64,000 bases of DNA from NCBI GenBank assembly GCA_030653385.1, contig JAURZM010000047.1, positions 1-64,000 of the forward strand, in the 5' to 3' direction. Positions 1 to 64,000 of this stretch are shown one piece after another. Position 1 is the stretch's first letter. Each line of letters opens with the position of its first letter. The stretch comes from Rubrivivax sp. (lineage in GTDB: Bacteria; Pseudomonadota; Gammaproteobacteria; Burkholderiales; Burkholderiaceae_C). The translations under genes and the position numbers were made by a program. The notes beneath the pieces were generated by a model. It made no database searches, was not told the origin of the DNA, and saw nothing but the letters and a program-made list of their open reading frames with translations.

Positions 1-1399
1 CTTTCAGGGATGGTTTAGGGGTTTCAATCCACGCGCGCCCGAATGAGGGCGCGCGACACGTGAGTGCCAGCGGACATGATCGCCGAGGACGTGTTTCAAT
101 CCACGCGCGCCCGAATGAGGGCGCGCGACGCTTCGACGCGCGGGTCACGCATGGCTTCAGTCCGTTTCAATCCACGCGCGCCCGAATGAGGGCGCGCGAC
201 CGGCGCCAGCAGGGACTGTGACTTACGGCAACCAGTTTCAATCCACGCGCGCCCGAATGAGGGCGCGCGACCGGGCGGACTTGCCACTGCGCTAATGGCA
301 ACGCAGTTTCAATCCACGCGCGCCCGAATGAGGGCGCGCGACCGTCTGCTCCCCGTCTTCTCCGCCTTGCCCATTGTTTCAATCCACGCGCGCCCGAATG
401 AGGGCGCGCGACGCGTGGTCACGTCAAAGCTGGTCGGGTGGATCACGTTTCAATCCACGCGCGCCCGAATGAGGGCGCGCGACAGGCGCACCGGCAGGGC
501 AAACAGTGAGCGGCATGTGTTTCAATCCACGCGCGCCCGAATGAGGGCGCGCGACCGACAAGCAGGTCGACGTGGCGGCCAGCCTGCAGTTTCAATCCAC
601 GCGCGCCCGAATGAGGGCGCGCGACCAGACGGGCGGATACACGGTCCCGATGACGCCGGTTTCAATCCACGCGCGCCCGAATGAGGGCGCGCGACCGGCT
701 ACTCCGTCGGTCTCACGCAGGGCACCATCGTTTCAATCCACGCGCGCCCGAATGAGGGCGCGCGACGCACGAAGTCGCCCGTGCTGCGCCAGCCCAGCAG
801 TTTCAATCCACGCGCGCCCGCATGAGGGCGCGCGACGGCGGGCAGTGCGGGACGCTTCGGGGTCAGGGATGTTTCAATCCACGCGCGCCCGAATGAGGGC
901 GCGCGACCGCAACCGCGCCTGGTGGGTCATCGACTACGTTGTTTCAATCCACGCGCGCCCGAATGAGGGCGCGCGACGTGGCTGGACGCGCAGGGCGACC
1001 CCGCGCGCCTGTTTCAATCCACGCGCGCCCGAATGAGGGCGCGCGACGAGATTCACGACGCCGGGCGAGCCAAGCGCGCAGTTTCAATCCACGCGCGCCC
1101 GAATGAGGGCGCGCGACACCTGGGCGGCGCTCAGGCGATGCCGGCATGACGTTTCAATCCACGCGCGCCCGAATGAGGGCGCGCGACAGCAGGGCCGGTG
1201 AAAAGCACGCCGGAGTACCTGTTTCAATCCACGCGCGCCCGAATGAGGGCGCGCGACCTTCGGCGGTGACAGCCACCTGACGTGCTGGATGGTTTCAATC
1301 CACGCGCGCCCGAATGAGGGCGCGCGACTTCACGGCGGCGGCGAACAACGCCTGGTTCTTGAGTTTCAATCCACGCGCGCCCGAATGAGGGCGCGCGAC
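1..1399 (-). CRISPR. Type I-C CRISPR array, 20 repeats (37 bp) in the window, 33-35 bp spacers; truncated at the window start
   Basis: Repeat gtttcaatccacgcgcgcccgaatgagggcgcgcgac starts at 21, 93, 164, 235, 306, 376, 447, 519, 589, 659, 730, 800, 871, 941, 1011, 1081, 1151, 1221, 1292 and 1363. The reverse complement ends in ATTGAAAC, so crRNA is transcribed leftward from the cas2 side. Positions 1-20 look like a partial spacer. Confidence 0.99.
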
Positions 1400-1587
1400 G
1401 CTGTCCGCGCAAGTCCTTGCGCCAGCAGTTCCTTTGACCCGTTCCGCGCGAACCTGCTCCACTTCGCAACTGCAAAACGAACGCATTGCACGTTGAAATC
1501 AAAATTCATGAGGCAGTTCAAGGACTTGAGCGCCGCGCGAAACCATGCGCCGCGAGTCGGTCGCTTCAGGTTCGCGCAGTCACGCCA
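1400..1587 (-). promoter_or_regulatory. Putative CRISPR leader between cas2 and the array
   Basis: Non-repeat region between the cas2 stop and the cas-proximal repeat; position and repeat orientation fit a leader. Confidence 0.7.
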
Positions 1588-1878
1588 TCATAGGACCAGC
1601 GGCGCATCAAAGTCCGTGGCTTTGAACTTGCCATGCTCGCGCACTTCGCAGCCTTGTGTGTCCGGCAGGCGATACAGGCGCAGGCAGTCCTGCTCCAGGT
1701 TCACGGCGGCCAGCAGCCGGGCCTCCAGCGCCTCCATCTGCATCAGGTCGATCCGACATTCAAACACCGACTTCTGCACGCGCTGGCCGGTACCCTCGCA
1801 GACCTTGGCCACGCGTCGCAGGCGGCGTCGTCCTTCGCGTGTTTCGGTGTTGACGTCGTAGCAGACGATCACCAGCAT
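1588..1878 (-). CDS. cas2: CRISPR-associated endonuclease Cas2
   Basis: 96 aa, [43 protein letters not shown] is Cas2-like; next to cas1 and the array. Confidence 0.97.
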
Positions 1879-1887
1879 GGCTTGGCC

Positions 1888-2916
1888 TCACCGCATCTGA
1901 AACGGCAGGTAGACCTGGGCCTCGCCCCGCACATGGCGGGCCAGCAACCTCGCCTGCACCAGTGGCACCAATCCCAGCGGCACACTTTCGGCCAGCAGCG
2001 GGTGGCTCAGCGCTTCCTGCTTGCGTTCCTGGTAGGCCACGACGACCGCCTTGCGCGCATCGCCCTGCAGCAGCACGGCGCCACCTTCGCGCTCGTCAAA
2101 GTCGGCTGCTGACAACTGCGCGCGGTTGACCAGGGTCAGCGCCAGGCGGTCGGCAAATGGCCGGAACTCTTCCATCAAGTCCAGTGCCAGCGCCGCGCGT
2201 CCAGGTCGCAGTGCGTGCAAGAAGCCCAATTGTGGGTCCAGGCCCGCAGCCTCGCAGGCGCTGCGGCAGTCGTTCATCCACATCGAATAGAAGAAGGACA
2301 ACAAGGCGTTCATGCGGTCGCGCGGCGGCCGTCGGCTGCGGCCGTCCATGGCGAACGTGGCTCGCAGGTCTTGCCGCACCAGCAGGTTCAGCGCGCCAAA
2401 GTAGTTGCGCGCGGCTTCGCCTTCGATGCCGCGCAAAACGTCCAGGCTGGTGGCCGCTGGCAGCGCGCGCAGGCTGGCGGCCAAGTCAAGCGCGGTGCGT
2501 GTCAGTGCGGCCTCATCGTCGGCAAGCTTGGCCTCACGGGCGCCACGCAGCAACACCTGGCGTTGATTCCTGATCTTGCCGGCCACCACGGCGCGCGCCA
2601 ACTTCAACGTGAAATCGGCGTTGTCGACAGCCCGGTGCTGCGCCTGGCGCAACAGCACGTTGCCGCTGACCTGGCCTTCGAGCCTGGCCTTGAAGCGCCC
2701 GTTGTCGTCCAGCAGCACCAGTGTGATGGCGTCGCTGGCCAACCGGTGCATCAGTGGGCTGCTCACGCCCACATGGCCCATGCACACCACCGCTTGCAGG
2801 TGGTGCAGCGGCACGCGCAACCGCGCTTCGTCACCCACCATCACGCGCAAGGTGTCGTTGTCCAGGCGCAGGTAACTCTCTGGCGTGGTCACGTATAGGG
2901 TATTGAGCAGTTGCAT
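1888..2916 (-). CDS. cas1: CRISPR-associated endonuclease Cas1 (type I-C)
   Basis: 342 aa, MQLLNTLYVTTPESYLRLDNDTLRV...GLDPQLGFLHALRPGRAALALDLMEEFRP is Cas1-like. Confidence 0.97.
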   Translation of the reverse strand: MQLLNTLYVTTPESYLRLDNDTLRVMVGDEARLRVPLHHLQAVVCMGHVGVSSPLMHRLASDAITLVLLDDNGRFKARLEGQVSGNVLLRQAQHRAVDNADFTLKLARAVVAGKIRNQRQVLLRGAREAKLADDEAALTRTALDLAASLRALPAATSLDVLRGIEGEAARNYFGALNLLVRQDLRATFAMDGRSRRPPRDRMNALLSFFYSMWMNDCRSACEAAGLDPQLGFLHALRPGRAALALDLMEEFRPFADRLALTLVNRAQLSAADFDEREGGAVLLQGDARKAVVVAYQERKQEALSHPLLAESVPLGLVPLVQARLLARHVRGEAQVYLPFQMR

Positions 2917-2924
2917 GCCAGGGC

Positions 2925-3575
2925 TTATGCGTCGGGGTCAAAAAGGCCTGGCAAGGCGCCAGCTGCCTGCAGCCGCAATACAGCCTCTGGCTGGCAGCGG
3001 TCGCGCAGCGAGCAGCCCTTGCAGCGCCGCACGTCGGTGGTGGGCGACGGAAGCGTGGCGGTGGCTTGCATCTGGCGTATCGCTCGCGCAGTGTCGGCCA
3101 CCTGCTCGCGCAGCGCAGGGGTGATGTTGACTTCGCGCCTGCGGCGCGAGCTGGCGTAGTAGATTGCGCCCAAGCTCACGTTGCGCCCTGTCATGGTCTC
3201 CAGGCACATCACTTGCGCTGCCAATTGCAAGTTGTCGCAGGCCGCGATGTCGGCTGCCTTGTGCCGCGAGCCGTGTTTGTACTCCACTGGGTACGGCGTG
3301 CCGTCGGGCTCGAACTCCACCACGTCGGCCTTGCCGATGAGGCCCAGCGTGTCGTGCCAGACCGGGAGCGCGCGCTCAATGCGCAGGCCCTTGCGCAGCT
3401 CCATGCCAGGCTGGTCAACCAGCGCGTGCACGGCCTGCCCGCGCTGGGTGTGCAGGTTGTCGTCGAATGCTTGCTCCAGATGGATCAGCCCGCACTGGCG
3501 GGGGCAGTAGGCCCAGTGCTGCAGTGCCGACAGGGGAATGGGGTCGATATCGTCCATACCGTTGGCGCGTGCCAT
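2925..3575 (-). CDS. cas4: CRISPR-associated exonuclease Cas4
   Basis: LSALQHWAYCPRQCGLIHLEQAF...PVEYKHGSRHKAADIAACDNLQLAAQ...RRCKGCSLRDRCQPEA is a Cas4/RecB-like nuclease with Cys residues. Confidence 0.95.
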   Translation of the reverse strand: MARANGMDDIDPIPLSALQHWAYCPRQCGLIHLEQAFDDNLHTQRGQAVHALVDQPGMELRKGLRIERALPVWHDTLGLIGKADVVEFEPDGTPYPVEYKHGSRHKAADIAACDNLQLAAQVMCLETMTGRNVSLGAIYYASSRRRREVNITPALREQVADTARAIRQMQATATLPSPTTDVRRCKGCSLRDRCQPEAVLRLQAAGALPGLFDPDA

Positions 3576-3618
3576 TGCGTCCGACTAAACTTTGAGCCAG
3601 CACATCCTGGAGCCCCAC

Positions 3619-3843
3619 ATGTCAACCTCCGCCCAAATCGTAGAAGCCGAAGCGATGAAGCTCACGCCAAGTGAACGAGCCGATCTGGCCGACAGACTTT
3701 GGCTGAGTGTCAATACAAGGGATGAAGTCGATGCCGCGTGGGAGGCCGAGATTGCACGTCGTATGCAGCAGATCGATTCCGGTGAGGTCGAGTGCATCCC
3801 CTGGGAAACGGTGATGGCGGAACTGCGTGCCAAGTACAGCTGA
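3619..3843 (+). CDS. Antitoxin of the addiction-module component family (TIGR02574-like)
   Basis: MSTSAQIVEAEAMKLTPSERADLADRLWLSV...; stop overlaps the next ATG (TGATG). The ORF track starts at 3592, but the ATG at 3619 is preferred. Confidence 0.85.
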   Translation: MSTSAQIVEAEAMKLTPSERADLADRLWLSVNTRDEVDAAWEAEIARRMQQIDSGEVECIPWETVMAELRAKYS

Positions 3844-4133
3844 TGCAGATCGTCATCCACCCGGCGGCGCAACACGAACTTGATGCAGCGCTGCAGTGGA
3901 GCAAGACCACTTTTGGTGACGGCACCGCCGCGCGATTGCGGCGCCGGTTTGAGCAGGCTGGCCAGGTGTTGGTGCGCCAGCCGGCCCTCGGAACACTGGA
4001 TGCGGGCCATGTCCGCAAGCTGCGACTGGGCAAGTTCCCGTACACCCTGGTTTACAGGGTGTACGGGAAGGTGATCATGGTGATTGCGCTGGCGCATCAG
4101 AGTCGGCACCCTGGGTACTGGTTAGGGCGCTGA
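3843..4133 (+). CDS. RelE/ParE-superfamily toxin
   Basis: MQIVIHPAAQHELDAALQWSKTTFGDGTAARL...GHVRKLRLGKFPYTLVYRVYGKVIMVIALAHQSRHPGYW is ParE/RelE-like; coupled to the antitoxin. Confidence 0.87.
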   Translation: MQIVIHPAAQHELDAALQWSKTTFGDGTAARLRRRFEQAGQVLVRQPALGTLDAGHVRKLRLGKFPYTLVYRVYGKVIMVIALAHQSRHPGYWLGR

Positions 4134-4157
4134 CGCAGCGCCGAAGCTCTGGGTGCC

Positions 4158-5078
4158 TCAGCAGCGGCGAAGCAGGGTGACCCCCGGCGCTGCCGCCACT
4201 TCCTGACCTACGGCCACTGACGCGCCGTCGAAGGTGACTTCGTAGGCGCCGAAGTCGCGCGCCGGCGCGGCCGGGTCGCGGTTTGTGACGACAAGCCTGT
4301 CGAACAGTGCGTGCGCGTGCGCGTTGCCAAGGTCTGTCGAGTGCTTGAACACATAGAGCCCACGCGTCGCCATCTGCCCGCGTGCGGCCGAGCGGTCATG
4401 TTCGAACATGTCTTCCAGCGCCTTGAAGAACAGTTCCAGGTCGTCGCCAGAGAAGCCCGTCTGTTTGGCAAGGAAGGAAGAGACAAAGCCATGCGAGCGG
4501 TAAAGACCATAGGGCACGGTGTGCTTGCGGCCCATGGTGCGGTTGTCGCCGTCCTGTTTGTCGGCCTCGGCTTCGGTGGCCACGGCCATGCGGGTGATCG
4601 AATGTTCACTGGCGACGATGGGGCCGAGCGACCGTGCAAACGTCATTTGAACCGGACCCCGAACCTGCCCGCAATTGACGCCGGTGGACATCACGGCCCC
4701 AAAGGCGCGAACGTCATAGAAGTTCTTGCAGATCCAGTCACGCGCCTTCTCGACGCTGTCGGCGCTGCCCTTGCGCTTTTTCTTGGCGTCCTTGTCGTCG
4801 CCGCCCAATTCCGCGCTGGCCCCGATGGCTTCATAGGCGGCGCGGTGTGTGCGTTCCAGCACCGCTTTTTCCTTGATGTAGATGTCGTGGGGCGGGGCGC
4901 AGTCCTTCACCAGGCCAACGTAGTTGCGCACCTTGCGCTTGAGCGACACATCGGTCACCAGGCCGTGGCCGGTCTCGGCGTCCAGTCGAGGCAGGTTGCC
5001 TGCATCGGGGTCGCCGTTGGGGTTGCCGTCTTTTACGTCGAAGAGCAGCACAAAGTCATGGCGGGCGGTCACGGTCAT
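4158..5078 (-). CDS. cas7c: Type I-C Cascade backbone Cas7 (Csd2)
   Basis: [54 protein letters not shown] is Cas7/Csd2-like. Confidence 0.97.
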
Positions 5079-5079
5079 T

Positions 5080-5445
5080 TCAGTTCTCCTGAGCGGTGTT
5101 GGTGTCGACGTCTTTGCGGGTGAAGAATTGCTGGCGCTGGTGGTAGTAACCCAAGGCGAAGCGGCCCTGTTGCGCCAGCGTTAGCTGGCGTGGGAAGTCG
5201 CTCATGGGTTCGAGCACCTCACCGATGAGTCGTTCGAAATAGGCCGTCTGGCCATCAGTCAACTTCTTCATGTGCGCGTTTTTTAGGCGCAGCAAGGTGG
5301 TAAATACAGTCACCGGTGTAGTCGATGCCGCACTGTAGTAGCGGTCTCGGATGGTGGCGTTGATCCCAGGCATGGCCTGCCGCTGGATGTGCTCCAGCAC
5401 GGCAAACAGCCGGCCGAGCCGATACGGGGTGTCTGTTTGCGCCAT
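5080..5445 (-). CDS. cas11c: Candidate internally translated small subunit Cas11c
   Basis: In-frame ATG at 5445-5443 inside cas8c ([27 protein letters not shown]..., 121 aa), preceded by AAGGAG (complement of ctcctt, 5455-5460) with a 9-nt spacer. Confidence 0.65.
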
Positions 5446-6864
5446 GTCGAGTTGCTCCTTGAAGTGTTGTGTGTCTGTGGGGGCGTCGGGGTGCTTGCGC
5501 CTGTGATCGCGGTTGAGCCAGGCCTTGAGAACCGCTGCACGCAGGTACGTCACATCCTGCTCGGCCTTGCAGCGCATGACGGCCGCGTTGAGCAACAAGG
5601 CCGGGTAGGGCAATCCTTCGAGAATGGCCCGCATCCATTCACCGGCCAGGCGAGGCGGCACGTTGTCCAGCTTGCCTTGCAGCGCGAGGCTTGTGAGCAG
5701 GCGGAACAGCGAAGGCGTGATTGGATCGCTGTCGAATCGGCGCACCACGCGCAGGTCGTCGAAGTGGCGTGCGATGCGCGGGGCCAGTTCCGCCAGCGGC
5801 GCGTCAAGCCAGAAGCGCACGCTGATGCGAGCCGCGTTGGGCGCCAGGCCCAGCACGAAAAAACGCACATCACGCTCGCCCACAGGCAGCTGCCCGCCCT
5901 TTACCGCCTCGAAAAGCGCCTGCACCGCCCGCACGCCACGGTCCGGGTCGTCCTTCGGTTCGCCAAACAAGTCGGCGAGCGTGAATTCCCCATCGAAGGT
6001 GGAGGCTCGGTCGGCCCAGAACACGGTGGAGGAGTCACCGACCTGAACCCGGTTGCGGGAGCCTGCTTCAAGCAGGTGGTTCAGTGCGGTCGAATAGGCT
6101 GATGAAGCGGCTTTGCCAACTGGAGCGTTCGCTCCTTTGCTATCCCGCTTGCCATAGGAGCTAAAGGAGGCTTTGTTGAACGAAATGATGTTGGCGCCCG
6201 ATGGCTGGGCATCCCACACTCCTTTGATGACAGTCTCGTTGCTTGCAAGGGCGACACAGGAATCGCCAGAGACCAAGCACGTGCCCTGCGACGCTTGCAA
6301 CTCGCCATCAGTCAGCCGGGTCGCGATTGCTTTGCGAACTTCGCCACGGTGATGGACCAATCCTTCTTCGTCACCCACCAGTTGGAAGGCGAGGACAGGA
6401 TCTCGTTGCTCAAAGTCAGTCAACGCGTCAAAGCGTTCCACCAAGCGACGTGCAACATCGGGCTGCCCAACTAGCGCGGCGAGAAACAGATTTACGGCCG
6501 ATACGCCTTCGTCCTGCACATCGCAGAGATAGTGAGCAATGGTCTCGGCAAAGCTGGTGAGCTTTGTGCCACGCACATCACCCCAGCCCAGAGCAAAACT
6601 CGCATTGTCCCAGAGCAGGTTTGCATCTTTGCCGCTGTTGGTGTGCTTGAGTGCCTGCTTGCCGATGGCCGGCAGGAGCGCTGCCTGAGAAAGCCGCTTG
6701 CTCTTCGCCAGAACGAACTGTGGGACCAAGTTGATGCACTCACCTCCACTGCTGAGTACGAGCACGTAGTCCAGCGGGCGACGCACCCAGCCAGGTGGGG
6801 CAATGTCACTTTCAGGCAATGCGCGCTGGCGGTCGTAGTACCGAACGAGTTCCTGCAAGATCAT
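5080..6864 (-). CDS. cas8c: Type I-C large subunit Cas8c (Csd1)
   Basis: 594 aa Csd1-like protein between cas5 and cas7; includes [18 protein letters not shown] and [15 protein letters not shown]. Confidence 0.95.
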
Positions 6865-7517
6865 CGCGCGCCCTCCTGCTCGGGCAGGTCAATGACGCCA
6901 TCGTTCATCTGCGCACGAAAGAACATCGCCTGCGGATCGGCCGGGTTGGTGAAGTCCATGTCACGCAGCATCCATCCCATGTCTCGCGTTTCCGCGATGG
7001 CTGATGGTTCGCCTGCTGTTGACTCGATGGGTCGCACCCGCGCGTCGAACTCACGGCAACCCAGATACGGCTGGTTCACGCATTGCCCGCTGGCCGACCG
7101 CCGCTCAAACATACTGAAGAATTTCTGCGCCGGCTGCGCGTCGCTTCGGTCCGCGCGCACCTCCATATCGGCATGCACGCGGTAGGCCACGTCCCGCAGG
7201 AACAGGCCCGCGCGTTGCTGTCGGTCGTCTTCAATGTAGATCGCCAACTCGCCACAACCATCGGCCATTGCCTGCTGCACATTTCGGGTGGATATGACCG
7301 ACGCCACCTCGTTGCGACGCAGATTGATCCAGCGCACGGGCCGCAGCACCTCGATGCGCCGCACATGCCAGCGCACTGCCGGTTTCCAGAAAATGGCCTC
7401 GAACACAGCGCGTGCGGCCGATGGTGTGATCACGTCGTAGGAGACGCGCTCGACTTTCATCTCGGGCCGCGTGAAGCAGGCGTAGTCGCCCGCGATTTCA
7501 AGACAGTAGCGTTTCAT
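6861..7517 (-). CDS. cas5c: Type I-C Cas5 (crRNA-processing Cas5d-type)
   Basis: MKRYCLEIAGDYACFTRPEMKVERVSYDVITPSAARAVFEAIFWKPAVRWHVRRIEVL is the Cas5c signature; overlaps cas8c by 4 nt. Confidence 0.97.
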   Translation of the reverse strand: MKRYCLEIAGDYACFTRPEMKVERVSYDVITPSAARAVFEAIFWKPAVRWHVRRIEVLRPVRWINLRRNEVASVISTRNVQQAMADGCGELAIYIEDDRQQRAGLFLRDVAYRVHADMEVRADRSDAQPAQKFFSMFERRSASGQCVNQPYLGCREFDARVRPIESTAGEPSAIAETRDMGWMLRDMDFTNPADPQAMFFRAQMNDGVIDLPEQEGAR

Positions 7518-7540
7518 CAGACTCTTGCCTCCTTGGCTGT

Positions 7541-9886
7541 TCAGGGCACCAGACTCGCTGCATCCATGGCCTGGCCTTCCGGCTTGAGACCGTACCGCCT
7601 GTCGTAGCGCAGTTCGTCAATCAGCAGGTACAGGCCAGGCTGCAGCTCATGCACGTCCCCACGCGCATGCCACACGTTCACCATGTTCTGTCGCACCGTG
7701 ACCGTGTATCGCTGCAGTTTGCGCAGCAGCCAGCGGTCGGTGTCGCCGCGGCGAAGGCTGGCGATCAGTGGCGCGGTATCGGTGGCATCGGCCCCGTCGC
7801 TCGTGTAGGGCACGATCACGGTCGCTTGCTGTGCGTCATCGACGAGCTTGAACTTGTCTGCAGCGGTACGGAACGCCATCGCGAAGTCACCGCGATTGCG
7901 CAGGTCATCGACGATGCCGCGCTTGTCGCGGCTGGGGAAGCCTGCGTAGTAGAGCGGGAAGTAGCGTTCAAAGGCAGCAGGCGCCAGGGCATCGGACAGA
8001 CCGAGTGCCAGGGTGCTGCGGGTCGCATCAATGCCTGCTCGCACCTGGGTCAGCGGTGCAGGCACCTTGCGCACGAAGACGAACACCTGGCCTTTTGCTT
8101 GCAGTCCTTCGCGGTTGCAGCGCCCGGCCGCCTGGGCAATGGAGTCGAGACCGGCGAGTGCGCGAAACACCACCGGGAAGTCGATGTCCACGCCAGCCTC
8201 GATCAGCTGCGTGCTGACCAGGCGAAGCGGGCGCCCGTCTGTGCCTGCTCGGCGGTCTGCAAGTCGTTGGCGGACGTGCCGGATGATGTCTGCACGGTGT
8301 TGACCGCACATCGCGGCCGACAGGTGCAGCGTCTCTTCCGTGCCGATGGCGTCGAGTGCGGTCACGATCTCAAAGGCATCGTTGCGGGTGTTGACGATGG
8401 TCAGCACGCATTCATGCACCGCGATTCGTTGCGCCAGTTCCGGTGTGGGCTGCACGGCCTGCAGATCGTCCGGCCATTCGATGTGCACCCGCTTCAGTTG
8501 AGTGAACAGTGCTGCTTCGTTGTCGATGATGGCTGTGGGCTGCGGCAGCCCGCGCAGGTCTTGTCGGCGATCAAAGCGTTGCATGTCGCCCAGCGCGGGC
8601 TGTGTCGCCGTGCACAGCAGGAGTGTGACGCCATAGTGGCTGACCAGGACGTTGAGGGTGTCGAGGATGGGTTGCAGGAAGTCCGGTGGCAGCAGTTGTG
8701 CTTCGTCGAGCACGATCACACTGCCTGCGAGGCGATGCAACTTCCGGCAGCGAGAGGTACGGGCCGCGAACAGCGACTCGAACAACTGAACATTGGTTGT
8801 GACGATCAGCGGAGCGTCCCAGTTTTCGCAGGCCAGGCGGCTGCGCGCCGTGTCGTCACGTTCGTCACCTTCGGCCTGGCTGTGGTGCTCGACCACGGCA
8901 TCTGGCCCGAAGATCTGGCCAAACACATCTGAGGTCTGCTCGATGATGCTGGTGTAGGGAATGGCGTAGATCACTCTTTGCTTGCCGTGGTGAACGGCAT
9001 GCCGCAAGGCGAAGGCCAACGATGACAAGGTCTTGCCTCCGCCGGTGGGAACGGTCAGTGTGAAGACGCCTGGCGGTGCCGTGGCCTTGTTGCAGCACAG
9101 TTTCAAAACCTCAGCGCGCGCGTGCATCACCGGGTCGTCGCTCCGCCCGCTGATTGCTACGGTGGCCGCCTTCTTGGCCAGGTGATTGTCAAGTTGCTGC
9201 TGGTACCAGCCGAGCGGCTGACAGCCTTGCCGCTGAACGCTGCGCTTGGCGTTCATGAAGGCCTCGGTATCGAGAAAGTCCGCGTCCACCAAGGCAGAGA
9301 ACAGCATGCGCACCCACAGCGACCATGCCAAGGGATTGCCTTCCTGCACGCCGGGGATTGCGCTGCATGCCGCCCGGAATTCGAAGTCCGCAGGCAAAGC
9401 CAGCAACTCGGGTGCCACCGCGTGGCAAGCACTCAGCGCTTGTGCGTATTCCGTTTCGCTGGCCTGCGCGCCAGTGCCCAGCAGGCGGGTATCGAGGCCA
9501 GCAGTCCAGTCTGCAAGGCCAGTGTGGTGCCCTGCGATCACGTAGGCGATGGGCCTGGCAACCAAAGCGCCGGCGCGCCCGTAGGTCTGTTCAAAGAGAC
9601 GAAGCGCGTGCAACGCGCCGGCTGCGGAGTGGGTCTTGTCGCTGCTGGCCGGCAGCTTGCCCTCGATGTGCGCGTCATTGACGAGCCGGATGTACTGCTG
9701 AAATCCGGGTCTGAACTTGCCGAGGTCGTGCCAGAGGCCTGCGATCCGAGCCCAGTCCGCGCCCCAACCCTGAGCGGAAGTGCCGGCTGTGCTCGCAACC
9801 GCATTGAGGTGGTCCACCAAGACATGCGAACGCGTCAATGCCGAGCCAGTCTCGGTGTGCGTGTGCGCCAGGAAGTCTTGTGTCAC
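7541..9886 (-). CDS. cas3: CRISPR-associated helicase/HD nuclease Cas3
   Basis: HD region (LWHDLGKFRPGFQQYI), TVPTGGGKTLSSLAFALRHA (Walker A) and VIVLDEAQLLPP. The ORF track starts at 10039, overlapping the upstream gene; GTG at 9886 (VTQDFLAHTHTETGS) is preferred. Confidence 0.95.
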   Translation of the reverse strand: MTQDFLAHTHTETGSALTRSHVLVDHLNAVASTAGTSAQGWGADWARIAGLWHDLGKFRPGFQQYIRLVNDAHIEGKLPASSDKTHSAAGALHALRLFEQTYGRAGALVARPIAYVIAGHHTGLADWTAGLDTRLLGTGAQASETEYAQALSACHAVAPELLALPADFEFRAACSAIPGVQEGNPLAWSLWVRMLFSALVDADFLDTEAFMNAKRSVQRQGCQPLGWYQQQLDNHLAKKAATVAISGRSDDPVMHARAEVLKLCCNKATAPPGVFTLTVPTGGGKTLSSLAFALRHAVHHGKQRVIYAIPYTSIIEQTSDVFGQIFGPDAVVEHHSQAEGDERDDTARSRLACENWDAPLIVTTNVQLFESLFAARTSRCRKLHRLAGSVIVLDEAQLLPPDFLQPILDTLNVLVSHYGVTLLLCTATQPALGDMQRFDRRQDLRGLPQPTAIIDNEAALFTQLKRVHIEWPDDLQAVQPTPELAQRIAVHECVLTIVNTRNDAFEIVTALDAIGTEETLHLSAAMCGQHRADIIRHVRQRLADRRAGTDGRPLRLVSTQLIEAGVDIDFPVVFRALAGLDSIAQAAGRCNREGLQAKGQVFVFVRKVPAPLTQVRAGIDATRSTLALGLSDALAPAAFERYFPLYYAGFPSRDKRGIVDDLRNRGDFAMAFRTAADKFKLVDDAQQATVIVPYTSDGADATDTAPLIASLRRGDTDRWLLRKLQRYTVTVRQNMVNVWHARGDVHELQPGLYLLIDELRYDRRYGLKPEGQAMDAASLVP

Positions 9887-9935
9887 GGGCGTTTGGCGTT
9901 TGTTCGATTCGTGCGTATGGTCCCACTCTTCAGGC

Positions 9936-10934
9936 TCATGGCGTGACCCTGCCGCCCAGCTTCTCCACTCCCGCCCGCAGTTTCTCCGCCACCACTTCCC
10001 GCAGCGCCTTAGGCCCCAGCACCGCCACCTCCGGCACATGGCGCAAGATGTCCATCACCAGCTCGCGCGGGTCGGCGTAGGGCAGCTCCAGCAGGTAGCT
10101 GCCGTCCGTTTCGAAGCGCCCACGCTGGTTCGGGTGCCAACTCTCCGCCGCCACCCATCGCGCGCGCTCGGCGCTGAAACGCAGCCGCGCCCAGCACACA
10201 CGGCGGCCGGCAAAGATGCCGTAGCCGGCGCCCAGCACCTCGTCCAGTTCGCCGTCGGGCACGTCGATGGCTTGCGCTTTCAGCACGCTGGCACTGCGAA
10301 TGGCATCGACGGCAAAGCTGCGCAGGCCGCGCGCCTTGTGGCACCAGGCGTCCAGGTACCAGTTGTCGCGGTAGTGCACCAGGCGTTGCGGTGAGACCTC
10401 CCGCTCCTGTGTCAGGTTGCGCCCGCGCCCGTGGTAGCTGATCTGCAGCCTTCTTCTGCTCAGCAGCGCCGAGCCCACGGCTTGGAAGTGGGGCAGGTGC
10501 AGTGGCCGCGCGCCTACGGTTTGCACGCGGATGCGCCGCACGACTTCAACACCCGCGCTGGCGCTGGCACCGCTGCCCAGCAGTTGGGTGAGGCGCGCGG
10601 CCAGCGGTGCGATGTGCGGCCCCAGCAAGCCACCGCTGTCCAGGTGCGCCAGCAGGTGCTGCATGGTCAGCAGGGCATGGATTTCTTCGGCCGTGAACCA
10701 CAGTCCGGGCAGTTCGTACTGGGTGCCGGGCAACTGGGCTGCCGAGTCCAGCCGCCACCCGACCTGCTCTCGGTCCCACACCACGGGGGCGTTCATGCGT
10801 TCGCGCAGGTGCGCGATGTCGCGCTTCAACGTGGCTGGGGATACACCCAGATGGTTCAGCAGTTGGGCTTTGTCCAGGCAGCGACCGGTGTCTAGCTGCT
10901 GCTTGATCTTGTAGAGACGCTCGGCTTGCCCCAC
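9936..10934 (-). CDS. HTH/WYL-domain transcriptional regulator
   Basis: N-terminal HTH (LLNHLGVSPATLKRDIAHLRERM) and WYL-type core (HYRDNWYLDAWCHKARGLRSFAVDAI); same strand as and next to cas3. Confidence 0.88.
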   Translation of the reverse strand: MGQAERLYKIKQQLDTGRCLDKAQLLNHLGVSPATLKRDIAHLRERMNAPVVWDREQVGWRLDSAAQLPGTQYELPGLWFTAEEIHALLTMQHLLAHLDSGGLLGPHIAPLAARLTQLLGSGASASAGVEVVRRIRVQTVGARPLHLPHFQAVGSALLSRRRLQISYHGRGRNLTQEREVSPQRLVHYRDNWYLDAWCHKARGLRSFAVDAIRSASVLKAQAIDVPDGELDEVLGAGYGIFAGRRVCWARLRFSAERARWVAAESWHPNQRGRFETDGSYLLELPYADPRELVMDILRHVPEVAVLGPKALREVVAEKLRAGVEKLGGRVTP

Positions 10935-11009
10935 CTCGAACTCCCTACTTGCCCATGTGCTGTCATCCTAACGTGGCGCGTGAGCAGGGACAGGACGAAG
11001 CGCGGCAAC

Positions 11010-12014
11010 CTATTCCGGCTCGATCTTCGCCGCCCGGATGACATCGCCCCAGCGCTTGATCTCGCTGGCCAGCAGCGCCTGCAATTCGGCCGCGCTGCTG
11101 CCCTGCAGTCGCATGCCCAACTTGCCCAGCTTGGCCTGCACCTCGGGCGAGGCGACGGCTTCACGTGCGGCACGGCCCAGCTTGTCCAGCACGTCGGCCG
11201 GTGTGCCAGCCGGTGCGGCCAACGCGTTCCAGCTGGCCACGTTGTAGCCGGCCACACCGGCCTGCATCACGGTAGGCACCTCGGGCAGCGCCGGGTTGCG
11301 TTTGTCGGACGACACCGCCAGCGCCTTGATCACCCCCGCGCTGACCTGCGGCACCATCGGGCCGACGATCTCGAAGGCGATGTCGATCTCGCCGGCACGC
11401 AGGGCCGTCAGCACCGCCGGGCTGCCTTTGTAGGGCACTGTCAGCACGTCGATGCCGGCCACAGTTTCAAACAGCTTGGCGCTCAGGTGCTGCGTGCTGC
11501 CCGGTGCGATGGTGCCCACGTTCAGCTTGCCAGGGTTGGCCCTGGCGTGGGTCAGCACGTCCTGCAGCGTGGCGAACCTCGAGTTGCCGGTCACGAAGAC
11601 GCCGATGTCAAAGTAGCCCAGCGTGCTGATGGGCGCGAAGTCCTTCTGCGCGTCGAAGGGCAGCTTCTTGAACAGGCCCACGCTGACCGCGTTGCCGTTG
11701 CTCATCAAGAGCAGCGTGTGGCCGTCGGGCCGCGCCGTGGCCACCGCCTGGCTGGCCACGATGCTGCCGGCGCTGGGCTTGTTTTCCACCACCACGGGCT
11801 GGCCCAGGCTCTTGCTCATGTGCTCGGCCACGGCACGGGCCGTCAGGTCGGCGATGCCACCCGGGCCGAAGGGCACCAGCAGCATGATCGGTTTGTCTGG
11901 GAAGCGGGACTGCGACCCTGCAGCAGCGGGGGCCAGGCTGGTGGCTGCGCCGGCCAGCGCCAGCAGCATGTGGCGGCGCGTCGGCAAGGTTCGGGGCGTT
12001 TTCATGCGCGGCAT
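11010..12014 (-). CDS. Tripartite tricarboxylate transporter (Bug/TctC) family substrate-binding protein
   Basis: Signal peptide plus FPDKPIMLLVPFGPGGIADLTARAVAEHMSKSLGQPVVVENKPSAGS. Confidence 0.93.
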   Translation of the reverse strand: MPRMKTPRTLPTRRHMLLALAGAATSLAPAAAGSQSRFPDKPIMLLVPFGPGGIADLTARAVAEHMSKSLGQPVVVENKPSAGSIVASQAVATARPDGHTLLLMSNGNAVSVGLFKKLPFDAQKDFAPISTLGYFDIGVFVTGNSRFATLQDVLTHARANPGKLNVGTIAPGSTQHLSAKLFETVAGIDVLTVPYKGSPAVLTALRAGEIDIAFEIVGPMVPQVSAGVIKALAVSSDKRNPALPEVPTVMQAGVAGYNVASWNALAAPAGTPADVLDKLGRAAREAVASPEVQAKLGKLGMRLQGSSAAELQALLASEIKRWGDVIRAAKIEPE

Positions 12015-12110
12015 GCTACGCGTCAGAGGCCGCCATGACGGCTCACTTTCAGGCGAGGTGCGAAGATTGCTTGCGCCGTGCGCAACCCAACTTTCCTGCA
12101 GAGGTCAAAC

Positions 12111-13574
12111 GTGGCAAAAGTTTCCCCGGGCGTCGGCCCGCGTTTCCCGCAGGTCGTGGTGCTCTTCGGCGCTACCGGTGACCTGGCGCGGCGCAAGCTG
12201 CTGCCCGGCCTGTACCACCTGGCCACTTCGGGCTTCATCCCGGCCTGCCGCATCGTGGGCGTGTCGCTGGATGAACTGGATGCCGATGGCTTTCGCCAGG
12301 CCGCCCGCAGCGCGCTGGACGAATTCGGCAAGCGCAAGCCCACCGACACCAGCTGGCAGGCCTTTGCACAAGGCCTGGACTACGTGCCGCTGTCGGCCGG
12401 TGCCCAAGCCTTGAAGGCCGCCGTGGAGCGTGCAGAGGCCAGCATCGGCGCCGAGTGCCGCCGCCTGCATTACCTGAGCGTGCCGCCCAGCGCGGCGCTG
12501 TCGGCGGTGCAACTGCTGGGCCAGGCCGGCCTGGTGGAGCGCAGCCGCATCGTGATGGAAAAACCTTTCGGCACCGACCTGGCCAGCGCCGTCACGTTGA
12601 ACCGCCAGCTGCACGGGGTGTTTGCCGAAGACCAGATCTTCCGCATCGACCACTTCCTGGGCAAGGAGCCGGCGCAGAACATCCTGGCCTTCCGTTTTGC
12701 CAACGGCCTGTTCGAGCCCATCTGGAACCGCAACTTCATCGACCACGTGCAGATCGACGTGCCCGAAACCCTGGGCCTGGGCCAGCGCAGTGCCTTCTAC
12801 GAACAGACCGGGGCTTACCGCGATATGGTGGTGACGCACCTGTTCCAGATCCTGGCCTTCATGGCCATGGAGCCACCCACGGCGCTGGAGCCGGCGCCCA
12901 TCAGCGAAGAAAAGAACAAGGTCTTCCGCAGCATGCTGCCCATTCGGCCGTCGGATGTGGTGCGCGGGCAGTACAACGGTTACCGCGAAGAGCCGGGTGT
13001 GGACGCCGAAAGCGAAACCGAAACCTTCATCGCGCTGAAGTGTTTCATCGACAACTGGCGCTGGGCCGGCGTGCCGTTTTTCCTGCGCACCGGCAAACGC
13101 CTGGCCGAGGGCCAGCGCATCATCAGCATCGCGTTTCGCGAGCCGCCCAAGAGCATGTTTCCGGCCGGCTCGGGTGTGGGTGCACAAGGCCCCGACCACC
13201 TGACCTTCGACCTGGCCGACGCGTCGAAGATGAGCTTGTCCTTCTACGGCAAACGCCCCGGCCCGGGCATGCGGCTGGACAAGCTGAGCCTGCAGTTTGC
13301 GATGCACGACACCGGCATGCAGGACGATGTGCTGGAAGCCTATGAACGGCTGATTCTGGACGCCATGCGCGGCGACCACACGCTCTTCAACACCGCCGAG
13401 GGCATCGAGAGGTTGTGGCAGGTGTCGATTCCGCTGCTCGAGTCGCCACCGCCGGTGCGCCTGTACCCGGCAGGCAGCTGGGGGCCCAAATCCATTCACC
13501 AGCTGATTGCACCGCACGCCTGGCGGTTGCCCTTCGAACGTGCCTGGCGCAAACCCAACCAGCTGGGCGGTTGA
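12111..13574 (+). CDS. zwf: Glucose-6-phosphate 1-dehydrogenase
   Basis: [58 protein letters not shown]. The track starts at 12078; GTG at 12111 is a likely start. Confidence 0.94.
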
Positions 13575-13590
13575 CGCCCTGGAGCCGCAG

Positions 13591-14115
13591 ATGAGTGAAG
13601 TGACCGTGTGGCGTGCCAGCGCCGAAGAAGCTGCCGCGCAGGTGCCAGCGCTGGCCGATGTGTTGATCGACTGTGTGCACGGCGGTGCGTCGGTCAGCTT
13701 CATGGCGCCGCTGCCGCAAGACAAGGCGCTGGGCTTCTGGCGCGATGTGGCCGACGGTGTGGCGCGTGGTGAAAGGGCCCTGCTGCTGGCCGCCGACAGC
13801 AGCGGCCAGTTGCTGGGCACCGTGCAGCTGGTGCTGGCCCAGCCCGACAACCAGCCCCACCGCGCTGACGTGGCCAAGATGCTGGTGCACCGCCGTGCGC
13901 GCCGTCAGGGCGTAGCCGCACAGCTGATGGCGGCCGTGGAGGACGTGGCGCGCGCCGAGGGCAAGACCGTGCTGGTGCTGGACACCGTGACCGGCGGCGA
14001 CGCCGAACGCCTGTACGCCCGTGCCGGCTGGCAGCGGGTGGGCAGCGTGCCCGACTACGCGCTGATGCCGGACGGGGTGCTGTGCGCGACGACGTTTTTC
14101 TTCAAGCGGACGTGA
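13591..14115 (+). CDS. GNAT-family N-acetyltransferase
   Basis: ADVAKMLVHRRARRQGVAAQLMAAVEDVAR...GDAERLYARAGWQRVG. Confidence 0.88.
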   Translation: MSEVTVWRASAEEAAAQVPALADVLIDCVHGGASVSFMAPLPQDKALGFWRDVADGVARGERALLLAADSSGQLLGTVQLVLAQPDNQPHRADVAKMLVHRRARRQGVAAQLMAAVEDVARAEGKTVLVLDTVTGGDAERLYARAGWQRVGSVPDYALMPDGVLCATTFFFKRT

Positions 14116-14147
14116 AAACGCGCGTGAGTTCAACAGGCAAGCCGCAG

Positions 14148-14184
14148 TGCTATCGATGACTTCGTTGATAGCATTGACTATAAT
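14148..14184 (+). promoter_or_regulatory. Promoter/operator of the FitAB/VapBC-type TA operon
   Basis: Perfect 7-bp inverted repeat TGCTATC(14148-14154)/GATAGCA(14167-14173) overlapping a promoter-like ATGACT(14156-14161)-17 bp-TATAAT(14179-14184). Confidence 0.6.
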
Positions 14185-14210
14185 GTGCGATCACTGCTGG
14201 AACTGCTTCC

Positions 14211-14528
14211 ATGGCCACCCTGACCATCCGCGATCTCGACGACGCGCTCAAGCAAAGCCTGCGCATTCGCGCCGCCCACCGCAACCGGTCGATGGAAGAA
14301 GAAGCGCGCCAGATTCTTCGTGCCGCGCTGACTGACGTGTCAACGCCAGGCCCCGATCTGGCCCAACGTATCCGGGCCCGCTTTTCTGGCCTGGGCGACA
14401 TCACTCTGCCGATGGCTGAACGCGAGCCCGTCCGCCCTCCGCCGACCCCGGACTTGCCTGCCGCGCGAACCGTGGTCGCTCGTGCCCTTGGCAAGCGCTC
14501 GCGGCCGGCCCCCAAGCGAAAAGCGTGA
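14211..14528 (+). CDS. FitA-like (Arc/RHH) antitoxin
   Basis: MATLTIRDLDDALKQSLRIRAAHRNRSMEEEARQILRAAL is the FitA/RHH signature. Confidence 0.9.
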   Translation: MATLTIRDLDDALKQSLRIRAAHRNRSMEEEARQILRAALTDVSTPGPDLAQRIRARFSGLGDITLPMAEREPVRPPPTPDLPAARTVVARALGKRSRPAPKRKA

Positions 14529-14953
14529 AGACACTGCTCGACACGAACGTGTTGTCGGAGCTTTTGCGTGCACAGCCCGCTGCAGCCGTGCTGGCCTGGT
14601 TCGCGGCCCGACCGCCGGAGCAGTTGTTCGTCAGTGCCGTCACGCAGGCCGAGATGCTGCTGGGTGCTCGCCTTCTGGCCCCTGGCAAGAGGCGCCAACA
14701 GCTGCAAGGGGCGCTGGACGCCATGTTCCGAGACGATTTCGGCGCGCGAGTGCTTGCCTTCGATAGCGCCGCGGCGCTTGTCTACGCCGACTTGGTGGCC
14801 GGGCGGCGCGGCGCAGGTCGCCCGATCTCGCAGTTCGACGCGCAGATTGCCGCTATTGCACTCAGCCGCGACGCCGGTGTGGCCACGCGCAATGTGGCCG
14901 ATTTCCAAGGCTGCGGGCTGGTCGTCACCAACCCTTGGGAACCGGACGTTTGA
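14525..14953 (+). CDS. PIN-domain toxin (VapC/FitB family)
   Basis: MKTLLDTNVLSELLRAQPAAAVLAWFAARPPEQLFVSAVTQAEMLLG...FDAQIAAIALSRDAGVATRNVADF. Confidence 0.94.
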   Translation: MKTLLDTNVLSELLRAQPAAAVLAWFAARPPEQLFVSAVTQAEMLLGARLLAPGKRRQQLQGALDAMFRDDFGARVLAFDSAAALVYADLVAGRRGAGRPISQFDAQIAAIALSRDAGVATRNVADFQGCGLVVTNPWEPDV

Positions 14954-14968
14954 AAGCGCGACGCAGAC

Positions 14969-15607
14969 TCACGCTGCCTTGGTGGCCTCTTCCACACTCC
15001 GCAGCTTGTCCTTGCCGAAGTACATCTCACCCCCGACGAAGAAGGTCGGCGAGCCAAAGGCGCCGCGGTCGTGGGCAGCCTGGGTGTTGGCCAACAAGCG
15101 GGCTTTCACTTCGGGCAGCTGCGAGGCCTGCATCAGCGCCTGGGCATCCAGCCCCGCTTCGGACAGGGTGGTGGCCACGGTGGCCGGGTCGTCCATCTTC
15201 AGACCCCGTTCCCACATGGCCGCGAAGACGGTGTCCACGTAGCGCTCGAAACAGCCCAGTTGCTGCGCCGCCACCGCGCCGCGCATGACTTGCAGCGTGT
15301 TCACCGGGAAATGCGGGTTCATGCGGAACTGCGTCAGACCGTGGCGCTGGATGAAGCGCTGCATTTCCAGCTGTTCATAGGCCAGCTTGTTGGGGATCTG
15401 CGCAAAGGCTTCGATGGGCGAACGGTTGTTGGCCAGCTTGAACAGGCCGCCCAGCAGGATGGGTTCGTAGACGAAGTGTGTGCCGGTGCGGGCTGCGATG
15501 GCCGGCAGCACCCGATGGCACAGGTAGGCGTTGGGGCTGCCGAAGTCGAACAGGAACTGCGCTGTTTTGTGGTCTGTCTTGGGGTCTGTCGTGTTCATGG
15601 TGTTCAC
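14969..15607 (-). CDS. 2-hydroxychromene-2-carboxylate isomerase / DsbA-family protein
   Basis: FLFDFGSPNAYLCHRVLPAIA...DRGAFGSPTFFVGGEMYFGKDKL. Confidence 0.9.
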   Translation of the reverse strand: MNTMNTTDPKTDHKTAQFLFDFGSPNAYLCHRVLPAIAARTGTHFVYEPILLGGLFKLANNRSPIEAFAQIPNKLAYEQLEMQRFIQRHGLTQFRMNPHFPVNTLQVMRGAVAAQQLGCFERYVDTVFAAMWERGLKMDDPATVATTLSEAGLDAQALMQASQLPEVKARLLANTQAAHDRGAFGSPTFFVGGEMYFGKDKLRSVEEATKAA

Positions 15608-16332
15608 CAGCTCTCCATCCAGGGCCGCAGTTCGGTTTCGTGGGTCCAGGCGTCGCGCGGCTGCTGGTGGATGTGCCAGTAGGCGTCGGCGATGTGGTCA
15701 GGGCTCAGGATGCCCTGCTGTTCCTTCAGCGCGTAGCGTTCGGGGAAGTTGCTGCGGATGAATTCGGTGTCGATGGCGCCATCGATGATCGGGTGCGCGA
15801 CGTGGATGCCCTTGGGCCACAGCTCGCGCGCCATGCTCTGGGCCAGAGCGCGCAAGGCGTGTTTGGCGCCCGCAAAGGCCGCAAAACCTTCGCGGCCGCG
15901 CAGGCTGGCCGTGGCGCCGGTGAAGATGATGGTGCCGCGGCCGCGTGGCAGCATGGCCTTGGCCACTTCGCGGCCCATCAGGAAGCCGCCGAAACAGGCC
16001 ATCTCCCACACCTTGGTGTAGACCCGCGCCGTGGTGTCGGTGATGCCGAAGCGCACATTGGCGCCGATGTTGAACACCGCCACTTCGATGGGTGCGATGT
16101 CGCGTTCGATGGTCTGCACCAGCGCCACCGTCTCGTCTTCCTGGCGTGCGTCGCTGCCAAAACCGTGCGCTTCGCCGCCGTCGGCACGGATCTGCTGCAG
16201 CAGCGGCTCCAGCTTGTCGGCGCTGCGGCGTGTGACGCAGGCGATGTAGCCCTCACGCGCAAAGCGCCGTGCCACCGCGCCGCCGGTGGCGTCGCCCGCA
16301 CCGATCACGAGGATGGCCTTCGGTGTGTTCAT
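15604..16332 (-). CDS. SDR-family oxidoreductase
   Basis: MNTPKAILVIGAGDATGGAVARRFAREGYIACVTRR, NADP-binding Rossmann start. Confidence 0.87.
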   Translation of the reverse strand: MNTPKAILVIGAGDATGGAVARRFAREGYIACVTRRSADKLEPLLQQIRADGGEAHGFGSDARQEDETVALVQTIERDIAPIEVAVFNIGANVRFGITDTTARVYTKVWEMACFGGFLMGREVAKAMLPRGRGTIIFTGATASLRGREGFAAFAGAKHALRALAQSMARELWPKGIHVAHPIIDGAIDTEFIRSNFPERYALKEQQGILSPDHIADAYWHIHQQPRDAWTHETELRPWMESW

Positions 16333-16408
16333 GCGGTCTCCTTGTCGTTGTAGCCGCCCATGAAAAAAACGTCCGGCGCGTGTTTGCCGCCTTGCACCTG
16401 CGGCACTG

Positions 16409-17602
16409 TCAGATGACCCCGGCTGCGCGCAGCGCGGCCACTTCATGGATGCTCACGCCCAGTTCGGCCAGCACCGCGTCCGTGTGCGCGCCCAGGGCCG
16501 GCACGGCTTGCAGCAGCGGTTCACCTTCGTCCCAACTGCCGGGTGGCAGCAGTGCGGGCACCCGGCCCGCTTCAGTATCCACCTCGCGCCAGCGTCCGCG
16601 GGCGGACAGCTGTTCGTGGTGCCACAGGCCCGCCATGTCACGCAGCTCGGCGTTGGCAATCTGCGCGTCTTCCAGGCGCTTCACCACCTGCGCATGGCTC
16701 AGCGCAGCGAAGGTTTCCACGATGATGCGGTGCAGCTCTTCACGCGCCGCCGTCCGCTGCGCATTGCCCTGAAAGCGCGGGTCTTGCGCAAGCCCCGGTT
16801 GCATCAGGACCTGCTTGCAGAACTGCTGCCATTCCCTTTCGTTCTGCAGGCCCAGCATCACGGTCTTGCCGTCACCGCAGGGAAAGGGGCCGTAAGGGCA
16901 GATGGTGGCGTGGGCGGCCCCGGTGCGCGGCGGAGGGGACGCACCTTCGAAGGTGTAGTACAGCGGGTAGCCCATCCACTCGCTCAAGGCCTCGAGCATG
17001 CTCACATCGATGCGCCGGCCCAGGCCGTCGATGTTCCGCTGCAGCAGCGCCGCCAGGATGTTGCTGTAGGCGTACATGCCCGCCGCGATGTCGGCAATGG
17101 GCAGCCCCGACTTGCTGGGGCTTTCGGGGGTGCCGGTGATGCTGAGCAGGCCACTTTCGCTCTGGATCAGCAGGTCGTAGGCCTTTTTGTCGCGCAAGGG
17201 GCCGGGGTGGGCGGGGTCATCGCCGTAACCCGAGATGTCGCAGACGATCAGGTCCGGCCGCCGGTCCTTCAGCGCCTCCCACGACACACCCAGCCGCGCC
17301 GCGGCGCCGGGCGCCAGGTTTTGCACCACGCAGTCGGCCTTGTCGTGGATCAGCTGCAGCAGCAGTTCGGCGGCACGCGGGTGTTTCAGGTCCAGCGTCA
17401 GGCTTTCCTTGCTGCGGTTGGTCCACACGAAGTGCGAAGCCAGTCCCTTGACACGCTGGTCGTAGCCGCGTGCGAAGTCGCCCACGCCGGGGCGCTCGAT
17501 CTTGATCACCCGTGCGCCCAGGTCGGCCAGCTGGCGGGTGGCAAAAGGCGCGGCAATGGCGTGTTCCAGCGCCACCACGGTCAGGCCCTTGAGTGGCTGC
17601 AT
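16409..17602 (-). CDS. CaiB/BaiF-family CoA transferase
   Basis: LKGLTVVALEHAIAAPFATRQLADLGARVIKIERPGVGDFARGYD. Confidence 0.94.
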   Translation of the reverse strand: MQPLKGLTVVALEHAIAAPFATRQLADLGARVIKIERPGVGDFARGYDQRVKGLASHFVWTNRSKESLTLDLKHPRAAELLLQLIHDKADCVVQNLAPGAAARLGVSWEALKDRRPDLIVCDISGYGDDPAHPGPLRDKKAYDLLIQSESGLLSITGTPESPSKSGLPIADIAAGMYAYSNILAALLQRNIDGLGRRIDVSMLEALSEWMGYPLYYTFEGASPPPRTGAAHATICPYGPFPCGDGKTVMLGLQNEREWQQFCKQVLMQPGLAQDPRFQGNAQRTAAREELHRIIVETFAALSHAQVVKRLEDAQIANAELRDMAGLWHHEQLSARGRWREVDTEAGRVPALLPPGSWDEGEPLLQAVPALGAHTDAVLAELGVSIHEVAALRAAGVI

Positions 17603-17617
17603 GTCGAACCGGTGCTG

Positions 17618-18637
17618 TCAGTTGCTGGGACCGTCGTCGAAGACCTCGGTGTCCACCTCCCGGCTGGACTGCACGCTGTAGCGGCCACCCGACACGGTGC
17701 GGCTGTTCAGCAGCGCATCCAGCCGCGCCAGCAGCGCCGCCGGCAGCTGCACCTGGGCGGCCGCCAGGTTTTCCTGCAGGTGCGCCAGGCTCGTGGTGCC
17801 CGGAATCGGCAGCACATGGTCGCCGCGGGCCAGCAGCCAGGCCAGTGCCAGCTGCGCCACCGTGCAACCGGCTTCGTCGGCCACCTGCTTCACGCCCTTC
17901 AGCAGCGAAAGATTGGCCGCGTAGTGTTCGGCGGTGAAACGCGGCATGCTGCGCCGGATGTCCTTGGCGTCGAAGGCCGCCGGGTCGGGCGGTGTGTTGC
18001 TGAGAAAGCCGCGTGCCACCGGGCTGAAGGCCACGAAGGCGGCACCGATGTCGCGGCAGGCTTGCAGCACCGCGATCTCAGGGTTGCGCGTCCACAGCGA
18101 ATACTCGGTCTGCAGCGCGGCAATGGGGTGCACCGCGTGGGCCTTCTTCAGGGTCGCGGCAGACACCTCGCTCAGGCCGATGCAGCGCACCAGGCCCCGT
18201 TCGACCAGCCGCGACATCTCGCCCACGCTGTCTTCGATGGGCACCTGCTTGTCCCAGCGGTGCAGGTAGTACAGGTCGATGTGGTCGGTCTGCAGCCGCT
18301 GCAGGCTGTCTTCGCAGTTGCGGCGCACGGCTGCAGGGCGGCCGTCGATGACCCGCACCGTGCTGCCGTCGTCCTGTTTCACACCCGCCATGCCACCCTT
18401 GCTGCACAGCACGATCTGGCTGCGGTGGGCCTTCAGCGCGCGGCCCACCAGCGTTTCGTTGGCACCGAAGCCGTACAAGGCCGCGGTGTCGAAGAGCGTG
18501 ACACCCGCATCCAGCGCCGACAGCAGCAGGCGTTCGCCGGCTTCGGCCGCTGGTGGTGTGCCGTAGGCATGGCTCAGGTTCATGCAGCCCAGGCCGATGG
18601 CGGGCACGTGGAAGGGGCCGATGGTGCGTGTGTTCAA
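17618..18637 (-). CDS. Aldo/keto reductase
   Basis: AIGLGCMNLSHAYG...LFDTAALYGFGANETLVGRALK...RRNCEDSLQRLQTDHIDLYYLHRWD. Confidence 0.94.
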   Translation of the reverse strand: MNTRTIGPFHVPAIGLGCMNLSHAYGTPPAAEAGERLLLSALDAGVTLFDTAALYGFGANETLVGRALKAHRSQIVLCSKGGMAGVKQDDGSTVRVIDGRPAAVRRNCEDSLQRLQTDHIDLYYLHRWDKQVPIEDSVGEMSRLVERGLVRCIGLSEVSAATLKKAHAVHPIAALQTEYSLWTRNPEIAVLQACRDIGAAFVAFSPVARGFLSNTPPDPAAFDAKDIRRSMPRFTAEHYAANLSLLKGVKQVADEAGCTVAQLALAWLLARGDHVLPIPGTTSLAHLQENLAAAQVQLPAALLARLDALLNSRTVSGGRYSVQSSREVDTEVFDDGPSN

Positions 18638-18721
18638 GGGAAAGCTCCGGATGGATCAGCCAGCGCGTGATGATGCACAACAATGCGGGCTGCCAGCCCA
18701 ACCACCGATCCAGCCCCTGCG

Positions 18722-19849
18722 ATGAACAAGCGCCATGCCCTTGCCCTGGCCGCGTCCACCCAGGCCGCGTCGCCAGAACACAAACGTTTCCAGACCCTGC
18801 TGGGCAAGATCGACAAGGCACGTGCCCGCCTGCACAGCTGGCAGCAGCAGCTGCCGCTGTTCGCCCAGGTGCACCAGCAGCAGGTGGCACCTTTGCTGCA
18901 GCGGCTGAACCACACGCGGTTTGCGTGGGCGCTGGAGCTGGAACAGTTGCAGCTGTCGCAGAAGTGGTCCAAGGTCGACCGCGGCACGCTGTCCGAGATG
19001 ATCTGCAACATCTGCGGCGCCTTGCTGGACACCGGCGAAGACACCGACCCCGAGATCAAGGCGCTCTACAACCGCCACGCCGAAGTCGACTTCGACCGCG
19101 AAGGGCAGCAGCAGCTGGACGAGTTCAAAGCCGCCCTCGAAAGGATGACCGGTGTCGACCTGGGTGATGACCCCGTGTTGTCGCCCGACGAGTTGCTGCA
19201 ACGGGCCCGCGCCAGCATGGCCCAGTCCTGGGAAGAGGCCCACGCACACGCCGAAGCTGCACGCGACACCCATCGACGCCAGGCCCGCAAACCGCGCAAG
19301 ACCGCGGCCCAGAAACGGGCCGAAGAAGACGAACGCCGCATCTCGCAGACTGTGCGCGAGGTCTACCGCAAGCTGGCCAGCGCGCTGCACCCCGACCGCA
19401 TGCCAGCCGACACCCCGCCCGACGTGCGTGCGCAAGCCACTGCACGCATGCAGCGCGCCAACGTGGCCTACGAGGCAGGTGATCTGCTGGCGCTGCTGGA
19501 ACTGCAGTTGCAGATCGAGCAGGTGGACCTGGCGCACGCTTCCCGCATGGCGGCCGACCAGGTGCGGCACTTCAACAAGGTCTTGGCCGGCCAACTGCAG
19601 GAACTGGAAGCCGAGATCGACGGCCGCCAGCAGGCCTTCTGCGAGAGCTACCGCTTGATGACTTATCGGCGGCTCGACCCGGAGCGCCTGATCGACGTCA
19701 TCAAGGAAGAAACGCGCCATCTCGAGGTCGCGCAGCTGCAGTGGGAAAAGGAACGGCGCCGCCTGGGCCGCGAGCCGGCGCAGGTGAAGCTGTTCCTGAA
19801 GCAGTGGCGGCTGGAACAGCGCGAAGCCGACTGGGGCTTCGACCGCTGA
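18722..19849 (+). CDS. Charged coiled-coil protein with J-domain-like motif
   Basis: Alpha-helical, charged; VREVYRKLASALHPDRMPADTPPDVRAQATARMQRANVAYEAGDLLALL resembles J-domain helices with HPD. Confidence 0.7.
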   Translation: MNKRHALALAASTQAASPEHKRFQTLLGKIDKARARLHSWQQQLPLFAQVHQQQVAPLLQRLNHTRFAWALELEQLQLSQKWSKVDRGTLSEMICNICGALLDTGEDTDPEIKALYNRHAEVDFDREGQQQLDEFKAALERMTGVDLGDDPVLSPDELLQRARASMAQSWEEAHAHAEAARDTHRRQARKPRKTAAQKRAEEDERRISQTVREVYRKLASALHPDRMPADTPPDVRAQATARMQRANVAYEAGDLLALLELQLQIEQVDLAHASRMAADQVRHFNKVLAGQLQELEAEIDGRQQAFCESYRLMTYRRLDPERLIDVIKEETRHLEVAQLQWEKERRRLGREPAQVKLFLKQWRLEQREADWGFDR

Positions 19850-19865
19850 CATCGCGCCGCGTGGG

Positions 19866-21182
19866 CTACAGCCGAAGCACGAACAGTGAGATGGCCGGGA
19901 AGGCCACCAGCACTACCACCCGCACCAGGTCGCTGGCGACGAAGGGCAGCACGCCGATGTAGGTGTCGCGGATCGGAATCCAGCGGGCCATCGACTGGAT
20001 CACGAACAGGTTCATGCCCACCGGCGGTGTGATGAGCCCGACCTCGACGACGATGAGCACCAGGATGCCGAACCAGATCGCGGTCTCTTCGGGCGTGAGG
20101 CCGAAGTCCAGGCCCGAGACCATCGGGAAGAAGATCGGCACCGTGAGCAGGATCATCGACAGCGAGTCCATCACGCAGCCGGCGATGACATAGAAGATCA
20201 GGATCGCCCACAGCACCTGGTAAGGGCTGAAACCCTGCTGGCCGACCCAGCCCGCCAGTTCCTGCGGCAGTTGCGACAAGGCCAGGAAGGTGTTGTAGGC
20301 GGCCGCGCCGATGACGATGAGAAAGACCATCGCCGTGCCGCTGGCCGTGGCCTCGATGGCGTCACGCAAGCGCGGCAGCGACAGGCCGCCCCGTTTGGCC
20401 GCCAGCAGGCCCGTGGCCACCGCACCCACGGCGGCCCCTTCGGTGGGCGTGAAGATGCCGGTGTAGATGCCGCCAATGACGGTGGCAAAGATCAGCAGCA
20501 CCGGCCATACGGCGGCCAGCGCACGCCAGCGTTCGGGCCAGGGCAGCGCTGCGATGCTGCCGGCCGAGCCCGGCACGACACGCACCACGATGGCGATGAC
20601 CGCCATGTAACCCAGCGCCGCCAGGATGCCGGGCACAAAGGCAGCCGCAAACATCTTCGCGATGTTCTGCTCGGCCAGCACGGCGTAGATCACGAGCACG
20701 ATCGAAGGCGGAATCAGGATGCCCAGTGTGCCGCCCGCGGCCAGCAGGCCGCTGGACAGGCCAGGGCTGTAGCCGGCGCGTTTGAGCTCGGGCAAGGCCA
20801 CCTGGCCCATCGTGGCGGCGGTGGCCAGCGAAGAACCGCAGATCGAGCCGAAGCCCGCGCAGGCGCCAATGGCGGCCATGCCGACACCACCCTTGCGGTG
20901 GCCCAGGAAGGCCTCGGCGGCCTTGAACAAGGCCTTGGACATGCCACCCAGCGTGGCCAGCTGGCCCATCAGCAGGAACAGCGGCACGATGGACAGCGAG
21001 TGCGAAGAAAACTGGCCGTAGGCCAGGGTCTTCAGCTGGTTCAGCAGCGGTGCCGCGCTGCCGTAGACCTGCCACGAACCCACCAGGCCCACGGCCAGCA
21101 TCGCCAGGCCGATGGGGACGCGCAGCATGATCAGCAGCAGCAGCACCGGGAAGGACCAGGCGGCCAGGGTCAGCGGATCCAT
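19866..21182 (-). CDS. dctM: TRAP transporter large permease (DctM)
   Basis: MDPLTLAAWSFPVLLLLIMLRVPIGLAML..., many TM segments; overlaps the DctQ-like gene. Confidence 0.93.
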   Translation of the reverse strand: MDPLTLAAWSFPVLLLLIMLRVPIGLAMLAVGLVGSWQVYGSAAPLLNQLKTLAYGQFSSHSLSIVPLFLLMGQLATLGGMSKALFKAAEAFLGHRKGGVGMAAIGACAGFGSICGSSLATAATMGQVALPELKRAGYSPGLSSGLLAAGGTLGILIPPSIVLVIYAVLAEQNIAKMFAAAFVPGILAALGYMAVIAIVVRVVPGSAGSIAALPWPERWRALAAVWPVLLIFATVIGGIYTGIFTPTEGAAVGAVATGLLAAKRGGLSLPRLRDAIEATASGTAMVFLIVIGAAAYNTFLALSQLPQELAGWVGQQGFSPYQVLWAILIFYVIAGCVMDSLSMILLTVPIFFPMVSGLDFGLTPEETAIWFGILVLIVVEVGLITPPVGMNLFVIQSMARWIPIRDTYIGVLPFVASDLVRVVVLVAFPAISLFVLRL

Positions 21183-21700
21183 CAGTGCACAAGCTCGGCG
21201 GATGAATGGCCTTGCGGCGCTTTGGCCAGGCCCAGGGTTTCGAGCAGACGCCAGGCGTACACCACGCAGCCCAGCGTGGCCGGCACCATCGAAGCCGCGT
21301 AGCCCCACCAGACCGGAAACTGCAGGATGAAGGTGACTTCCTTGTTGGCCCGGTAGTCGAGCATGGCCACGCCCATGCGCCAGGTCAGCAGCAGCCACAG
21401 CAGCAGCATCAGCAAGTCGGCCAGCACGGCCAGCCCGCGCTGCAGCGGCGCCGGGTAGGCATTCCACAGCAGGTCGACCGCGGCATGGCCGCGCCTGAGG
21501 TGCGCCCAGGGCAGGAAGCAGAACACCACCAGCGCCGCACCGGCTTCGACCAATTCGAAGTCGCCCGGCACCGGGCCCAGGCCCAGGCCGGACAGCGCAC
21601 GCCCCGCGATGCTGGTGACGCTGAGCAAAGCCAGCAGCACCAGCACCGCACCGCCGAACCAGGCCATCAGCCGGCTAACGGCGTAAACGGGGTGCTTCAC
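21182..21700 (-). CDS. dctQ: TRAP transporter small permease (DctQ)
   Basis: Four-TM protein between the DctM and DctP genes; FCFLPWAHLRRGHAAVDLL. Confidence 0.88.
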   Translation of the reverse strand: MKHPVYAVSRLMAWFGGAVLVLLALLSVTSIAGRALSGLGLGPVPGDFELVEAGAALVVFCFLPWAHLRRGHAAVDLLWNAYPAPLQRGLAVLADLLMLLLWLLLTWRMGVAMLDYRANKEVTFILQFPVWWGYAASMVPATLGCVVYAWRLLETLGLAKAPQGHSSAELVH

Positions 21701-22734
21701 TTGCTGTGTTTGGCGATCGCTGCTTCAGCCGCCGCCGCCAGCTTCGGGCCGTCGAAGCCCTTGGCATTGACTTCCTTGAACCAGGCTTCGCGCACACCGG
21801 CGGCGGCACGCTGCCAGCGGGCGGTTTCCGCCGCATCCAGCGTGATCACGTTGTTTTTCGCCTGCTGGGCCAGGCTGAGGCCGACCTTGTCGCCGTCGTC
21901 CATCGCCCGGCCGAACATCGCCGCGGCAAACTGGCCGCTGTGGTCGTCGATGATTTTCTTCAGGTCGGCCGGCAGCTTGTCGTAAGCGCCCTTGTTCATG
22001 GCCACGGCAAAGGTCTGCGTGTACAGGCCCTTGATGCCGGTGAACCCGGTGTGGTTCTTGACGATCTGCTGCACCTTCAGCGCCGGCACCACCTCCCACG
22101 GGATGGTGGTGGCGCTGATCACGCCCTTGGACAGCGCTTCACCCACCGCCGGCACCGGCATGCCCACCGGCGTGGCGCCCAGCTGTTCGAGCATGATGTT
22201 GATGACCCGCGAGCCGCCGCGCACCTTCATGCCCTTCAGGTCTTCGAGCTTGGTGACCGGGTCCTTGCTGTGGATGAGGCCGGGGCCGTGGATGTGCACG
22301 CCGATCAGCTTCACGTCCTTGAATTCGTCCATCGCGTTGGCTTCGACGTATTCCTGGAAGGCCTTGGAACCGCCCTCGGCACCGCCGGTGGTGAAGGGCA
22401 GCTCGAACACCTCGCTCTTCGGGAAGCGGCCCGGGGTGTAACCGAGCACGGTCCAGATCAGGTCGGCGACACCGTCCTTGGCCTGGTCGAACAGTTCGGG
22501 CGGCCGGCCGCCCAGGGCCATGGCGTCGAAGCGCTGCACCTTGATGCGGCCGTTGCTGGCCTTTTCGACGGCATCGGCCCAGGGCCCGATGGCCTTGGCC
22601 GGAATGGCGGCCTGTGGCGGCAGCATCTGGTGGAAACGCAAAGTCACGGTCTGCGCAAAGGCGGCGGGCACGGCGGCCAGTGCGGCAGCGGCAGCCAGGG
22701 CGGAAAGGAAGCGTTGGCGGGTCAGAGTTTTCAT
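21697..22734 (-). CDS. dctP: TRAP transporter substrate-binding protein (DctP)
   Basis: Signal peptide; VTLRFHQMLPPQAAIPAKAIGPWADAVEKASNGRIKVQRFDAMALGG. Confidence 0.94.
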   Translation of the reverse strand: MKTLTRQRFLSALAAAAALAAVPAAFAQTVTLRFHQMLPPQAAIPAKAIGPWADAVEKASNGRIKVQRFDAMALGGRPPELFDQAKDGVADLIWTVLGYTPGRFPKSEVFELPFTTGGAEGGSKAFQEYVEANAMDEFKDVKLIGVHIHGPGLIHSKDPVTKLEDLKGMKVRGGSRVINIMLEQLGATPVGMPVPAVGEALSKGVISATTIPWEVVPALKVQQIVKNHTGFTGIKGLYTQTFAVAMNKGAYDKLPADLKKIIDDHSGQFAAAMFGRAMDDGDKVGLSLAQQAKNNVITLDAAETARWQRAAAGVREAWFKEVNAKGFDGPKLAAAAEAAIAKHSK

Positions 22735-22770
22735 GCTGTCTCCTGGGTTTCGGTCGGTGACGTGAGGGGT

Positions 22771-25014
<2,244 letters not shown>

Positions 25015-25016
25015 GG

Positions 25017-25931
25017 TCAGGCCTCCTCGGGCCAGTAGAGGCGCATGGGGTTGTCCACCAACAGTTTGTGTTGCAGTTCGGCCGTGACCGCGATGTGCGG
25101 AATGAAGTCCACCAGCAGACCGTCGTCGGGCATGTGGTCCTTCAGGTTGGGGTGGGGCCAGTCGGTGCCCCACAGCACACGGTCGGGGAAGGTCTCGACG
25201 ATGCGGCGCGCGAAGGGCACCACATCGCGGTAAGCGGCTTGTTGACCATCCAGCGCCCTGGGGCCGGTGACGGACAGGCGTTCCGGGCAGCTGACCTTGC
25301 TCCACACATTGCGGTGCTGTTGCATGAACTTCACGAACAGTTCGAACTGCGGACCGTCCACCGGCAGGCCCACGTCGGGGCGGCCCATGTGGTCGACCAC
25401 CACGGTGGTGGGCAGCGCGGTGAAAAAGTCCCACAGTTCGGGCAGGTCGACGGCTTCGAAGTAGATGACGACGTGCCAGCCCAGCGCCTTGATGCGGTGC
25501 GCGATCTCCAGCAGCTCGTCCTTGGGCGTGAAGTCGACCAGGCGCTTGACGAAGTTGAAGCGCACACCGCGCACACCACTTTCGTTGAGCTCTTGCAGTT
25601 CGCGGTCGCTCACGCTGCGTTTGACGGTGGCCACACCCCGCGCCTTGCCACCGCTCGCGCGGCAGGCATCGGCCATGGCGCGGTTGTCGGCGCCGTGGCA
25701 GGTGGCCTGCACGATGACGTTGCGCGCAAAACCCAGGTGGTCGCGCAGCGCAAACAGCTGCTGCTTGCTGGCGTCGCAGGGCGTGTACTTGCGTTCGGGT
25801 GCAAAGGGGAACTCTTCGCCAGGGCCGAAGACGTGGCAGTGGGCGTCCACGCTGCCGGGTGGCAGCTGGAAACGGGGTTTGCCGGGGCCGGCATACCAGT
25901 CCAGCCAGCCCGGGGTTTTGTCGAAAGCCAT
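25017..25931 (-). CDS. ligI: 2-pyrone-4,6-dicarboxylate hydrolase
   Basis: Amidohydrolase-like; PGSVDAHCHVFGPGEEFPFAPERKYTPCDASKQQLFALRDHLG; within the lig cluster. Confidence 0.92.
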   Translation of the reverse strand: MAFDKTPGWLDWYAGPGKPRFQLPPGSVDAHCHVFGPGEEFPFAPERKYTPCDASKQQLFALRDHLGFARNVIVQATCHGADNRAMADACRASGGKARGVATVKRSVSDRELQELNESGVRGVRFNFVKRLVDFTPKDELLEIAHRIKALGWHVVIYFEAVDLPELWDFFTALPTTVVVDHMGRPDVGLPVDGPQFELFVKFMQQHRNVWSKVSCPERLSVTGPRALDGQQAAYRDVVPFARRIVETFPDRVLWGTDWPHPNLKDHMPDDGLLVDFIPHIAVTAELQHKLLVDNPMRLYWPEEA

Positions 25932-25968
25932 GAGGCGGTCAGTTCAGGCGAAGAGTTTCATGGATGCA

Positions 25969-26058
25969 CTCCCTCTCCCTCTGGGAGAGGGTTGGGGTGA
26001 GGGCGTGAGCCTGGCCACCACCCTCACCCCAGCCCTCTCCCGCCAGCGGGAGAGGGAG
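25969..26058. repeat. Large imperfect palindromic intergenic repeat (REP-like hairpin)
   Basis: ctccctctccctctgggagagggttggggtgaggg ... ccctcaccccagccctctcccgccagcgggagagggag: near-complementary arms around a short loop. Confidence 0.8.
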
Positions 26059-26092
26059 CAAGACAAGGCACAGGTGACGCCTCTCACTTGTT

Positions 26093-27274
26093 TCAGCTCG
26101 CGGCTTCAAAAGGGATGCCGGCGTATTGCTCGGCCAGCGAGGCCTGCGCGTGTGCAGACGACTTCAGGTAGTCCAGTTCGGTTTCCTGCGCCCGCTGGTC
26201 GAAGCTGCTGTTGCCGGGAAAGCGGTGCAGCAGGTTCGTCAGGTACCACGACGTGCGCACCGAACTCCACACCCGCCGCAGCGCCATCGCGCTGTAGCCG
26301 TCGATCAATGCATCGCTGCCCTGGTGGTAATGCGCGGCCATCGCACGCGCCAGGTAGAAAACATCGGACACCGCCAGGTTCAGGCCCTTGGCGCCGGTGG
26401 GCGGCACGATGTGCGCCGCGTCGCCGCACAGGAACAGGCGACCGTGGCGCATGGGTTCGGCGACGAAGCTGCGCAGCGGGGCGATGGACTTTTCGATCGA
26501 AGGCCCGGTCTGGATACGCGACGCCATCTCGGGCGGAAAGCGCGCGGTGAGTTCGCTCCAGAAGCGGTCGTCGCTCCAGTCTTCCACCTTGTCTTCCAGC
26601 GGCACCTGCACGTAGTAGCGGCTGAGCGTGCTGCTGCGCATCGACGCCAGCGCAAAACCGCGTGGGTGGTTGGCGTAGGTCACGTCGGGCAGCGGTGCGG
26701 TGCGTGACAGGATGCCCAGCCAGCCAAAGGGGTAGGCCTTCTCGAATTCGCGCAGATGCGTGGCCGGAATGGTCTTGCGGCTGACACCGTGGAAACCGTC
26801 GCAGCCGGCGATGTAGTCGCAGTCCAGCCGCAGGTCTTCGCCGTTGTGGCGAAACAGCAGGTGCGGTTTGTCGCCTTCCACGTCCATCGGCCGCACGTCG
26901 GTGGCTTCGGTCAGCACACGGGCGCCGCGGCGGTCGGCAGCGGCAAACAGGTCTTCCTGGATCTGCGTCTGGCCATAGGCCATGAAACGATTGCCCAGGT
27001 GCTTTTGGCAATCGATGAAAAAGCTCTCGCGGCCGGCCCAGACGATGCGCATGCCGTCGTGGGGATGGCCCTGCGCGTCCATGCGTTCGCCCAGGCCGTT
27101 GTCGCGCAGCACGTCAACCGTGGTCTGTTCCAGCACACCGGCGCGGATGCGCGCCAGCACGTAGTCGCGGCTGCGTGCTTCCAGCACCACGCTGTCCACA
27201 CCCTGGCGGTGCAGCAGTTCCGACAGCAGCAGGCCGGCAGGGCCGCCGCCGATGATGGCGACTTGGGTTTTCAT
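26093..27274 (-). CDS. pobA: 4-hydroxybenzoate 3-monooxygenase
   Basis: MKTQVAIIGGGPAGLLLSELLHRQGVDSVVLEARSRDYVLARIRAGVLEQTTVDVL...LFLCGDAAHIVPPTGAKGLNLAVSDV. Confidence 0.96.
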   Translation of the reverse strand: MKTQVAIIGGGPAGLLLSELLHRQGVDSVVLEARSRDYVLARIRAGVLEQTTVDVLRDNGLGERMDAQGHPHDGMRIVWAGRESFFIDCQKHLGNRFMAYGQTQIQEDLFAAADRRGARVLTEATDVRPMDVEGDKPHLLFRHNGEDLRLDCDYIAGCDGFHGVSRKTIPATHLREFEKAYPFGWLGILSRTAPLPDVTYANHPRGFALASMRSSTLSRYYVQVPLEDKVEDWSDDRFWSELTARFPPEMASRIQTGPSIEKSIAPLRSFVAEPMRHGRLFLCGDAAHIVPPTGAKGLNLAVSDVFYLARAMAAHYHQGSDALIDGYSAMALRRVWSSVRTSWYLTNLLHRFPGNSSFDQRAQETELDYLKSSAHAQASLAEQYAGIPFEAAS

Positions 27275-28179
27275 GTGATGAGGTCCTTGGGCACGCGGCT
27301 GGCCAGGATGCGGTCGGCTTCCTGTCGCCAGTCTTCGCTGCGTGCAAAACCCGGTGCGCCGCGGGTGCCGAACACACCGGCATCACCCTGTTCGGCCACC
27401 CAGGTGTCGCGCTGCGCGGTGCCGGCGGCGGACAGCGGCGTCAAGCCGGCGTCGCGCACGGTGCGTGCCGCTTCCTGCATTTCTTCACCGCGCCGGCGGC
27501 CGTGTTCGATCACGCGCTGGAATGCGTAGGTGGCCTGTTTCTGCCAGTCCACGCCGGGGTAGGTTTCATCAAGCGATGCGATGACGGCGTCTTCCACGCC
27601 GTAGTGGCGCGCGGTCGTCAGGCTCTCGATCAACATCACCTCCAGGCCCTTGATCATCACGCTGCGGCACAGCTTGGTGGCGCTGGCCACTCCCAGGCGC
27701 CCGCTGGCCACCTTCGCGGCAAAACCCAGCGGTGTGATCACGGGCAAGAGTGCCGCCGCGTGTGGCCCGCCCAGCAGCAGCGGCACCTGGATGCGGTAAC
27801 CGCCGATCAGCGTCATCACCGCGCCTTCGACATAGCGCCCTCCGGCGCCGTCGATGTGCACCGCAGCTTCGGCCTTGGCGCCGGGTGATGCGGAATTGAA
27901 GTCCAGGTAGAAGGCTTGGCCGATGGCCGGCGCGCAAGCCTGCGCCACAGCCCCGGTCTGGCTGGCGGTGACGGCGGAAATCACGAGCCCTGCACCACGC
28001 ACGGCCTCGGCATGTGAAGCCGCCAGCTTCACGCCATGGCGCGTCGCGTGTTCACGCAGGGGCGCCGCCAGCTCGCCGAGCAGCTTGATGTCGAAAGCGG
28101 TGACGGCCTGGTCCTGCTCGCGCAGGTCCTCGGCCAGGATCTTGCCGACTTCGCCATAGCCGATGATCGTGATGTGCAT
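27271..28179 (-). CDS. NAD(P)-dependent 6PGDH-like oxidoreductase (DUF1932-type C-terminus)
   Basis: MHITIIGYGEVGKILAEDLREQDQAVTAFDIK; SATKLCRSVMIKGLEVMLIESLTTARHYGVEDAVIASLDETYPGVDW. Confidence 0.82.
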   Translation of the reverse strand: MHITIIGYGEVGKILAEDLREQDQAVTAFDIKLLGELAAPLREHATRHGVKLAASHAEAVRGAGLVISAVTASQTGAVAQACAPAIGQAFYLDFNSASPGAKAEAAVHIDGAGGRYVEGAVMTLIGGYRIQVPLLLGGPHAAALLPVITPLGFAAKVASGRLGVASATKLCRSVMIKGLEVMLIESLTTARHYGVEDAVIASLDETYPGVDWQKQATYAFQRVIEHGRRRGEEMQEAARTVRDAGLTPLSAAGTAQRDTWVAEQGDAGVFGTRGAPGFARSEDWRQEADRILASRVPKDLIT

Positions 28180-28194
28180 CGTGGGCAGACCGTT

Positions 28195-28878
28195 TCAGTC
28201 GATGTACTTCAAGCCGGCCTTGGCCAGCGGTTCGCGCATGTTGTACATGTCCAGCCCCAGCACACCGGCCGCCAGCTTGGCGCGTTTTTCGCCTTCGTTG
28301 GCCTCGCGTTTGGCGGCAGCGTCGGCGGTGGCCACGGCCATCGCGGCCGGCACCACCACCACGCCATCGTCGTCGGCCACGATCACGTCACCCGGGTTCA
28401 CCCACATGCCGGCACAAACCACGGGAATGTTCACCGAACCCAGCGTGGACTTGATGGTGCCCTTGCTGCTGATGGCCTTGCACCAGACCGGGAAACCCAT
28501 CTCGGTCAGGTCCTTGACATCGCGGCAGCCACCGTCGATGACCAGCCCGCGTGCACCGCGTGCCATGAAGGACGTGGCCAGCAGGTCGCCGAAAAAGCCG
28601 TCGGTGTTTTCCGACGTGACAGCGGCCACGACGATGTCGCCTTCGTGAATCTGCTCGGCCACGACGTGCATCATCCAGTTGTCACCCGGCTGCAGCAGCA
28701 CCGTGACGGCCGTGCCCGAGATGCGGGCGCCGCTGTAGATGGGCCGCATATAGGGCTTCATCAGGCCCACGCGGCCCATGGCTTCGTGCACGGTGGAAGC
28801 ACCGAAGCGGCCCAGCGTGTCGGCCGCCACGCGGTCGGCACGGCTGATGTTGCGTTTGACGACACCCAGTTCGAACAT
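28195..28878 (-). CDS. ligK: 4-carboxy-4-hydroxy-2-oxoadipate aldolase/oxaloacetate decarboxylase
   Basis: RraA-like fold: [70 protein letters not shown]. Confidence 0.93.
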
Positions 28879-28907
28879 CTCAGAGTCCTTAAGAAGTTGG
28901 GTGCGGC

Positions 28908-29936
28908 CTAACGGCCGCGTGCCTTCAGTGCGGCATCCAGCCGCGGGTACACCCGCCGCGCATTGCCTTCGTAGATCTTGTGCCGGTCGTCGCCCACCAC
29001 GATGGTGCTGGCTTCGATGTAGCGTTTGGTGTCGTCGTAGCAGTGGCCGGTCTCGGGGTCGATGCCCCGCACCGCACCGATCATCTCGCTGGCAAACAGG
29101 ATGTTGTCGACCGGGATCACCTTGGTCAGCAGGTCGATGCCCGGCTGGTGGTAGACACAGGTGTCGAAGAAGATGTTGTTCAGCAGGTGGTCCTTCAGCA
29201 GCGGCTTTTTCAGTTCCTGCGCCAGGCCGCGAAAGCGCCCCCAGTGGTAAGGCACCGCGCCGCCGCCGTGCGGAATGATGAAACGCAGGCTGGGAAAGTC
29301 CTTGAACAGGTCGCTGGTCAGGCACTGCATGAAGGCCGTTGTGTCGGCGTTCAGGTAGTGCGCGCCGGTGGTGTGGAAACAGGCATTGCAGCTGGTGCTG
29401 ACGTGAACCATGGCCGGGATGTCGTACTCGACCATCTTTTCGTAGATGGGGTACCAGCTGCGGTCGGGCAGCGGCGGGCTGGTCCAGTGGCCGCCGCTCG
29501 GGTCGGGGTTCAGGTTGATGGCGACGTTGCCGAACTGCTCGACACACTTCACCAGTTCGGGGATGCAGGTGGCGGGGTCGACACCCGGGCTCTGCGGCAG
29601 CATCGCGGCGGGAATGAAGTGGTCGGGGAACAGCTGCGCGACACGGAAACACAGTTCATTGCAGATGGCGGCCCAGGTGCTGCTGACCTGGAAGTCGCCG
29701 ATGTGGTGGGCCATGAAGCTGGCTCTCGGGCTGAAGATGGTCAGGTCGCTGCCGCGTTCCTTCATCAGCCGCAGTTGGTTGGCTTCGATGGTTTCGCGCA
29801 GCTCTTCGTCGCTGATCTTCAGGTCGGCCACACGCGGTTTGGCGCTGGGGTCCTTGATGCCGGCAATCTGTGCGTTGCGCCAGGTCTCCAGCGCCTTGGG
29901 TGCGGTGGTGTAGTGGCCGTGGCAGTCGATGATCAT
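28908..29936 (-). CDS. ligJ: 4-oxalomesaconate hydratase (amidohydrolase family)
   Basis: [34 protein letters not shown]...[40 protein letters not shown]. Confidence 0.92.
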
Positions 29937-29962
29937 GGTCTTGATGTCCGGTGAATGAGGGC

Positions 29963-30646
29963 TCAGGCGGGCTGCATGCCGTGGCGCCGTTTCGCGTCGG
30001 CTGTCTCCGACGATGCCATGAAGGCCAGCAACGCTCGCACGGCCTGCGCTTGGCTCGTGGTGGTGCAGACCGCCCCTGAAAACGTGGTGATGCAGGCGAT
30101 CTCGGCCGGCAGCGTGCCCAGTACCGTGATGCCGTCCAGGTTCATCAGCTCGCTCAGTTGCTGGAAACCCAGCTCCACATCACCCCGCGCCACCAGCGTG
30201 CCCACCGGCACACCAGGCGGCGCCTGCACCAGGCGCGGTGCGATGGCTTGGGCGATGCCCCAGCGTTCGAACAGCTTGGTCAGGTAAACCCCACTCGGCC
30301 CGGTGGAAAAGCTGATGCTGCGGGCCGCGAGCACGGCTTGTCTGACGGCTGATTCGCTGGCCACGTCGGGCTGGGGCGCACCGGCACGCACCGCCAGGGC
30401 CACGGGCGACTGCACCAGGTCGACCCGGCTGCCGGCCATCGCGTGACCCGAAGCGATCAGTTTGTCGATGGCATCGGCCGCCAGCAACACCATGTCGAAG
30501 GCCTCACCGGCCTGCACCCGCTTGGCCGCATCGACACCGCCCACCGATTCGATGGCCACGGCCTGGCCCGTTTGCCGCGTGTAGGTCGCAGCCAGTTCCG
30601 CCAGCACCAGGCGGGTGGCCATCGACGAGATGCCGGTGATTGTCAT
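29963..30646 (-). CDS. ModA-like substrate-binding-domain protein lacking a signal peptide
   Basis: MTITGISSMATRLVLAELAATYTRQTGQAVAIESVGGVDAAKRVQAGEAFDMVLLAADAIDKL; no hydrophobic leader in this or the extended ORF. Confidence 0.8.
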   Translation of the reverse strand: MTITGISSMATRLVLAELAATYTRQTGQAVAIESVGGVDAAKRVQAGEAFDMVLLAADAIDKLIASGHAMAGSRVDLVQSPVALAVRAGAPQPDVASESAVRQAVLAARSISFSTGPSGVYLTKLFERWGIAQAIAPRLVQAPPGVPVGTLVARGDVELGFQQLSELMNLDGITVLGTLPAEIACITTFSGAVCTTTSQAQAVRALLAFMASSETADAKRRHGMQPA

Positions 30647-30732
30647 GGGCCCGGATTCTTGTCGCTGCCAGCCCATCCATCAACGCGATTCCTGGACTAG
30701 CTGTTAGGCCGAAACGGCATAACATGGCTGGC

Positions 30733-31650
30733 ATGGACTTCAAGCAGATCGCCTACTTCGTGCAGGTGGCCGAACTTGGCAGCTTCACCCGCGCCGCCAG
30801 CGTGCTGCGGGTGGCGCAACCGGCGCTCAGCCGCCAGGTGCGTGCGCTCGAGGTGGAATTGCGCCAGGGCCTGTTCGAACGCAACGGCCGCGGTGTCACG
30901 CTCACACCCGCCGGTGTGCGCTTGCTGGCGCACGGCCGCGGCATCCTGCAGCAGGTGGAAAGGGCCAGGCTGGACCTGGAGGACCAGCGTGGCGCGGCGT
31001 CGGGCCTGCTGTCGATCGGCCTGCCACCCAGCCTGAGCCGCACGTTGACGGCGCCGCTGGTCGAAGCCTTTCGCGAGCGTTTCCCGCGTGCCACGCTGAG
31101 TGTCATCGAAGGCCTGTCCACCTACACACTGGACTGGCTGACCCAGGGCCGCATCGACTGCGCCGTGGTCTACAACGCCACGCCGGCCGCTGCCATCGAC
31201 CTGCTGCCGGTGCTGCAGGAGCCGCTGTTCCTGGTCTCGGCGCGTCAGCCGGGTGGCAAGACCCTGCGCGGCCCGGTGGCCACGCTGGCGCAGCTGGCCG
31301 CACGTGAACTGGTCATTCCCAGCCGGCCGCATGCCATTCGCATGCGGCTGGAAACGGTGCTGGCCGAAGCCAGCCTTAAGCCGCGCGTGGGCCTGGAGAT
31401 CGAAAGTGTGCCGGCCATCCTGGACCTGGTGCGCCGCCATGGCCTGCACGCGGTGCTGAGTCTGAATGCCGTGCAGGCCCGGGGCCAGGACGAGGCTTTC
31501 ACGGTGCGCCCGGTCAGCCTGGGCGGGCGCCGCCGGCTGAGCGCCAGCCTGTGGCTGGCCACGTCGGCGCAGCGGCCGCGTGGGCCGCTGCTGGACCAGG
31601 CCAGCGAGATGCTGGCCGACTTGCTGCGGCAGCGCCTGGGCACCGCTTGA
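30733..31650 (+). CDS. LysR-family transcriptional regulator
   Basis: MDFKQIAYFVQVAELGSFTRAASVLRVAQPALSRQVRALEVELRQGLFERNGRGVTLTPAG. Confidence 0.96.
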   Translation: MDFKQIAYFVQVAELGSFTRAASVLRVAQPALSRQVRALEVELRQGLFERNGRGVTLTPAGVRLLAHGRGILQQVERARLDLEDQRGAASGLLSIGLPPSLSRTLTAPLVEAFRERFPRATLSVIEGLSTYTLDWLTQGRIDCAVVYNATPAAAIDLLPVLQEPLFLVSARQPGGKTLRGPVATLAQLAARELVIPSRPHAIRMRLETVLAEASLKPRVGLEIESVPAILDLVRRHGLHAVLSLNAVQARGQDEAFTVRPVSLGGRRRLSASLWLATSAQRPRGPLLDQASEMLADLLRQRLGTA

Positions 31651-31674
31651 GCGGCCGGCGTCCCTTCTGGCCGA

Positions 31675-32613
31675 TCAGGGCGCGGCGTTGCCAAAAAACA
31701 GCTGCTCGCCGCCGATCCTGTAGCCGTTGATGCTGGCCTGTCCGGCGGGTGACACCACCCAGTCGGCAAACTGCTGTGCCAGGCCCGACTTCAGGTGTGG
31801 GAACAGCAAGGGGCTGACGACCATCACGCCGTACTGGTTGAAGAGGCTCTTGTCGCCTTCGACCAGGACGGTGAGCTCGCCGCGGTTCCTGAACGACAGC
31901 CAGCTGCCGCGGTCGGTGAGCACGTAGCCGTTCAGCGAAGAGCCCAGGTTCAGCGCCTGGCCCATGCCGCAGCCACATGCCTTGTAGCCCGTGGGTTTGG
32001 CCGAAGCCAGGTCCACGCCAGCCGCCGTCCACAAGCGCAGTTCGGCGGCGTGGGTGCCGCTTTTGTCGCCGCGGCTGATGACCGGCTGGTTGCCACCGGC
32101 CAGTTTTTTCAGCGCGGCGGCGATGTTGTTGCCCCTCGCACCGGCCGGGTCGGCCTTCGGGCCCACCAGCACAAAGTCGTTGGTCATGACGTTGCGGCGG
32201 GCGGTGGCAAAACCTTCGCTGACGAACTTCTGCTCGGCGGCCAGGTCGTGCACGAAGACGACGTCGGCATCACCACGGCGGCCGGTGTCCAGCGCCTGAC
32301 CCGTGCCCACGGCGACCACCCGCACGTCGATGCCGGTGGCTTGTTTGAAGGCCGGCAGCAGTGCCTTGAACAGACCCGACTGTTCGGTGGATGTGGTGCT
32401 GGCCATCACGATGAAGGGGCTCTGCGCGGCCGCCAGCGTGGGCACCAGCAGCGGGGCAGCCGGCGTGCACAGGGCCAGGGCGGCGAACAGGCGGCGCAGC
32501 AGGGCACGGTTGGCTTGGCTCGGCAAAGCTCGCATGGTCCAGACAGTGAACAAGTGGTGGGTGGACGATTGTTGGTGGTGGCCCGGCAGACGGCGATATG
32601 TCGCCGGCTGCAT
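31675..32613 (-). CDS. Tungstate-binding (TupA-like) substrate-binding protein
   Basis: FIVMASTTSTEQSGLFKALLPAFKQATGIDVRVVAVGTGQALDTGRRGDADVVFVHD; no permease or ATPase beside it. Confidence 0.85.
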   Translation of the reverse strand: MQPATYRRLPGHHQQSSTHHLFTVWTMRALPSQANRALLRRLFAALALCTPAAPLLVPTLAAAQSPFIVMASTTSTEQSGLFKALLPAFKQATGIDVRVVAVGTGQALDTGRRGDADVVFVHDLAAEQKFVSEGFATARRNVMTNDFVLVGPKADPAGARGNNIAAALKKLAGGNQPVISRGDKSGTHAAELRLWTAAGVDLASAKPTGYKACGCGMGQALNLGSSLNGYVLTDRGSWLSFRNRGELTVLVEGDKSLFNQYGVMVVSPLLFPHLKSGLAQQFADWVVSPAGQASINGYRIGGEQLFFGNAAP

Positions 32614-32692
32614 AGCCTGGCGGCGTGGCGGGCCCGTCCTGCGTCGACACAGGCCCGCGAAAACCCCTGGACAGGAGAGACCCGTTTGCCCT

Positions 32693-32708
32693 AAAGTGAT
32701 ATCACTTT
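32693..32708. promoter_or_regulatory. Perfect 16-bp palindrome AAAGTGATATCACTTT upstream of the SPFH gene
   Basis: aaagtgat|atcacttt, 21 nt before the SPFH start codon. Confidence 0.65.
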
Positions 32709-32729
32709 GATTTCCCTCGCGGAGCCCGC

Positions 32730-33623
32730 ATGCAGCCCGACGACACCGTCACCAAAGAGATCCCGCGCCAGACCTCCAGCGGCTACGCGATGGCAGCCGT
32801 GGGGGCCTTGCTGATCCTGCTGCCGGTAGCCAGCTTTTTTGCCGCGCCGGTGGCCGGCGGGCCGCTGGGCATGGGCCTGCGGGCGCTGATTGTTCCCGTG
32901 GGCTTGTTCGTGCTGATGGGCCTGTACATGCTGCAGCCCAACGAAGCGGCCATCCTCACGCTGTTCGGGCGTTATGCCGGCACCGACCGCAGCGCCGGGC
33001 TGCGCTGGGCCAACCCGCTGTACGTGAAGCGCCGCATCTCGCTGCGTGCGCGCAACCTGAATGCCAGCACGCTGAAGGTCAACGACAAACGCGGCAACCC
33101 GGTCGAGATCAGCGCCGTGGTCGTGTGGCGGGTGCAGGACACGGCGCAGGCGGTGTTCGATGTCGACGACTACGAAAACTACGTCAAGGTGCAGGCTGAA
33201 GCCGCCATCCGCCACGTGGCCACGCAGTTTGCCTACGACGAAGGCGAAGACATGGCATCTGGCGAAACCACGCTGCGCTCGGGGGACGCCGCCGCGGCCG
33301 CGCTGAAGGCCGAACTGCAGGCCCGGTTCATCAATGCCGGTGTGGCCGTGGAAGAAGCCAAGATCAGCCACCTGGCTTATGCACCCGAGATTGCACAGGT
33401 CATGCTGCGCCGGCAGCAGGCCGAAGCCATCATCAGCGCGCGCCGGAAGATCGTGCAGGGCGCGGTGAGCATGGTCGAGGCGGCGCTGATCGGTCTGTCG
33501 GAACGCAAGATCGTCGAACTCGACGACGAGCGCAAGGCCGCGATGGTCAGCAACCTGCTGGTGGTGCTGTGTTCGGACAAGGAGACGCAGCCGATCATCA
33601 ACACTGGCACGCTGTACGGCTGA
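32730..33623 (+). CDS. SPFH/band-7 domain membrane protein
   Basis: Two N-terminal TM segments, then LQPNEAAILTLFGRYAGTDRSAGLRWANPLYVKRRISLRARNLNASTLKVNDKRGNPVEISAVVVWRVQDTAQAVFDVDDYENYV. Confidence 0.94.
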   Translation: MQPDDTVTKEIPRQTSSGYAMAAVGALLILLPVASFFAAPVAGGPLGMGLRALIVPVGLFVLMGLYMLQPNEAAILTLFGRYAGTDRSAGLRWANPLYVKRRISLRARNLNASTLKVNDKRGNPVEISAVVVWRVQDTAQAVFDVDDYENYVKVQAEAAIRHVATQFAYDEGEDMASGETTLRSGDAAAAALKAELQARFINAGVAVEEAKISHLAYAPEIAQVMLRRQQAEAIISARRKIVQGAVSMVEAALIGLSERKIVELDDERKAAMVSNLLVVLCSDKETQPIINTGTLYG

Positions 33624-33639
33624 GCAGGGCACGTCGACG

Positions 33640-34104
33640 ATGACCGGTCCAGCCGCCTACCGCCATGTGCAGGTCTACACCACGCTGTGGCTCGTCTTGC
33701 CGATGGCGGCCGTCGTGACCTTGGGCGTGGCCCTGGTCAGCGGCCCGCTGGATCTGTCCAATGTGGCCTTGCTCTCGCTGCCCTTGCTGCTGGGTGCACT
33801 GCTGCTGCTGGGCCGCCTGCTGATCGAGCTTGATGGCCAGCACCTGAGATGGCAATTCGGCTATGTGGGCTGGCTGCGCTGGCAGCTGGCGCTGGCCGAC
33901 ATCCGACAGGTCGAGCGCAGCAAGGCACCGGCGATGGCCGGCTCGGGCATCAAGGGCAGCCGGCGCAAGCGCCTGTACAACGTCACCATCGGCGGCCCGG
34001 CCCTGTTGCTGACGCTGCACGATGGCCGCACGGTGATGCTGGGCACACCCGAACCCGAGCGCCTGGCGGCCTTCATCGAAGCGCGCCTGCCGAGGCCACA
34101 GTGA
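33640..34104 (+). CDS. Small membrane protein of unknown function (two N-terminal TM segments)
   Basis: Follows the SPFH gene; VYTTLWLVLPMAAVVTLGVALVSG. Confidence 0.75.
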   Translation: MTGPAAYRHVQVYTTLWLVLPMAAVVTLGVALVSGPLDLSNVALLSLPLLLGALLLLGRLLIELDGQHLRWQFGYVGWLRWQLALADIRQVERSKAPAMAGSGIKGSRRKRLYNVTIGGPALLLTLHDGRTVMLGTPEPERLAAFIEARLPRPQ

Positions 34105-34120
34105 AGGCGCGCTGAAGCCG

Positions 34121-34321
34121 ATGGCCAGCCCGGGTAAAAAGAGCTTCCTGCTGCGTGTCGACCCGGCGCTGTGGGAAGAGGTGGAAAGGCTGGCGGCGCA
34201 GGAGTTGCGCAGCACCAATGCGCAGGTGGAGTACCTGCTGCGCGAGGCGCTGGCGCGGCGCGGGCGCGCGCCGCGGCGCGGCAACACACCTTCGGACAAG
34301 GTACCGACTGAAGACCGGTGA
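34121..34321 (+). CDS. Arc/RHH-type DNA-binding protein
   Basis: KKSFLLRVDPALWEEVERLAAQELRSTNAQVEYLLREALARRGR. Confidence 0.85.
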   Translation: MASPGKKSFLLRVDPALWEEVERLAAQELRSTNAQVEYLLREALARRGRAPRRGNTPSDKVPTEDR

Positions 34322-34435
34322 ATCGGCAGCAGGGCAGGCAAGGACTGCCGCTGCAGATGGGACCGATGGGACCGATGGGCCCGATTGGCCTGGAAAACGG
34401 CAACACGGTGCCGGTGACGGTGTTGGTGCCGGCAC

Positions 34436-34867
34436 TTGAAAGGCCCGCCCTTTGCACCCGAAAGTGACTCGCTGCTGGGCTTGGAAACCTACGTCGCCCA
34501 CCAGTCGCGCGGCCAACCGGTGCAGCCACGGGCCGACCCGCAGCTGCGGCCTTTTGTTCAGCAAGGCCACAAGCTGTACGTGCAAGGCATGGGCCAGCTC
34601 GATTTCTCTTGCGCGCAGTGCCACGACCAGCAGGCCGGCCGCCGCCTGGCCGGCAGCACCATTCCACAAGCCCACCCCACCGGCTACCCGCTGTACCGCC
34701 TGGAATGGCAGGCCGTGGGTTCGCTGCAGCGCCGCCTGCGCCACTGCATGAGCGGTGTGCGCGCCGAGCCTTATGCTTTTGCCAGCGACGAATTGACGGC
34801 GCTGGAGCTCTACCTGATGCAACGTGCCGCCGGTATGCCCATCGAAACCCCCGTAGTGCGGCCATGA
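34436..34867 (+). pseudogene. soxA: SoxA (thiosulfate-oxidation c-type cytochrome) C-terminal fragment
   Basis: LSCAQCHDQQAGRRLAGSTIPQAHPTGYPLYRLEWQAVGSLQRRLRHCMSGVRAEPYAF is SoxA-like. No N-terminal heme domain or signal peptide; TTG start just after an in-frame stop; no other sox genes. Confidence 0.8.
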
Positions 34868-34902
34868 GTGCGGCCATGAGCGCGGCCATGAGTGCGGCCA
34901 TG
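34855..34902 (+). repeat. 12-bp tandem repeat, 4 copies (agtgcggccatg)
   Basis: agtgcggccatg x2, agcgcggccatg, agtgcggccatg, spanning the soxA stop and the DUF1415 start. Confidence 0.95.
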
Positions 34903-35430
34903 ACACCCATCGACGAAACCCGTGTCTGGCTCGAACGCGCGGTCATCGGCCTGAACCTGTGCCCGTTTGCCAAGGCGGTGCACGGCAAGGGCCAGATCCG
35001 CTGGGTGCAAAGCGACGCCACTGAGCCGGTGGCGCTGCTGAAGCAACTGGTGCAGGAGCTGCAGTTGCTGGCGCAAGCCGATGCCGACGAGGTGGACACC
35101 ACGCTCATCGTGCACCCGCAGGTGCTGCAGGACTTCTTCGACTTCAACGACTTTCTGGGCGTGGCCGAAGACACGCTGGCCGACCTGGGCCTGGAAGGGG
35201 TGCTGCAGATCGCCAGCTTCCACCCCGACTTCCAGTTTGCCGATGCCAAGCCCGACGACATGGGCAACTGCACGAATCGGTCGCCTTACCCGACGCTGCA
35301 CCTGCTGCGCGAAGACAGCATCGACCGCGCCGTGCAGGCTTTTCCGGAAGCCGAGACGATCTACGAACGCAACATCGCCACCTTGAAGGCACTGGGCCTG
35401 GAAGGCTGGCAGCGTTTGCTGAAGCCTTGA
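34864..35430 (+). CDS. DUF1415-family protein
   Basis: TRVWLERAVIGLNLCPFAKAVHGKGQIRW...HPQVLQDFFDFNDFLGVAEDTLADLGLEGVLQIASFHPDFQFADA. Confidence 0.92.
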   Translation: MSAAMSAAMSAAMTPIDETRVWLERAVIGLNLCPFAKAVHGKGQIRWVQSDATEPVALLKQLVQELQLLAQADADEVDTTLIVHPQVLQDFFDFNDFLGVAEDTLADLGLEGVLQIASFHPDFQFADAKPDDMGNCTNRSPYPTLHLLREDSIDRAVQAFPEAETIYERNIATLKALGLEGWQRLLKP

Positions 35431-35454
35431 TTTCGCCGAAGCACCCCGGCTGCT

Positions 35455-36438
35455 TCAGCTGTCGGCAGTGAAGCCGATGCGCTTGACCAGCGGGCCCCAG
35501 CGTTCGAGTTCGGCTCGTTGGCTGCGCGCCATCTCGTCTTGTGTCGAGCCATGCGCCACCAGGCCCACGACACCCAGCCCGTCGACCAGGGCCTTGTCCT
35601 TCAGACCCTGGTTGATGGCGGCGTTGGCCGCGGCCACCACCGCGGCCGGTGTGCGCGCCGGGGCGTAGAAGCCGAACCATTCTTCGGTGGTCAGTTCACC
35701 GAAGCCCTGTTCGGCGAAGGTGGCCACGTCGGGCGCAAAAGGCAGCCGGGTCTTGCCCGACGTGCCCAGCAAACGCAGTTTGCCGGCGCGGTGGTTGGGC
35801 AGGAAGTCGCCGGCGGGCGTGAACATGGCGGCCAGCTGGCCACCCACCACGTCGGTGATGCCGGGCACCGAGCCGCGGTAGGGAATGTGTTTCATCTCGG
35901 CGTTCTGGCTCAGGCCCAGCAGTGCGCCCAGGAAGTGCGGCGTGGAGCCGGCAGCGGGTGAACCGTAGTTGGCCTTGTCGGGGTTGGCCTTGGCCCAGGC
36001 CACGAAGCCTTTCACGTCCTTCACGCTGTCCGGCACCACCGGGCCCACGGCCAGGCCGTGGTGCATGATGGCCGCGATGGACACCGGCATGAAGTCGGCC
36101 ACCGGGTCGTAGCTGAGTTTTTTGTAGACGTGCGGGTAGATCGACACGCAGGAAAAAGGCGTCATCGCCAGCACCGAGCCGTCGGTGGGCGCGGCGCGCA
36201 GGCCGTCCAGCGCGATGCGGCCACCGGCACCCGGCCTGTTTTCGACGATGGCGGCGTTTTTGGCATAAGCCGTACCCCCGACACGTTCGGCCACGCGGCG
36301 GCAGGCGATGTCACCGGCACTGCCGGCCGGAAAGCCGTACAGGAACTTTGGCTGTTCGAATCCTTGGGCCTGGGCTCGCCAGGGCAGGGCGGCGCCAGCG
36401 GCGGCCAACAACAGGCTTTGACGGCGGTTCAGATTCAT
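35455..36438 (-). CDS. Bug/TctC-family substrate-binding protein
   Basis: Signal peptide; FLYGFPAGSAGDIACRRVAERVGGTAYAKNAAIVENRPGAGGRIALDGLRAAPTDGSVLAMTPF. Confidence 0.93.
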   Translation of the reverse strand: MNLNRRQSLLLAAAGAALPWRAQAQGFEQPKFLYGFPAGSAGDIACRRVAERVGGTAYAKNAAIVENRPGAGGRIALDGLRAAPTDGSVLAMTPFSCVSIYPHVYKKLSYDPVADFMPVSIAAIMHHGLAVGPVVPDSVKDVKGFVAWAKANPDKANYGSPAAGSTPHFLGALLGLSQNAEMKHIPYRGSVPGITDVVGGQLAAMFTPAGDFLPNHRAGKLRLLGTSGKTRLPFAPDVATFAEQGFGELTTEEWFGFYAPARTPAAVVAAANAAINQGLKDKALVDGLGVVGLVAHGSTQDEMARSQRAELERWGPLVKRIGFTADS

Positions 36439-36484
36439 CGGGTGTCTCCGTGGGGTTTGGGCGGTTCAGGGGCTCAGGTGTTCA

Positions 36485-36863
36485 CGTGCTTCACGTGATT
36501 CAAGTGCACAGGGCGCGGACGTCATCAGGCACAGCGATGGCCTTGATGCGCTCGGGGTTCTGGAAGTCCTTGATGCAGAAGGCAGGCACTTCGAAGCCCT
36601 CGCGCGTCACGGTGATGATCAAGCGCGATGTCCGCGAGCGTGAGCCCGGCGCGCGGCCCTGCTGCTGGCTGCACGTTCAATGCTGGCACCACGTGCGGCA
36701 CACCGCGGTACAGCCCGATGTGACGTGCCTCGCAGAACGGCTCGAAACCCCCCGGCGCCATGTTGCCGGTGATGACCCTGTCGACCTCGGCTGCCACCAT
36801 CGGCATGCGCAGGCCGTCGAGCATGAACACACCCTCGAAGCGCTGCAACTGGCCCTGGTTCAT
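36485..36863 (-). pseudogene. Frameshifted small ORF of unknown family upstream of the crotonase gene
   Basis: Frame 1 gives MNQGQLQRFEGVFMLDGLRMPMVAAEVDRVITGN...GLTLADIA; removing one base near 36621 gives ...LIITVTREGFEVPAFCIKDFQNPERIKAIAVPDDVRALCT*. Confidence 0.5.
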
Positions 36864-37690
36864 CGGGGTGCGTCCACCTTCGCCGCGCGCTTTTCCAGGA
36901 AGGCTCGCACCCTGTCCTTGGCGGCATCGTCACCTTGCGCAATCGACGAGATCAGCGACTCCATGAACAGGCCGTCGGCCGCCGGCAGGTCGGCGATGCG
37001 TGGCAGCGCCTGCGTGATGGCGTAGTTGGACAGCGGTGCATTCAGCGCGATCTTCTGTGCCAGTGCCAAGGCCGTGCTCAGGCCTTCACCCGCGCCCACC
37101 AGGTAGTTGCTGAGCGCCAGCGTCTGGCCCTCGTTGGCGTCGAAGACCCGGCCGGTCAGCATCATGTCGGTCATGCGCGCCACACCCACCAGGCGGCTGA
37201 TGCGCACCGAACCACCACCGCCCACGAAGATGCCACGTGTGCCTTCAGGCAGGGCGTAAAAGGCACTCGACTCGGCGACACGAAGGTGGGCGCTGCCGGC
37301 CAGCTCCAGCCCGCCACCCACCACCGCGCCGTGCAAGACCGCGATCACGGGCACGGGGCCGAACTGGATGGCATCGAAGCAGGCATGCCAGGCGCGTGAA
37401 TGCTGCATGCCTTCGCTGATGTTGCGTTCGCTCACTTCAGACAAGTCCAGGCCGGCGCAGAAGTGATCACCTTCACCGCTGATCAGCGCCACCTTGAAAC
37501 GTGCAGGCATGTTGACAAACACGGTGTGCAGTTGCGACAGCAGTTCGTCGCTGATCGAATTGCGCTTGGCGGGCCGGTTCAGGCGCAGGTGCAGCACCGG
37601 GCCGGCTTCCTGCAGTTGCAGCAGGGGCAGGCTGGACAAGGGGCCGCTGCTGACTTGCAGGGTTTGGAGGGCGGGGGTTTCGGTGTTCAT
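36860..37690 (-). CDS. Enoyl-CoA hydratase/isomerase (crotonase) family protein
   Basis: LHLRLNRPAKRNSISDELLSQLHTVF...FCAGLDLSEVSERN...VPVIAVLHGAVVGGGLELAGSAHLRVAE. Confidence 0.95.
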   Translation of the reverse strand: MNTETPALQTLQVSSGPLSSLPLLQLQEAGPVLHLRLNRPAKRNSISDELLSQLHTVFVNMPARFKVALISGEGDHFCAGLDLSEVSERNISEGMQHSRAWHACFDAIQFGPVPVIAVLHGAVVGGGLELAGSAHLRVAESSAFYALPEGTRGIFVGGGGSVRISRLVGVARMTDMMLTGRVFDANEGQTLALSNYLVGAGEGLSTALALAQKIALNAPLSNYAITQALPRIADLPAADGLFMESLISSIAQGDDAAKDRVRAFLEKRAAKVDAPR

Positions 37691-37732
37691 GCGTCAATTG
37701 TCGGGTCGTGACCGGGTCTGCGCCGAGTTGGC

Positions 37733-39547
37733 TCAGATGCGGATGACCTGGGGGTCCAGCGGGCTGGCGTAAAGCCATTCGACCTCGGCCGCCCGGCGTT
37801 GCAGCGTCAGGCGCTGGTTCAGGTAACCCTTGTCGGTGATTTCGCCGGCGGCCATGCTCGGCGCGTCGGCCATCACGCGGGCCCGCGTGGGCGACTGCGA
37901 GGAACCACCCCCTTCGGCCCGGATGGTTTGCAGCGCGCTGCGCACGTGCTCGGCCAGCGTGTGGGGTGCGAGCTGACGGCCGGCTTCGGACGGGAAGACC
38001 AGCAGGCCGATTACGCTGCGGTCGTGCCCGGTGATCACCACATCCTGCGCCCAGGGCGACAGCGCCGCCACAACACGCAGGCGCAGCGTGCCGACGCTGA
38101 CCCAGGTGCCACTGGTGAGCTTGAAGTCTTCGGCGACGCGGCCGTTGAAGACCACACCCTGGCTGGCATCGTTGTCGTCGGCCAGGAAACCGGCGTCGCC
38201 GATGCGGTAGTAGCCTTCTTCGTCGAAAGCCTCGTGTGTGGCGGCTTCGTTGTCGCGGTATCCCGGAAAGATGTGCGGGCCGCGCACGCGCATTTCGAGC
38301 TTGCCACCCGGGTCGCCGGCCACCGGCACGAACTTCAGTTCGACACCCGGCATCGGCAGGCCGATGACACCCGGCCGGTCCAGCTTCCAGTGTGCAAAAG
38401 TGATCGCCGGCGCGGTTTCGGTGCTGCCCCAGCTGGTGGTGAACCAGACCGGTTCTTCGCGCACCCGCGCCGCCACTTTCTCGAGCCTTTGCCAGGTCGA
38501 CACCGGCATGCCGGCGCCGGCGTAGAACACCATGCGCAGTTTCTCGAAGAAACGTTGTGCCAGGGCTTCGTCAGCCTCCAGCGTGGGCAGCATCATCTCG
38601 TAGCCCTTGGGCACGTTGAAGTACAGGGTGGGCTGGATCTCGCGCAGGTGCTGCAGTGTCTTGTCCACCGCGCCCGGCAGCGGGCGGCCGTCGTCGATAA
38701 ACATCGTGCCGCCGTGGGCCAGCACCAGGTTCATGTTGTGGTTGCCGCCGAAGGTGTGGCTCCAGGGCAGCCAGTCCAGCAGCACCGGTTTTTCCTGCTG
38801 CAGGAAACGCAAGGTCTGCGCCAGCATCTGCTGGTTGGCGCACAACATGCGGTGGGTGTTGATGACCACCTTGGGGTGTCCCGTGGAACCGCTGGTCAGC
38901 AGGTATTTGGCGTGGGTGTCGGGCGTGGCCTGCGCAAAAGCCGCCATCACGGCCGGTGTTTCCACCGCGGCCGCCAGGGCTTCAAAGTCAAGTGCACCCG
39001 GATGCGACAGCGCGCCGTGGCTGAAGACCACCCGCGGCTGCACCGGCGCATCCTTCAACGCTGCGCCGTAGGTGGCCGCGTCGTGGGCATACACCAGTGC
39101 CGGTTGCAGTGACTGCAGGATGCCGTGGATGCGGCTGAAGTCGCCGCCGGCCAGCCGGCAGTAGCCGCTGCTGACGGTGCACACTGCGCGCCCCACGTGC
39201 ATGCCGGCCAGCAGCAGCACCAGGTGGTCCAGCGAGTTGTCGGACAGCACCACAACAGGCTGGCCCGAGGGCAACTGCAGGTCCAGCAGCCCCTGCGCCA
39301 CGGCGCCGACGCGCTGGCGGAGCTGCTGCCAGTTCAAGGTCAACCAACCACCGGGCGAGGCTTCGGCAAAAGCCGGCGCGGCGGGTGTTTCCCGGGACCA
39401 GCGTTCCAGCCACTCGCCCACACAGCGGGCATGGGGCCGCAGCGGTTCGGGTGAGCGCAGCACGAAGCCGCCACCGGCGTGGTCCTGCCGCTGCACAAGG
39501 CGTGGCGCCAAGCATTGCGGATCGTCGAAAAAGGGCGCTCGGGCCAT
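37733..39547 (-). CDS. Feruloyl-CoA synthase (acyl-CoA ligase)
   Basis: KYLLTSGSTGHPKVVINTHRMLCANQQMLAQTLRFL...LDWLPWSHTFGGNHNMNLVL. The track starts at 39571; Met at 39547 (MARAPFFDD) is a plausible start. Confidence 0.88.
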   Translation of the reverse strand: MARAPFFDDPQCLAPRLVQRQDHAGGGFVLRSPEPLRPHARCVGEWLERWSRETPAAPAFAEASPGGWLTLNWQQLRQRVGAVAQGLLDLQLPSGQPVVVLSDNSLDHLVLLLAGMHVGRAVCTVSSGYCRLAGGDFSRIHGILQSLQPALVYAHDAATYGAALKDAPVQPRVVFSHGALSHPGALDFEALAAAVETPAVMAAFAQATPDTHAKYLLTSGSTGHPKVVINTHRMLCANQQMLAQTLRFLQQEKPVLLDWLPWSHTFGGNHNMNLVLAHGGTMFIDDGRPLPGAVDKTLQHLREIQPTLYFNVPKGYEMMLPTLEADEALAQRFFEKLRMVFYAGAGMPVSTWQRLEKVAARVREEPVWFTTSWGSTETAPAITFAHWKLDRPGVIGLPMPGVELKFVPVAGDPGGKLEMRVRGPHIFPGYRDNEAATHEAFDEEGYYRIGDAGFLADDNDASQGVVFNGRVAEDFKLTSGTWVSVGTLRLRVVAALSPWAQDVVITGHDRSVIGLLVFPSEAGRQLAPHTLAEHVRSALQTIRAEGGGSSQSPTRARVMADAPSMAAGEITDKGYLNQRLTLQRRAAEVEWLYASPLDPQVIRI

Positions 39548-39562
39548 GAGGGGCACTGTCTC

Positions 39563-39580
39563 CATACACATCTGTATGTG
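39563..39580. promoter_or_regulatory. Overlapping inverted repeats (candidate TetR operator)
   Basis: CATACA-catc-TGTATG (39563-39578) and CACAT-ctgt-ATGTG (39567-39580) between the feruloyl-CoA synthase and tetR genes. Confidence 0.5.
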
Positions 39581-39692
39581 ATTTGGGGAGAATCCTAGGC
39601 TCGCTCATGAAGAGCAGCAAAGCGGGATAACCCGGGTGACCGTACATCGCTGCATGGCATCATCATGGGCCGCGTTGGCCTGAACCCTCACC

Positions 39693-40349
39693 ATGACCCG
39701 CACGATGAACCGCACCGTGGTGCGCCGACCCCGCGCCCAAACGGATGCTGCAAAACCGGCGCCCGGCCCTGCAGCCGAAGTTGAGCGCCCGGCGCTGACA
39801 CGCGAAACCTGGACCGATGCCGCCACCGAGGTGCTGGTGGACCAGGGCATCGACCATGTCCGGGTCGATGTGCTGGCGCGTGGACTGGGTGTCACGCGGG
39901 GCAGTTTTTACTGGCACTTCCGCGATCGCGAAGAACTGCTGCGCAGCGTGCTGCAGGCCTGGCGTGAGCTGTCAACCGAACAATTGACCGCACGCCTGGC
40001 GAGTGCCCACGACGACCCGCGCCAGCAACTGCGTGACGTGCTCTCGCTGCCGCTGCGCGGCCGTTCGGCCGTGCGTGCGGCGCGCATCGAACTGGCCATC
40101 CGCGCCTGGGCACGTCGCGACGAACTGGCGCGCCACGCGGTGGACGAAGCCGATGCCAGCCGCATCAGCTACATCGCGCAGGTGTTTTCCGCGCTCGGAT
40201 TTGCCGTTGCCGAAGCACGTGCACGGGCCTTCCTGGTCTACGCCTTTGTGGTGGGTGAATCGCTGATGCCCGGCCAGGGCAACACCACGCAGCGCCAGGA
40301 CCGCGGCCGCCTGGTCGAACAGTTGCTGCAGCAGACTCTGCTTCGCTGA
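39693..40349 (+). CDS. TetR/AcrR-family regulator
   Basis: TRETWTDAATEVLVDQGIDHVRVDVLARGLGVTRGSFYWHFRDREELLRSVLQAW. Confidence 0.95.
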   Translation: MTRTMNRTVVRRPRAQTDAAKPAPGPAAEVERPALTRETWTDAATEVLVDQGIDHVRVDVLARGLGVTRGSFYWHFRDREELLRSVLQAWRELSTEQLTARLASAHDDPRQQLRDVLSLPLRGRSAVRAARIELAIRAWARRDELARHAVDEADASRISYIAQVFSALGFAVAEARARAFLVYAFVVGESLMPGQGNTTQRQDRGRLVEQLLQQTLLR

Positions 40350-40446
40350 AGAGGGGCCGCGTCCTGTGCGCGCCCACGGCCTCGCCGGTCCACGCGGTGC
40401 GACACTGTCGCACTGCTTTTTTCAAGCGCCGCCCGAGGACTTCACC

Positions 40447-42510
40447 GTGACCCCGATCCTGCAAAGCCACATCGCCGGCCGTTGGCTGGGCCGGCAAGCG
40501 GCACTGACGCTGGCCAGCGCCATCAACGGCCGTGCCGTGGCCACCACCCATGCCGAAGCGGTCGACTTCGGTGAAGCGCTGCAGCACGCGCGCCTGGTGG
40601 GCTTGCCGGCTTTGCTGGCGCTGGACTTCCAGCAGCGTGCCGCCGTGCTGAAAGCACTGGCGAAGCACCTGAACGAACACAAGGAAACGCTCTACGCGAT
40701 GTCGGCGCACACCGGTGCCACGCGCAAGGACGGCTGGATCGACATCGAAGGTGGCACGGGCACGTTGCTGGCCTACGCCAGCATGGGCAGTGCCGAACTG
40801 CCATCGGGCAACCTGATCCACGAAGGACCGGTACTGCCGCTGTCGAAGAAGGGCGGTTTTGTCGGCACCCACGTGCTGGTGCCCCGGCGGGGTGTGGCGG
40901 TGCACATCAATGCCTTCAACTTCCCGGTCTGGGGCCTGCTGGAAAAGTTCGCGCCCAGCTTCCTGGCCGGACTGCCCTGCATCAGCAAGCCGGCCACCGC
41001 CACCAGCTACCTGGCCGAAGCCGTGGTGCGCCTGATGCTGGACAGCGGCCTCCTGCCACCCGGCGCCTTGCAACTGGTGGTGGGCGGCACCGGCGACCTG
41101 CTGGACCGGCTGGAAGAAAACGACGTGCTCACTTTCACCGGCAGCGCCGACACCGCGGCCCGTTTGCGCACGCAGCCGAACGTGGTGCGCCGGTCGATTC
41201 CTTTCAACGCCGAAGCCGACAGCCTGAACTGCGCCATCCTGGCGCCCGACGTGAGCCCCGATGACGAAGAGTTCGGCCTCTTCGTGCAAGAGGTGGCTCG
41301 CGAGATGACGGTCAAGGCGGGCCAGAAGTGCACCGCCATCCGCCGTGCCATCGTGCCGCGTCGGCACCTGGACGCGGTGGCCAGCCAGCTGCGTGCTCGG
41401 CTGGCCGCACTGGTGGTCGGCGACCCGGCCTGGCCGGCGGTGCAGATGGGTGCACTGGCGTCGCAAGCGCAGTGGGACGACGTGTCCGCGCGGGTGGCGC
41501 AGCTGCAGGCGGGCCAGGAGCAGGTCTTCGGTGCCCGCGACGGTTTTGCGCCGCAAGGCGAGGGCGTGGCCGGCGGCGCGTTTTTCGCCCCCACGCTGCT
41601 CCTGTGCCCGAAGCCGCTGCACAGCGACACGGTGCACGACATCGAAGCCTTCGGCCCCGTGTGCACGCTGATGCCTTACGACGCCACCGGCGCAGGCGAC
41701 GGCATCGACGAAGCGCTGGCGCTGGCCGCACGGGGCCGCGGCAGCCTGGTGGGCACGCTGGTCACACGTTCAGCGGCCACCGCCGCCCATGCCGTGCCGC
41801 TGGCGGCAGCGCACCACGGCCGCCTGCTGGTGCTGGACCGTGTGGCAGCGGCCGAGTCCACCGGCCACGGCTCGCCCTTGCCAGGCCTGAAACACGGCGG
41901 GCCGGGGCGTGCGGGGGGCGGTGAAGAGCTGGGTGGCCTGCGTGCCGTCAGGCACCAGTTGCAGCGCACCGCGCTGCAGGGTTCACCGGCCATGCTGTCG
42001 GCCATCGTGGGTGAACACCTGCGAGGTGCGCCCTTCATCGAAACCGAAGTGCACCCTTTCCGCCGCCACTTCGAAGACCTGCAAGTCGGCGAGTCTCTGC
42101 TGACCCACCGCCGCACGGTGGGCGAAGCCGACATCGTGGCCTTCGGGGGCATCAGCGGCGACTACTTCTACATGCACTTCGACGCTGTGGCCGCTGCCGC
42201 TTCGCCTTTTGGCCAGCGCATCGCCCACGGCTACTTCGTGCTCAGCGCCGCCGCCGGCCTGTTCGTGAGCCCGGCACCGGGGCCGGTGCTGGCCAACTAC
42301 GGGCTGGACACACTGCGCTTCGTCAAGCCGGTGGGCATCGGCGACACCATCCAGGCGCGGCTGACCTGCAAACGCAAGACCGACCGCCAGAAAAAGGGCC
42401 CCGACGGCGTGGGCCAGGGTGTGGTGGCCTGGGACGTGGAAGTCAGCAACCAGCACGGTGAGCTGGTGGCCAGCTACGACATCCTGACCCTGGTGGCCAA
42501 GCGGGCGTGA
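40447..42510 (+). CDS. paaZ: Phenylacetic acid degradation bifunctional protein PaaZ (ALDH plus MaoC hydratase)
   Basis: N-terminal ALDH (NAFNFPVWGLLEKFAPSFLAGLPCISKPATATSYLAEAVV; AGQKCTAIRRAIVP) fused to MaoC (FEDLQVGESLLTHRRTVGEADIVAFGGISGDYFYMHFD). Confidence 0.95.
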   Translation: MTPILQSHIAGRWLGRQAALTLASAINGRAVATTHAEAVDFGEALQHARLVGLPALLALDFQQRAAVLKALAKHLNEHKETLYAMSAHTGATRKDGWIDIEGGTGTLLAYASMGSAELPSGNLIHEGPVLPLSKKGGFVGTHVLVPRRGVAVHINAFNFPVWGLLEKFAPSFLAGLPCISKPATATSYLAEAVVRLMLDSGLLPPGALQLVVGGTGDLLDRLEENDVLTFTGSADTAARLRTQPNVVRRSIPFNAEADSLNCAILAPDVSPDDEEFGLFVQEVAREMTVKAGQKCTAIRRAIVPRRHLDAVASQLRARLAALVVGDPAWPAVQMGALASQAQWDDVSARVAQLQAGQEQVFGARDGFAPQGEGVAGGAFFAPTLLLCPKPLHSDTVHDIEAFGPVCTLMPYDATGAGDGIDEALALAARGRGSLVGTLVTRSAATAAHAVPLAAAHHGRLLVLDRVAAAESTGHGSPLPGLKHGGPGRAGGGEELGGLRAVRHQLQRTALQGSPAMLSAIVGEHLRGAPFIETEVHPFRRHFEDLQVGESLLTHRRTVGEADIVAFGGISGDYFYMHFDAVAAAASPFGQRIAHGYFVLSAAAGLFVSPAPGPVLANYGLDTLRFVKPVGIGDTIQARLTCKRKTDRQKKGPDGVGQGVVAWDVEVSNQHGELVASYDILTLVAKRA

Positions 42511-43754
42511 AGGGCAACGTCGACACGGTGAAGTCGCGCACCTCCGTCGTCGTCGCGCTGGGCACGGCGCAGACGCTGGCCTGGGCCTCGTCGTTCTACC
42601 TGCCGACCCTGTTGGCGCTGCCGATGGCGCGGGATCTGGGCCTGGCGTCTTCGAACGTGTTTGCACTGCTGTCGATGTCGCTGGTGCTGACGGCGCTGCT
42701 GAGCCCCTGGGCCGGGCGGCTGATCGACACACACGGCGGCCATCGGGTGCTGCTGGCGTCCAGCGGCCTCTTCGTGGTGGCGCTGCTGCTGATGGCCACC
42801 GCGCAAGGCCTGCCTCAGCTGCTGCTGGCCTGGTGCGTGATGGGTCTGGCGATGGCCTTCGGTCTGTACGACGCGGCCTTTGCGTCGCTGGTGAAGCTGT
42901 TTGGCAGCGACGCACGCCGCGCCATCACCGGCATCACCTTGATTGCCGGCTTCGCCAGCAGCGTGGGCTGGCCGTTGACGGCCCTGATGGAAGCCCAGTG
43001 GGGGTGGCGGGGGGCCTGCCTGGGCTGGGCCGGGCTGCACCTGCTGTTGGGTCTGCCGCTGAACCTGTGGCTGCCGAAGGCCGCCGACGGGGCAGCCACC
43101 GTCGCGCAGTCGCCTGCCGAGGTGGCGCCACCGGCCAGCGGTGCGACCACCACGCCCGCGATGATCGCCACGCCCGCCCGGGCCACGCGGCCCAGCCGCC
43201 CGATGCTGCTGGTGACGCTGTTGTTCACGCTGATGGGTTTTGTCAGCACCGCCATCGCCACCCACCTGCCGGCGCTGATCCAGGCCAGCGGCGCTTCGCT
43301 GGGCACAGCGGTGGCGGTGGCCGCGCTGGCAGGCCCCTCGCAGGTGGCTGCGCGCCTGTTCGAGCTGGGTTTCCTGAACCGCCACTCGCCGCTGCTGGCG
43401 GCCCGCCTGGCCACCTTGGGGCATCCGCTGGGGGCTGCCTGCCTGCTGCTGGTCGGGCCGGTCGCGGCCTTGCCCTTCGTGGTGCTGCACGGCCTGGGCA
43501 ACGGCTTGCTGACCATCGTGCGCGGCACCTTGCCGCTGGCCCTGTTCGGCGCCCAGGGTTACGGCGCGCGCCAGGGCTGGATCGCCATGCCCGGGCGCCT
43601 GGTGGGTGCGCTGTCACCCTGGCTGCTGGGCCTGGTGCTCGAGCGCTGGGGCCTGGCTGCGTTGTGGCTGACCGGTGCGCTGGGCCTGGCTTCGCTGGCC
43701 ACGCTGGCGCTGCTGCGCCTGCCAGCCACCGCGCCCGGCGCCGCAAAGGCCTGA
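42507..43754 (+). CDS. MFS transporter
   Basis: 12-TM-like; ALGTAQTLAWASSFYLPTLLALPMARDLGL...GRLIDTHGGHRVLLAS. Confidence 0.92.
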   Translation: MKGNVDTVKSRTSVVVALGTAQTLAWASSFYLPTLLALPMARDLGLASSNVFALLSMSLVLTALLSPWAGRLIDTHGGHRVLLASSGLFVVALLLMATAQGLPQLLLAWCVMGLAMAFGLYDAAFASLVKLFGSDARRAITGITLIAGFASSVGWPLTALMEAQWGWRGACLGWAGLHLLLGLPLNLWLPKAADGAATVAQSPAEVAPPASGATTTPAMIATPARATRPSRPMLLVTLLFTLMGFVSTAIATHLPALIQASGASLGTAVAVAALAGPSQVAARLFELGFLNRHSPLLAARLATLGHPLGAACLLLVGPVAALPFVVLHGLGNGLLTIVRGTLPLALFGAQGYGARQGWIAMPGRLVGALSPWLLGLVLERWGLAALWLTGALGLASLATLALLRLPATAPGAAKA

Positions 43755-43824
43755 ACTGGATGCGGGCCGCCCGCCACTTGCCGCGCTTGCCGGGCCGCCG
43801 CAGCGAACAGAATCGGCCCTGAAC

Positions 43825-45198
43825 ATGGACGACTTGCGCCTGGACACCTTGGCCGGCCACGTGGTGGACTGGCACAACCGCCATCCGCTGGCGCGCCGCA
43901 TCACGCTGGCGCACGTGCACTCGGTGGGTTACGTGGCGCTGCCTTTTGCGGCAGACAAGCCCCAGGCCGCCACGGCTGGCGGGGCGGGGCAAGCCGACGT
44001 GGCAGGTGCCAGCCAGGCTGACGGCGGTGACGGCGCATCGCTGCGCGAACGGGCCATGGCCCGGGCGCAGCAACAGGCCGCCGGGCAGTCGCCGGATTTG
44101 CCGGCACCTGCGCCACCTCCGGTACCCGATGCCGCCACGGCACAGGTGCCAGCGCCGGCCGCGCAGCCGCTGTTCAGCGAAAACTTCATCCCGCCGCTCA
44201 GACCCAAGGCCGTGGCGGCATTTGCCTGGCAACACGGCGCCGCGAGTGCCAGGCCCGGCAAGGACGGTCCGGTGCGGCAGGTGCTGATCGACGGCGCGGT
44301 GAGCCCGGCGCTGGTGCAGCAGCGCTGGCTGCTCACGGCCCAGATTGACGTGGGGGGTGCGCGCACCCGGGTGCTGGTGGGCAGCGGCCTGACACCGGCG
44401 GTGCTGGGGCGGCGCCTGCTGCGCACCCGGCAGCTGGCGCTGGGGCTGGGCTTGCTGCTGGCGCTGGCGGCGGCGGTGGGCTGGATGCGCATGGGCGTCA
44501 CCCCGCCAGAGTCCATGGCGCCGACAGCGACACCAGGGCCCGTGGGCAGCGAAGCGGCGGCCAGCGCCGCGCTGGCCCCGGTCGCCACAGAGCCAGCAGC
44601 TTCCACTGTGCCCGTTGCTCTGCCGGCCTTGGCGACCGCCCGCACCGAGACGACGCCGGCCCCGGTGCCGGCCTCTGCACCTGTCGCGACACCGGCACCC
44701 CTTGCCGCTTCGGCGCCCGTGGATGTCGAGCCGACACTCGGCCGCGTGCAACTGCCTTCGCTGGGGCCGATCATCGAAGAGCGGCGCCAGGCGCTGGCCG
44801 CGGCGCGGCAGGCGTCGGCCGCTGTGGCTGCCGCCGCACCCGCTTCTGCGCCACGCCCGACCCCGAGGATCGAAGAGCCCGCGCCCGCCACCCGCGCCAA
44901 GCCACCTGCTGCCGCCGTGGCCACGCCGACACCGCCGGTGCTGGCGCCGCCGGCCCGCGGGCCGGCCTTTGCCGTGTCGACCCGGCTGCTGCGAACGCGC
45001 ACCGAAGGCGAGCTCACGGCCGATGCCATGCGCGAACTGCTCAGCGGCCCCCACGCACCCGGCCTGCGCGTCGAAGCCCTGCGTGTCGGCGACGACTGGC
45101 GTGTGGTCGCCTGGCCCTACAGCGGCCGTGAAGGGGCCGAAAAGGCACGCGCCATGCTGGCCGCGCGGGGCATGCGGGTGCAGGTCATCGACTTCTGA
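43825..45198 (+). CDS. Ala/Pro-rich single-TM protein with SPOR-like C-terminus
   Basis: TM LALGLGLLLALAAAVGWMRMG; C-terminus YSGREGAEKARAMLAARGMRVQVIDF. Confidence 0.65.
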   Translation: MDDLRLDTLAGHVVDWHNRHPLARRITLAHVHSVGYVALPFAADKPQAATAGGAGQADVAGASQADGGDGASLRERAMARAQQQAAGQSPDLPAPAPPPVPDAATAQVPAPAAQPLFSENFIPPLRPKAVAAFAWQHGAASARPGKDGPVRQVLIDGAVSPALVQQRWLLTAQIDVGGARTRVLVGSGLTPAVLGRRLLRTRQLALGLGLLLALAAAVGWMRMGVTPPESMAPTATPGPVGSEAAASAALAPVATEPAASTVPVALPALATARTETTPAPVPASAPVATPAPLAASAPVDVEPTLGRVQLPSLGPIIEERRQALAAARQASAAVAAAAPASAPRPTPRIEEPAPATRAKPPAAAVATPTPPVLAPPARGPAFAVSTRLLRTRTEGELTADAMRELLSGPHAPGLRVEALRVGDDWRVVAWPYSGREGAEKARAMLAARGMRVQVIDF

Positions 45199-45786
45199 TC
45201 AGGCCTCGAACTGGTCGGCCCGCCGGCCCTTGATGGGGGCGTAAAAACGTTTGATTTCCGCCATGTCGGCTTCCACGTCGCCGGTGGGCCTGAACACCGG
45301 GCCCAGGCCGCTGACCTTTCGCTCGTAGTCCATGAAGGCCAGGATGATGGGCACCCGGGCCTGCAAGGCAATGAAATAGAAGCCGGTCTTCCAGTGCCGG
45401 GTTTTGCCGCGAGTGCCTTCGGGTGGCACCACCAGCTGCAGCGGGCCGTCGGCGTTGATCAGGGCCTGCGCCGACTGCGCCACCAGGTTGCTGTTTTTGT
45501 CGCGGTTCACCGCAATGCCACCCAGCCAGCGCATCACGGGGCCGAAGGGCCAGCGGAAGAGGCTGGCCTTGCCCATCCAATAGATGTTCAGCCGCAGCAC
45601 GAAGGCCACCATCAGCGTGTAAGGCAGGTCCCAGTTGCTGGTGTGCGGTGCGGCGATGAACACACTCTTTATCGCTTCGGGCGGCAGGCTGCCCTCGACT
45701 TTCCAGCCCTTGAACCTGAGAAAAGCCACCGAGAAGTTGCGCAGGACGGTGTTGACCACCGGGGTGTCGAAGAGGGTGCGGTGCAT
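45199..45786 (-). CDS. 1-acylglycerol-3-phosphate acyltransferase-like (LPLAT family)
   Basis: SVFIAAPHTSNWDLPYTLMVAF...VVPPEGTRGKTRHWKTGFYFIALQARVPIILAFMDY (HX4D and EGTR motifs). Confidence 0.93.
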   Translation of the reverse strand: MHRTLFDTPVVNTVLRNFSVAFLRFKGWKVEGSLPPEAIKSVFIAAPHTSNWDLPYTLMVAFVLRLNIYWMGKASLFRWPFGPVMRWLGGIAVNRDKNSNLVAQSAQALINADGPLQLVVPPEGTRGKTRHWKTGFYFIALQARVPIILAFMDYERKVSGLGPVFRPTGDVEADMAEIKRFYAPIKGRRADQFEA

Positions 45787-45938
45787 GCAGGCTGGGAGAA
45801 GGGTTGAACAGCGGGCGGAAGAAGGAACAGCGGCGAACGACGGCGAACGACGGCGGCGCGATTGTGGGTCTTGGCGAGCCCGCTACGATGCAGGCCAGCC
45901 CGGGACGAACCCCAGGCCGAACTGCAGGAGACCCGCGC

Positions 45939-47171
45939 ATGTCCTCAGGCAAGATCCTCGTCGCCCAGGGTGGTGGCCCCACCGCCGTCATCAACCAGAG
46001 CCTGGCCGGTGTGGTGCTGGAAGCCCGCCGCCACCAGGCCGTGCAGCGTGTCTACGGTGCGCGCCACGGCGTGCGCGGCATCGTCAACGAAGACTTCGTC
46101 GACCTGACGCAGGAAACCAGCCACAACATCGAGCTCGTGGCCAGCACACCGGCAGCCGCGCTGGGCAGCACCCGCGACAAACCCGACCTGGCCTACTGCC
46201 AGGAGATGTTCAAGGTGCTGAAGGCCCACCAGATCGAACACTTCTTCAACATCGGCGGCAACGACTCGTCGGACACCGTGCGCATCGTGGCCGAAGAAGC
46301 CGCCAAGGCCGCTTACCCGCTGCGCTGCATCCACATCCCGAAGACCATCGACAACGACCTGGTGCTGAACGACCACACACCGGGTTTCCCCAGTGCCGCG
46401 CGTTTTGTCGCCCAGGCCTTTGCCGGCGCCAACCTGGACAACGCCGCGCTGCCGGGTGTCTACGTGGGCGTGGTGATGGGCCGGCATGCGGGTTTCCTGA
46501 CTGCCGCGTCGGCGCTGGGCAAGAAGTTTCCCGACGACGGCCCGCACCTCATCTACCTGCCGGAGCGCGTGTTCGAGATCGACCGCTTTTTGCTCGATGT
46601 GAAAGCGGCCTACGAGCGGTACGGCCGCTGCGTGATTGCCGTCAGCGAAGGCATTCACGATGCCCAGGGCCAGCCCATCCTGGGCCTGCTGGCCAAGGAC
46701 CTGGAGCGTGACGCCCACGGCAATGTGCAGCTTTCGGGCAGCGGTGCGCTGGCCGACCTGCTGTGCGAAGAGATCAAGGCCAAGCTGAAGATCAAGCGGG
46801 TGCGGGGCGACACCTTCGGCTACCTGCAGCGCAGCTTCGTGGGGTGTGTCAGCGACGTCGACCAGCGCGAAGCCCGCGAGGTGGGCGAAAAGGCCGTGCA
46901 GTACGCGATGTGGGGCAGCGTGAACGGCAGCGTGGCCATCAAGCGCACCGGCTTTTACTCGGTCGATTACGAACTGCTGCCGCTGCAAGCGGTGGCCGGC
47001 AAGACCCGCACGATGGAAGACGAATTCATCAGCGCCAGCGGCACCGACGTGACGGACGCGTTCCGCATGTACCTGCGGCCGCTGCTGGGTTCGGGCATGG
47101 CCGACGCTTTCCGGCTGCGGCCCAATGCGGTGCCCAAGGTGCTGAACACCGGCGGTGCGGCCGCCGCTTGA
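45939..47171 (+). CDS. 6-phosphofructokinase family (likely PPi-dependent)
   Basis: KILVAQGGGPTAVINQSLAGVV...FNIGGNDSSDTVRIVAEEA...IPKTIDNDLVLNDHTPGFPSAARF. Confidence 0.92.
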   Translation: MSSGKILVAQGGGPTAVINQSLAGVVLEARRHQAVQRVYGARHGVRGIVNEDFVDLTQETSHNIELVASTPAAALGSTRDKPDLAYCQEMFKVLKAHQIEHFFNIGGNDSSDTVRIVAEEAAKAAYPLRCIHIPKTIDNDLVLNDHTPGFPSAARFVAQAFAGANLDNAALPGVYVGVVMGRHAGFLTAASALGKKFPDDGPHLIYLPERVFEIDRFLLDVKAAYERYGRCVIAVSEGIHDAQGQPILGLLAKDLERDAHGNVQLSGSGALADLLCEEIKAKLKIKRVRGDTFGYLQRSFVGCVSDVDQREAREVGEKAVQYAMWGSVNGSVAIKRTGFYSVDYELLPLQAVAGKTRTMEDEFISASGTDVTDAFRMYLRPLLGSGMADAFRLRPNAVPKVLNTGGAAAA

Positions 47172-47216
47172 GCGACCGCCTGCGGCAAGCGCTGCGGGGG
47201 TCTTCTGCCCGCGCCT

Positions 47217-48272
47217 TCAGCGCAGGCCGGCGTTGATCTTGTCCAGCGCGGCCCGGCCGGGGCAGAGCTGGGTTTCGTCCAGGCTGTTCAGCGGCTGCGG
47301 CACCGTGTTCAGCGCCGCGTGCAGGTCGCCGGCATCGGGGTCCACGTACAGCAGGCCGGTGGGAATCTCGCCGGCTTCCTGCATCACCGCCAGGTGGTTC
47401 ATGGCCGCCCGCCGGTTGCGCGGGTCGTGGCCTTCGTGCAGCTTGCGCAATCGCATCGTGCCGCCGTCGGGCTGCGGCAGGTCGAGCGCCTCGCCAGCGC
47501 CCGGCTCGGCGTGGATCTCGGGCGCCAGGTCGATGAAATCGATGCGGTTCAGGGCTTCGTTGTGGGCCCGCACGTGTTCGTAGCTGCGTGTGCTGCCGGC
47601 GTGGTTGTTGAAGGCCACGCAGGGGCTGATGACGTCGATGAAAGCCGCGCCGCCGTGGCCGATGGCGCCCTTGATCAGCGGCACCAGCTGTCCCTTGTCG
47701 CCACTGAAGCCGCGGGCCACGTAGGTGGCGCCCAGCTGCAGCGCCATCGCCACCAGGTCGACCGGACTGTCGTTGTTCAGCGCGCCCTTCTTGCTTTTGC
47801 TGCCGCGGTCGGCGGTGGCGCTGAACTGGCCCTTGGTCAGACCGTAGACGCCGTTGTTTTCGACGATGTAGACCATGCGCACACCACGCCGCATGGCGTG
47901 GGCAAACTGGCCCAGGCCGATGCTGGCGCTGTCGCCGTCACCGCTGATGCCCAGGTACAGCAGTTCGCGGTTGGCCAGGTTGGCACCGGTCAGCACACTG
48001 GGCATGCGGCCGTGCACGGTGTTGAAGCCGTGGCTGGCGCCCAGGAAGTAGTCGGGTGTCTTGCTGCTGCAGCCGATGCCGCTGAGCTTGGCCACGCGGT
48101 GCGGCTGGATGTCCATTTCCCAGCAGGCCTGGATCAGCGCCGCCGAGATGCTGTCGTGGCCGCAGCCGGCACACAGCGTGGAGACACGGCCTTCGTAGTC
48201 GCGCCGGGTGTAGCCCACCTTGTTGAGCTGCAGGCTGGGGTGGTGCAGCTTGGGTTTGGCGATGTAGGTCAT
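47217..48272 (-). CDS. korB: 2-oxoacid:ferredoxin oxidoreductase beta subunit
   Basis: LCAGCGHDSISAALIQACWEMDIQPHRVAKLSGIGCSSKTPDYFLG...GISGDGDSASIGLGQFAHAMRR (TPP). Confidence 0.94.
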   Translation of the reverse strand: MTYIAKPKLHHPSLQLNKVGYTRRDYEGRVSTLCAGCGHDSISAALIQACWEMDIQPHRVAKLSGIGCSSKTPDYFLGASHGFNTVHGRMPSVLTGANLANRELLYLGISGDGDSASIGLGQFAHAMRRGVRMVYIVENNGVYGLTKGQFSATADRGSKSKKGALNNDSPVDLVAMALQLGATYVARGFSGDKGQLVPLIKGAIGHGGAAFIDVISPCVAFNNHAGSTRSYEHVRAHNEALNRIDFIDLAPEIHAEPGAGEALDLPQPDGGTMRLRKLHEGHDPRNRRAAMNHLAVMQEAGEIPTGLLYVDPDAGDLHAALNTVPQPLNSLDETQLCPGRAALDKINAGLR

Positions 48273-50122
48273 GGCCTCGTCCTTTCCTTGCGAGGCGCCA
48301 CGGCCAGCGTGTGCACGGCGTTGGTGATGGCCTGCGTGATGAACCGGGCGGTGATCGGTGTGCCGTCGTAGTGCAGCACCTTGATCAGCTGTTCGGGGTC
48401 GATCTCCAGCTCATTGACCAGCAGCGTGCGCATCTGCGCGTCGCGGTTCTGCTCGACCACGAACACCCGGTCGTGTGCGGCAATGAACTCGGCCACGCTG
48501 GCCGGGAAAGGGAAGGCCCGCAGGCGCATCGCGTCCAGGTGGATCTGCGAAGCGGCCAGGGCCTCCAGCGCTTCGTCCATCGAAGGTGCGGTGCTGCCGA
48601 AATACAGCACACCCAGGCGCGTTTTTTTCGCCGCCGCACGCACCAGCGGCTGCGGCACCAGATTGGCCGCGGTCGCGAACTTCTGCAGCAGCCGGTGCAC
48701 GTTGTACAGGTAGTCGGGCCCGGCTTCGCTGTACTGCGCGTAGGCGTTTCGGGTGGTGCCGCGGGTGAAATAAGCTCCCTTGCTCGGGTGCGTGGCGGGT
48801 AGCGTGCGCCAGGGAATGCCGTCACCGTCCACGTCCTTGTAGCGGCCGAAGTCCTTGCCGGCTTCCAGATCTTCGGCCGTCATCACTTTGCCGCGGTCGT
48901 AGCGGCGGTTGTCGTCCCACTGCAGCGGGGTGCACAGGCGCTGGTTCATGCCGATGTCCAGGTCGGTCATCAGGAAGACGGGGGTCTGCAGGCGGTCGGC
49001 CAGGTCGAGTGCCGCAGCGGCAAACTCAAAACACTCGGCCGGGTCTTGCGGCAGCAGCATCGGGTGTTTGGTGTCGCCGTGGCTGGCATAGGCGCTGCTC
49101 ACCAGGTCGGCCTGCTGCGTGCGTGTGGGCATGCCGGTGCTGGGGCCGCCACGCTGCACGTCGATGATGGTCAGCGGTATCTCGGCAAAGTAAGCCAGCC
49201 CGATGAATTCGGTCATCAGGCTCACACCCGGGCCGCTGGTGGCGGTGAAAGCCCGTGCGCCGTTCCAGCCCGCGCCGGTGATCATGCCGATGCTGGCGAT
49301 TTCGTCTTCGGCTTGCACGATGGCATAACGCGCTTGGCCGGTGTCGGGGTCGTGGCGCAGCTTCTTGCAGTAGGCCTGGAAGGCTTCGGCCACCGAAGAA
49401 GACGGCGTGATCGGGTACCAGGCACACACCGTGGCGCCGCCGTACACGCAGCCCAGCGCAGCGGCGGCGTTGCCTTCCATGAAGATGCGGTTGCCGACCT
49501 GGTCCGAGCGCTTCACGCGCAGGCCGACGCCGGGTTGTTTGGGCGGGCCCAGGTGGTCACGCGCAAAACCGCGACCCGACTGCAAGGCGCGCACATTGCT
49601 TTCCAGCAGCTTTTCCTTGCCTTTGTACTGCTCGCTGAACAAGCCTTCGATGACCGCGCCGTCGATGCCCATCAGTTCGGACAGTGCACCCAGCACCATG
49701 ATGTTCTTGAACAGCGTGCGCTGGCGCGGGTCTTCGTAGGTGGCGTTGCAGATGGCCGTCACCGGCATGCCGATGTTGGTGATGTCGTCGCGCAGCGCCT
49801 GCGGCGGGATGGGCTTGGTGCTGTCGTAGAACAGGTAGCCGCCGGTTTCGACTTCCTTCACGTCGGCGTCCCACGTCTGCGGGTTCATCGCCACCATCAG
49901 GTCGATACCACCGCGGCGGCCCAGCCAGCCACGGTCGCTGACCCGCACCTCGTACCAGGTGGGCAGGCCCTGGATGTTGCTGGGAAAGATGTTGCGCGGG
50001 CTCACCGGCACGCCCATGCGCAGGATGGCCTTGGCAAAAAGTTCGTTGGCCGAAGCTGAACCCGAACCGTTGACGTTGGCGAACTTGACGACAAAGTCGT
50101 TGACCGCTTCCAGCCGTTTCAT
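48269..50122 (-). CDS. korA: 2-oxoacid:ferredoxin oxidoreductase alpha/gamma subunit
   Basis: VVKFANVNGSGSASANELFAKAILRMGVPVSPRNIFPSNIQGLPTWYEVRVSDRGW...EGNAAAALGCVYGGATVCAWYPITPSSSVAEAF. Confidence 0.93.
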   Translation of the reverse strand: MKRLEAVNDFVVKFANVNGSGSASANELFAKAILRMGVPVSPRNIFPSNIQGLPTWYEVRVSDRGWLGRRGGIDLMVAMNPQTWDADVKEVETGGYLFYDSTKPIPPQALRDDITNIGMPVTAICNATYEDPRQRTLFKNIMVLGALSELMGIDGAVIEGLFSEQYKGKEKLLESNVRALQSGRGFARDHLGPPKQPGVGLRVKRSDQVGNRIFMEGNAAAALGCVYGGATVCAWYPITPSSSVAEAFQAYCKKLRHDPDTGQARYAIVQAEDEIASIGMITGAGWNGARAFTATSGPGVSLMTEFIGLAYFAEIPLTIIDVQRGGPSTGMPTRTQQADLVSSAYASHGDTKHPMLLPQDPAECFEFAAAALDLADRLQTPVFLMTDLDIGMNQRLCTPLQWDDNRRYDRGKVMTAEDLEAGKDFGRYKDVDGDGIPWRTLPATHPSKGAYFTRGTTRNAYAQYSEAGPDYLYNVHRLLQKFATAANLVPQPLVRAAAKKTRLGVLYFGSTAPSMDEALEALAASQIHLDAMRLRAFPFPASVAEFIAAHDRVFVVEQNRDAQMRTLLVNELEIDPEQLIKVLHYDGTPITARFITQAITNAVHTLAVAPRKERTRP

Positions 50123-51966
50123 GACACCACCCCCACACGTTGGCTCTGCGGTGTGCTGTCGCGGCACCGGGGCCCGGCCTGTGTCGTGATGAGCAGGAAT
50201 TTCTGCATGTCCCAGGCGCCCGTGGGGCAGCGTTCGGCGCACAGGCCGCAGTGCAGGCACACGTCTTCGTCCTTGACCATCACCCGCCGGGTTTTCAAGA
50301 GGGCGCTCACGTACAAGGCCTGCGCGGTGTTGGTGGCGGGTGCTTTCAGTCGCGTGCGCAAGTCGGCCTCTTCACCGTCGTCGGTGAAGGTGATGCTGTC
50401 CACCGGGCAGATGTCGACGCAGGCGTCGCATTCGATGCACAGCTTGTCGGCAAACACCGTCTGCACGTCGCAGTTCAGGCAGCGCTCGGCTTCCTTGAAA
50501 GCCGTCGCCAGGTCGAAGCCCAGTTCCACTTCCACCTTGATGCTGGCCAGTGCCTTCTCGGCCGCCGCCCAGGGCACCTTGTGACGCAGGTCGTTGCTGG
50601 GGGCGTTGGCGTAGCTCCACTCGTGGATGCCCATCTTCTGCGACACCAGATTCACGTGCGGCGGCGGCCGTTTCGTCACGGCCTCGCCGTGCAGGAAGCG
50701 GTCGATCGACACCGCGGCTTCGTGGCCGTGCGCCACGGCGGTGATGATGTTCTTGGGCCCGAAGGCCGCGTCGCCGCCAAAAAACACCTTGGGCACGGTG
50801 GACTGGAAGGTCTTGGCATCCAGCACCGGCAGGCCCCAGGGGTCGAACGTGATGCCACTGTCGCGTTCGATCCACGGGAAGGCGTTTTCCTGGCCCACGG
50901 CCAGCAGCACCTCGTCGCAGTCGATCAGCACCTCTTGATCTTCGGGTCGGCCGGTGGGCACCAGGCTGCGGCGGCCTTGTTCGTCGAACACCGCTTTCAC
51001 GATCTCGAACTGCATGCCCACCAGCCGCCCGTCTTCGTGCACGAAGGCCTTGGGCACGTGAAAGTTCAGGATCGGAATGCCTTCGTGCTGCGCGTCTTCT
51101 TTTTCCCAGGGCGAGGCCTTCATCTCGTCGAAGCCAGAACGCACCACCACCTTCACGCTGCTGGCGCCCAGGCGCCGCGCCGAACGGCAGCAGTCCATGG
51201 CCGTGTTGCCGCCGCCCAGCACCAGCACCCGCGGCTTGACGCGGGTGACGTGGCCGAAAGACACCGAAGCCAGCCAGTCGATGCCGATGTGGATGTCGGC
51301 CGAGGCTTCGGTGCGGCCCGGGATCGGCAGGTCGCGCCCGCGCGGCGCGCCGCAGCCCACGAAGATGGCGTCGTGGCCCTGCGCCATCAGCGCCTTCATC
51401 GAGTCGATGCGCTGGCCGGCGCGGAAGTCGACGCCCAGGCCCAGGATGTAACCCGTTTCTTCGTCGATCACCTGCTCGGGCAGGCGGAAGCGCGGGATCT
51501 GCGTGCGGATGAAACCACCGGCCTTGTTTTCGCCGTCGAACACCGTGACGGCATAACCCTGCAAAGCCAGGTCACGCGCCACCGCCAGCGAGGCCGGGCC
51601 GGCGCCGACGCAGGCCACGGTCTTGCCGTTTCTGGGCAGCGGTTGCGGAATCATCGCCCGCACCTCGCCGCTCTTGAAGTCGGCCGCCACGCGCTTCAGG
51701 CGGCAGATGGCCACCGGTTCGGGCTTAACGGCATTGGCCTCTTCGGCGCGGCCACGCCGGCAGGCGGGTTCGCAGGGCCGGTCGCAGGTTCGACCCAGCA
51801 CACCGGGGAACACATTGCTGACCCAGTTGACCATGTAGGCGTCGTCGAAACGCCCCTGGGCGATGAGCCGGATGTACTCCGGCACGGGGGTGTGGGCCGG
51901 ACAGGCCCACTGGCAGTCGACGACCTTGTGGAAGTAATCCGGGTCGTTCACTTCAGTCGCGCGCAC
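50119..51966 (-). CDS. FAD-dependent GltD-like oxidoreductase with C-terminal 4Fe-4S ferredoxin domain
   Basis: VACVGAGPASLAVARDLALQGYAVTVFDGENKAGGFIRTQIPRFRLP...CIECDACVDICPVDSITF...CLHCGLCAERCPTGAWDM. Confidence 0.94.
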   Translation of the reverse strand: MRATEVNDPDYFHKVVDCQWACPAHTPVPEYIRLIAQGRFDDAYMVNWVSNVFPGVLGRTCDRPCEPACRRGRAEEANAVKPEPVAICRLKRVAADFKSGEVRAMIPQPLPRNGKTVACVGAGPASLAVARDLALQGYAVTVFDGENKAGGFIRTQIPRFRLPEQVIDEETGYILGLGVDFRAGQRIDSMKALMAQGHDAIFVGCGAPRGRDLPIPGRTEASADIHIGIDWLASVSFGHVTRVKPRVLVLGGGNTAMDCCRSARRLGASSVKVVVRSGFDEMKASPWEKEDAQHEGIPILNFHVPKAFVHEDGRLVGMQFEIVKAVFDEQGRRSLVPTGRPEDQEVLIDCDEVLLAVGQENAFPWIERDSGITFDPWGLPVLDAKTFQSTVPKVFFGGDAAFGPKNIITAVAHGHEAAVSIDRFLHGEAVTKRPPPHVNLVSQKMGIHEWSYANAPSNDLRHKVPWAAAEKALASIKVEVELGFDLATAFKEAERCLNCDVQTVFADKLCIECDACVDICPVDSITFTDDGEEADLRTRLKAPATNTAQALYVSALLKTRRVMVKDEDVCLHCGLCAERCPTGAWDMQKFLLITTQAGPRCRDSTPQSQRVGVVS

Positions 51967-52080
51967 GTCTTGTCTCCTCGCAGCGCCTGGGCGGATCGAA
52001 AGATCGAGCCGCTGGCCCTGTCTCTTGGTGACGGAAGTCTACGCTCGCCACCTTGCACCCGGCACCCCCGGTCTGCCTGG

Positions 52081-52370
52081 GGTGGTGGGCTGTTCCGGCT
52101 GCTGACGCGGCCGGGGCTGATCCGCTACTTCCTGGAACGCACCCGGGGCAGCAAGGCCATCGACGAGCCGATGTGGGCCGACGCGGTGCAGGCCGTGCGG
52201 GCGCCCGGTGCGCGTCACGCGCCGCTGCACTTCCTGGGTGGCGGCCTTTTCAGTGCCGACGTGCTGAGCCTCGGTGAAGCGCTGCCGCAGCCGGTCTGGG
52301 CCTGCCACGGCGTGCGCGGCGACTTCATCGACTGCCGCGGCCGGGTTTTCCTGGAGGGCCCTCCTGGCTG
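52081..52370 (+). pseudogene. C-terminal remnant of an alpha/beta-hydrolase
   Basis: GLFRLLTRPGLIRYFLERTRGSKAIDEPMWADAVQAVRAPGARHAPLHFLGGGLFSADVLSLGEALPQPVWACHGVRGDFIDCRGRV; no N-terminal half. Confidence 0.6.
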
Positions 52371-52426
52371 CTTGAATGCCCTGTGCCGCGCCGGCGGGGC
52401 GGGGCGGGCATGGCACGATAGGGACC

Positions 52427-53071
52427 ATGACGATCCGCAAAACCGCCACCCCCGACCTGCTGGACGACCAGCTGCTGCGCCAGATTGCCAGCCGAGGTGG
52501 CATTCGCAACTTCGCGGCCAACACCGTGCTGGTGTCCGAAGAAGACCGCTCCGACGCCGTCTTCATCATCCTGAGCGGCCGTGTCAAGGCCTACGGCTCG
52601 GCTGAGGACGGCCGCGAGGTGGTCTACGGCACCCAAGGCGCGGGTGAGTACTTCGGCGAAATGACGCTCGACGGCGGCCCGCGTTCGGCCAGCGTGATGA
52701 CCCTGGAGCCCACCAGTTGCGCCGTGGTGTCCGGCGCCGACGTGCGCGAGTTCCTGTCGCAGAACCCCGACTTTGCGTTGCACGTCATCAAGAAACTCAT
52801 CCGGCTGGCGCGCGCCAGCACCGAACACGTCAAGAGCCTGGCGCTGGACGACGTGTACGGCCGGGTCACCAAGCTGCTGCGCTCACTGGCGCGTGAAGAA
52901 GACGGTGTGCTGATGGTGCCCGACAAGCTGACGCAGCAGGACATTGCCGAACGGGTGGGTTCGTCGCGCGAAATGGTCAGCCGGGTTTTCAAACCGCTGA
53001 GCGAAGGCGGGTATGTCGAAGTGCGTGGCGGGCGCATCGCGCTGTTGAAGAAGCTGCCGGCACGTTGGTAG
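52427..53071 (+). CDS. Crp/Fnr-family transcriptional regulator
   Basis: cNMP-binding domain (ILSGRVKAYGSAEDGREVVYGTQGAGEYFGEMTLDGGPRSASV) and HTH (LTQQDIAERVGSSREMVSRVFKPLSEGGYV). Confidence 0.95.
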   Translation: MTIRKTATPDLLDDQLLRQIASRGGIRNFAANTVLVSEEDRSDAVFIILSGRVKAYGSAEDGREVVYGTQGAGEYFGEMTLDGGPRSASVMTLEPTSCAVVSGADVREFLSQNPDFALHVIKKLIRLARASTEHVKSLALDDVYGRVTKLLRSLAREEDGVLMVPDKLTQQDIAERVGSSREMVSRVFKPLSEGGYVEVRGGRIALLKKLPARW

Positions 53072-53135
53072 CGCAGCGGCCTGCCGCCGCTTCAAGGCTT
53101 GGGGCTGGCACCGACACCGTGGATACTGCGGCCCG

Positions 53136-53891
53136 ATGTCGCAAACCCTGGCCAATCTGCTGTCCTTTCAGGCCGATCTGCTGAAGGCCACGGCCGAGGA
53201 CCCGCTTCTGCTGCTGGCCCTGGTGTCGGCGGCGCTGGCGGCGCTGCTGGTCATCGTCAGCGCCTTCGTCAAGACCATGATCCCGCTGCGCTGGCTGGCG
53301 GTGGGCAGCAACCTCGGCTTCATCGTCTACGGCCTGCTCTACCCCAGCGCCTTGCTGGTGCTGCTGCACACGGTGCTGTTGCCGGTGAACTTGTGGCGGG
53401 TGTGGCAGATGATGCAACTCACGCGCCGCGTGGCGGCTGCTTCGGTCGACCCGCAGCAGTTGCAGATGTGGTTGCGGCCCTATATGCGCAGCCGCCGCTT
53501 CAAGGCCGGCCACGTGCTGTTTGCCAGTGGCGACGAGGCCTCGCGCCTGTACTTCCTGGTTGAAGGCCAGGTCGAACTGCCCGAGGTGGGCCGGCGCCTG
53601 AGCGCCGGCCAGATGTTCGGCGAGATCGCTTTTTTTGCGCCCGACAGGCGCCGCAGCAGCAGCGCGCGCTGCGTCACCGCCTGCACCGTGATGTCGATCG
53701 ACGAAGACACCTTCAAGCAGCTGGTCTACCAGAACCCCGACTTCGGCCTGCAGGTGGTGCGCCTGATCGCGGGCCGGCTGACCGACGACATCCGCAGGCT
53801 GCAAGCGGCGAACGAACCCGTTCAGGAACCCGATCGGGAAGCCGGGCAGCAAGCCGGGCAGGAACCCGGGCCGCCCGGGCCACCGACCTGA
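53136..53891 (+). CDS. Membrane protein with C-terminal cyclic nucleotide-binding domain
   Basis: Multiple TM segments, then FKAGHVLFASGDEASRLYFLVEGQVELPEVGRRLSAGQMFGEIAFFAPDRRR. Confidence 0.88.
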   Translation: MSQTLANLLSFQADLLKATAEDPLLLLALVSAALAALLVIVSAFVKTMIPLRWLAVGSNLGFIVYGLLYPSALLVLLHTVLLPVNLWRVWQMMQLTRRVAAASVDPQQLQMWLRPYMRSRRFKAGHVLFASGDEASRLYFLVEGQVELPEVGRRLSAGQMFGEIAFFAPDRRRSSSARCVTACTVMSIDEDTFKQLVYQNPDFGLQVVRLIAGRLTDDIRRLQAANEPVQEPDREAGQQAGQEPGPPGPPT

Positions 53892-53955
53892 TTACACTGC
53901 GCCTTGCGCTTGCCGGGTGCCTTGCACCCTCCATTCCACCCAGCACAGATCACCC

Positions 53956-54378
53956 ATGAAAACCGTCCTCCTTGCCGCTGCCCTGATGTTGTCCACGTCC
54001 GCGTGGGCCGACGACGCCAAGACCCGTTTCATTGACCATTCCAACAGCACGCTCATCGACGAGGCCACGGCCAAGTCGGTGATGGACCAAAACATCCCGG
54101 CCCGTGTGTGGCGCATCCACCCCGCCAGCCGCTACACCTTCCTGAGCCAGGTCGAAGGTGGCATCACGCCGGACAAGACCTGTGTTGTGTCGGCACGGGT
54201 GATGGTGCTGCCGCTCACCGCCACCGTGCGGGCGGTGCTCTTCCGCCCGCTGCCGCAGCGCACCGCCACCAGTTTTGGCGCCGTGCCCAATGCGTCCACC
54301 GACCAGTGCAAGGCCTTTGCCAAGGAAAAGCTGAAAGAGGCCACCAACGCGGTGGTGTCCAGCATCGTCAAGACCTGA
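53956..54378 (+). CDS. Secreted protein of unknown function
   Basis: Signal peptide MKTVLLAAALMLSTSAWA-DDAK. Confidence 0.7.
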   Translation: MKTVLLAAALMLSTSAWADDAKTRFIDHSNSTLIDEATAKSVMDQNIPARVWRIHPASRYTFLSQVEGGITPDKTCVVSARVMVLPLTATVRAVLFRPLPQRTATSFGAVPNASTDQCKAFAKEKLKEATNAVVSSIVKT

Positions 54379-54412
54379 ACCGGCGCCGGCGCAAGGCCGG
54401 TGTTCAGCGGCC
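54375..54412. terminator. Candidate bidirectional hairpin between convergent genes
   Basis: ctgaaccggc-gccggcgcaag-gccggtgttcag stem with one bulge; no clear T-tract. Confidence 0.4.
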
Positions 54413-55411
54413 CGTGGCCGCCACCACGTAGAGCCCGCGTTCGGCGGCCATCAAGCGCACCAGGCCCAGCAGCGCGTCGATGCTGGGCGTGGACTGGCCC
54501 AGGTGCTGGCCCACTTCACGCACCGCGCCCACCAGGGCGTCGATTTCCAGCGGCCGGCCGGCCAGCAGGTCTTGCAACATGCTGGTCTTGAAGCTGCCCA
54601 GCTTGCGGGTCACGGCGTGGCGGGCTTCGGGGTCCTGTTCGATGGGAATGCCGAAGGCGCTTCCGATGTGCTGTGCTTCCAGCATCACCGCACTGCAAAA
54701 GCCGCGCACCAGCGGGTCGTCCAGGATGCGGTCGCAAGGCGCACCGGTCAGCGCCGACACCGGGTTCATGGTCATGTTGCCCCACAGCTTGAACCACACC
54801 TCGCGCTGGATGCGGTCCGACACCGTCACCGCCAGGCCGGCGCCTTGCAGCAGCGTGGCCACCTGTTGCAGCGCTGTGTCGGGTTCACCCACGGCGCGGC
54901 CGATGATGAAATTGTTGCCATTGACATGCCGCACGCGGCCCGGCGCCGGGCTGCTGGCACTGAGGTGCACCACACCCCCCAACACCTGAGCCGACGGGAT
55001 GTGTGCCCGCGCCGTGCCGCCCGGGTCCACGCTGTGCAGCGACAAACCGTGGCAGGCGCCCGGCAGACCGTCGAAAAACCACCAGGGCACACCGTTCATG
55101 GCCGTCAGCAGCTGTGTCTGCGGGCCCATCAACTGCCGCACGGCCGGCACCACGGCGCTCAAGGCGGGGCCCTTGACGGCCAGGATCACGAGGTCCTGCA
55201 CGCCCAGTTCGGTGGCATCGGCACTGGCGCGCACGGCCACCCGCTGCTCACCGTCGGCGGTTTCCAGCACCAGCCCGTTTTCGCGCACGGCGGTCAGGGT
55301 GGCGCCGCGTGCCAACGCAGACAGGGTCACCGTGCCGGCGGGCAGCCGCGTGCCCATCCACCCGGCCAGCAGGCCGCCGATGGCCCCCAGGCCGACGATG
55401 CAGACTTTCAT
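54404..55411 (-). CDS. 2-dehydropantoate 2-reductase (PanE-like)
   Basis: MKVCIVGLGAIGGLLAGWMGTRLP...WFKLWGNMTMNPVSALTGAPCDRILDDPLVR. Confidence 0.93.
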   Translation of the reverse strand: MKVCIVGLGAIGGLLAGWMGTRLPAGTVTLSALARGATLTAVRENGLVLETADGEQRVAVRASADATELGVQDLVILAVKGPALSAVVPAVRQLMGPQTQLLTAMNGVPWWFFDGLPGACHGLSLHSVDPGGTARAHIPSAQVLGGVVHLSASSPAPGRVRHVNGNNFIIGRAVGEPDTALQQVATLLQGAGLAVTVSDRIQREVWFKLWGNMTMNPVSALTGAPCDRILDDPLVRGFCSAVMLEAQHIGSAFGIPIEQDPEARHAVTRKLGSFKTSMLQDLLAGRPLEIDALVGAVREVGQHLGQSTPSIDALLGLVRLMAAERGLYVVAATGR

Positions 55412-55465
55412 CGGTGATGCTCCTGAATGCGGCGCGAAGGGTGCCAGGGCTGTTTGCGATGCCGC

Positions 55466-56401
55466 TCAGTTGATCGGCTGCGCCAGGTAGACCCCTTCAC
55501 GCCCGACGATGGCCTGGCGTGTAGGCATCAGCACCGTGCAGTCATGGCACAGCGCGCGGATTTCGGTGTCGCCGTCGGTGGCGATAAGTTCACCTTCGGC
55601 AAAGGTCTCGAAGCCGATCAGCGGCCGCACGAAGCGGAATTCGGGTGTCGTGACCATGCAGGTCTTCAGCAGGCCAAAACGGCGCTGCGGTGAGCCCGCC
55701 GCGGCCAGTGGCCGGTCGATGAGGCCGAAGTGTGCGATGAAGTCCAGCGCCACCTCGATGGCCAGCTGGCTGGTGGCCTTCAGGAAGTGCTGGCCACATT
55801 CGGCCACCAGGGCCACACCGCCGTGGTCGGCCTGGCCGTGGCGACCGTGCTGGATGAGCGGCGTGCCCGAGCCCAGCCCCTGCGGCATCACCAGGTGCAC
55901 GGCTGGCCGGCCGATGGCCAGCGCCGCGTCGCCATTGCGGCCGAACTGCGGGTAGACCCAGAAGGGCTGCACGGCCTGGCTGGTGGAGTGGATGTCCAGG
56001 ATGTGGTCGGCGGCGGCGACCACCGACCGCATCTCTCGAGCGCGTTCCAGTTCGGGGCTGTGTTCCGGCCCGTCCAGCCATTCGGCCGACCAGATGCGGT
56101 TCAGGTTGTGCACCAGCTGCCGGCTGTCGAACGGCCGGCTGGCGTCGAAACTTTCGTAGGCGGCCACGTTGGCAAAGCTGATGGTCAGCGTGCCGCTGTT
56201 GGGCCGCACGCCGCTGTCCAGCAGGTGCGTGGCGGCCGTCATGCCGCAAAACTCGTTGCCGTGTGTCAGCGCATTCACCAGCACGTGCGGGCCAGGCTTG
56301 CCCGACTCGAAGCGGTGCACGTAGTCGATGCCGACATTGCCCTGGCGGTAGGGCGCCAGGTCGCGGGGCAGAACTTCGAGGGCAGGTGTGTCGGCAATCA
56401 T
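55466..56401 (-). CDS. Succinylglutamate desuccinylase/aspartoacylase family protein
   Basis: HVLVNALTHGNEFCGMTAATHLLDSG...DHILDIHSTSQAVQPFWVYPQ. Confidence 0.9.
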   Translation of the reverse strand: MIADTPALEVLPRDLAPYRQGNVGIDYVHRFESGKPGPHVLVNALTHGNEFCGMTAATHLLDSGVRPNSGTLTISFANVAAYESFDASRPFDSRQLVHNLNRIWSAEWLDGPEHSPELERAREMRSVVAAADHILDIHSTSQAVQPFWVYPQFGRNGDAALAIGRPAVHLVMPQGLGSGTPLIQHGRHGQADHGGVALVAECGQHFLKATSQLAIEVALDFIAHFGLIDRPLAAAGSPQRRFGLLKTCMVTTPEFRFVRPLIGFETFAEGELIATDGDTEIRALCHDCTVLMPTRQAIVGREGVYLAQPIN

Positions 56402-56491
56402 CGGGGCTCCTGGTGAGCGGTGGATTGTCCACCGCAGCCCGCTTGACCCCTTGCCACTTCCTTGCCGCTTCCTTGCCGCTTCCTCGCCGCC

Positions 56492-56791
56492 TTACCCCGC
56501 GGTGTTGATCAGGCTGCCCAGCATGCGGTCTTGTGTCTTGAACACCGCCAGGCTGGCCAGGAAATGGTGTTTGGCCGACAGCAGGCCGACCATGTCTTCT
56601 GCCATCGCGCTGCCGGCTTGAGGCGCCTGCCCCAGCGACACGGTGACACCGCCCGTGGGCACGGCGGTGGCTTCGACCGTCTGGCGCCGGAACCCGGCCG
56701 TGCCCAGGTTGGCGATGTTGTGGCCGGCCGCGCCCAGGCGCGTTTGCGCCGACTGCAGGCCGGACAGGGCAATGGACATCGTGGAACTCAT
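56492..56791 (-). CDS. Flagellar basal-body rod-like small protein
   Basis: MSIALSGLQSAQTRLGAAGHNIANLGTAGFRRQTVEA resembles the N-terminus of flagellar rod/hook proteins. Confidence 0.75.
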   Translation of the reverse strand: MSSTMSIALSGLQSAQTRLGAAGHNIANLGTAGFRRQTVEATAVPTGGVTVSLGQAPQAGSAMAEDMVGLLSAKHHFLASLAVFKTQDRMLGSLINTAG

Positions 56792-56800
56792 GCCCGCAGT

Positions 56801-57022
56801 TTAGGCAGAGTGCGCCCGGCGCGGGTGTGGTGTATTGGGCAGTGGGGCCATCAGCGTCAGCACGGCTTCACGCGGGCCTTCCAGCCACTGAGAGAAGACG
56901 CCGCTGCCGAACACCAGCATGCCGGTGATGCCCAGTTCGGCACTGCAGCGCTGCGCCACGTTGACGATGTGCTGCACCGCGGCGGCGTCGGCACCGACGG
57001 TGGCGCGGCTGCAGTACACCAT
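56801..57022 (-). pseudogene. Truncated BLUF (blue-light sensor) domain
   Basis: MVYCSRATVGADAAAVQHIVNVAQRCSAELGITGMLVFGSGVFSQWLEGPREAVLTLMA matches the BLUF core (GITGxL..GVFxQWLEG), then ends early. Confidence 0.7.
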
Positions 57023-57098
57023 GTTGAACAGCGGCGGGGTGGGGGAGCCAAGGCCTGGCTCGTCACCGCACCGTGCGGCAGGCCCACCGGCCGTGGGC

Positions 57099-59141
57099 TC
57101 AGAACAGCGCCGTTACCCGCACCGTGCTGCCGCTGTTTTCGACCGTCACGTTGGCCGGGCCGGCGGCCACGCCGCTGCGTGCCAGGCGGATCATCTGTTC
57201 GTTGCTGGCCATGATTTCGGCCACGAAGCCGCGCACGCCACGGCCCTGTGCGTGCTGGGCCATGCGCAGCTGCAGCGCGCTGCCCAGGCCGCAGCCTTGC
57301 CAGTCGGGGTGCACCATGAAGGCGGTTTCGGCCAGGTTGGTGCCGGGGTCGATGAAATAGCAGCTCTGCGCGACGATCTGCGGATTCTCGCGGCTGCCGC
57401 TGACGGCGACGAAGGCCACCTCGTTTTCAAAGTTCAGGTTGCACAGGCGCTGCACGTCTCGGTTGGACAAGCCGCGAATCTTGCGGAAAAAACGTGTGTA
57501 GCGGTCGCGGTCGCTCAGGCGGTGGAAAAGGTCGCGGATGCCGTCGCCGTCGCCGCTGCTGGCCGGCCGCATCAGCACCGTCTGGCCCACGCGATTGCCC
57601 TTCAGCGTGAGCGTGAGTTCGTCTTCCACCGGGTAGGCGCGCATGTTCTTCAGCGTCTGTTCGGCGCCGATGTAACCCAGCGCCTGGGCCTGCGCAAACA
57701 GCTCGGCGCGGAAGTGGGGATGCGCCACGTCGATCAGCGCCAGCGCACGTTCGCGGATGCTTTTGCCAAAGAGGTAGGCGATGCCGAACTCGGTGATCAC
57801 GTAGTGCACGTCGGTGCGCGCCACGGTCACGCCTTCGGTGGGCAGCAACTGCGGGCGGATGCGCGACTCGGTGGGTTTGTCCGTGGTGCTGCCGTGGGCG
57901 ACGGTGTTGGTGCTGGCCAGGCAGATGATGGGCTTGCCACCGGGTGAACGCGAAGCGCCGCGCAGGAATTCACCCTGGGCGGCCAGGCCGGCGTAGAAGT
58001 CGCCACCAAACTGGTCGGCACAGACCTGGCCGGTCAGGTCAACCGCCCAGGCCTGAGTCACCGACACCATCTTGTGCTGACTGGCCAGTGTGGCGGGGTC
58101 GCACACCACTTCGATGGGCTGGAAGCTGAACAGCGGGTTGCGGTCGATCAGCTCGTACAGGCGCCGGCTGCCCATCGCAAAGCTGGTCACGATCTTGCCC
58201 GGCTGGTGGGTCTTGCGGCGCCCCGTCAGGATGCCGCGTTCCAGCAGCGGAATGATGGCGTCGGTGACCACGTCGCTGTGGATGCCGATGTCCTGCCGGT
58301 CCACCAGGTGCTTCAGCGCTTCGTTGGTGACACGCCCCAGGCCGATCTGCAGCGTGCTGCCGTCTTCGATGATGCCGCCGATGTAACGCGCGATCTGTTC
58401 CATGGCCTGTGCATCGGCCGGCGGGTGCTGGTATTCGATGACCGGCGTGTCCACCGGCACCAGCGCGTGGATCTGGTCGACGTGCAAGGTGCTGTCGCCC
58501 ATGCTGCGGGGCATGTGCGGGTTGACCTCGGCCACCACCAGACGGGCCTTGGCCACGGCGGCCGGGATCACGTCCACCGACACCCCCAGGCTGACGTAGC
58601 CGAATTCGTCGGGCAGCGAGACCTGGATGAAGGCCACGTCCACCGCGATGCGGCCGATGGCCATGAGCCCCGGCACGCGGGCAATCGACAGCGGCACGTA
58701 GTCGGCCAGGCCCTGCTTCACCGCGGCCCGGATGTCGTGGCCCACGAAAAAGCTGCGGTGGCGGTAGTTCGTGGTGGCCTGGCCCGCCATGTCGTGCGGC
58801 ACGGCGTGGTCGGTCAGGAAGTGCACCAGTTCGACGTCGGCGGGGCGCAGGTCCAGGCGCTCCAGCGCCGCCACCAGTGCACGGGGCGTGGCGCAGGCGG
58901 TGCCGACAAACACGTGGTCGCCGGGCTGCACACGGCCGGCGGCTTCGGCGGCGGTGCAGACCTTGGCGTGGTGGGCGCGCAGTTGGGGGTGCAGGTGGCC
59001 ATGGGGCTCGTCACCGATCGGCGCAGCCGATGCGGCCACGGTCGGGGCAGGGTCTGCAGCGGGCGTGGTCTGCCCTGCACCCAGCGCTGCCTTCACGCCG
59101 CCCGCCAGCTTCGACAGCCAGTTGCCGGATTCACTGCCCAT
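57099..59141 (-). CDS. Acetyl-CoA hydrolase/transferase with C-terminal GNAT domain
   Basis: GDHVFVGTACATPRALVAALERL...ITEFGIAYLFGKSIRERALALIDVAHPHFRAELF, then GNAT (FMVHPDWQGCGLGSALQLRMAQHAQGRGVRGFVAEIMASNEQMIRL). Confidence 0.93.
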   Translation of the reverse strand: MGSESGNWLSKLAGGVKAALGAGQTTPAADPAPTVAASAAPIGDEPHGHLHPQLRAHHAKVCTAAEAAGRVQPGDHVFVGTACATPRALVAALERLDLRPADVELVHFLTDHAVPHDMAGQATTNYRHRSFFVGHDIRAAVKQGLADYVPLSIARVPGLMAIGRIAVDVAFIQVSLPDEFGYVSLGVSVDVIPAAVAKARLVVAEVNPHMPRSMGDSTLHVDQIHALVPVDTPVIEYQHPPADAQAMEQIARYIGGIIEDGSTLQIGLGRVTNEALKHLVDRQDIGIHSDVVTDAIIPLLERGILTGRRKTHQPGKIVTSFAMGSRRLYELIDRNPLFSFQPIEVVCDPATLASQHKMVSVTQAWAVDLTGQVCADQFGGDFYAGLAAQGEFLRGASRSPGGKPIICLASTNTVAHGSTTDKPTESRIRPQLLPTEGVTVARTDVHYVITEFGIAYLFGKSIRERALALIDVAHPHFRAELFAQAQALGYIGAEQTLKNMRAYPVEDELTLTLKGNRVGQTVLMRPASSGDGDGIRDLFHRLSDRDRYTRFFRKIRGLSNRDVQRLCNLNFENEVAFVAVSGSRENPQIVAQSCYFIDPGTNLAETAFMVHPDWQGCGLGSALQLRMAQHAQGRGVRGFVAEIMASNEQMIRLARSGVAAGPANVTVENSGSTVRVTALF

Positions 59142-61035
59142 GCGACTCTCCTTCCACGCCACTTTCGCCATACGACCGCAATGCACCGGCAGGCAGCGCG
59201 TCCAGCACCTGCGTGGCGTAGGCGCGGCCCTGTTCGGTGATGCTGTCGAAACGGTGCCACTGCAACATGCCCACCCGTTCGAGAGGCGGGTTGAAGTACA
59301 GGTCGGTCAGTTTGCGCGCCTGGCGCTGTCGCGAGGTGCTGACCATCACCGTCACGTTCATCAGGTAGGCCGTCAGCGACGGCAGCTTGAAGCGCTGCTG
59401 CCCACGTGGCCGCAGGCGGTCGCGCAGCAGCGACCAGGCGCTGGGCACTTCTTGCAGGTCCAGGCGGCGGGGCTTGCGAAAGCTCAGGTCGACACCGATG
59501 ACACGGCCCACGCTGGGGTGGGCGCGCATCACGTCGACCGGGAAGTTGTTGAAGCTGCCGCCGTCGCACAGCAGTTCGCCGTCAGCCAGCACGGGTGGCA
59601 GTGCGCCGGGAATGGCCATGCTGGCCATCATGCCGCGCAGCAGCGGCCCGCTGCGCATCACCTGCTCGTTGGCTTGCGAGTAGTTGCTGGCCACGCAGTA
59701 GAAGGTCTTCCACAGGTCTTCGATGTCGGGCGTGCCGCCGAACAGTTCCTGCGCTGCCTGGGTCACGACACGGCGCAGGCGCGCGCCCTTGATCAGGCTC
59801 ATCAGCGGCAGCAGGTTGTAGTCGCCCGTGGGGTTGGTGCCGAAGGCACGGCGTGCCACGGCCATCACCTCGTCCAGCGGTCGGTCGCTGGCCACCAGCG
59901 TTGCCATCACGGCGCCGATGCTGGTGCCACCGACGAAGTCGATCTCGACACCGCGCTCGCGCAGCGCCTGCAGCACACCCAGGTGCGCCAGGCCACGGGC
60001 ACCACCACCGGCCAGCACCAGGCCCACCGCGGTGCGGCTCAGGATGCGCGCCAGCCGCGCGATGTCCTGCGGCAAGGCGGGCCGCAGGTGCAGGTGGCCG
60101 CTGACCGGTCGCCGCGCCAGCCAGTGACGCGTGCCTTGCGGACATCGGCGCTCGGGCGGGTGCAGCAGCAGCAGGGTTTCGCTGGCTTCGCTGCGGCCGC
60201 TGCGCTGCATCAGGATCTGCGTTTCGATGGGGTGCAGCACCGGCGGCTGGTCGGCGCTGGCCACCAGCAGCAGTTCGTCGCTGCGGCGTGTGCAGCGTTC
60301 GGTCCAGGGTGTGGCTTCTGCATCGGCCAGCAGCAGCACGCAGTCGTGTGTGGCTTCGATGCGGTCCAGCTGCAGCGCGATGCGGCGATTCAGCTCGGCC
60401 GCTTCGGCCGGGTTCTGCGGTGCGCTGCGCGCCAGGCCGGGTGTGCCCAAGGCCTGGTCCAGGGTGTCGGCGTCGACCAGGCAGACCCGGCTGTTGTTGG
60501 CCACCCGCTGCAGCTGCGCACCCAATTGTCGCGCCAGGGCCGGCAGGTCCACACCTGCGCTGATCGGCAGCATGCCGATGCTGACCGGCCGCGCCAGTTC
60601 CGACCGCAACTGCACCGCCTGCAGGCGCTTGATCAACTGCCGGGTCAGCGCCATGCCCACCGCCGGGCTGTGCTGCAGCAGCTGCAGGAACTGCGGCTTG
60701 CCCAGCCGCACCAGCACCGAGTCGCGGATCGCCACCACGGTGGCCGAACGGGGCTCGTCGGTGTAGAGGCTCATCTCGCCGATGATCTGGCCACGTGCCA
60801 TCTCTCGCACCATGTGCTCGAGGCCGTCGTCGTCGCGCACGTAGGCGCGCAGCCGGCCGCTGATGGACATGTACATCGCGTCGCCAGCTTCGCCCTGGGC
60901 CATCAGCGTCTGGCCGGCGGCCACCTCCACCCATTCCAGGTGTTCACGCAGGATGGCCAGCGCTTGGTCGTCCACCGGGCCGAGAAAGGTGCGCAGGTGG
61001 TGTTCGAGCAGGTCGTCCTGAAGGTGGGCTTGCAT
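59131..61035 (-). CDS. Patatin-like phospholipase with N-terminal cyclic nucleotide-binding domain (NTE/RssA-like)
   Basis: cNMP domain (GQTLMAQGEAGDAMYMSISGRLRAYV...GQIIGEMSLYTDEPRSATVVA), then GLVLAGGGARGLAHLGVLQALRERGVEIDFVGGTSIGAV. The track ORF to 62358 is overextended. Confidence 0.95.
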   Translation of the reverse strand: MQAHLQDDLLEHHLRTFLGPVDDQALAILREHLEWVEVAAGQTLMAQGEAGDAMYMSISGRLRAYVRDDDGLEHMVREMARGQIIGEMSLYTDEPRSATVVAIRDSVLVRLGKPQFLQLLQHSPAVGMALTRQLIKRLQAVQLRSELARPVSIGMLPISAGVDLPALARQLGAQLQRVANNSRVCLVDADTLDQALGTPGLARSAPQNPAEAAELNRRIALQLDRIEATHDCVLLLADAEATPWTERCTRRSDELLLVASADQPPVLHPIETQILMQRSGRSEASETLLLLHPPERRCPQGTRHWLARRPVSGHLHLRPALPQDIARLARILSRTAVGLVLAGGGARGLAHLGVLQALRERGVEIDFVGGTSIGAVMATLVASDRPLDEVMAVARRAFGTNPTGDYNLLPLMSLIKGARLRRVVTQAAQELFGGTPDIEDLWKTFYCVASNYSQANEQVMRSGPLLRGMMASMAIPGALPPVLADGELLCDGGSFNNFPVDVMRAHPSVGRVIGVDLSFRKPRRLDLQEVPSAWSLLRDRLRPRGQQRFKLPSLTAYLMNVTVMVSTSRQRQARKLTDLYFNPPLERVGMLQWHRFDSITEQGRAYATQVLDALPAGALRSYGESGVEGESHGQ

Positions 61036-61095
61036 GGCGTCGGGCAATGTAAGCGATTGCGCGTGGGGCGAAACCCGGCACCTACACTCGGTGCG

Positions 61096-62373
61096 ATGGA
61101 CCCTGAACCCTTGCCTGCCGCACCGCCGCCGTCGGCGCCCGCGCGCCGCGCCGCACAAAGGCATCTGTCCGACCTGCGCGGCGCCACCCGCCTGGCGGCC
61201 GACGCCACGCTGGGCCTGGCGCAGCTGGTCGAGGCCATGCACGCGCGCATCGCCAGCACCCCTGGGCTGCCGGGGCCGGCGCAGACATCGGGCATCACCG
61301 GCCTGGTCTACAAGAGCATCCGCGGCGTGACGCGCCTGGTGGGCGGCAGCGTGGACGGTGTGCTGGGTCTGCTGCAGCCGCTGCTGGTGCCGGCGGCCAG
61401 CGCCAGCTCGGCCGGCACCAGCGTGATGGCCGAAGCGCTGCCGCCGCCGCGTGAACGCGAAGCCTTGCTGGCGGCCTTGAACGGTGTGCTGGGCGACCAC
61501 CTGGCCGCCACCGGCAACCCGCTGGCCACGCCCATGTGTGTGCGCCATGCCGGCCGTGCCTTGAGGCTGGAACGCAGCGCACTGCAAACCGCGCTGCCGC
61601 AGGCCAGCGGCCAGCTGCTGGTGCTGGTGCACGGCCTGTGCATGAACGACCTGCAATGGCGCCGCAAGGGCCACGACCATGGCGACGCGCTGGCGCAGGA
61701 ACTGGGCTACACCCCCGTCTACCTGCACTACAACAGCGGCTTGCCGGTGCACGTGAACGGGCTGCAACTGGCGCAGCATCTGCAGGACCTGCTGGCCGCC
61801 TGGCCGGTGCCGCTGCAGCGGGTGGTGCTGCTGGGCCACAGCATGGGTGGCCTGCTCATCCGCAGCGCCATGCACCAGGCCACGGCGCTGGGCCAGGCCT
61901 GGCCGACGCAGGTGGACGACGCGGTGTTCCTGGGCACACCGCACCATGGCGCGCCGCTGGAACGGGCCGGCCACTGGGTGGACATCGTGCTGGGCGCCAC
62001 GCCCTACGCCGCACCGCTGGCGCGGCTGGGCAAGATCCGCAGTGCCGGCATCACCGACCTGCGCCACGGCGCGCTGCTGGCACCCGCCGGCAGCCACCTG
62101 CCCACCCCGGTGCCGCTGCCCACCCGCCCCCGCTGCCACGCCGTGGCTGCGAGCACCGGCACCGAGGCCGGCGACCTGAAACACCGCTGGCTGGGTGACG
62201 GCCTGGTGCCGGTGGCCAGTGCGCTGGGCCACCATGCCGACGCGGCCCGGCGGCTGGACTTTGCCGCCGACAGTCAGGTGGTGCTGCAGGGCCTGAACCA
62301 CATGGACCTGCTCAGCAACCCTGAAGTGATGCTGCCGCTGCGCCGCTGGCTGGGCCACCCCGCACGGGCCTGA
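61096..62373 (+). CDS. Alpha/beta-hydrolase (PGAP1/lipase-like)
   Basis: LLVLVHGLCMNDLQWRRKGHDHGDALAQELGYTPVYLHYNSGL...VVLLGHSMGGLLIRSAMHQ. Confidence 0.92.
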   Translation: MDPEPLPAAPPPSAPARRAAQRHLSDLRGATRLAADATLGLAQLVEAMHARIASTPGLPGPAQTSGITGLVYKSIRGVTRLVGGSVDGVLGLLQPLLVPAASASSAGTSVMAEALPPPREREALLAALNGVLGDHLAATGNPLATPMCVRHAGRALRLERSALQTALPQASGQLLVLVHGLCMNDLQWRRKGHDHGDALAQELGYTPVYLHYNSGLPVHVNGLQLAQHLQDLLAAWPVPLQRVVLLGHSMGGLLIRSAMHQATALGQAWPTQVDDAVFLGTPHHGAPLERAGHWVDIVLGATPYAAPLARLGKIRSAGITDLRHGALLAPAGSHLPTPVPLPTRPRCHAVAASTGTEAGDLKHRWLGDGLVPVASALGHHADAARRLDFAADSQVVLQGLNHMDLLSNPEVMLPLRRWLGHPARA

Positions 62374-62385
62374 CCGCGCGGCGGC

Positions 62386-62928
62386 TCAGTGCGGAAAGAT
62401 GCGGATGTAGCTTTTGGTCAGTGAAGGTGTGCGCAGCTTCTCCCAGACGCCGTCGCCGCTGTCGCTGTCGCGTTCGCCCTTGCCGTTGGTGTTGCCTTCG
62501 ATGGTGCGCACCTTGTCCGACAGCTTGCGCTGGTTTTCGATGACCACGCCGATGTGCGAGAAGTCGAAGACCACGAAGTCGCCGGCGCGGGCCAGCTGGT
62601 GTTCGTCCAGCACCTGCATGCCATTGGCGCGGGCCCACTTTTCCCAGCCAAAGGCGCTGGCATCGCGGCAGCGCACCTTGTCGGCCTGCGCAAAGCTCAG
62701 GCTGGGGCGATTGAAGTAGGTTTTCAGGAAGTCGCGGGTTTCGTCGTCTTCCAGCAACTCGCGCATGATCCACGCGGTGAAAGCCGCGCACCAGGGCCAC
62801 GCACCCGGCTGCAGCCAGGTGGCACCCTGGTAATCGACGATGCGCGCTCCGGTGTTGTTGACGGGGCCTTCGCGGGTGCCCACTTCGGCGCTGGCGATGG
62901 TGATGAGCTTGTCGATGGCGGGGTTCAT
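62386..62928 (-). CDS. CHAP-like peptidase/amidase-domain protein
   Basis: ITIASAEVGTREGPVNNTGARIVDYQGATWLQPGAWPWCAAFTAWIM...AGDFVVFDFSHIGVVIEN. Confidence 0.8.
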   Translation of the reverse strand: MNPAIDKLITIASAEVGTREGPVNNTGARIVDYQGATWLQPGAWPWCAAFTAWIMRELLEDDETRDFLKTYFNRPSLSFAQADKVRCRDASAFGWEKWARANGMQVLDEHQLARAGDFVVFDFSHIGVVIENQRKLSDKVRTIEGNTNGKGERDSDSGDGVWEKLRTPSLTKSYIRIFPH

Positions 62929-63141
62929 GGCGTTCTCCGGTGGGGTGAAGACGGTCCCTCGGGCAGGAGGCCGGCGGCACGAGGGCCTTGCGCGCACGGC
63001 GGGTCGGATGACCGCTGCGCACGCTAAGGCTTGAGCGGCCGGGCTGCACCTGCTGTCCTAGGGGCTGGGGCTGCTGCGCGGCCGTGGTGTCTGCCCTGGC
63101 CTGGGGAAGAAGCCGGGGCTGCGCGAGAATGCGCCGCCACC

Positions 63142-64000
63142 ATGTCGACCCCCGCGCTCCGTGTGCTGTCGCTCATCCCACCGATGACGCAGCTCAACAC
63201 ACCGTACCCGTCCACTGCCTACCTGACGGGCTTTTTGCGCTCGCGTGGTGTGGCGGCCGTGCAGGACGACCTGGCGCTGGCGCTCATCTTGCGCTTGCTG
63301 TCGGCCGACGGCCTGCGGGCGGTGCACCAGCAGATCGGCGCGACACCATCGCAGCCTTGCAGCGTGCGCGTGAAGGCTTTCGACACGCGCATCGTTGACT
63401 ACCTGGCCACCATCGAGCCCACGATCCGGTTCCTGCAGGGCGGCGACAGCACGCTGGCGCACCGCATCGCCAGCCGCACCTGGCTGCCCGAAGGCCCGCG
63501 TTTTGCCACGCTGGACGTGTTCGAGGCCGACGACGGTGCCGACCCCATGGCCTGGGCCTTCGGCACGCTGGGTGTGCAGGACCGCGCACGCCACCTGGCC
63601 ACGCTGTACCTGAACGACATTGCCGACGTCATCAAGGACGCCATCGACCCGCGTTTCGAATTTGTGCGCTACGGCGAAAGCCTGGCCGCCAGCCAGGCCA
63701 GCTTCGAACCGCTGGCCGCCGCGCTGGCCGCCGCGCCGAATCTGGTGGACCGCTGGCTGCAGCAACTGACGCTGGCCACCATCGACCGGCACCAGCCCAC
63801 GGTGGTGCTGCTCAGCGTGCCCTTCCCCGGCGCGGTCTACGGCGCCTTCCGCATCGCGCAGGCCATCAAGGCCGCCCACCCGCACATCACCACGGTCCTG
63901 GGCGGGGGCTTCGTGAACACCGAACTGCGCCAACTGGCCGAGCCGCAGGTCTTCGACTTTTTCGACCACGTCACGCTCGACGCCGGCGAACGCCCGCTGC
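63142..64000 (+). CDS. B12-binding-domain radical SAM protein (partial, runs off the window)
   Basis: Open frame from ATG 63142: MSTPALRVLSLIPPMTQLNTPYPSTAYLTGFLRSRGVAAVQDDLALALIL...IKAAHPHITTVLGGGFVNTELRQLAEPQVFDFFDHVTLDAGERPL. Missing from the ORF track because no stop lies in the window. Confidence 0.85.
   Translation, partial: MSTPALRVLSLIPPMTQLNTPYPSTAYLTGFLRSRGVAAVQDDLALALILRLLSADGLRAVHQQIGATPSQPCSVRVKAFDTRIVDYLATIEPTIRFLQGGDSTLAHRIASRTWLPEGPRFATLDVFEADDGADPMAWAFGTLGVQDRARHLATLYLNDIADVIKDAIDPRFEFVRYGESLAASQASFEPLAAALAAAPNLVDRWLQQLTLATIDRHQPTVVLLSVPFPGAVYGAFRIAQAIKAAHPHITTVLGGGFVNTELRQLAEPQVFDFFDHVTLDAGERPL

Follow-up and report, generated by a model that had tools for sequence, protein, structure and literature searches.

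The type I-C CRISPR-Cas locus in the 64,000-nucleotide stretch of Rubrivivax sp. DNA analysed here (the window) contains a type II toxin–antitoxin (TA) pair between cas7c and cas4, in a slot that recurs across type I-C loci, whose content is TA-specific and whose occupants turn over; the pair is under purifying selection and has a promoter-like element of its own. We see about an even chance that it is a self-expressed TA module docked in a recurrent slot between the effector and adaptation halves of the operon, where it would guard the locus through linkage-based addiction.

The type I-C locus and its embedded TA pair

Searches with Pfam and NCBIfam models recovered a complete type I-C system, with the gene order cas3-cas5c-cas8c-cas7c-cas4-cas1c-cas2 and an adjoining array, comprising the following features.

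21-1399, minus strand (inferred, since type I-C repeats usually point this way): CRISPR array of 20 tandem repeats of 37 nt and 19 spacers, cut by the contig edge at position 1
1588-1878, minus strand: cas2 (PF09827, TIGR01573)
1888-2916, minus strand: cas1c (TIGR03640, 497 bits)
2925-3575, minus strand: cas4, start of the adaptation module (PF01930, TIGR00372)
3586-3591, plus strand: -10-like element TAAACT of the TA operon, within ACTARACT, conserved in L002, L018, L145 and L147
3619-3843, plus strand: antitoxin (PF09720 / TIGR02574), 81% identical to the L002 copy
3843-4133, plus strand: toxin of the RelE/ParE superfamily (PF05016 ParE_toxin), 77% identical to the L002 copy
4035-4069, no strand assigned: 15-bp perfect inverted repeat with a 5-nt loop, within the toxin gene, not conserved
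4158-5078, minus strand: cas7c, end of the effector module (TIGR02589, 402 bits)
5080-6864, minus strand: cas8c (TIGR01863)
6861-7517, minus strand: cas5c (TIGR01876)
7541-10039, minus strand: cas3 (TIGR01587, TIGR01596)
9936-10934, minus strand: WYL-domain regulator, upstream of cas3 (PF13280, PF25583)

The true start of cas3 is probably downstream of 10039, because its open reading frame overlaps the WYL gene.

The antitoxin scores 66.5 bits against PF09720 (curated Pfam cut-off 23.3) and also matches TIGR02574, while the toxin scores 42.7 bits against PF05016 (curated Pfam cut-off 23) and its profile matches ParE chains with solved structures in the PDB. The antitoxin gene comes first, an order common to slot and non-slot homologues, and its stop codon overlaps the toxin start in the sequence TGATG (3841-3845). 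The pair is a predicted type II TA of the PF09720 / RelE-ParE kind, organised as one operon; it shares gene order, overlap, domains and a promoter-like element of its own with other PF09720 (TIGR02574) and RelE/ParE pairs, and differs from them only by its location inside a cas operon. The target of ParE is gyrase and that of RelE is the ribosome.

As an earlier note on this DNA had read from the sequence, the pair lies on the plus strand between cas7 and cas4, with margins of 43 nt on the cas4 side (3576-3618) and 24 nt on the cas7 side (4134-4157). Its remark that no transposase or insertion scar is evident was borne out, with neither a transposase nor a target-site scar found in the cas7-cas4 interval of the window and both flanking reading frames intact. 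The comparison of relatives at this junction that it had proposed recovered this pair, with gene order and orientation unchanged, in the slot of the closest relative, a locus from the same genus (L002, Cas7 94%), where a second TA (FitA/PIN) adjoins cas4. Compared with L002, the window's antitoxin has a pN/pS of 0.25 and its toxin one of 0.30, at a dS of about 0.5, and both genes are under purifying selection; values for other slot pairs range from 0.05 to 0.53. The placement of the TA is thus not due to chance, given the identical arrangement in L002 and these pN/pS values.

Within the limits of the searches, the window's own genome (contamination score 7%) gave no second copy of this toxin or of a PF09720 antitoxin. 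The ParE, PIN, HicA and DUF5615 toxins counted in its 6 Mb number only about a dozen, a genome-wide rate that comes from single-family searches with a screen that is not fully sensitive. A second TA-like pair, a FitA-like small open reading frame followed by a PIN-domain VapC-like toxin, lies outside the cas locus at 14211-14953 on the plus strand. The inverted repeat at 4035-4069 is the sole perfect hairpin of at least 11 bp in the window; it is absent from homologues, so a functional hairpin was rejected and a local mutation is its probable origin.

Occupancy of the cas7-cas4 junction

Type I-C loci were gathered by Cas7 alignments, blind to TA content, and a junction was scored as carrying an insert when at least 250 bp separated the cas7 stop from the cas4 start, the same size being applied elsewhere. 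Inserts were present at cas7-cas4 in 64 of 100 loci, compared with 0/105 at cas8-cas7, 0/68 at cas5-cas8, 2/87 at cas4-cas1 and 1/64 at cas1-cas2, while cas3-cas5 was open in 10 of 61 loci; these gap sizes depend on extrapolated start codons, and many loci come from metagenome assemblies. With class- and phylum-level draws included, occupancy in the dereplicated set was 70 of 129 loci (62/93 nearer loci, 4/18 at class level and 4/18 at phylum level), in two overlapping locus sets dereplicated by identical cas7 ends only. By our own count, roughly half of the type I-C loci were occupied in 400 genomes drawn evenly from the same family, and four distant plasmid type I-C loci annotated around the slot had no gene in it. 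The earlier view of a protein TA at this position as an unusual architecture was therefore wrong, since the slot is widely occupied.

The 70 dereplicated inserts comprise 56 TA pairs, 11 BRO genes, one RhuM gene and two others, and the TA pairs span at least nine family combinations. The occupants are listed below with their counts; HicB-like proteins and the small partners of RelE had no Pfam match, and their antitoxin label comes from adjacency to a HicA or ParE toxin.

PF09720/ParE, antisense: 19
HicB-like/HicA: 11
BRO: 11
DUF433/DUF5615: 8
Small open reading frame/RelE-ParE: 4
PF09720/ParE, sense: 4
DUF2281/PIN: 3
DUF4258/YgiT: 3
FitA/PIN, antisense: 2
HigBA-like: 2
RhuM: 1
Other: 2

These counts bear on the main rival explanation, a genuine possibility that we nevertheless hold to be on the doubtful side, namely that TA modules, which change location frequently and, once inserted, are not easily lost, accumulate at a permissive cas7-cas4 gap with no benefit to CRISPR. 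This junction is the main site at which an insert spares both reading frames and translational coupling: the coupled junctions cas5-cas8 and cas8-cas7 (median gaps of -3 nt and 2 nt) never carry inserts, whereas uncoupled ones do, and tolerance alone could explain the position because the slot junction is not translationally coupled. TAs also occur occasionally at cas3-cas5 (Phd/PIN pairs in L049, L057 and L059) and at cas4-cas1 (in L041, where a MazF-type toxin and its RHH-like partner are antisense), which fits the passenger view. Neutral inserts should, however, include transposases and ordinary genes, of which there are almost none among the 70, and sense TAs lie within a few bases of cas7 and cas4, like integrated operons.

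The BRO, RhuM and NYN-like occupants are not classical TAs. A BRO-N-domain gene lies in the slot in sense orientation in L055, L065, L072, L073, L099, L101, L105, L109, L110, L114, L205, L206, L208 and L222, and matches the phage-defence candidate PDC-S13 (L073 tested). Rare non-TA occupants were found in L220, L223 and L177, among them a gene starting MRTICYVDGYNLYY, which resembles an NYN-type ribonuclease by eye and has no Pfam match, and, in a Neisseria record, a small protein that by eye looks similar to EVE/PUA-like domains.

The match to PDC-S13 would fit a role of slot TAs and BRO genes as second-line abortive-infection or fail-safe genes, co-inherited with CRISPR and triggered by phage infection or failed interference, and the spacing of sense occupants makes their co-transcription with cas genes likely. 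Such a defence partnership is nonetheless improbable for the window's TA, which matches no PADLOC defence model and has the opposite orientation and its own promoter-like element; the interchangeability of occupants among unrelated families also speaks against it.

Turnover of slot occupants

Slot contents differ even within the genus. Two further loci (L003 and L004) carry a sense DUF433/DUF5615 pair in the cas7-cas4 gap, and in a third (L005) such a pair begins in the gap before the contig end cuts the locus. On the Cas7 tree, a quick tree with many open forks, the slot state changed at least 39 times, with at least 24 changes between occupied and empty. Several loci retain fossils of former occupants, namely a lone HicB beside a ParE TA (L050), a broken YgiT beside a RelE TA (L067/L124), two antitoxins (L090), a window-type pair in decay next to a newer pair (L160) and two antitoxins with one toxin (L187), and these argue for a succession of occupants. 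TAs also decay in place, as in the damaged pair of L006/L008 and in L026 and L050, where HicB is present and no HicA was found. The turnover and decay of occupants are in keeping with the passenger explanation as well.

Slot ParE toxins form several groups on the toxin tree (four changes, against 15 when shuffled). In several groups slot toxins are mixed with non-slot toxins, as a passenger origin would also allow, and the window's own group is intermixed with non-CRISPR copies. Toxin distance correlates slightly better with that of Cas4 (r 0.36, p 0.002) than with that of Cas7 (r 0.23, p 0.014), and strict co-descent of TA and cas genes was rejected because these correlations are weak.

Ten loci encode a divergent type I-C Cas7 with 30–38% identity to that of the window; that of L160, the sole divergent locus scanned, passes the I-C Cas7 model. 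The slot is filled in eight of the ten, by antisense ParE pairs, HicBA, BRO, FitA/PIN or stacks of modules. The L160 cas4 piece is 91% identical to that of the window whereas Cas7 is only ~30% identical, so the slot sits at a recombination point between effector and adaptation modules. In L225 (about 3400-3880) and L152, the cas7-cas4 slot of a divergent type I-C locus is empty, and a PF09720/ParE pair whose toxin is broken occupies the interval from the WYL regulator to cas3.

Deletion scars

Three independent remnants of cas loss retain the slot element. In L203 an intact HicBA pair accompanies the tail of cas7, and the 4-kb stretch yielded no further cas gene. In L202 the tail of cas7 survives with a BRO gene that is joined in frame to the end of cas1, and a remnant of cas3 is close by. 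In L006/L008 the tail of cas7 and the head of cas4 remain, together with a DUF433/DUF5615 pair that is damaged. The BRO-cas1-tail fusion of L202 (2031-2936, plus strand) was made by deletion in the remnant locus. Retention of the slot element after cas loss is what addiction predicts, but the three scars were found only by Cas7-baited searches, and so small a number could have arisen by chance.

Expression and orientation

At 26–31 nt before the antitoxin, the ACTARACT element is conserved in L002 and L018 as well as in two copies outside CRISPR loci, L145 and L147; the TA thus has its own promoter-like element and is probably self-expressed. This bears on the mechanism put forward in the earlier note, in which read-through cas transcription, antisense to the TA, represses the toxin, or the TA acts as a roadblock that splits expression of the two cas halves. 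The betaproteobacterial loci of the window's TA family are antisense without exception (19/19 in the main set), this orientation holds across groups split by the toxin tree, and the spacing is tight, all of which would suit such an arrangement. Most other slot TAs are in sense orientation, however (HicBA, DUF433/DUF5615, VapC-type, HigBA, DUF4258/YgiT and RelE-type), as is the sister PF09720/ParE family in another clade (L184, L186, L187 and L190), so that an obligatory antisense orientation was rejected. Together with the ACTARACT element, which is common to non-CRISPR copies, the sense occupants argue against antisense control by cas transcription. The roadblock is likewise unneeded, and a terminator separating the cas halves was rejected, as no terminator-like site was found in the slot. 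We regard both versions of this explanation as very improbable.

Proposed mechanism

The explanation that we prefer, addiction by linkage from a docked TA, requires no cas transcription to restrain the toxin. The slot lies where the effector genes (cas3-5-8-7) meet the adaptation genes (cas4-1-2) in proteobacterial type I-C operons, and the module would itself produce both a labile antitoxin and a stable toxin. When the middle of the cas locus is deleted, the antitoxin gene would go with it, the remaining toxin would then stop growth, and mid-locus cas deletions would be selected against. Position would matter to this mechanism, while the orientation and family of the TA would not. The analysis is comparative and sequence-based throughout, and toxicity, neutralisation by the antitoxin and addiction by linkage are inferred from it.

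The earlier guard idea thus stays plausible, given that the TA is present in close relatives, that unrelated TAs refill the slot and that slot elements are kept in scars, but its antisense mechanism is not supported. More tentatively, proteobacterial type I-C operons may keep a guard slot in which unrelated TA families would serve as convergent, exchangeable locks that put a cost on deleting the immune locus. The TA module is dispensable over evolution, because the slot is empty in roughly half of the loci.

Relation to known systems and significance

TA pairs interspersed in archaeal cas cassettes have already been published: a 2015 review of the Sulfolobales describes cas cassettes with interspersed vapBC pairs and cites a suggestion that these help to maintain CRISPR-Cas in the population (PMC4390879). 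The window likewise has a complete type II TA between cas genes. The archaeal pairs are interspersed in type III-D and other cassettes (PMC4390879), whereas the bacterial type I-C slot is one fixed junction with at least nine exchangeable family combinations. Table 3 of Makarova 2006 (PMC1462988) gives HicB, COG2442, PIN-domain and Ant-like genes as loosely associated with cas loci, near which they occur in a single genome or a few; position, recurrence and the slot are absent from that list.

The RNA-based CreTA, located between cas6 and cas8 (PMC9458426), is similar in placing a toxin module in a cas intergenic gap and in making the cell dependent on the cas locus, as is proposed here. Its antitoxin needs Cascade and degenerate repeats (PMC9458426, PMC8501985), whereas both parts of the window's module are proteins, no degenerate repeat was found and the proposed mechanism needs no Cas proteins. 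A CreTA-like RNA antitoxin was rejected, the best repeat match in the slot being 9 against a shuffled mean of 10.1, and the 19 array spacers gave no match to the TA and no self-targeting.

The recurrent bacterial type I-C slot appears to be undescribed so far. The literature searched, from which the 2018 neighbourhood survey (PMC6003329) was left out, contained no description of it, and a term search of a 2025 review of TA–CRISPR coupling (PMC12737573) gave no match for I-C, embedded or HicA.

If slot TAs act as proposed, the concept of a CRISPR guard would extend from the RNA-based CreTA to ordinary protein TAs; new TA families can also be sought in the slot. CRISPR-Cas loci carry a cost and are frequently lost, and the reason for their persistence is an open question. 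One junction refilled by unrelated TAs amounts to a natural experiment on the stabilisation of immunity loci by addiction modules, and the question is directly testable because occupied, empty, stacked and scarred slots coexist in related bacteria. The recurrent filling of the junction suggests that it is a docking site for genes whose presence makes loss of the immune system difficult.
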